This document shows positions 1 through 25,482 of a stretch of 25,482 bases of DNA, piece after piece. Made by a program: the position numbers and the translations under genes. The DNA is from a virus. Numbering within the stretch: the first letter of the stretch is position 1; each line of letters opens with the position of its first letter. Location: the IMG/VR virus record IMGVR_UViG_3300035698_002258, positions 1-25,482 of that record; one strand, given 5' to 3'. Below the pieces are notes generated by a model. The model worked only from the letters and a program-made list of their open reading frames with translations, did not search any database and was not told the DNA's origin.

Positions 1-96
1 AGGGAATCAGCCTACCGTGAAAACAAGGAGTATCCCGAAAGGATATTCAAACTTGAAAAACGCTATGCCAGTTGGGGTAAGGAATTAGGTTGCTAG
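1..96 (+). CDS. C-terminal end of an unidentified phage gene (5' truncated)
   Basis: The first 31 codons of the window are open and end at TAG (94-96). The peptide is short, charged and helical-looking (YRENKEYPERIFKLEK, then YASWGKELGC), with no motif I can assign. Its place directly before the spanin genes makes a lysis protein such as an endolysin the most natural guess, but a terminase or other late gene is equally possible. It almost touches the next gene, whose ATG lies 2 nt past this stop and whose in-frame alternative TTG (90) and GTG (96) codons overlap it. This suggests translational coupling within one late operon. The identity is left open because only the C-terminus is visible. 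Confidence 0.55.
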   Translation, partial: RESAYRENKEYPERIFKLEKRYASWGKELGC

Positions 97-98
97 TG

Positions 99-476
99 AT
101 GCTGCCGTTCAAACCCATTGTTCTGTACGTCATTGCGATTGTTTCGGCTGCATTGATAGCAACAGTTACGATTTACGTTCACGGCGCTGAAAAGGCAAAA
201 GGCCAAAGGGATTTATTGGTAACAAAACTGGAAGGCATGACAGCCGCAGCCATAAAGAATCAAGCATCGTTTGAAAGCTGCCAGTTAACCAATACGAATA
301 ACGCAAAGGAAGCCGTGCTGCAAAAAACCAGGGCTGAAAAAGCAGAAGAAAGAGTTCTAAATGAGGTTAAGACCAATGATACTGTCGTGCGGAAAATATG
401 GAAGGACTCAACGAAATTCAGCAATAATTGCCATGGCATTGATGGTGATTTTCGCAAGTGGGTGCAAGACAATTGA
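99..476 (+). CDS. i-spanin (Rz-like inner-membrane lysis protein)
   Basis: This is a 125-residue protein with one N-terminal transmembrane segment (about residues 5-27, IVLYVIAIVSAALIATVTIYV) followed by a hydrophilic, Lys/Glu-rich, coiled-coil-like periplasmic part. That is the topology of Rz-type inner-membrane spanins, which pair with an outer-membrane lipoprotein to fuse the two membranes at the last step of lysis. The overlapping downstream gene encodes exactly such a lipoprotein, which strongly supports the call. I chose the ATG at 99. In-frame TTG (90) and GTG (96) would add up to three residues and sit at a different distance from the upstream AAGGAA. Family sequences diverge greatly, so the assignment rests on topology and gene order rather than on conserved residues. 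Confidence 0.75.
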   Translation: MLPFKPIVLYVIAIVSAALIATVTIYVHGAEKAKGQRDLLVTKLEGMTAAAIKNQASFESCQLTNTNNAKEAVLQKTRAEKAEERVLNEVKTNDTVVRKIWKDSTKFSNNCHGIDGDFRKWVQDN

Positions 477-693
477 TCCAATCATTGTGTACAAAACTGA
501 AACTTTGTATCAGGATAAGTACGTCCCTATTGCTGATGGCTTGGTTGCGCCAGTGGAAGTGGTAGAATTATCTGAGGACTTCGATCTGCCCGAATTGGGC
601 GCGGGGTTTAAGGCTTGCATCGTGCGTGTAAAGCAGTGCAACGGCAAGCTGTCTGAAATTGGCTCTATCGGGAAGGACACAGATGGAAACTGA
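361..693 (+). CDS. o-spanin (Rz1-like outer-membrane lipoprotein)
   Basis: The reading frame starts inside the i-spanin gene in another frame and continues 217 nt beyond it. The N-terminus has a basic region (KYGRTQR), a hydrophobic stretch (AIIAMALMVIF) and a lipobox ending in ASGC, with Cys35 as the predicted lipidated residue. The mature part is about 75 residues and begins KTIDP. Overlapping Rz/Rz1 pairs with a small lipoprotein are the classical two-component spanin arrangement. A second in-frame ATG at 376 has a better-placed GAGG (363-366) and may be the real start; it leaves the signal peptide intact. The gene's last 11 nt overlap the portal start, so lysis and head genes are physically fused in one transcript. 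The mature part is long for an Rz1 and is not clearly proline-rich. Confidence 0.72.
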   Translation: MRLRPMILSCGKYGRTQRNSAIIAMALMVIFASGCKTIDPIIVYKTETLYQDKYVPIADGLVAPVEVVELSEDFDLPELGAGFKACIVRVKQCNGKLSEIGSIGKDTDGN

Positions 694-2812
694 ATACGGT
701 GGCATTGAAGCCGAAATGCAATCTCAGGATGATGCTGAGAGTAAAAAGCAAGAAGCGATGAAGGTAAAACGTCAGCGTGAAGCACTGGTTACGAAGTGGC
801 AGGATAAAGTTAAGCGTGGTCGTAAGCATGACAGTCACGCCAGAGATCAATGGGCAGATGATCGCCGGGTAGCCCGTAACGATCCTGCAGATGGCCAAGC
901 TCCATGGCTGGTTGATACCAATCTCATTGGGGCCATTATGGAAGTCCTGGCCGCATTCCTTTATGCCAAAAACCCTGATATATCAATACGGCCTTCAGCG
1001 TCCGTAAACCGAAAGAATTTGGCTGATTACCGCAGTGTGGCCGAAACGCTGGAGGTTATGACTTCCAGGCTATTGCACGATGCTTATCTGAAGAAAACAG
1101 CGAAACGGTGGGTGCGCGGCGCAATGACGGTGGGTGTTAGCTGGATCAAGGTATCCATGCAAACGCGCACTGAGCGAGATCCTATCACCGAGCAAAACCT
1201 GAATGACCTGAAAGACAACCTGGCAAGGATTGAAGCCCTTGGTGCTCAGATGGAAGATTCTGAGACAAACGATGAAGATAGCAAGCCAGAGGTTATTCGA
1301 GACAACATACGGGCGCTGGAGGCGAAATTAGAACGCCAAGTCGCTGAGGGGCTGGTATTAGACCTTATGGCACCAGAGGACGTTGTAGTAGCTCCAGATT
1401 GCGGAGAAATTGAGAATTACCTGAATTCCCCGTGGATTTCCTTCGATTTTTACAAGGACAAAGATGCTGCACTTGAACTCACTGGATGGACGGGCGAGGA
1501 TGCAAAAAAGCTGAAAGAGGCTAATTTGTACATGCAGCGACCGCGTAAGGGTGAGGATGAAAACGGTGGCAGTAAATCCGCTAATCAGTGGGTGATGGAG
1601 AGTGGTTCGGAAGATAGTGAAACTGAAAGTTCAGAAGGGTTCTATCGTTTCACGGAAATATGGTCACTGCGTGATGGTGTGGTTTACACGATGGTTGACG
1701 GTCTGGCTACGAAATGGGCCAGAGAGCCATTTGCGCCACGTACCGGCAGTCGTTTTTACCCGAATTTCATACTGGCGTTTCACTACATTGACGGAGATCG
1801 CTGGCCGCAGAGTGATGTTTACCAGTTAAAACGGCTGCAGGAAGAATATGCCAGAACACGTTCCAATTACGCGGAACACAGGCGCAGAGCCATTCCGGGC
1901 ATTGTTTTCGATGAAACGGCGATTGATGCTAAAAGCATCGAAAGTTTGGTAAAAGCAACGACACAGGAATACGTGGGCGTTAGACCTCTCAGGGCTGGTG
2001 TTGATCTAAATACCGTACTTGTGCCGAAAAAATACAATGCCATCGACCAAGCCTTGTACGACACTGAAATTATCATTAAGGAAATGGAAAAAGTGTCTGG
2101 TGCACAAGATGCCATTATGGGCAGTGTACAGGTCGAAAAAACCGCTACAGAGGCGCAGATCATGGAATCTGGCCGTGGTGCACGAATTGGCGCACGGTTG
2201 GACATGCTGGAAGATGCACTGACTGAATTGGCTGAATACGTGGTTCAGTTGATCCTGCAAACAATGGATGCTGCTGATGCGATTCGATACGCTGGACCTG
2301 ATGCCGCGTGGGTAGAAATGAATACTGACGAGGCGCTGTCTCTGTTCGGTGTGCAGATTAAAGCTGGCAGTACGGGTAAACCCAAGGCGAACTCAGATCG
2401 TGACGCATGGGGTACGCTCATGCCGCTGTTTGAAGGTCTGATTGATCGTATTGGCCAGGCGCGTATGCAGGGTCAGGAGTGGGCCGCGAAACCGTGGATT
2501 GCACTGTTGGAAGAATCGCGTAACAGGCTGGATGATTTTGCGGATCTTGAGAAATTCCTGCCCGTGCCGCCACCAGAAGTCATACAGGCTCAGAACAGCA
2601 AGCAAATTTCTGAGGCTGAAAAGGCTGAAATCGGCAAGGATCAGGCTGATACATTGAAGAAACTTGCTGAAACTTTGGAGAAAGCACCGCTGTTTGCAGG
2701 TCCGGCGCAAATGGTGCTGCAGAATACTTTGGGTACGGAAACCCCACCACAAGCACCTGCTGGTGAGGAATTGGCACCGGCGCCTAACCCACTTTCTACC
2801 GGAGTCCAGTAA
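683..2812 (+). CDS. Portal protein
   Basis: This is a 709-residue protein in the size range of podovirus portals (P22 gp1 is 725 residues). It would form the dodecameric ring at the capsid vertex through which DNA is packaged and ejected and to which the adaptor binds. Supporting features are the position just before a scaffold-like and a coat gene, a charged N-terminus (KRQREALVTKWQDKVKRGR), a central segment typical of portals (RTRSNYAEHRRRAIPGIVFD) and the region with IIKEMEKVSGAQDAIMG followed by EKTATEAQIMESG. The C-terminus is helical, then Pro/Ala-rich. I chose the ATG at 683, which has GGGAAGGA at 670-677, over an in-frame TTG at 659. The gene overlaps the o-spanin by 11 nt and its stop shares a base with the next start (TAATG). 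Confidence 0.85.
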   Translation: METEYGGIEAEMQSQDDAESKKQEAMKVKRQREALVTKWQDKVKRGRKHDSHARDQWADDRRVARNDPADGQAPWLVDTNLIGAIMEVLAAFLYAKNPDISIRPSASVNRKNLADYRSVAETLEVMTSRLLHDAYLKKTAKRWVRGAMTVGVSWIKVSMQTRTERDPITEQNLNDLKDNLARIEALGAQMEDSETNDEDSKPEVIRDNIRALEAKLERQVAEGLVLDLMAPEDVVVAPDCGEIENYLNSPWISFDFYKDKDAALELTGWTGEDAKKLKEANLYMQRPRKGEDENGGSKSANQWVMESGSEDSETESSEGFYRFTEIWSLRDGVVYTMVDGLATKWAREPFAPRTGSRFYPNFILAFHYIDGDRWPQSDVYQLKRLQEEYARTRSNYAEHRRRAIPGIVFDETAIDAKSIESLVKATTQEYVGVRPLRAGVDLNTVLVPKKYNAIDQALYDTEIIIKEMEKVSGAQDAIMGSVQVEKTATEAQIMESGRGARIGARLDMLEDALTELAEYVVQLILQTMDAADAIRYAGPDAAWVEMNTDEALSLFGVQIKAGSTGKPKANSDRDAWGTLMPLFEGLIDRIGQARMQGQEWAAKPWIALLEESRNRLDDFADLEKFLPVPPPEVIQAQNSKQISEAEKAEIGKDQADTLKKLAETLEKAPLFAGPAQMVLQNTLGTETPPQAPAGEELAPAPNPLSTGVQ

Positions 2813-3861
2813 TGGCGAAGAAACCAGAAATTGATGATGTTGAAATGGAAGATGTTGTTGAACCAGTAAAAGAAGAAATCACCACTGAAGAAATCATGGA
2901 AGCTATGGATGCAGCAAGTCCTGCTCCTGAGATTGCAGAAGATGATGATACGCCGCCAGAACTGGAACTGGATGGTGGTGAACCTGAGCCTGAGGCCGAA
3001 ACGGAGGATGAACCTAAACCTGAACCTGAGGCCGAAACGGAAAAAAAGCCATCTGACGAATTTGGCAAGATCGACAAGGACGCGCCTGAGAAAACCAGAG
3101 AGCGTTTCGAAACCGTAAAGACGAGATACGATGAATTAGCTAAAGAGCGTGACACCCTGATAACTGATCGGGACAAAATTATTGCTGATACGAATCAGTG
3201 GCGCGATGCAATTCAGTCAACGGGGACAAATCCCGCACAGTTTGAAATGGCGATGAACTGGCTGACCAAGTTAAATGCCGGCGATACGTCCAACTTGCAG
3301 GAAGCCTACAATATTATGTCCAACGAGCTTGAGGCTGTTGGTAAGCTGTTGGGCAAGTCTGCAGGCGGTAAATACAATCCACTGGATGATTACCCTGATC
3401 TGAAGGAACGAGTGGATTCCGGCCTTCTGGATGAACCAGACGCAATGGAATTGGTTGCTTCCAGGGCATCTCAAAAGCTGAATGAATCACGGCAGCAAAA
3501 AGACAATGATTCGGCGCGATTCAAAGGCAGCGTAGATAAAGCACTGGCCGATGTGAAAGCGTATGGCGAGAGTATGCAGGCAAAAGATCCATCGTTTAAG
3601 GCGAAAATGCCGTTTTTGATTCCAATCATTCAGTCCATATCAAAGGCTGCACCGAACAATCCTGAAGCATGGATGGAGTCAGTAAAAGCAGCTTATGAGA
3701 ACATGCCAGATTTTCCAACTGTTGCTCCGGTACAACAAATTAAACCCATAGTGCCGAACTCGATACGACTAACGGCTGGTGGATCGCCTGTTTCCAATCA
3801 CGAAAAAGAACCCGGCAGTTTGGAAGAAGCTGTTGATTTAGCCCTTGCGAGAGGGTATTGA
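2812..3861 (+). CDS. Scaffold-like head assembly protein
   Basis: This is a 349-residue protein with a strikingly acidic N-terminal third (residues 1-85), including PEPEAETEDEPKPEPEAETE-type repeats, then a predicted coiled coil (KTRERFETVKTRYDELAKERDTLITDR) and a helical C-terminal half. Acidic, coiled-coil proteins between portal and coat are usually scaffolding proteins, which direct coat assembly and then leave the procapsid. The call is inferred from position and composition; no catalytic motif is present, so a maturation protease fused to scaffold is unlikely. The start overlaps the portal stop (TAATG) and has GGAG at 2801-2804. Translation ends 45 nt before the strong terminator at 3906. 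The Pro/Glu repeats probably arose by duplication of a GAxCCTGA-type DNA motif around 2980-3040. Confidence 0.72.
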   Translation: MAKKPEIDDVEMEDVVEPVKEEITTEEIMEAMDAASPAPEIAEDDDTPPELELDGGEPEPEAETEDEPKPEPEAETEKKPSDEFGKIDKDAPEKTRERFETVKTRYDELAKERDTLITDRDKIIADTNQWRDAIQSTGTNPAQFEMAMNWLTKLNAGDTSNLQEAYNIMSNELEAVGKLLGKSAGGKYNPLDDYPDLKERVDSGLLDEPDAMELVASRASQKLNESRQQKDNDSARFKGSVDKALADVKAYGESMQAKDPSFKAKMPFLIPIIQSISKAAPNNPEAWMESVKAAYENMPDFPTVAPVQQIKPIVPNSIRLTAGGSPVSNHEKEPGSLEEAVDLALARGY

Positions 3862-3905
3862 GTATGTAATGATGTAAATGCGTTTCATGGTGACTCTCCC
3901 TATTA

Positions 3906-3934
3906 CCCCGCATACTACTTGCGGGGTTTTTTTT
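3906..3934 (+). terminator. Intrinsic terminator after the scaffold-like gene
   Basis: A perfect 7-bp stem, CCCCGCA (3906-3912) with TGCGGGG (3920-3926), encloses a 7-nt loop and is followed directly by eight T residues. This is a textbook rho-independent terminator for plus-strand transcription. It lies in the 200-nt gap between the scaffold-like and capsid genes, so partial termination here would set separate expression levels for the two. Confidence 0.88.
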
Positions 3935-3972
3935 ATTGTTGTATTCTTACCACACACGCTTAATTGCAGTAA

Positions 3973-4054
3973 GTGGGTGTCGCGTCCCACAGCACAGATA
4001 AGAGCATTCGTGCGGCTCAAAGCGGTGAAATGGATTTTTCACTAACTTTGAGGA
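3973..4054 (+). promoter_or_regulatory. Structured 5' leader of the capsid gene
   Basis: Between the terminator and the capsid start codon lie two further hairpins. The first is GTGGG (3973-3977) with CCCAC (3986-3990), loop TGTCGCGT. The second is GTGAAA (4025-4030) with TTTCAC (4037-4042), loop TGGATT, ending only 7 nt before the GAGGA ribosome site (4050-4054). No convincing sigma70 promoter is visible in this gap. Such a leader could stabilise the capsid mRNA, mark an RNA processing site, or follow a promoter for an unrecognised polymerase. The function is inferred. Confidence 0.45.
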
Positions 4055-4061
4055 TACGACA

Positions 4062-5114
4062 ATGCCTTTTACAGCAGATGCGATTGCCCAGGCCGGTAAA
4101 GCTGCGATAGATTACATCGTTCGCAAGTCGCCTGAAGATTTGTATAACACCGAACGCCCCCTTCTGAAGTGCTTGCAAGAAACCAAGAAACCCTTTCCTG
4201 GTGCCAAGCAGTACATCAACGAAAAACTTCGCCTGACGAATGACGCGAACTTCCAATGGTTCGGGCCTGATGAGCAGGTGGATTACAACCGCAAAGACAC
4301 TTTGGGCGAAGCGAATTTCAAATGGGGTTCTGCCCATGATGGCTTCGCATTGACCGAAGAAGAATTGCTGCAGAACTACATCACGGTTACGGATAATCCA
4401 AACGATGCTCCGACAACCAGTGAAAAGCACCAGTTCATCAATCTCATCAAAGAGAACACCGAAACCCTGATGTTGGGATTCAAGGAGAAGTTCGATTACG
4501 ATCTTCACTTGGACGGTACTCAGGATGCTGATGCGATTCCAGGGCTGGATGCTTTTGTTTCCACCACTCCAGCAACCGGAACTATGGGCGGCATTGACCG
4601 ATCGGTAGCAGCAAACTCCTACTGGAGAAATCAGGTCAGCTTGGATATTTCCATTGCCAACCTGCTGACTCAGATGGAAGTCGTGTGGCGTAAATGCACC
4701 CGTATCGGTGGCAATTCACCCAACAAGATTTTGGCCGGCAGTGTATTCATTGATGCGTACCGCGCAGCAGTGAAGGCTGATCAGACTCAGCAGGTTATGG
4801 TTCCGCAGCAAGGTGGTTACACACTGGATGGCGGCAACACTGGCCTGTTCTTCAAAGGCATCCCGATTATATGGGACATGGTTACTGACGATTTGGAAAC
4901 AAATCTGTCACCTACTCAACAGTGGAATTCTCGCTGTTATTTCCTGAACACCCGGTTCTTCAAACTGCGTCCAGCGCAGGGCCAGGATATGGTTGTTCGT
5001 AAACCCCCAAGAGCGTATGACAGGTACACCCATTATTGGGGTCTGACATGGCGTGGTGCTATGACGATCACCAATCCGGGCGCAATGGGCGTTCTCACAG
5101 CAACTGGTTCATAA
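4062..5114 (+). CDS. Major capsid protein
   Basis: This is a 350-residue protein encoding the likely coat subunit, which assembles the icosahedral head around the scaffold. The assignment rests on the canonical order portal, scaffold, coat and on size. Further support comes from sequence features of HK97-fold phage coats I recognise loosely: a helical N-terminus (DAIAQAGKAAIDYIV), an E-loop-like segment (KQYINEKLRLTNDANFQWF, with a VDYNRKDTLGEANFKWG region) and a central mixed domain that includes ILAGSVFIDAYRAA. The C-terminal part has QWNSRCYFLNTRFFKLRP followed by DRYTHYWGLTWRGAMTITNPGAMGVL, typical of coats that end with 'gl.w.gamt..np'. The ATG is preceded by GAGGA at 7-nt spacing. A terminator and a structured leader precede the gene, consistent with separate, high expression. 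There is no sign of an N-terminal protease-cleaved delta domain. Confidence 0.85.
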   Translation: MPFTADAIAQAGKAAIDYIVRKSPEDLYNTERPLLKCLQETKKPFPGAKQYINEKLRLTNDANFQWFGPDEQVDYNRKDTLGEANFKWGSAHDGFALTEEELLQNYITVTDNPNDAPTTSEKHQFINLIKENTETLMLGFKEKFDYDLHLDGTQDADAIPGLDAFVSTTPATGTMGGIDRSVAANSYWRNQVSLDISIANLLTQMEVVWRKCTRIGGNSPNKILAGSVFIDAYRAAVKADQTQQVMVPQQGGYTLDGGNTGLFFKGIPIIWDMVTDDLETNLSPTQQWNSRCYFLNTRFFKLRPAQGQDMVVRKPPRAYDRYTHYWGLTWRGAMTITNPGAMGVLTATGS

Positions 5115-5124
5115 GGAGCCTGAC

Positions 5125-5457
5125 ATGAGCAACAAAACAGTAACGCTTCTGGTAACTGGAACTGCCGCCTCTGCTGGCGATAAGGCTTCAGTAAACGTGG
5201 GTGGTAAAACGCCATTCCTGCCAGGTCGAAAAGCCCGTGCGATATTCAACGGTACAGGCAGTGGTTCAGCGCCGGTTTACCAGATTGACGGTTCTGCCGA
5301 TGATTCCACATGGGTTGCAGATGTTTGCGATTCCAATGTGGTTTTGGGTGGTCAGAATGCGGTCGAAGTGACTTGTTACCAATACATGCGAGTGACGGTA
5401 ACAACTGCTGCTGGTACGGCTGGAACACTTGGAGTTCACTTGGAGGGTCTTGGTTGA
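5125..5457 (+). CDS. Small beta-rich head protein (possible decoration protein)
   Basis: This is a 110-residue, Gly/Ser/Thr/Val-rich protein with alternating hydrophobic residues, predicted all-beta, ending RVTVTTAAGTAGTLGVHLEGLG. It has no catalytic motifs. Lying immediately after the coat gene with a strong AAGGAG (5113-5118) 6 nt before its ATG, it is placed and sized like head decoration or stabilisation proteins that bind the capsid surface. That role is inferred only from position, size and fold type. The stop overlaps the next gene's start (TGATG), so the two are translationally coupled. It could equally be a minor tail-attachment or head-fibre protein. Confidence 0.6.
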   Translation: MSNKTVTLLVTGTAASAGDKASVNVGGKTPFLPGRKARAIFNGTGSGSAPVYQIDGSADDSTWVADVCDSNVVLGGQNAVEVTCYQYMRVTVTTAAGTAGTLGVHLEGLG

Positions 5458-5882
5458 TGAAAGCAACGGTACAAGACTGCATCATTGATATGGATATGGT
5501 CATGAAGCCGGCCAAACAGGTCTGGTCGTGGGAGATTCCCGTGCTTCAGGAAAAACATGGTGCCAGTAAAGTACGGCTGCAAGAAGCGACCGAAATCGAA
5601 GTGGATTCACTGCCTGACGCAAATGAAGAATTCGCAAGGCTGGCACGGGCATATGGTGTTGACGGTGGAGGCTCTGGAACCAATCTTTCGTATGTAGAAC
5701 TTGCATACGGTCGAGGACGAGCAGGCGTTACGGAACTGGAAAAGGAAATCGGCAAGTCACCAGATGCTCCAAAGACCAAGAAAGCTAAGGCTAAAAAGGC
5801 AACGGCCAAGAAAGCCAAAGCTGAAAAGCCTGAAACTGGCGATGATTCAAAAACTGAAGGCGAAGATCCGCTAGACTTTTAA
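5457..5882 (+). CDS. Small head-region protein with lysine/alanine-rich tail and DPLDF C-terminus
   Basis: This is a 141-residue protein of unknown function. Residues 1-100 form a mixed domain (KQVWSWEIPVLQEKHGASKV, LPDANEEFARLARAYGVDG). Residues about 105-128 are a Lys/Ala-rich tail (KKAKAKKATAKKAKAEK) that resembles histone H1-type DNA-binding tails. The end is acidic and closes with EGEDPLDF. The open frame extends upstream, but the ATG at 5457 overlaps the preceding stop (TGATGA), fits the compact gene spacing and removes an implausible out-of-frame extension. The position between the coat/decoration genes and the adaptor gene suggests a virion-associated or head-completion role. The basic tail could touch packaged DNA; the acidic tip is shared with the RecT protein of this phage. 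Confidence 0.62.
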   Translation: MKATVQDCIIDMDMVMKPAKQVWSWEIPVLQEKHGASKVRLQEATEIEVDSLPDANEEFARLARAYGVDGGGSGTNLSYVELAYGRGRAGVTELEKEIGKSPDAPKTKKAKAKKATAKKAKAEKPETGDDSKTEGEDPLDF

Positions 5883-5892
5883 TGGTGTAACA

Positions 5893-5918
5893 AAGGTGGT
5901 CGGATGACCGGCCACCTT
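5893..5918 (+). other. Long intergenic RNA hairpin before the adaptor gene
   Basis: AAGGTGG-T-CGG (5893-5903) can pair with CCG-G-CCACCTT (5908-5918), giving an 11-bp stem with one wobble pair and an ATGA loop. It ends 4 nt before the GGAGG ribosome site (5923-5927) of the next gene. No T tract follows, so it is not a normal intrinsic terminator. An RNA processing site or a translation-tuning element is more likely. Confidence 0.55.
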
Positions 5919-5932
5919 GCCTGGAGGCTCTC

Positions 5933-7237
5933 ATGGTTTCAGCTACGAACGGGCCACCTGTTCTTAATGGTTCAGCCTATATTTACCCTTCATCGACTCT
6001 TTCTGAGTTGCGCGATGATCTTCTTACCTTGTTGGGGTTTGCTGATCCTCTGACAGCAGTTGATTCAGAAACAAAAACGCTCGTATTCCTTCGTGAAAAA
6101 ATCTATCGCAGGCTTGGCCGATATTATGTAGCTGGCGGGAATCCACCTGGGGCCGATCAGCAGGTAGACGCATGGATTAACGAGGCACAGCAGACGATAT
6201 TCAGAGTCACTGAAATGGATCAGGCTGGAAATTCATTTCCAACTGTCATGACTGCTGATGGTGACACTACGGCATTCGATTACGTACCTATTCTGGCACT
6301 TGCTACCGGCGAGGCAAAGGCGCACAGCGGCCAGGAAGATGCAAAGATTTATTTCGATGAATTTAAGAAATATCTTGATGATCGCGTTCAGCGCAGGCCA
6401 CCGAACATTGTTTCGCTTACAAATGTATGGCTGAAAAGAGCGCAAAAGCACCTGTATCAGAAATACAAGGTTCTCAGAACTGAACGGTGGTGGCAAATAC
6501 CCATTGTTCAGGGCAGCAGGATTTATGACGTTCCTTCGATCAGCAGCGGTGCGCTGACTATCGTTAGTTTCAATGCAACAACCAAGACAATCACGCGAAC
6601 CGCAGGCAGTTGGTTTACTGATGGTTTCAAGGTGGGTACGCGCATCAAAGCGTATGGCGCGACAAATGCTGCAAACAACGATACGCAGTGGGAAATTACT
6701 GCACTGACCGCATTGGTAATAACTTTCACCGTTTCAACAGGAATGGTTACTGAAAATGCCGGTGCGTCTATCACGATCAACGCTCAGAACTATATTTCGC
6801 TGGACTTCAGAACGGTCACTGAGGCTTGGCTTGAGGATGATGGGAAATGGTTTTCTTTGAAGGCCGGCATGGACGCATCATTATTTAATATCACGCAGCA
6901 GACTACGCCTACGCGATATGAAATGCGTGAATATTTTGAGATTTTTCCAGTGCCAAACAAGGCATTCAATGCCTGGGTTAAAGGCCATTTTGGGCTTAAA
7001 CCACTTGATGCCGACAACGATACGACAACGATAGAGCCTGAGTCAGTACTTTTGCAGGCATTGGTTTGGGGCAAGATGCACCTGAAACACCCTGATGCCA
7101 TGATGCAAGCAAAAGAATTGGAGGATTATGTTGGTCGGCTAAATTCAGGGTTACATGCGGGAAAGCGGTACATTCCGAATCCTGACCGTGAGCCAGTAGC
7201 CGCGCCGTATCCACAAGTTACGTTTGCGAGGACGTAG
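5933..7237 (+). CDS. Head-tail adaptor / tail tubular protein A-like
   Basis: This 434-residue protein probably forms the ring that joins portal and tail nozzle. The sequence looks like two related adaptor-type helical segments. Residues about 15-160 have LVFLREKIYRRLGRYYV then VDAWINEAQQTIFRVTEM. Residues about 160-210 have VWLKRAQKHLYQKYKVLRTERWWQIP followed by a YDVPS motif. The C-terminal part (YEIFPVPNKAF-like, then ALVWGKMHLKHPDAMMQAKELEDYVGRLN and RYIPNP) matches the end pattern of T7 gp11-like and related adaptor proteins in podophages. Residues about 210-290 form a beta-rich, Thr-rich insertion between the helical parts. The ATG is preceded by GGAGG (5923-5927). The family call comes from recognised pattern and gene order, without a search. 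Confidence 0.68.
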   Translation: MVSATNGPPVLNGSAYIYPSSTLSELRDDLLTLLGFADPLTAVDSETKTLVFLREKIYRRLGRYYVAGGNPPGADQQVDAWINEAQQTIFRVTEMDQAGNSFPTVMTADGDTTAFDYVPILALATGEAKAHSGQEDAKIYFDEFKKYLDDRVQRRPPNIVSLTNVWLKRAQKHLYQKYKVLRTERWWQIPIVQGSRIYDVPSISSGALTIVSFNATTKTITRTAGSWFTDGFKVGTRIKAYGATNAANNDTQWEITALTALVITFTVSTGMVTENAGASITINAQNYISLDFRTVTEAWLEDDGKWFSLKAGMDASLFNITQQTTPTRYEMREYFEIFPVPNKAFNAWVKGHFGLKPLDADNDTTTIEPESVLLQALVWGKMHLKHPDAMMQAKELEDYVGRLNSGLHAGKRYIPNPDREPVAAPYPQVTFART

Positions 7238-7238
7238 C

Positions 7239-7460
7239 ATGAAATATGACGAAGAAGAAAACGAAGTTCGCACCAAAGCGTTTCTGGATTCCAAGGCTAA
7301 AACCGTAGAATTGCGTGATGCTGATGCTGAATCTGCTGTACTCAAACATCGTGAGTTCAAAAAGGGTGCAATGAAGGCCGTTGATGACTCTCTGCAGACA
7401 AAGGCTGTCGCCAGAAACAAGCGTATGGACGAAGCTATTGATGGGCCTAAAAAGCCATGA
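7239..7460 (+). CDS. Small charged helical protein between adaptor and nozzle genes
   Basis: This is a 73-residue, very hydrophilic, probably all-helical protein (MKYDEEENEVRTKAFLDSKA at the start, GPKKP at the end). I do not recognise a family. The ATG at 7239 lies one base after the adaptor stop and has GAGGA (7228-7232) inside the adaptor coding end. The open frame continues upstream only through the overlapping adaptor sequence. Its stop overlaps the next start (ATGA), so it is embedded in the tail operon. Its size and charge would fit a tail assembly chaperone or a minor virion protein, but nothing in the sequence proves either. Confidence 0.6.
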   Translation: MKYDEEENEVRTKAFLDSKAKTVELRDADAESAVLKHREFKKGAMKAVDDSLQTKAVARNKRMDEAIDGPKKP

Positions 7461-8245
7461 GAACCGTACCACTGTCTACAGCTAACGCTGGCATGACACG
7501 GTTGCGTTCAAAGGGTAATGCAGCACCCAATACGCTCTATGACCTTCTGAATGGCTACATCACGCTTGCAGGAACGATCAGGCCGCGTCCTGGCACTCAG
7601 ACTGACATAACCCTGCCGGCCAACACAAAAGGTCTGGTAGCGCACAAATGCAGGCTGTACACGTTTAAGCACGAGCCTGATGTTACATCGAACCCTGATA
7701 AATATGTGGTTGCAGCCATCCGTCACCCGACTGACGCAACGATATTGCTTCAGCAGATCCACTTTGCAGCACCATTTATGGGCTGGCTGTACGTTGTGGC
7801 TACGTTTGCTGACAACCAGACATGGCACTACTGGCTGGAAGAATTGGATGCTTGGAGCGCGAATACTGACTACATGGAAGGCGACAGGGTTTTCCCTTCG
7901 ACTGAGGATGGTTGGGCATACAAAGCAACCAGAACAAGTTCACCTTATCAAGCATGGGCGGCAAATGCTTTGAGATCAATTAATGACATTATTGAGCCTA
8001 CGGTGGCCAATGGCTACAAATACACAGCTATTGCTGTGACTGGTGCAAATCCTCAATCAGGCTCGCTTGAACCGGACTGGCCCACAGACTCAGGCGCACA
8101 GATCATTGAATATGCCAACAGCGATGATGCTAATGTTGTGACTACAACTACGTTCGATCCTAATCCTGATCTTGGCAGCATACCTGACAGATATACCAAT
8201 CCTGCTGGTGGTTACAGCGGCAGACGATACGCAACGGTACCATAA
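7457..8245 (+). CDS. Tail nozzle protein, N-terminal piece (tail tubular B-like)
   Basis: This 262-residue protein begins MRTVPLSTANAGMTRL and describes a 'gYitLAGTIRPRPGT' region like the N-terminus of podophage nozzle (tail tubular B-like) proteins. It continues with QTWHYWLEELDAWSANTDYMEGDRV and an SGSLEPDWPT motif. The pattern W..n..Y..Gd.V.P...Y.A...SG..EP.WP recurs in the next gene, which suggests both belong to one ancestral protein. At 262 residues it is far too short for a complete nozzle (T7 gp12 is about 790 residues). It overlaps the previous gene (ATGA) and shares its stop with the next start (TAATG), in a different frame, so translation probably reinitiates. No obvious slippery heptamer is seen in the roughly 60-nt overlap open in both frames. 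Confidence 0.66.
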   Translation: MRTVPLSTANAGMTRLRSKGNAAPNTLYDLLNGYITLAGTIRPRPGTQTDITLPANTKGLVAHKCRLYTFKHEPDVTSNPDKYVVAAIRHPTDATILLQQIHFAAPFMGWLYVVATFADNQTWHYWLEELDAWSANTDYMEGDRVFPSTEDGWAYKATRTSSPYQAWAANALRSINDIIEPTVANGYKYTAIAVTGANPQSGSLEPDWPTDSGAQIIEYANSDDANVVTTTTFDPNPDLGSIPDRYTNPAGGYSGRRYATVP

Positions 8246-9954
8246 TGGCTATTCAAAAATGGGTTCCAAGCACAATTTATTCACCAGAGTCATTGGTTAT
8301 TCCAAGCACTGTTACTGGCGCAACTGCAACCGTCATACCGAACGCTGCTTTTGCAAGTGGTGATACGGGGTGGACAAAAGGAACGGGTTGGGCAATTAAC
8401 ACCAACGCGGCATTTTCTGACACGTATTCGGCTGAATATTCAGGCCCAGGCGCTGCAGTTCTGGTATCTACTACGAAACACGTTGTTGCTCCGGGTAAGT
8501 CGATTACGGCCAAGTGTTTTATTTCTCAGGGTGCATCCAACGATGGACAGGCAAATGCGGCTGTTATCTTGCGCTGGTACACGGCTGCTGATGTGTTTAT
8601 TTCTGACAGCACGGGCAATTCAATATCTACCGGCGCGGCAGGAACATGGAAGCAATCAACGGTTTCTGGTGTAGCTCCTGCCACTGCTGGCAAGGTTTCA
8701 ATTGGCGTAGTCGGCTACAACGATTGGGCTGCACTGTACGCTGATAATTTTCAGTGGAACTATGTTACTGGTGCTGCAGCTTCTGCAATCGCTTACAAAG
8801 CGATACAGGCTGATGCGGGTACTTCTGGAGGCACAGAACCCGTATGGCCTTTGACCATTGCTGCAACCGTTGTTGACAATGAAGTTACCTGGGAAGCAGT
8901 TACCATTGGATCTGTTACGTGGGAGGCATCCAGCATCCTCACCAGCGGAAGCTCCGAACCGACATGGCCAGCAGCACCTGGCACGTTTATCTCTGATGGA
9001 AATATTGCATGGCAGGCAGTTCCATTACGCATTGAAGATGAAAACTGCCCGAACAGCAAAGTGGTTGCCATTGCAGCCAGTAAGGTATTCGCTGGCGATG
9101 TGGACGTTACACGGTTCTGTGCCACATTAAATGCGCGTGATTGGACTACGCCGGATGATGCAGGATTCCTGCCCACAGGACTGCAGCAGAAGTCACAGGT
9201 TGGCGTTTCTGCGATGGGCGTATATCGTGGCAATCTTGCCATATGGAGTCCAAGCACGTTCCAGATATGGCAGGTTGATCCTGATCCGGCAGCGATGGCT
9301 CTGTTGGATGCAATGGAGGGCATTGGTTCCAGTTTCTCGCAGGCAGTACAACCAGTTTCAGGTGATCTGTTTTTCCTGGCCGCATTGGGCGTGAGAACGG
9401 TGAGTATCGCTGAGGGTTCAAATAATCTCGCGGCTGGTGACACGGGGGTGCCTATTGATACGCTGGTACAGGCCGAAATGAACGCCGTGGATGTTGAGCC
9501 AATTGCCACTTATTACCCAGGAGCAGGCCAGTACTGGCTGGCATTCAGGCCATTGACAATCATTGCTGGATTGCTGGCCGGTCAGTTTTTACTGACTTCG
9601 CCGCCTTATCCGATTGAGCAGATTAATGAACTGCAGTTTTCGGCTTCATGGCGCGGTGGGTATTCGCAGGGCGTGAATAATGAGGGTGTTGACTTTACGG
9701 CTAGCCACCTTAATTCGTTCATAGATAACGTGTTTATTGAGTCTGCACCGCAACCCGAATCAGTGGATTTCACCGCTTCTCACCTTGACTCGTTCTTGGA
9801 TGATATTTTTCTTGAATCAGAACCGCAACCGGAGTCAGTGGATTTCACCGCATCCCACTTGGATTCAACAATGGATCTGGCGCTTGTTAGGCATACCAAT
9901 CCGGCTGAGTCTCTGGATTGGGAGGCGATATGGATAGTCGGCACATCAACGTGA
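8245..9954 (+). CDS. Tail nozzle protein, central piece, with carbohydrate-binding-like domain and tandem repeats
   Basis: This 569-residue protein has four visible parts. Residues about 30-180 have the look of a jelly-roll carbohydrate-binding module (NAAFASGDTGW, AEYSGPGAAV, GTWKQSTVSGVAP, ALYADNFQW). Residues about 185-270 contain two SG..EPVWP / TWEA repeats. Residues about 270-440 resemble the nozzle propeller core (LNARDWTTPDDAGFL, GNLAIWSPSTFQIWQVDPDP, VSGDLFFLAALGVRTVSIA). The C-terminus (from about 482) is a 25-residue tandem repeat. There is no clear Shine-Dalgarno; the start overlaps the previous stop (TAATG). The nozzle core stops at GAGQYWLAF and its expected continuation is found 2.5 kb downstream at 12460. 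It would form part of the short tail tube and probably bind surface glycans. Confidence 0.64.
   Translation: MAIQKWVPSTIYSPESLVIPSTVTGATATVIPNAAFASGDTGWTKGTGWAINTNAAFSDTYSAEYSGPGAAVLVSTTKHVVAPGKSITAKCFISQGASNDGQANAAVILRWYTAADVFISDSTGNSISTGAAGTWKQSTVSGVAPATAGKVSIGVVGYNDWAALYADNFQWNYVTGAAASAIAYKAIQADAGTSGGTEPVWPLTIAATVVDNEVTWEAVTIGSVTWEASSILTSGSSEPTWPAAPGTFISDGNIAWQAVPLRIEDENCPNSKVVAIAASKVFAGDVDVTRFCATLNARDWTTPDDAGFLPTGLQQKSQVGVSAMGVYRGNLAIWSPSTFQIWQVDPDPAAMALLDAMEGIGSSFSQAVQPVSGDLFFLAALGVRTVSIAEGSNNLAAGDTGVPIDTLVQAEMNAVDVEPIATYYPGAGQYWLAFRPLTIIAGLLAGQFLLTSPPYPIEQINELQFSASWRGGYSQGVNNEGVDFTASHLNSFIDNVFIESAPQPESVDFTASHLDSFLDDIFLESEPQPESVDFTASHLDSTMDLALVRHTNPAESLDWEAIWIVGTST
9688..9951 (+). repeat. 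75-nt tandem repeats encoding a 25-residue tail motif
   Basis: Copies begin at 9688, 9763, 9838 and 9913, exactly 75 nt apart. Each of the first three encodes VDFTASHL followed by variable residues; the first two end in PQPES and the third in NPAES. The fourth starts LDWEAIW and is cut short by the stop at 9954. A more diverged unit (LQFSASWRGG) precedes them. Copies 1 and 2 are the most alike. Similar 'l.vsAsl..g' repeats occur in other phage tail proteins as I recall, but I could not verify this. Confidence 0.85.
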
Positions 9955-10856
9955 GATTCGGCATTGAAGGATTCATAAAACTGCGCGTGTTCAAACGCGA
10001 TGGCACCTTTACTGGTAAGGAGTCCGGCTGGTTTCACAATAACATCACCGATCAGGGGCTTGATGCACTGGCGCAACAAGCAGACGTTATGTTGTGGATG
10101 CACGTTGGCACCAATTCAACTCCGCCTGCTGATACCGATACATGGCTTGGAGCGTGGACAGCAAGTACAACCACTCTGGTTAATGATGTAAATGGCGTAG
10201 TCAGTACAACTTACGGGTATCGCAGAGTCACAAGAAGATTTGCGGAAGATGCTGCGGCTGGCAATCTGAGCGAGTGTGCCGTTGGCTGGTCAGCAACAAC
10301 CGGCACAGCTTTCATGCGTGAATTGATACGTGATGGTGGAGGTTCAGCAATTACGATCACGGTTCAATCAGACGAGTATCTGGAATTCACCTATGAATTG
10401 AGATACAACATTCCTGCCGGAGATTTTACTGGCACAGCACAGCATGACGGTGAAGATTTCGATTACATAATGAGGGCCGCAAGCTGCACCAGCACCTATT
10501 GGTGGTCAAGCCGAATTGGAAAACTGATTACTACAGACACAAGCATTGGATTGCACTACGCCTATACCGGAAATGTTGGAGCGATTACGACCCTACCTTC
10601 TGGACAGAGTGGCAACCAAACACAATCAATCAGCGTATCTGCTTACAATCCTGGTGATCTTTACAGGGATTTCATTTTGTCTGCTGACACTACTCAGATG
10701 AATGTTTCTGGTGGCAAAATTCGATCACTGACTATTGGTTGCACGGCATGTCGCTGGCAGTGCCAGTTCAATAAGGTTTCTGACAGTACAGGCATACCAA
10801 AATCTGGCGCAAACGTAATTACTGAAACTTTTAGGGTTTCGTGGGCAAGAGCATGA
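9930..10856 (+). CDS. Tail fibre/adhesin-like protein, paralogue 1
   Basis: This is a 308-residue beta-rich protein without catalytic motifs. Near the N-terminus it carries GTFTGKESGWFHNNITDQGLDAL, a form of the 'tGWF.N.IT..GL' motif I associate with phage tail proteins. It aligns along its whole length with the next gene: HVGTNSTPPADTDT, YGYRRVTRRFA, FTYELRYNIPAGDFTGT and QCQFNK...GIPK all have counterparts. The ATG at 9930 has GGGAGG (9920-9925) 4 nt upstream and overlaps the repeat protein by 25 nt in another frame. The role as a receptor-binding or tail-surface protein is inferred from position, fold type and the motif. Several cysteines (SCTSTYWW, GCTACRWQC) are absent from the paralogue. 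Confidence 0.66.
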   Translation: MDSRHINVRFGIEGFIKLRVFKRDGTFTGKESGWFHNNITDQGLDALAQQADVMLWMHVGTNSTPPADTDTWLGAWTASTTTLVNDVNGVVSTTYGYRRVTRRFAEDAAAGNLSECAVGWSATTGTAFMRELIRDGGGSAITITVQSDEYLEFTYELRYNIPAGDFTGTAQHDGEDFDYIMRAASCTSTYWWSSRIGKLITTDTSIGLHYAYTGNVGAITTLPSGQSGNQTQSISVSAYNPGDLYRDFILSADTTQMNVSGGKIRSLTIGCTACRWQCQFNKVSDSTGIPKSGANVITETFRVSWARA

Positions 10857-11824
10857 GCTTTGATATTCACGTTCCAAAGAAAACTCTGAAGGTTCTGTCG
10901 ATTGATGGGCCTGATCCTCAGATGGGCGTGGCTGGTTATTGGCGGCTGGTTCTGAAGAATCGTGATGGCTCTGTTGCGCGGGATACTGGCTGGTTCAAGA
11001 ATTTGATTACCAATGCTGGAATGGCGAGGATTGTTAATCAATCGAATTGGTGGAGCTATGCCGCCATTGGCAGCGGCACTGGCACCCCTGCATTTACTGA
11101 TACGGCGATGTTTGCACAGCTTGGGTCGAGAATTACTGGCACTTCTGGTGATGTTTATGGATGGGGCGCTGCTAATGCGTATTTCTACAGACGAAGCACT
11201 TACAGATGGGCTGTCGGGCAAGGAACTGGAACCATTGCAGAGGTGGGAACATTTACCGCAGGCACTGGTGGAACCATGTTCAGCCATGCGCTGCTGGTTG
11301 ACAGCGGCGGCAGTCCGACAACCATCGTAAAAGGCGCTGACCAGTCGCTTGATGTTTACTATGAGCTGAGAAATTATCCACTGGCAAGTGATGTGAGTGG
11401 TACTTTTGATTTATCGGGTACTGGTTATGGGTACATTATCAGGGCACTTAATATTGGCACTCCAAGCGGGTTTGACCGTAAACACAACGTTGCAATCCAA
11501 GAGAAATTGCAAGGCGACACTCTGCCATACTCAGGAGACCTTGCTGCTCGTACCGCAACTGTTCCAGCGGGTAGTTTTGTCGGCCCCTCATGGTTCGGAA
11601 CATCCAGCAATATCTCTCTGCTGAGTACAGGAACGTATTACACCGACAATCAAGCCGAAATTGACATCGACGCTTGGCATGGAACTATTAGAACTGCCAT
11701 TCATAGATCTGGCAACAGCAATTATCAGTGCCAATACGACAAAACAGTCGGTGGTGGCGGGATCGTAAAAACAGATGAAGATCGTTTGCGCCTGAGATTC
11801 CGCCTGACGGTAACAAGGCACTAA
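10853..11824 (+). CDS. Tail fibre/adhesin-like protein, paralogue 2
   Basis: This 323-residue paralogue of the preceding gene shares GYWRLVLKNRDGSVARDTGWF, then NLITNAGMARI, AIGSGTGTPAFTDTA, YFYRRSTYRW, VYYELRNYPLASDVSGT, YGYIIRA and QCQYDK...GIVK in the same order. The pair therefore arose by tandem duplication and then diverged strongly. This gene starts with ATG at 10853, overlapping the previous stop (ATGA); an in-frame GTG at 10841 is possible but less likely. It is Gly/Thr-rich and predicted all-beta with no enzymatic residues visible. It is probably a structural or receptor-binding tail component that may form a heteromeric assembly with its sister. The function is inferred from context. 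Confidence 0.66.
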   Translation: MSFDIHVPKKTLKVLSIDGPDPQMGVAGYWRLVLKNRDGSVARDTGWFKNLITNAGMARIVNQSNWWSYAAIGSGTGTPAFTDTAMFAQLGSRITGTSGDVYGWGAANAYFYRRSTYRWAVGQGTGTIAEVGTFTAGTGGTMFSHALLVDSGGSPTTIVKGADQSLDVYYELRNYPLASDVSGTFDLSGTGYGYIIRALNIGTPSGFDRKHNVAIQEKLQGDTLPYSGDLAARTATVPAGSFVGPSWFGTSSNISLLSTGTYYTDNQAEIDIDAWHGTIRTAIHRSGNSNYQCQYDKTVGGGGIVKTDEDRLRLRFRLTVTRH

Positions 11825-11825
11825 A

Positions 11826-12470
11826 ATGGCTAACAACGGCGTATCCTTATCTTCACTCCTGATTGCAGATCACTTCCTGCCGCCTGATGATCTGGAAACC
11901 TATCCATTGATGGTATTTGAAATGGGTGGTGTCGGGCTGAATGATCCATCGCTGGGTTTACGTGTTCAGACATGGACACTGAGGTATTTTCCAGCATCCG
12001 GCGAGGTGTCAATCAGTGCGCCGAATACTGCTCCAACGATTCTGTTCACTCAATTAAACATCACTGAAATTGATCTGGCGTTTGACCAGAATATGAATCC
12101 GTTTGTGTGCTTTGTGGAATCAGGAACAGCGAAATTCAGGTGGTTCGATACCAATGTATCGGCAATTGTGATCACCAGCTTACCTGCTGGCACACTCACT
12201 CCAAGATGCTGCCTGGATGATAAGCGGGAGACTCAAACGAATTCGAGCGACATTGTGCTGTGCTATGTGCTGAACGGTAATTTATATTCTAGATTGCAGC
12301 GTGAGAGGTATACTATTCAGTATTTATTGCAGGATACTTTTGTTCATCCTGATTTCGGATTGCCAGCGGTTTTGAAAAAAGTGGGCATGAACAAGAAAAA
12401 CAGACTTCAGTGGTTGTGTGACTTGCTGAATCCGATTGAATGGTGCGGGTACGTTAATTATGGCAACTGA
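11826..12470 (+). CDS. Beta-rich tail-associated protein
   Basis: This 214-residue protein has repeated beta-blade-like segments: LRVQTWTLRYFPASGEVSIS, LAFDQNMNPFVCFVESGTAKFRWFDTN, and SSDIVLCYVLNGNLYSRLQRERYTIQYLL. The last pattern ('DIvl.Y...g.LY.R.QRdRy') is one I recognise from tail-region proteins of several podophages, where its function is not established. No catalytic motif is seen. The ATG follows the preceding stop by one base, with an AAGG about 7 nt upstream. Its C-terminal end overlaps the start of the nozzle C-terminal piece by 11 nt. It belongs to the module that separates the central and C-terminal nozzle pieces, so a role at the tail tip or in host recognition is plausible. 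Confidence 0.6.
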   Translation: MANNGVSLSSLLIADHFLPPDDLETYPLMVFEMGGVGLNDPSLGLRVQTWTLRYFPASGEVSISAPNTAPTILFTQLNITEIDLAFDQNMNPFVCFVESGTAKFRWFDTNVSAIVITSLPAGTLTPRCCLDDKRETQTNSSDIVLCYVLNGNLYSRLQRERYTIQYLLQDTFVHPDFGLPAVLKKVGMNKKNRLQWLCDLLNPIEWCGYVNYGN

Positions 12471-12942
12471 CACAGTATTCATCTACACAATGAACCGTGG
12501 CGTACAGGGTGGCGCGTGGAGCCGCTATGTATTTCCGTTCACCATTGAGCATTTTACGCACCTTGAGAACATGCTGTACATGCGCCATGGAAACATTGTT
12601 TCGTATGTGATTGAGGGTGCTACCGATGATGATGGAACCGGCTTTGAGGGAATGATTCAGTGGCCTTGGCTTGACTTTGAACAGCCTGGCTCGAACAAAC
12701 AGATGTACGGGTTCGATATTGTTGGTACTGGCACATGCACCATTGAGATTGGGTACGATCAAACGGCATTGGGTTCGTTTACAACTCCATACGCAGTTCC
12801 AGCAGACACATACCCAGGGCAGGTTATTTCAATGCCGGTAATGGCACCGTCAATTTCAGTCAGATTGACCTATGCTGTAGATCAGGCTTGGCAGTGGAAT
12901 TCGTTGAATTTATATTTACAGGATATGAGGCCGACTTCATAA
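12460..12942 (+). CDS. Tail nozzle protein, C-terminal piece
   Basis: This is a 160-residue protein starting MATDTVFIYTMNRGVQGGAW. The string 'vfIYT.NR...GAWSRYVFPF.I..F..L...lY.R.g' is the pattern expected in the C-terminal half of podophage nozzle (tail tubular B-like) proteins, following directly on '..YWlaF'. That upstream part ends in the gene at 8245. Here it is a separate gene, with the rest ending in LNLYLQDMRPTS. It overlaps the preceding gene by 11 nt in another frame; an in-frame TTG at 12436 is a less likely start. No strong ribosome site is seen, so translational coupling is probable. If this is right, the nozzle subunit is assembled from three polypeptides. Confidence 0.66.
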   Translation: MATDTVFIYTMNRGVQGGAWSRYVFPFTIEHFTHLENMLYMRHGNIVSYVIEGATDDDGTGFEGMIQWPWLDFEQPGSNKQMYGFDIVGTGTCTIEIGYDQTALGSFTTPYAVPADTYPGQVISMPVMAPSISVRLTYAVDQAWQWNSLNLYLQDMRPTS

Positions 12943-12953
12943 GGATGTGAACT

Positions 12954-13601
12954 ATGGGATTCTTTGACACACTATTCGGCAAAGGCAGTAATAAGGCCAG
13001 CAAGGAGGCTGCTGCTGAAGAAGAGCGCCGGAAAAAAGAGATAGCCGACTCGCAACGGCGCGTTGAGGGCATTTTCGGCTCGCCTGAACGAAACCAACAG
13101 ATCGAGGACTTTGTATCAGCGCAGCGAGGGCTGCTGATGAGCGACCTTGGGAGGGAGAAAGGCAAAAATGACCGGGAACTGAAGTTTTCTCTGGCACGAT
13201 CTGGCCTTTCAGGAGGCAGTACCGACATTGACCAGAACAGGAATCTCAGTGAATTGTACCTTCGTGGCGTGGCTGAAGCGGAACGTAGGGCGCAGACTTC
13301 GGGCGCCGAATTACGCTCTAACGACCAGCAGTCAAAACAGCAGTTGTTCTCACAGATTTTGGGTGGTGCTGATGCGACCACTGCAGCCAATAATGCGGCT
13401 CAGATGATGCGCGTGAATACGTCACTTGCAGGTCAGAATGGGTCGTTTGGCGCGTTTGATTCTCTGTTTGGTGACTTTAGCGGCATTTACAAAAACAGCA
13501 AAGAGGCGGCTGGTGAGCGTAGGGCAAATCGTGATCTGAGTTTTGGCACACTGTTCTCACCGACACAGCAATCACAGGTTAATGTGGCAGGTGCGGTATG
13601 A
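12954..13601 (+). CDS. Internal virion / ejection-like protein A
   Basis: This 215-residue protein begins MGFFDTLFGKGSNKASKEA and is rich in Ala, Glu, Arg and Gln, with long predicted helices (AAAEEERRKKEIADSQRRVEGIF, and GVAEAERRAQTSGAELRSNDQQSK). It has no cysteines, catalytic motif or signal peptide. It is the first gene after the tail genes and is followed by two further Ala/Gln-rich proteins and one very large one. This is the order seen for proteins ejected with DNA in P22-like and T7-like phages. The ATG has AAGGATG just upstream, overlapping the stop of the nozzle piece. The assignment is by composition and position only. Confidence 0.55.
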   Translation: MGFFDTLFGKGSNKASKEAAAEEERRKKEIADSQRRVEGIFGSPERNQQIEDFVSAQRGLLMSDLGREKGKNDRELKFSLARSGLSGGSTDIDQNRNLSELYLRGVAEAERRAQTSGAELRSNDQQSKQQLFSQILGGADATTAANNAAQMMRVNTSLAGQNGSFGAFDSLFGDFSGIYKNSKEAAGERRANRDLSFGTLFSPTQQSQVNVAGAV

Positions 13602-14059
13602 ATGACCTGATGCAAAAGGCTGAAGTTTCCATGAAACAGGTGTTTCAGCTTGAGGATGTTATCAAGAGCGTACCTGAATCTCATGTTGAATTGGAGGTTA
13701 GGCATCATTTTGCATCACACATGCTCTTGCGTGAATTGCATATTCCTGCTGGCGTGGTTGCAGTGGGGAAAGTTCACCGCACCAAGCATTTGACGATCAT
13801 TGCCAGTGGTACAGTCAGGATCACTACGGATGATGGGATAGTTGAAATAACAGGTCCAGAAGTATTCGTTTCTAAGCCTTATGCGAAAAAGGCAGTGTTT
13901 GCGTTGACTGATGCCGTTATCATGAATCCACATCCAGTCGAAAAGTGTGATGTTGGTTTTGTTGATATGGCTGACCTTGAGAATGAATTAATTGTGCCTT
14001 GCATTTCCGCATTGGAAGCGGAGCAATATATCGCGTTACAGAGGGAGAAACAGCAATGA
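13598..14059 (+). CDS. Cupin-fold protein
   Basis: This 153-residue protein has a recognisable small beta-barrel (cupin-like) core at about residues 40-112: HMLLRELHIPAGVVAVGKVHRTKHLTIIASGTVRI, then a second strand set with GIVEITGPEVFVSKPYAKKAVFAL and AVIMNPHP. Cupins often bind a metal through histidines; H60, H64 and H112 are candidates, although the classical HxH...E motif is incomplete. Enzymatic, sugar-binding and purely structural roles are all possible. It sits between two ejection-like genes, with ATGA overlaps on both sides, so it is clearly co-expressed with virion proteins. The C-terminus is helical (ALEAEQYIALQREKQQ). The fold is fairly convincing; the role is unknown. Confidence 0.66.
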   Translation: MNDLMQKAEVSMKQVFQLEDVIKSVPESHVELEVRHHFASHMLLRELHIPAGVVAVGKVHRTKHLTIIASGTVRITTDDGIVEITGPEVFVSKPYAKKAVFALTDAVIMNPHPVEKCDVGFVDMADLENELIVPCISALEAEQYIALQREKQQ

Positions 14060-14772
14060 CTTGGTTAACCGTAGCAGCAGTAGGTGCTGCAGTTGTAAAT
14101 CAATACAACACGAACAAAACAGCCGAAAAACGTGATAAAGCTACCGCTGAGTCCATGCGGAAGCAGAACGAGTTTCAGCGTCAGGCCAGTCAGCGAACGA
14201 TGGCGAATATTTCAGAGTTGGAGAAATCCACTCCAGACGATGAAAACGCAACCAGACAGGCACAGACTCGAACGCAGTTGCAAAAGGCTCAGGCTATGGC
14301 ACTGGCCGGCATAACGCCTACTGGTGGCGGTAGTGCTGTTACCAATGCTGCGGCTAAGGCCAGGGGTACGGCGACTGATTACGGTGGCTTTATCAATGAA
14401 TCATTGGCTGGAATTGATGCGCCCATGCTGCAGAGACAGGGTGAGGCATTTGACCGTGCGGATACTGAAAACAGTCTGAATGTTTTGCGCCGTAACAGCG
14501 GTCAGGAAAGCAATCTGTTGCGCCTGCGTATGGCTGGCATTCGGGATAATCCGTGGTTGAGTCTGTTATCAACTGGATTGTCAGCGTATTCTGGAACAGG
14601 TGGGTTTAAGGGTGGTAGCTCTGCTGGATCTGGCGCGACTGGGGCCGGAAGCACTATGACCCCACAGCAGTTTTATCAGCCAGCATCTTCGCAGATGGCG
14701 CTACCGGGCATGGTAGATACAGCCTATAACCCTGCAAAGTTTGGTTCTGTTTTTTCACAGCCGCGTCCATAA
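14056..14772 (+). CDS. Internal virion / ejection-like protein B
   Basis: This 238-residue protein has a short hydrophobic N-terminus (MTWLTVAAVGAAVVNQYN), then helical Ala/Gln/Arg-rich sequence (ESMRKQNEFQRQASQRTMAN) and a Gly/Ser-rich segment (GGFKGGSSAGSGATGAGS) before the C-terminal end. The hydrophobic N-terminus followed by a coiled-coil-like body resembles podophage internal proteins that enter the cell envelope during DNA ejection. I chose the ATG at 14056, which overlaps the cupin stop (ATGA) and has AGGGAGA at about 14041-14047, rather than an upstream in-frame ATG inside the cupin gene. No catalytic residues or transglycosylase motif are seen. The function is inferred from context. 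Confidence 0.58.
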   Translation: MTWLTVAAVGAAVVNQYNTNKTAEKRDKATAESMRKQNEFQRQASQRTMANISELEKSTPDDENATRQAQTRTQLQKAQAMALAGITPTGGGSAVTNAAAKARGTATDYGGFINESLAGIDAPMLQRQGEAFDRADTENSLNVLRRNSGQESNLLRLRMAGIRDNPWLSLLSTGLSAYSGTGGFKGGSSAGSGATGAGSTMTPQQFYQPASSQMALPGMVDTAYNPAKFGSVFSQPRP

Positions 14773-14785
14773 ACAAGGAAAGAAA

Positions 14786-16135
14786 ATGGAATTCCCAGGT
14801 GCAGGATCGTTAGTACAGGCTTTTGGTGGCGGTGCTGCCATTGAGCAGGGTGCTTATAATAAAGAATCTGCGAGATTGGCTGCGGCAAGGGCTGCTGCTG
14901 CAAAGATGGATAAGGCGTTTTCTGATGCGGCTATGGCAAGCAGGCAGAATTCGGGTCAGGAGGGCTTCGGGGACGTTCTGAGCAATTCTCTTGGCAATGT
15001 CAATCCAACATCGGGCCAGATGCCTTCAGGAGACATGGCGCAACTGGTTAATACCTTCCTTCAGGCTCAAGGATATAAAAATCTGAACACAACAGCGGGT
15101 GGTGTTGACCAGATACTGCAGACATTATCCAGAGGACGTGTCCAAGAAGGCCGGTTAGATGAAGGGTTCACTCCGGCCAATGCTGCTACCAATGCTTACT
15201 TGAAACCTGAACTTACATCGAACATCGACGAGGTTGGCGACCTGATTGTAAGCAATATGTATGGTGATGAGGCGGTTGTTAACCAAGGGTTAACCGACGC
15301 GAATGCCAAAGCAGGAGCTGCTGCTGACAAAGGCGGTACATTAAACTCCAAACAACAGGAAATAGCATATTACGTCAATAATCTTGGAATGGATGAAGCT
15401 GAGGCCATTAAGAAAGCCTATGGAAGAACAAAGATGGTGGTGGATAATCTTGGTCAGGTTCGGTACGTGGACGATACTGCTCCGTTAGAGAGTGCGGTGA
15501 GAAATGTAGATGTTATCGGCCCTACAACGGGTCAGCCTTCGCCTTCGCCTGGATCAGGGCAATCATTGAGAGAACTTGCCCAAGACGCGACTGGGCCAGA
15601 AAATACATTAGCTGGCATCGCTGGCCGCAGCATAGATTTGATTCCCGGTCAGGGCGTTCCTGATTTTGCCAAACCAACAATTCAGGCACAACAAAAGTTC
15701 TCTGCAACAACCAGAAGTCTTGTCCGATCCTTAGCGCAAACAAGAGCGTATAAAGAGCAGGAGTTTATTTTAAAGGAACTCGCAGTTAAACCAGGGTTCT
15801 TTACTGGTGATGAAACATTGGAAACTAGAATTGATTCATTGGCTGATGTGCTCGAAACGATGCTTGCAGCCGAAGAACGCGATGCTAAAGATCCGACAGT
15901 TGGAACTAAAGCCCAAGGGGAAGCTAAAAATAACGCGCTGACGATCAGGAACTTCCTGCCTGTTTTGACAAATCGTGGCGTGACAGAAACAGCGGCACAG
16001 CCAGTGAATGTTACGCCTGAACAGCGTAGCGCAGCGGAAAGCGAGTTAATTTTTGTTCCTGGATTTTCCGAATTGAGTCCAGATGAGCAGGAAGAAATGA
16101 TCCAGTTATTCGCAATAGAACGTGGAGTTCAGTAA
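14786..16135 (+). CDS. Internal virion / ejection-like protein C
   Basis: This 449-residue protein starts MEFPGAGSLVQAFGGGAAIE and is followed by an Ala-rich helix (ESARLAAARAAAAKMDKAFSDAAM). It is mostly helical and low in cysteine. Residues about 255-290 are a Pro/Ser/Gly-rich linker (TTGQPSPSPGSGQS). The C-terminal 150 residues are again helical. AAGGAAAG lies 7-13 nt before the ATG; an in-frame start inside the previous gene is less plausible. The stop shares its last base with the next start (TAATG). It is the second-largest of the likely ejected proteins. Size, composition and order agree with podophage ejection proteins, but no domain proves it. Confidence 0.57.
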   Translation: MEFPGAGSLVQAFGGGAAIEQGAYNKESARLAAARAAAAKMDKAFSDAAMASRQNSGQEGFGDVLSNSLGNVNPTSGQMPSGDMAQLVNTFLQAQGYKNLNTTAGGVDQILQTLSRGRVQEGRLDEGFTPANAATNAYLKPELTSNIDEVGDLIVSNMYGDEAVVNQGLTDANAKAGAAADKGGTLNSKQQEIAYYVNNLGMDEAEAIKKAYGRTKMVVDNLGQVRYVDDTAPLESAVRNVDVIGPTTGQPSPSPGSGQSLRELAQDATGPENTLAGIAGRSIDLIPGQGVPDFAKPTIQAQQKFSATTRSLVRSLAQTRAYKEQEFILKELAVKPGFFTGDETLETRIDSLADVLETMLAAEERDAKDPTVGTKAQGEAKNNALTIRNFLPVLTNRGVTETAAQPVNVTPEQRSAAESELIFVPGFSELSPDEQEEMIQLFAIERGVQ

Positions 16136-18768
16136 TGGCAACTGAAGCTGAAAAAATGCTGTCTGATTTGAGGTCTAAACATGGCTCTCAAAGCGAAGCT
16201 AGAGCCATGTTGGATGATCTCAGGGCCAAACAGAATCCAGCACCTAAGCAGACTAAGAGCCTGATAGATGCCATTGCCGGCCAAACTACGCAGCCATTTA
16301 ACAAGGGATTAGTCGATACGGCGAGTTTACCTATAGATTTAGCAAATTTTCTTATCTCGCCTTTTACGGATAAAAAAATACCAGGCCCGCAAGAATTGCG
16401 TGACACTACGGCTAATCTAGGGATTACCTCACCGGAAGTTTCTGAGGCCGAAGGGTTTGTTCCGAGGGCTATGGAAATTCTCGGTAGTTCTGTAGCCCCG
16501 GCAGGTGCATTACAGTCCTTTGGACGCGATGTTATCAAACAAGGCATTCCACTTGCCAAGCAAGGCATTGGGCAGGCATTAGCCAGTCAAACCGCAGCTA
16601 GACCGGGGGCTACCTTAGCGGCTGATGTGGCTGGCAGTTTTGGTGCTGCTGGAGGTGGTGAGGTTGCCAAGCAATTTACAGATGATCCGAGCATGGTTTC
16701 TCTCGGAGAACTGGCAGGGGGTATAGGTATACCATCGGCTGTTTCATCTATTCCCAAGGCGGTATCTGCTGTTACTCAAAAATTACCTGTCACCGGCAAT
16801 GTTATCCGCGCAGGGAAAAAAATCATAGAGTCATTCAACACAGAGGCCAGACAGCGTTCACGCCTTCAGGAGTTATCATCTGATCCTGATGCTGCTGCCA
16901 GTAAAATTGACCCAAACTCTCCGGTATCGCCAGCACGACAAACTGAAGATCCGCGTTTGATTGCGTTCGAGGAAGTGGCTCTTAAACAATCACCGGCTAA
17001 ATTTGAACAAGATTTCAGACAAAAGGCAGTCAGGGCTGAAAAAGAGGCTATTGCAGACGCTCAGGCATTTGATGGTGATACTTTCGAGAGCGACCTTGCT
17101 GCACCGGCTGCTTTAATCAGACAGACTTCAAGGGACACGATCAACCGTGTACAAGGTAAGGCCGATAAAGCCCTTCAGGATGCTGATGAGGCAATGTCAG
17201 GCATAGACACAGGGCGCCGTACCCGCGACATAAGCGGTGCTGAACGTGACAGGTTGGATGAAGCGTTACGGGTTGCCCGTTCCGAAGAAAGAGAAGTTTG
17301 GAACATGGTTGCCAGCGATGCGCCTGCAGAATTAAGCTCTACGAGAACTGCATTTGATGATCTGAAGTCTGCTGAAAGTCGAGTGACATTCGACCGGAAT
17401 GTGCCAGATGACATAAAGGCATTACTGGCAGATAAAGATCCATTGACTCTGAAAGATTTGCGCGCCGTTCGTTCTGAGATTGGCGACCAGATGGCCACTA
17501 TGAAAGCCGAAGGTAAGTTCAACCAGGCTCGAATATTCAAAAAATTCTATGACTCGCTGTTGGATGATATGTCAGCGGTTGATGCTGCAGGCATAAAGGA
17601 AGCGCAGAAGTTCTCGCGTGAACTGAATGCGAAATTTACCAAGGGCGAAGTCGGGACCATTTTAGGATCAACCAAAAAGGGCGTTCGTGCGGTAGATTCG
17701 CCAGAAACACTGGATCGGCTGTTTGCACCGAGATCAGTAACCCGTGGCGTTAAGCAGTTTTTGGAAGCATCGCCTGATTCCCGTGCCGGTTTAGAAGAAT
17801 TCCTTCAGAACCGGTTTTCATTTCAGGTGGTCAACGAAAATGGTGTGCTGAATCAGGCCGTAGCCAACAGACTGATAAAGGATCTAAAAAACCGTGGCGT
17901 ATTTGAAGAATTCCCTGACTTAGAGGCCAAACTTACCGGTGCTGTTACTGCATCCAGCAAAGCCAAGAACCTTGCAGAACGTGCGAACATTGTTAAACAG
18001 CGCGGTGGTGTTCGATTGTTCCAAGACAGTAAAAAGTCACTTGCCAGTGTGTTTCTGGATAAAGATGTTGGAAAGGAAACGGCAATTCTGTTGGATAGCA
18101 AACAGCCTGTGATGCTGGCCAAGCGATTGAAAACTGCCATGCGTGGCGATGCCAATGCAGAGGACGGTTTGCGTCGTGGGTTCGCTGAAGTCTTATTGCA
18201 GAAAGCTGAAACGAATCAGTTAAGCCAGTCTGGTGAGGCGGTTGTTTCTGGAGCTAAGTACACTAAACTGATTAGGGATAATGAAGAAACCCTGATCGCG
18301 CTTGGCTTTAATTCCGATCAGATTGCACGACTGAAACGGTCTGCCACGATTTTGCGGCAGTTACAGGCTACGCCTGGCAAATCTCAGGTTACAAAAGTGA
18401 TTGATGATGCCCCCGCCTTCTTTTTGGCAATTCCTGCCAGGGTTCTTGGCGCTAAATTTGGCGGCGAGTTAGGTAAAGGAAGTTCTGGTGGATCTATTCA
18501 AATGGCGGGTATATTCGCTTCACGGTTCCAAAAGGCTTTGGAATTCTTGACTACAGACATGGCAAAGCATGGGTTAATTGACATAGTTGACGATCCCGCC
18601 TTATTTAAAGCGTTTCTTCTGCCCAAAAACGCAACGCAAGGTCAGCAGGAAAAATCAATTAAAGCAATTGAAACATGGATGTACGGCTTGGGTGTTGATT
18701 TTGCGAGCGAGGCAGTGAATGACGATGCTTCTGACCGGCCTGAAGAATCTGGCCGGTCAGATAATTGA
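16135..18768 (+). CDS. Large internal virion / DNA-ejection protein
   Basis: This 877-residue protein is the largest gene in the window and the last of the late operon. It starts with two short related helices (KMLSDLRSKHG and AMLDDLRAKQ), then has a Gly/Ala-rich, amphipathic region (about 120-235, with GGEVAKQFTDD and LGELAGGIGIPSA) that could insert into membranes. Residues about 290-700 are long charged helices (EREVWNMV, LKDLRAVRSEIGDQMATMKAEG). The C-terminal part includes APAFFLAIPARVLGAKFGGELGKG. This organisation fits large podophage ejection proteins that line the channel for DNA entry. I found no lysozyme-type catalytic motif. A strong hairpin lies 44 nt into the gene, and the final codons encode the stem of another. 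Confidence 0.62.
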   Translation: MATEAEKMLSDLRSKHGSQSEARAMLDDLRAKQNPAPKQTKSLIDAIAGQTTQPFNKGLVDTASLPIDLANFLISPFTDKKIPGPQELRDTTANLGITSPEVSEAEGFVPRAMEILGSSVAPAGALQSFGRDVIKQGIPLAKQGIGQALASQTAARPGATLAADVAGSFGAAGGGEVAKQFTDDPSMVSLGELAGGIGIPSAVSSIPKAVSAVTQKLPVTGNVIRAGKKIIESFNTEARQRSRLQELSSDPDAAASKIDPNSPVSPARQTEDPRLIAFEEVALKQSPAKFEQDFRQKAVRAEKEAIADAQAFDGDTFESDLAAPAALIRQTSRDTINRVQGKADKALQDADEAMSGIDTGRRTRDISGAERDRLDEALRVARSEEREVWNMVASDAPAELSSTRTAFDDLKSAESRVTFDRNVPDDIKALLADKDPLTLKDLRAVRSEIGDQMATMKAEGKFNQARIFKKFYDSLLDDMSAVDAAGIKEAQKFSRELNAKFTKGEVGTILGSTKKGVRAVDSPETLDRLFAPRSVTRGVKQFLEASPDSRAGLEEFLQNRFSFQVVNENGVLNQAVANRLIKDLKNRGVFEEFPDLEAKLTGAVTASSKAKNLAERANIVKQRGGVRLFQDSKKSLASVFLDKDVGKETAILLDSKQPVMLAKRLKTAMRGDANAEDGLRRGFAEVLLQKAETNQLSQSGEAVVSGAKYTKLIRDNEETLIALGFNSDQIARLKRSATILRQLQATPGKSQVTKVIDDAPAFFLAIPARVLGAKFGGELGKGSSGGSIQMAGIFASRFQKALEFLTTDMAKHGLIDIVDDPALFKAFLLPKNATQGQQEKSIKAIETWMYGLGVDFASEAVNDDASDRPEESGRSDN
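16178..16211 (+). other. Perfect 11-bp inverted repeat inside the large ejection gene
   Basis: AACATGGCTCT (16178-16188) is followed 12 nt later by its exact complement AGAGCCATGTT (16201-16211). Within the 12-nt loop, AGC (16192-16194) and GCT (16198-16200) can pair around GAA, extending the stem. The hairpin begins 44 nt after the start codon. It overlaps codons of the first small helix repeat. No T tract follows. Confidence 0.7.
18731..18760. terminator. Hairpin between converging operons (terminator-like, no T tract)
   Basis: CTGACCGGCC (18731-18740) pairs perfectly with GGCCGGTCAG (18751-18760) around a 10-nt loop. It lies inside the last codons of the plus-strand ejection gene, just 11 nt before the end of the minus-strand recT gene. 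The symmetry would allow it to act on transcripts from both sides. There is no T run on either strand, so efficient intrinsic termination is uncertain. Confidence 0.55.
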
Positions 18769-18771
18769 CGG

Positions 18772-19599
18772 TTAAAAATCTAGCGGGTCACTATTCGGTT
18801 CAGGCTCACCCGTATCCAGTTCGCCTTCAATGACTTCAGGTTCAGGATCATGAGTATCAATGCCTGCTCTCATGGCTTCCTGAACTTCACGCGCCTTACT
18901 GGAAACTTGAGGCTCACTGGTGAACTGGTCGTTGTCACGGTCAATCAGGTCCAGCAGCGTATCGTCCTGAATGGGCAGTGACTTCCGCAAACGCTTGGCC
19001 ACGGTCTTTCGGTACATTTCAGATGCCCAGGTTGTCCAGATAGCACCGTCTTTCTGCTTGCTGGAATTACGCACCTTGTCCAGTTCACCAATGTCCATGT
19101 ACTCGCGGTATTTCTCGCCAGTGGCATGTTCAGTGGCAATGGCATAGGCACCAATGATCTTGCCACGATCACCACTAAGGAAAGGCTCATGCAGTATCGA
19201 AGGCGAATCGCCCAGGACGTAATTGAACGTGTCTTTTTCATAGCGTATTTCGGCGCGAATATCCCATCCGGCCTGTGTCATTTTCTTGCGAATGCCAAGA
19301 ATCATGGGTTGCCATTGGACTTTTTTAATCCATTTATCGCCTGATTTGGTGTTGTAAATAACCAGAGCACCTTCGCGGCTGTCAGGCATTAACCCATCCT
19401 GTGCCGCCCTTTGGCAAGCAATGAACAGGGTTTTACGATCAGCATCCAGCAGGTCAGGGTTTTCCTGCACTGCCCGAATGGTTACAGCAGTGAATTTAGC
19501 CAGCGCCTTTGCCGGCATAAACTCCTTGAGGTTATCTTGCACACCAGCAGATGCTATTTGCTGTTTGAAACTGTCGATTGTGGCGAGATTGGTGCTCAT
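18772..19599 (-). CDS. recT: RecT-family single-strand annealing protein
   Basis: This 275-residue protein is recognisable as RecT. It has FMPAKALAKFTAVTIRAVQENPDLLDADRKTLFIACQRAAQDGLMPD, then EGALVIYNTKSGD, KKVQWQPMILGIRKKMTQAGWDIRAEIRYEKD, and a C-terminal WTTWASEMYRKTVAKRLRKSLP segment. RecT binds single-stranded DNA and anneals complementary strands in phage recombination, together with the exonuclease encoded immediately upstream. The gap to that gene is only 2 nt, and an AAGGAG (19616-19611) lies in the exonuclease end. The C-terminal 50 residues are acidic and disordered, ending NSDPLDF, which resembles the acidic-hydrophobic tip of SSB proteins and is also found at the end of the protein at 5457. 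Confidence 0.93.
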   Translation of the reverse strand: MSTNLATIDSFKQQIASAGVQDNLKEFMPAKALAKFTAVTIRAVQENPDLLDADRKTLFIACQRAAQDGLMPDSREGALVIYNTKSGDKWIKKVQWQPMILGIRKKMTQAGWDIRAEIRYEKDTFNYVLGDSPSILHEPFLSGDRGKIIGAYAIATEHATGEKYREYMDIGELDKVRNSSKQKDGAIWTTWASEMYRKTVAKRLRKSLPIQDDTLLDLIDRDNDQFTSEPQVSSKAREVQEAMRAGIDTHDPEPEVIEGELDTGEPEPNSDPLDF

Positions 19600-19601
19600 A
19601 A

Positions 19602-20453
19602 TTATGGTGACTCCTTTGGATATGGATAATCGAGAATTTGAATGTCAGTGCTGTATGATGGCCACTGATCGGTTTTAACACATTCGGCATAGAGATTCAG
19701 CCCCTCTCTGTATTCCTCTCTGCCGCGTTCAATTGCCCAAGGCGGTACTTCGTATATCTGAATACCGTAAGGCTCGTCACGCTCCAAGGCAATCATCAGG
19801 TACAGGTCTGGCTTGCCGATTGACCAGTCCATTACATCGGTGTAAAACGCAGCTCCCTGGAAGTAGCCGTATTTATAGGCTGTTCGCTGAAATGGGTACT
19901 TTCTGGCATCTTCGCAGGACTTCACTTCGAGGATGATTTTATTGTCGAGTATCTTGGTGAGATAATCTGGCTTGCACTTGCACAACACGCCGGTAACAGG
20001 GTCGTTTGCTATGACTACCTGTTCAGCCTTGCCGGTGTTAAAAAACTGAGAAAGCTCTGGATGATGACGCACCGAATTGCCGATTCTTTGAAATTCAGCC
20101 GATTGCTCATTGGTGATAATCAGCTTGCCTTCATTCATGGCATCCCACTGTGTCCAGTAGCGAATGGACATTTCAGCCTTTTCGGTTGGTCTGCCTTCTT
20201 CATATGCCTTAATCTGAGGCGCTGTGGGCTTGCGTGGCGCATCTTCTGGGATGACTGCATGGGTGCTCAGGAATTTCTCAGGTTCAAGTATGGCGCAGTG
20301 TATGGACGTTCCTGCCAGAATCGCTGCTGTAGGTGGCCTGTTAGCTGCTTTCAGGTGTGCTGGCGAACGTGATATGGCTTTGAGTTTTGAATTGCTTGCT
20401 GCCTCAATAGCGAAATAATCAGCATCGGGCATGTTGTAGATTCCGGGTTTCAT
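19602..20453 (-). CDS. RecE-like PD-(D/E)XK exonuclease
   Basis: This 283-residue protein resembles the C-terminal nuclease domain of RecE/exonuclease VIII and related phage exonucleases. It opens with MKPGIYNMPDADYFAIEA...SNSKLKAISRSPAHL and contains GTSIHCAILEPEKF with H52. The nuclease core reads CKCKPDYL (D163), then IILEVKSCEDAR (E176, K178), followed by a YKYGYFQGAAFY motif (Q199/Y204 region) typical of this group. Such enzymes digest one strand of a duplex and leave 3' tails for RecT. The start overlaps the stop of the small upstream gene (ATGA) and has only a weak ribosome site. E. coli RecE carries a large extra N-terminal domain that is absent here; most phage versions also lack it. 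Confidence 0.88.
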   Translation of the reverse strand: MKPGIYNMPDADYFAIEAASNSKLKAISRSPAHLKAANRPPTAAILAGTSIHCAILEPEKFLSTHAVIPEDAPRKPTAPQIKAYEEGRPTEKAEMSIRYWTQWDAMNEGKLIITNEQSAEFQRIGNSVRHHPELSQFFNTGKAEQVVIANDPVTGVLCKCKPDYLTKILDNKIILEVKSCEDARKYPFQRTAYKYGYFQGAAFYTDVMDWSIGKPDLYLMIALERDEPYGIQIYEVPPWAIERGREEYREGLNLYAECVKTDQWPSYSTDIQILDYPYPKESP

Positions 20454-20701
20454 GTTACGTCTACCATGTGTATTTTCAGCCAGTCGCTACCGTTACCGCT
20501 AAGCCTTTCTATTACAAATCTTCTTTCGTCTGAATTTGGCAACTGAACGGTTACTGATATCTCTCTATTATCAAACCTTTCTCGCAGTGCGCCAATAATT
20601 AGGCCGTGGTGGAATTGCTGAAGTGTTCTAGAATTGCTCAATAGAATTGCCGCTTGCTTAGAATTCAAAGCATCGTAGTATTCATCTTTTTCTGTTGGCA
20701 T
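20450..20701 (-). CDS. Small unknown protein, first gene of the recombination operon
   Basis: This 83-residue protein starts MPTEKDEYYDALNSKQAAIL and ends DWLKIHMVDVT. It has an N-terminal helical half and a beta-like C-terminal half (ISVTVQLPNSDERRFVIERL). I do not recognise a family. It is preceded by AGGAG (20713-20709) with good spacing and directly follows the divergent promoter region. Its stop overlaps the exonuclease start (ATGA), so the three genes form one translationally coupled operon. A helper of the exonuclease/annealase pair, such as a nuclease modulator, is possible but has no direct support. Confidence 0.6.
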   Translation of the reverse strand: MPTEKDEYYDALNSKQAAILLSNSRTLQQFHHGLIIGALRERFDNREISVTVQLPNSDERRFVIERLSGNGSDWLKIHMVDVT

Positions 20702-20722
20702 TATTTTCTCCTGTGGGCGAAC

Positions 20723-20751
20723 AGTGTAAGCCCACTTGTCAACGTATGCAA
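20723..20751 (-). promoter_or_regulatory. Putative promoter of the minus-strand recombination operon
   Basis: On the minus strand TTGCAT (20751-20746) and TACACT (20728-20723) are separated by exactly 17 bp, a sigma70-like arrangement with weak hexamers. Transcription would start near 20717, just upstream of the AGGAG site. The initial transcript region carries the inverted repeat GTGGGC/GCCCAC (20713-20718 with 20730-20735), which overlaps the -10 element and could be an operator. Confidence 0.5.
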
Positions 20752-20764
20752 TAGGACGTACACT
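20736..20764 (+). promoter_or_regulatory. Putative promoter of the plus-strand early operon
   Basis: TTGTCA (20736-20741) and TACACT (20759-20764) are separated by exactly 17 bp. The hexamers match sigma70 consensus in five and four positions. It overlaps the minus-strand promoter, and the -10 hexamers of both are identical. The transcript would begin near 20771 and reach the Cro-like gene at 20796. Confidence 0.55.
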
Positions 20765-20795
20765 CTACGCTGCAGCTTTCTCATAAGGTGATAAC

Positions 20796-20987
20796 GTGAC
20801 TCCAGCAGAAGTGGTAATTGTTGAATTGGGCGTTCGGCCATTGGCCAGGACACTTGAGGTTTCACCATCAACCATCATCCGATGGCGCGAGAGAACGGGT
20901 AACGTACCGTCCAGATATCATGTGACCATCATTGATCTGTCCAAGGGAAGGATTACGGCGAATGATTTGGTGTATGGGCGTAGATGA
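20796..20987 (+). CDS. Cro-like helix-turn-helix regulator
   Basis: This 63-residue protein has a helix-turn-helix-like segment around residues 12-33 (GVRPLARTLEVSPSTIIRW, then RERTGN). The arrangement LARTLEVSPSTIIRWRERTG resembles YdaS/Cro-type regulators, and the protein ends with a short basic GRR. The start is GTG with AAGGTG (20785-20790) 5 nt upstream; no in-frame ATG is available nearby. As the first gene of the plus-strand early operon, opposite the recombination operon, it is positioned like phage Cro proteins and probably regulates the shared promoter region. No partner CI-type repressor is visible within the window. Its stop overlaps the next start (ATGA). Confidence 0.68.
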   Translation: MTPAEVVIVELGVRPLARTLEVSPSTIIRWRERTGNVPSRYHVTIIDLSKGRITANDLVYGRR

Positions 20988-21214
20988 TTACCGACGAACA
21001 AATTATCTACGATGCCCTTCGCAGATACACTCTGCAGCGGCAGACGTTTTATACCTATGTAATCACAGATGGAAATTTGCGTGAGGACGGTGAAGAATTC
21101 ACCAAGGCAGAAATTGCTGATGCCATGCAAGTTGCCAAACAGTGCGACAGGCTAACCCAACAGGCATTGGCTCGGTTGAAAAAAGCTCAGTCGCCTATTG
21201 TCCTGCTGAACTAA
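20984..21214 (+). CDS. Small unknown early protein
   Basis: This 76-residue protein, starting MITDEQIIYDALRRYTLQRQ, is mostly helical with a central short beta-like segment (TFYTYVITDG). Its C-terminus is a Lys/Ala-rich helix (TQQALARLKKAQSP). No family is recognised. The ATG overlaps the Cro-like stop and its own stop shares a base with the helicase ATG (TAATG). It is therefore part of the early operon and probably translated by coupling. A replication or regulatory accessory role is possible but not supported by any motif. Confidence 0.6.
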   Translation: MITDEQIIYDALRRYTLQRQTFYTYVITDGNLREDGEEFTKAEIADAMQVAKQCDRLTQQALARLKKAQSPIVLLN

Positions 21215-22641
21215 TGTCCATTGAACTCTGGCCCTTCCAATCCGAATTAATAGCGGATCTGCGAGATACCATACAGCGTGGCTACAAAGCACCGCTATTG
21301 GTATCTCCTACCGGAAGTGGCAAAACAGTCATGTTTGCCTATCTCACTGGAAAACTATCTGAGGCTGGCAAACGTACCGTTATATTGGCTCACCGTAAGG
21401 AACTGCTGGATCAGATTAGTAGCACACTGCGCGAGTTTCACGTTAGGCATGACGTTATAGAGCCTGGACGCACCTACAATTCATTGCCATTGGCGCATGT
21501 GGCCAGTGTATTCAGCGTTGTTCGCAGATTGAGATATGTCAAGGTTCCAGATTATGTGATTTGTGACGAAGCGCATCACTCAGTCGAAGGCTCCACCTGG
21601 AGCAAAGTAATTGAACACTGGCGCTCAATCAATTCTAAACTATACGTTATTGGCGTAACAGCAACTCCACAAAGGCTTTCAGGTGAGGGGTTGGATTCAA
21701 CATATGACACAATGGTCATGGGGCCAACTGTCGCTGAATTAATCACTGATGGCTATCTCAGCCCATACAAAATGTTCGCGCCACCAAGGGCTGTGGATAT
21801 GTCTGGCGTAAAGCGTAATATGGGTGACTTCTCGAAGGCTCAGGCCGCTGCTGTAATGGATAAACCGTCCATCATGGGTGACGCGCTGAACCATTACCGT
21901 AAGCATTTGAATGGCGCTCCTACGATTGGATTCTGTGTCAGCATTGAACACGCTCACCATACGGCTGAAACGTACAAGTCGAATGGGTTTCAGGCTGCAG
22001 CCATTGATGGCAAACTGAGCAAAAAGGAACGCTCACAAATCACCAAGGATTTCGCAGCCGGCCAATTACATTACATGGCATCGTGCGACTTGGTTTCTGA
22101 AGGTTATGATGTGAAGGGCGCTATTGGGTGCCAGAATCTCAGGCCAACAGATTCACTGGCCATGTGCCTGCAACAGTGGGGGAGGGTGTTACGTTATGTC
22201 CCAGGAAAAACAGCAATCATATTGGATCACGTTGGAAACTCAGCCAGGCATGGCTTACCAGACCAGGATAGAGAGTGGTCATTGCGAGGTAACGCTGCAA
22301 AAGACAAGCGAAAACAAGATCCAGATGATATTGCAATTCGACAATGCCGTATGTGCGGAGCAGTCAATCCACCATCGAGCAGAAAGTGTTCCGAGTGTGG
22401 CGAAGAATTCAAAGTCAAAGCGCGGAAAATCGAAGAAGTAGACGGTAATCTGGAAGAAATACTGGAGCACGAAAAAGCAATTTACATGCAGACTGATGTT
22501 GCCATGAAACGGCATAAGCACCTTGTAGTTATCGGTAAAATGCGCGGCTACCAGAATCCTGAAGGATGGGCTGGGCATGTGCTGAATGCCGTGGTTACTA
22601 AGGATTTGAAGAATAAGATTAAGAGGCGGGTCAATGGATAG
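21214..22641 (+). CDS. SF2 DEAD/DEAH-type helicase with C-terminal zinc ribbon
   Basis: This is a 475-residue, complete SF2 helicase. It has Walker A SPTGSGKTV (31-39), VILAHRKELLDQ (56-67), DEAH (118-121), GVTATPQR (147-154), a motif IV-like IGFCVSIEHAHHT, motif V-like LVSEGYDVKG and motif VI QQWGRVLR (320-327). Residues 378-395 form a CX2C-X10-CX2C ribbon (C378, C381, C392, C395) that could bind zinc and DNA. It probably unwinds DNA during phage replication or recombination using ATP. The ATG at 21214 overlaps the previous stop (TAATG) and lacks a clear ribosome site. An upstream in-frame ATG at 21142 lies within the preceding gene and is less plausible. An unwinding role at the origin is inferred. 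Confidence 0.9.
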   Translation: MSIELWPFQSELIADLRDTIQRGYKAPLLVSPTGSGKTVMFAYLTGKLSEAGKRTVILAHRKELLDQISSTLREFHVRHDVIEPGRTYNSLPLAHVASVFSVVRRLRYVKVPDYVICDEAHHSVEGSTWSKVIEHWRSINSKLYVIGVTATPQRLSGEGLDSTYDTMVMGPTVAELITDGYLSPYKMFAPPRAVDMSGVKRNMGDFSKAQAAAVMDKPSIMGDALNHYRKHLNGAPTIGFCVSIEHAHHTAETYKSNGFQAAAIDGKLSKKERSQITKDFAAGQLHYMASCDLVSEGYDVKGAIGCQNLRPTDSLAMCLQQWGRVLRYVPGKTAIILDHVGNSARHGLPDQDREWSLRGNAAKDKRKQDPDDIAIRQCRMCGAVNPPSSRKCSECGEEFKVKARKIEEVDGNLEEILEHEKAIYMQTDVAMKRHKHLVVIGKMRGYQNPEGWAGHVLNAVVTKDLKNKIKRRVNG

Positions 22642-22849
22642 CTGGAAAATAGAAAACGTCCCTGTGAAGCAGTTCAGTGTAGTCACCGAGCCGAATCCTG
22701 TCACTGGTGAGATAAAAATCATGACGGACGTTATGGGTAAGGTTACTGAGGAAATTATTCAGACGAAATCTGAGCAGATACGTAATGCACTGATTGATAT
22801 GGGGTGGAAACATCCTGAGTGGGTTTGTCCGAATTGCGAGATAGGCTAA
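22634..22849 (+). CDS. Small unknown protein with C-terminal CxxC
   Basis: This 71-residue protein starts MDSWKIENVPVKQFSVVTEP and ends GWKHPEWVCPNCEIG. The CPNC knuckle at the very end would be a half zinc site, which may dimerise or pair with another protein. The ATG overlaps the helicase stop by 8 nt and has a purine-rich AAGAGGCGGG just upstream. The stop shares a base with the next start (TAATG). I do not recognise a family. Its location between helicase and nuclease suggests a DNA-metabolism role, with no direct evidence. Confidence 0.6.
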   Translation: MDSWKIENVPVKQFSVVTEPNPVTGEIKIMTDVMGKVTEEIIQTKSEQIRNALIDMGWKHPEWVCPNCEIG

Positions 22850-23253
22850 TGAAAGAATCCCCCGTAATGAAACGAATCCTGCTGAACTGCTCAAAGGGTT
22901 CATCGCGGTTGTTTCGTATGAATACCGGGACTGGCTGGATCGGAAAATCAACACGATTCACAAGAACCGATCTGATTACAGTAAACCCAGGCGATGTAAT
23001 CATTCGCCAGGCAAGACCATTTAAGGCCGGTATTGAAGGTATGCACGATCTGATTGGCTGGCAGTCCATCACTGTGACTCCTGCAATGGTCGGGCGGCGA
23101 TTTGCTGTGTTCTCCAGCCTTGAGGTGAAGGGTTCAGGAGGCAGGCCGCGTAGAATGCAACTGGTGTGGCGTGACAACGTATTGAAGGCCGGTGGCCTGT
23201 CGGATATTGTTTATTCGGTTGAGGATGCTGAGAGAGTTTTAACAGTCAAATAA
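22849..23253 (+). CDS. VRR-NUC-like nuclease (PD-(D/E)XK fold)
   Basis: This 134-residue protein resembles small phage VRR-NUC proteins. The core contains GIEGMHDLIGW (D67), then AVFSSLEVKGSGGRPRRMQLVWRD (E92, K94, Q104) and KAGGLSDIVYSVEDAERVL. D67, E92 and K94 form the expected D...ExK catalytic set, and Q104 plus the AGG turn match the family pattern. Members are structure-selective nucleases thought to act on branched or flap DNA; a Holliday-junction resolving role is possible but inferred. The N-terminal 40 residues (KRILLNCSKGSSRLFRMNTGTGW, then IGK) are also common in these proteins. The ATG at 22849 overlaps the previous stop (TAATG); a second in-frame ATG at 22867 is possible. Confidence 0.78.
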   Translation: MKESPVMKRILLNCSKGSSRLFRMNTGTGWIGKSTRFTRTDLITVNPGDVIIRQARPFKAGIEGMHDLIGWQSITVTPAMVGRRFAVFSSLEVKGSGGRPRRMQLVWRDNVLKAGGLSDIVYSVEDAERVLTVK

Positions 23254-23261
23254 AAACAGTG

Positions 23262-23290
23262 TTGACAGTGGCGGGTACAACGTTTAGGAT
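23262..23290 (+). promoter_or_regulatory. Strong sigma70-like promoter upstream of the primase region
   Basis: A perfect TTGACA (23262-23267) is separated by 17 bp from TAGGAT (23285-23290), four of six matches to TATAAT. It is the best promoter match in the window. Transcription would begin around 23297, after the VRR-NUC gene, and feed the primase transcript. The inverted repeat TGCTCC/GGAGCA (23291-23296 with 23307-23312) lies right at the predicted start and could be an operator or a 5' stem. Confidence 0.68.
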
Positions 23291-23291
23291 T

Positions 23292-23442
23292 GCTCCATAC
23301 CTGATAGGAGCATAAATTGATGTTTACCCTTAAAATACCCCATTCGCCACCTGCTTCAAGGCAAGCTGATTGCTTCCGCGTTCCTCTGCGCGGAACAGGT
23401 ATCCGTAGGCCGTGCTGCGGTAAATCAGCACACGGACTTTTT
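23292..23442 (+). ncRNA. Candidate structured leader RNA or small RNA upstream of the primase
   Basis: Predicted pairings are GCTCC/GGAGC (23292-23296, 23307-23311), then a compact three-way junction. Its outer stem is ACCTG (23349-23353) with CAGGT (23396-23400). It holds one hairpin of GCAA/TTGC (23361-23364, 23370-23373) and one of TTCCGCG/CGCGGAA (23374-23380, 23389-23395). The two inner stems and the outer closing strand abut directly. A terminator-like hairpin follows at 23402-23442. A transcript from the promoter at 23262 to that terminator would be about 145 nt. Phage immunity RNAs such as P4 CI and P1 C4 also lie in structured leaders, but no sequence identity is claimed. An open frame (23320-23544) crosses the same region. 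Confidence 0.42.
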
Positions 23443-23544
23443 ATCTATGCCAGCGCGGGTAGTTGGTATTCATCCCACCTTTGGCGCTTCGTGCGTATCA
23501 TGGCCGCCTGTTCGACTCAGGGCGCTGGCACTCTTTTATCATGA
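23320..23544 (+). CDS. Possible 74-residue leader protein overlapping the primase start
   Basis: The frame begins at ATG 23320 with GGAG (23307-23310) 9 nt upstream and ends at a TGA that overlaps the primase ATG (ATGA). The peptide starts MFTLKIPHSPPASRQ, is Arg/Ser/Cys-rich (RRPCCGKSAHG) and ends with SWYSSHLWRFVRIMAACSTQ, then GAGTLLS. The primase itself has no ribosome site, which favours coupled translation through this frame. However, the DNA is more GC-rich than its neighbours and is dominated by RNA hairpins, so this may be a non-coding leader with a chance frame. Alternatively, its translation may control the terminator-like hairpin it crosses. I cannot assign a family. Confidence 0.4.
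   Translation: MFTLKIPHSPPASRQADCFRVPLRGTGIRRPCCGKSAHGLFIYASAGSWYSSHLWRFVRIMAACSTQGAGTLLS
23402..23442 (+). terminator. Terminator- or attenuator-like hairpin upstream of the primase
   Basis: TCCGT (23402-23406) and GTGCTG (23412-23417) pair in order with CAGCAC (23426-23431) and ACGGA (23432-23436), leaving a 5-nt bulge on the left and an 8-nt loop. Five T residues follow at 23438-23442. The T run is short, so partial termination (attenuation) of transcripts entering the primase gene is more likely than a full stop. Confidence 0.5.
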
Positions 23545-24410
23545 CAATTGATTTCGACAGGGTTAAACACGACTCTGACCTTTCCGAAGTAGTTGGCCGT
23601 TATTGCAATCTGCAGCAGCGCGGCGGTAAGTGGTGGGCGATCTGCCCATTTCACGAAGATTCAAAGCCAACAAATTTCAATATCTATCGCGGCAAAGATG
23701 GTGCTGATAGGTATCGCTGCTTTGCCTGCGGTGAAGGTGGTGATGTTGTTGATTTTCTCTGTAAGATCGAAAACATCACGCCAGCAGAGGCGGTCAAACG
23801 ATTGGATACAGGCACACTGCCGCCAGTCGGAACCTATGAAAGAAAACAGTTGCCACCTTCGCAAACGCATGAGTGGAATCCCATTGTCCCGGTGCCTGAA
23901 AATGCGACGAAGTATGAGCCATCCCAGACAATGAATCCGAATCATGGGCGCATAGTCGATTATCGCTGGATGATGGAGCGCATAGACGCATACCGGAATG
24001 ATGCCGGCAAGTTGATGTTCTATGTAATTCGGTGCAAATTCCCGGATGGTCAGAAAATGACACCTGTTATCTCATGGTGCCGTGGTCCAAACGGTCAGGA
24101 ATTGTGGGCCGCGAAACGTCCTGATTCGCCTTTTCCGTTGTTGGGACTGGATGAATTGAAATCCAGGCCAGAAGCAAAAGTTATTCTGGTTTCAGGCGAA
24201 AAATGTAAGGCGGCACTGGCGGATATATTTCCCGAAGTGGTAGTGGTCACATGGCTAGGCGGCGACGAGGCCATAAAAGACACCGATTGGTCGCCATTAA
24301 AAAACGCACCGGCTGTTTTACAGTGGCCGGACGCTGATTTCCCTGGGAGTAATGCAATGAATAAAATTGCAAAGATGGTCAATGAAATCGAAAAGTCTGG
24401 AACGGGTTAG
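23541..24410 (+). CDS. DnaG-type primase (CHC2 zinc finger plus TOPRIM)
   Basis: This 289-residue protein has an N-terminal CHC2-type zinc finger: CPFH (C35, H38) and CFAC (C60, C63), with the intervening EDSKPTNFNIYRGKDGADRYR. The C-terminal half has a TOPRIM-like domain: VILVSGEKCKAAL with E220, and QWPDADFPG with D264 and D266. It would synthesise RNA primers for phage DNA replication. I chose ATG 23541, which overlaps the stop of the 74-codon frame; the in-frame upstream extension to 23463 lacks conserved residues. The protein ends soon after the TOPRIM, so the ring helicase domain found in many phage primase-helicases is missing here. The next gene may supply a detached C-terminal domain. 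Confidence 0.87.
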   Translation: MTIDFDRVKHDSDLSEVVGRYCNLQQRGGKWWAICPFHEDSKPTNFNIYRGKDGADRYRCFACGEGGDVVDFLCKIENITPAEAVKRLDTGTLPPVGTYERKQLPPSQTHEWNPIVPVPENATKYEPSQTMNPNHGRIVDYRWMMERIDAYRNDAGKLMFYVIRCKFPDGQKMTPVISWCRGPNGQELWAAKRPDSPFPLLGLDELKSRPEAKVILVSGEKCKAALADIFPEVVVVTWLGGDEAIKDTDWSPLKNAPAVLQWPDADFPGSNAMNKIAKMVNEIEKSGTG

Positions 24411-24419
24411 GAGATAACT

Positions 24420-24878
24420 ATGTACGACAACACAAAACTGAATGCGGCATTTTCTGCATGGCTGAAAAAGAATGTTCGGGCAGGATACGGCGAACAGTAT
24501 GCCGGGGATCTGCTGGATGATTTCGATGAGTTCTTGCGCCAGACTCAGATGATGAAGCGCAATCCAGGCAGGGTGGCATTCGGCAAACTGCTGAAAGCCG
24601 ATGGTCGATTTGAAACTCGCAAGAAATTGGGCCTTACTCATTGGTTCGGACTGGAATTAATTAACAAGCCAGCAGCCGATGCACTTGCGCCTAAACGGTA
24701 CAGCCGTGTAAAAAAGTATGAGATAGAAAAGGGCAAAGAGGTTGACGCAATACAAGATGAAGCAGATTTTCAATCATCCGAAGATGCTGAAGCAGCGCGA
24801 TTGGCAGCATTCAAGACTGAATTGGATACTGAAACCGCTGATTCAGTGCGTAAGGTAGGCCGTGATGAATCGGAATAA
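24420..24878 (+). CDS. Possible winged-helix DNA-binding protein, partner of the primase
   Basis: This 152-residue protein starts MYDNTKLNAAFSAWLKKNVR. The segment DDFDEFLRQTQMMKRNPGRVAFGKLLKADGRFETRKKLGLTHWFGLEL has the spacing and residues I associate with the C-terminal winged-helix domain of phage and plasmid primase-helicases (D5/P4-alpha type). In that family the pattern is 'F...L...g....rr...g...w.Gl.l'. The C-terminal 45 residues are acidic and likely disordered. A strong TTAGGAG (24407-24413) precedes the ATG by 6 nt. It follows a primase that lacks a helicase domain, so it may be that enzyme's detached DNA-binding module. The match is by pattern only; an unrelated small replication protein is possible. 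Confidence 0.5.
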   Translation: MYDNTKLNAAFSAWLKKNVRAGYGEQYAGDLLDDFDEFLRQTQMMKRNPGRVAFGKLLKADGRFETRKKLGLTHWFGLELINKPAADALAPKRYSRVKKYEIEKGKEVDAIQDEADFQSSEDAEAARLAAFKTELDTETADSVRKVGRDESE

Positions 24879-25035
24879 ATGGGTTATGGCGCTGGTGCTT
24901 GTTACCGGAATATACAGCCATGAAATTCTGGATGGGCGCAATCGCATTTGTTTTTATGAATCTGTTTATGGCACACACGCAATGAATTTAGATGCTGTTT
25001 TGAATTGTCCGATTACGTGGGAGTTTGAAATATGA
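24865..25035 (+). CDS. Small secreted or membrane phage protein with C..Y...CP pattern
   Basis: This 56-residue frame starts at ATG 24865, inside the end of the previous gene. The N-terminus is signal-like: basic MNRNKW, then hydrophobic VMALVLVTGIYS. The mature part would be GRNRICFYESVYGTHA, then LNCPITWEF. The two cysteines with an intervening Tyr-rich stretch and a CP pair match a family of short, exported phage proteins of unknown function that I recall only loosely. The stop overlaps the next start (ATGA), and the overlap at its own start is 14 nt, both consistent with the compact operon. The disulfide and export are inferred from the pattern. Confidence 0.6.
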   Translation: MNRNKWVMALVLVTGIYSHEILDGRNRICFYESVYGTHAMNLDAVLNCPITWEFEI

Positions 25036-25307
25036 AAGTCCTGATAAATTACACCGTAGACGTAGATCCGATGGCGTGGGCGAACAGCCATGGAATTGAT
25101 GTTAGTCAGACCGACAGAACATTCGCCTTTGCAATTCGGGAAAGTGTCAAACGCTCTTTGGAAACTCGCGGAACGGATTATGTAAATGGCGTATGGCCAG
25201 CCGGTATTCCGAAATTCACAGATCCAGGAGTAGATGCGGATAGCCACAACAAATGGAAAAAAGAGAATCGCATTGGGCATGAAAAATACGACCGTAACAT
25301 TTATTAA
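25032..25307 (+). CDS. Small phage protein of unknown function
   Basis: This 91-residue protein starts MKVLINYTVDVDPMAWANSHG. The first 20 residues (V.i.YtVDVD..AWA...GID) resemble a short, widespread phage protein type that I cannot name. The C-terminal half is charged (HNKWKKENRIGHEKYDRNIY). GGGAG at 25019-25023 lies 8 nt before the ATG, and the start overlaps the previous stop (ATGA). No enzymatic motif is visible. A short, gene-free gap (25308-25365) follows in which I see only the next ribosome site and no clear promoter. Confidence 0.6.
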   Translation: MKVLINYTVDVDPMAWANSHGIDVSQTDRTFAFAIRESVKRSLETRGTDYVNGVWPAGIPKFTDPGVDADSHNKWKKENRIGHEKYDRNIY

Positions 25308-25365
25308 CCAGGACCAAACGATTAATCATTCGTGCCAACAAACCTAGCACCTACGGGAGAACGAA

Positions 25366-25482
25366 ATGAAAAAATCTCTGAAACTGAATGCAAAAGAGGC
25401 CACCTTTTATTTTTTAAACGGCGAAAAGAAATTTGGGTTACATGATGGCCTGCGCGGTGATGTCACTGGCCTGCGCGGTGAT
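25366..25482 (+). CDS. Start of a GLRGDVT-repeat protein (3' truncated by window edge)
   Basis: Thirty-nine codons are visible: MKKSLKLNAKEATFYF, then KKFGLHDGLRGDVTGLRGD at the edge. GGGAGA (25355-25360) precedes the ATG by 5 nt. The repeat unit is seven residues (GLRGDVT) encoded by 21 nt. Such heptad repeats, of the 'GxRGxVT' type, occur in phage and bacterial proteins and are expected to form a repetitive beta structure; their function is not established. The length of the array cannot be judged here. Confidence 0.68.
   Translation, partial: MKKSLKLNAKEATFYFLNGEKKFGLHDGLRGDVTGLRGD
25447..25482 (+). repeat. 21-nt tandem repeat at the window edge
   Basis: GGCCTGCGCGGTGAT (25447-25461), GTCACT, then the identical 15 nt again (25468-25482). 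The two visible copies are perfect at DNA level, which indicates recent duplication, and the array continues past the window. Confidence 0.75.

Follow-up and report, generated by a model that had tools for sequence, protein, structure and literature searches.

A structured leader in front of a phage primase gene: possible attenuation coupled to a small open reading frame, and an antisense RNA at the same place in other phages

In a 25,482-base virus record from IMG/VR (the window, i.e. the whole stretch of DNA that was analysed) the space between a VRR_NUC-type gene and the primase gene contains what we read, tentatively and with somewhat less than even confidence, as a cis-acting primase leader which uses translation-coupled attenuation and works in a manner similar to icd-ant of P1 without being a member of that system. 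If this attenuator is real, transcription termination that is coupled to translating a very small frame gates the primase; the logic would be P1-like, but built from unrelated parts. The comparison with other phages yielded a by-product which is better supported than the attenuator of the window itself, namely a covarying antisense RNA which precedes the primases in phages of Pseudomonas and Aeromonas.

The replication module (Table 1) begins with a DEAD-box helicase gene, and the VRR_NUC-like gene is separated from the primase by 288 nt. The order helicase - VRR_NUC - primase is common to the Pseudomonas phages Jeremy, Dolphis and Touem01 and the Aeromonas phage ST4; in Bordetella phages the helicase is followed by two small genes and then the primase, nearly without gaps. 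The primase start at 23541 agrees with the homologues of the Bordetella phages, and a different start was dismissed, because the homologues align with the N-terminus from M1. A YdaS/Cro-like HTH gene adjoining opposite-strand genes (20796-20987; PF15943, E=9e-6, just under the cut-off) is a candidate control region of the module.

Table 1. Features of the primase leader and its surroundings in the window, and loci of the RNA found in front of primases in other phages (L numbers; positions within the respective locus).
Feature	Position	Strand	Basis or remark
DEAD-box helicase	21142-22641		first gene of the replication module
VRR_NUC-type gene	22819-23253	+	5' of leader, syntenic marker; PF08774 E=0.012; PHROG_93 endonuclease 1.9e-8
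Promoter TTGACA-17-TAGGAT	23262-23290	+	sigma-70 type; consensus scan, 10/12 matches
Inverted repeat TGCTCC-N10-GGAGCA	23291-23312	+	perfect, across predicted start; single exact copy in window
Helix P1, 5' strand AUACCUG	23297-23303	+	partner 23396-23402; pairing probability 0.57-0.99, transcript from 23297
Shine-Dalgarno AGGAG of ORF74	23306-23310	+	sequence; 9 nt 5' of ATG
ORF74, 74-codon leader ORF	23320-23544	+	TGA overlaps primase ATG 23541 (ATGA)
Anti-Shine-Dalgarno strand UGCUUC	23352-23357	+	predicted fold; helix P2 with GGAGCA 23307-23312
GCUGAUU	23365-23371	+	partner AAUCAGC 23423-23429; alternative junction, would break terminator hairpin
Strong 8-bp hairpin, loop UCCUCU	23374-23395	+	pairing probability near 1 at central pairs
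Helix P1, 3' strand CAGGUAU	23396-23402	+	predicted fold; abuts terminator hairpin
Terminator-like bulged hairpin and TTTTT (23438-23442)	23402-23442	+	within ORF74; second of 76 T5+ runs in window
Long-range stem TGCCAGCGC (23448-23456)/GCGCTGGCA (23522-23530)	23448-23530	+	9 bp, perfect; top complementary pair of leader
Primase N-terminal part, CHC2 zinc finger	23541-24410	+	PF01807 1.5e-19; no Shine-Dalgarno
RNA, L004	3362-3432		
RNA, L190	1596-1667		
RNA, L188	1497-1567		
RNA, L189	1496-1568		
RNA, L167	1161-1232		
RNA, L168	11848-11920		
RNA, L021	3354-3426		
RNA, L013	2638-2709		
RNA, L024	3370-3440		
RNA, L199	166-236		
RNA, L204	797-867		
RNA, L213	1919-1991	-	
RNA, L245	9437-9507		

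The promoter, with hexamers at 23262-23267 and 23285-23290 and a 17-nt spacer, follows directly after VRR_NUC and ranks best of seven promoter-like sites in 18700-25482, a number of sites which is not above that in shuffled sequences (7 vs 9.8). As the -10 hexamer ends at 23290, the spacing predicts A23297 as the approximate transcription start. The inverted repeat across this position would form a hairpin of -7.8 kcal/mol (z -2.9). For transcripts from the nearby promoter we dropped it as a hairpin sequestering the ribosome site, because it needs bases 5' of the predicted start and its 5' arm would remain untranscribed. Possibly the repeat forms such a hairpin solely in read-through transcripts, or it is an operator. 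The operator reading does without any regulatory RNA: the region would be promoter and spacer, the repeat the operator of a phage repressor, and the other structure a product of chance. A perfect 6-bp repeat on the -10/+1 region fits this reading, and so does a leader structure which is only mildly unusual. However, the repeat has a single copy in the window, copies with two or three mismatches occur at chance level, and the strong T5 hairpin as well as the missing ribosome site of the primase are left unexplained; we consider this reading rather improbable.

The clean Shine-Dalgarno sequence of ORF74 and its ATGA overlap with the primase argue for its translation. An overlap of this type with the primase start is common in itself, given that unrelated small ORFs show it (ATGA or similar) in L015, L027, L031 and L032. 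The codon score of ORF74 is -0.06 vs 0.13 for the genes of this phage, which is not gene-like and lies between coding and non-coding; a score this extreme occurs in 6% of in-frame and 15% of out-of-frame segments. GC peaks at codon position 2, and two frames rather than one are open across the leader region, the second equally so. Neither Pfam, NCBIfam nor PHROGs contains a family for ORF74 (best: a PHROG at E=0.42), and tblastn in phages and plasmids, a degenerate-pattern scan of IMG/VR and a six-frame search of 369 and 398 genomes gave matches at chance level only. The best match (L313, 8.7e-5) was discounted, as it is antisense to an integrase-like gene and has no primase nearby. The frame could also be an ordinary small phage gene for an unrelated small basic protein, coupled to the primase by the usual ATGA packing, with a real promoter and with hairpins which are incidental or act as a weak partial terminator. 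The good ribosome site, the overlap, the frequency with which unrelated small ORFs (HTH-like in L015) abut or overlap the primase start in relatives and the merely moderate z-scores of the leader are all compatible with an ordinary gene. Its codon score, the GC distribution, the lack of a homologue in the collections searched and the location of the window's second-best T5 hairpin inside the frame are harder to reconcile with it, and we regard this reading as somewhat unlikely.

This T5 hairpin has -12.2 kcal/mol and is surpassed only by the terminator at 3927. Between promoter and gene a GC-rich hairpin is followed by a U run, as in an intrinsic attenuator, although the hairpin is absent from the output of a simple terminator scan. 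The best terminator-like hairpin of the window (3890-3935, -14.0 kcal/mol, eight Ts at 3927) is located between a gene ending at 3861 and a capsid-like gene at 4062. Promoter, small frame over the primase ATG, missing ribosome site of the primase and bulged hairpin with five Ts had been described in the first-pass annotation, and all are present in the sequence.

The same annotation had drawn a three-way junction in front of the hairpin. Its inner stems (23360-23374 and 23374-23395) indeed abut, and the 8-bp hairpin is outstanding: z is -3.7 for 23373-23404, and just 0.5% of the 32-nt windows on the same strand reach -13 kcal/mol or lower, as the 32-nt segment of this hairpin does. The closing stem is weak, because ACCTG/CAGGT (23349-23353/23396-23400), with a pairing probability of about 0.6 in the isolated segment 23340-23445, falls to 0.08 in 23291-23445 and to 0 if the RNA starts at 23297. 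In RNA from 23297 the predicted ensemble is dominated by the 5'-terminal helix P1, whose 3' strand doubles as the 3' strand of the closing stem just mentioned, and by helix P2, which sequesters the Shine-Dalgarno sequence (in the predicted folds 23307-23310 is largely paired, at about 78-99%). The alternative GCUGAUU/AAUCAGC junction is the MFE structure of the isolated segment 23353-23445 (-31.1 vs -27.6 kcal/mol) and makes up about 5% in the leader. Further downstream, the long-range stem encloses the end of ORF74 just 5' of the primase start; z of this domain is -1.1 and not significant. The stability of the leader is modest, with z = -2.0 for 23291-23445, -1.9 for 23297-23442 and -2.9 for 23297-23402 (1/300). 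Moreover, 24% of the equal-length windows of this genome are at least as stable as 23297-23442, closure of the 5' end is found also in 7% of shuffles, and the ensemble is as diverse as that of shuffles, or more so. Taken as a real leader structure, the 5'-closed fold with a hidden Shine-Dalgarno sequence is thus a suggestive prediction.

According to the attenuation model the promoter would start a leader RNA at about 23297. In the folded leader the 5' end would be paired with 23396-23402, the Shine-Dalgarno sequence (23306-23310) would be hidden, and the T5 hairpin would stop transcription short of the primase. A ribosome loading first on the nascent Shine-Dalgarno sequence would translate ORF74 through the terminator hairpin, let the polymerase pass and re-initiate at the primase ATG within the overlap, where the primase has no separate ribosome site. 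In favour of this model are the best promoter-like site of the module, the Shine-Dalgarno sequence together with the ATGA overlap, the rank of the T5 hairpin, the dominance of helices P1 and P2 in RNA from the predicted start (with the z of -2.9 for 23297-23402), the same geometry in P1 and a covarying regulatory RNA in the same slot of relatives. Against it, transcription of the upstream genes may continue into the primase, 24% of genome windows share the stability and 7% of shuffles the 5' closure of the leader, and the closest primase relatives (L031 and the Bordetella phages) lack a leader or show just short gaps. Neither the leader nor the phage as a whole had a DNA relative in the phages, plasmids, IMG/VR and genomes searched, nor did single-protein scans of IMG/VR with the helicase and with the primase reveal one, and therefore the attenuator is without comparative support. 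Attenuation via the small frame, as first proposed, fits the anatomy and is a plausible function of the leader.

The VRR_NUC-primase gap of Jeremy, Dolphis, Touem01, ST4 and several IMG/VR phages contains a conserved three-way-junction RNA. It consists of a GGGC closing stem, an 8-bp hairpin (loop TTAGCTA), GAAAA, a 5-bp hairpin (loop e.g. TTCTGC), GCCC and a T run. Nearly all of the 13 loci listed in Table 1 lie directly 5' of a primase of CHC2 or Toprim type, L245 having no assigned downstream gene. In six sequences 15 double-change cells were counted vs 5.2 in shuffles (0/500); in 14 distinct members there were 39 vs 10.6 (0/500), with slid structures giving at most 6, but as the alignment of the 14 was fitted to the model, the count from six sequences is the cleaner one. 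Loop 2 has two complementary sites, one immediately downstream of the T run and the other at the Shine-Dalgarno sequence of the next gene. Own pairs score 19.2, compared with 15.6 when the pairs are swapped (0/5000 permutations) and 13.3 when the targets are shuffled (0/300). Members with different loops alter both sites, as AUCCUGA with UCAGGAU in L199, ACCUUGCU with AGCAAGGU in L239 and CUCUGACU with AGUCAGAG in L275, the last pair read by eye from the sequence. Judging from these patterns the RNA is clearly real and would act as an antisense RNA at the primase ribosome site, outside the cut-off of any curated family.

The distant members L239 (473-541) and L275 (6178-6251, minus strand) both have 8-bp loop-to-site complementarity; the RNA of L239 precedes a gene with weak Lin1244_N similarity. 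A diverged version in L062 (3280-3462), missed by the covariance model of this RNA (R1), has a longer closing stem (GACGGGGG/CCCCCGTC) and GGTAGCTCC in the loop region, and two CAGCAG sites match the loop CTGCTG.

R1 (GGGCTAG, loop TTAGCT, GAAAA linker, GCCC closing stem and T run) does not match the leader of the window. In the whole window the model scores at most 8.2 bits, and none of the three matches listed covers the inner hairpins. Complementarity to the primase start region, as expected of an antisense loop 2, is not above chance in the window, whose primase has no Shine-Dalgarno sequence. A search with R1 of 369 genomes of one class gave no members, but as the set had no positive control, this result is uninformative. 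Since both Rfam and R1 miss the leader and the primase has no ribosome site to block, the window gives no sign of belonging to this RNA family and appears to lie outside it. The relatives merely raise the prior that the VRR_NUC-primase slot is regulatory. The earlier proposal that a leader RNA controls replication genes gains support from the covarying antisense RNA in this slot, but that RNA is a different one and is missing from the window.

Could the leader nevertheless be a diverged antisense RNA of C4/CI or int-alpA type which pairs with the ribosome site of ORF74, either in trans or in cis, and so provides immunity or copy control? A collinear 7+6 bp match connects segment 23380-23402 with this site (CAGGUAU/AUACCUG and GUUCCU/AGGAGC; p about 0.03-0.06 vs shuffles), the alternative junction with its C4-like layout is the local MFE, and a true antisense RNA occupies the slot in relatives. 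However, the complementarity was spotted post hoc, that to the primase start region is not above chance (p 0.49-0.86), the Rfam C4 and int-alpA models have no match, and the best match of the relatives' model in the window is located inside the primase gene. We regard antisense control here as very doubtful and a C4-like reading of the leader as weak and open. One broader view joins both kinds of RNA: the VRR_NUC-primase space would be a recurrent site of RNA control of phage replication, occupied in many phages by an int-alpA-like antisense RNA whose loop pairs with the primase ribosome site, and here by an unrelated 5'-end-closed leader in which ORF74 chooses between termination and primase synthesis. 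We think this view unlikely as a whole.

Among known families the relatives' RNA is connected with the int-alpA RNA (RF02996). The int-alpA model matches L239 below the cut-off (28.5 bits vs 35.8); with L167 it gives a 15-bit alignment in which CUAG, CGAAAAGCG and CGCCUG are common to both. The relatives' RNA is therefore a sub-threshold relative of int-alpA and not of C4. The window resembles these RNAs in being a phage leader in which a putative three-way junction is followed by a T run, but it is without the CUAG/GAAAAGCG signature, and in the Rfam scan RF02996 had no match in its leader. True int-alpA RNAs are found in 39 of the 369 genomes of the class searched. In the 19 parsable loci (within L314-L337) loop 2 likewise has two complementary sites, one just behind the closing stem and the other at the Shine-Dalgarno sequence of the next ORF (permutation p 0.006; shuffles 0/300). 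This suggests antisense control of the downstream gene as function of int-alpA, for which we found no described mechanism in a literature search that left out most subscription journals. The loop-to-ribosome-site rule thus gives this RNA family a testable function.

C4 and CI RNAs had also been named as kin of the leader, and here the first-pass annotation was not borne out. Nothing in the window reaches the Rfam gathering cut-off, C4 (RF01695) is absent from 23150-23650 at E<=10, and the c4-a1b1 target model (RF03163) has no match in the window. As positive controls, the C4 model found P4 (74.9 bits) and P1 (68.8 bits), and a1b1 targets were found in both as well; C4/CI membership was therefore rejected. 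Taken together, the original observation is partly confirmed and its interpretation partly supported. The isrK model of Rfam overlaps the c4-a1b1 model in P4 and P1 (L177:8615-8705, L310:168-262), so that both families cover partly the same stretch of one leader.

The CI RNA of P4 (RF01695) is similar to the proposed leader in that premature termination before the replication functions, including the alpha primase, is controlled by RNA; unlike the window, P4 matches the C4 model, and it controls a long leader that has a1b1 targets and a separate terminator. More similar is the c4-icd-ant arrangement of P1 immI, with a promoter, a structured leader or control RNA and a small ORF (the 73-codon icd, compared to ORF74) that has its own Shine-Dalgarno sequence and runs by ATGA into the next gene, which in P1 is ant1. 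ORF74 itself was rejected as Icd, Ash or another known protein, as it has no local alignment with P1 Icd and no family match. While in P1 the structure precedes the small ORF and the target is an antirepressor, in the window the structured part is inside the small ORF and the target is the primase. According to the P1 annotation the expression of ant apparently depends on icd, and ORF74 would likewise be mainly a coupling device for the primase.
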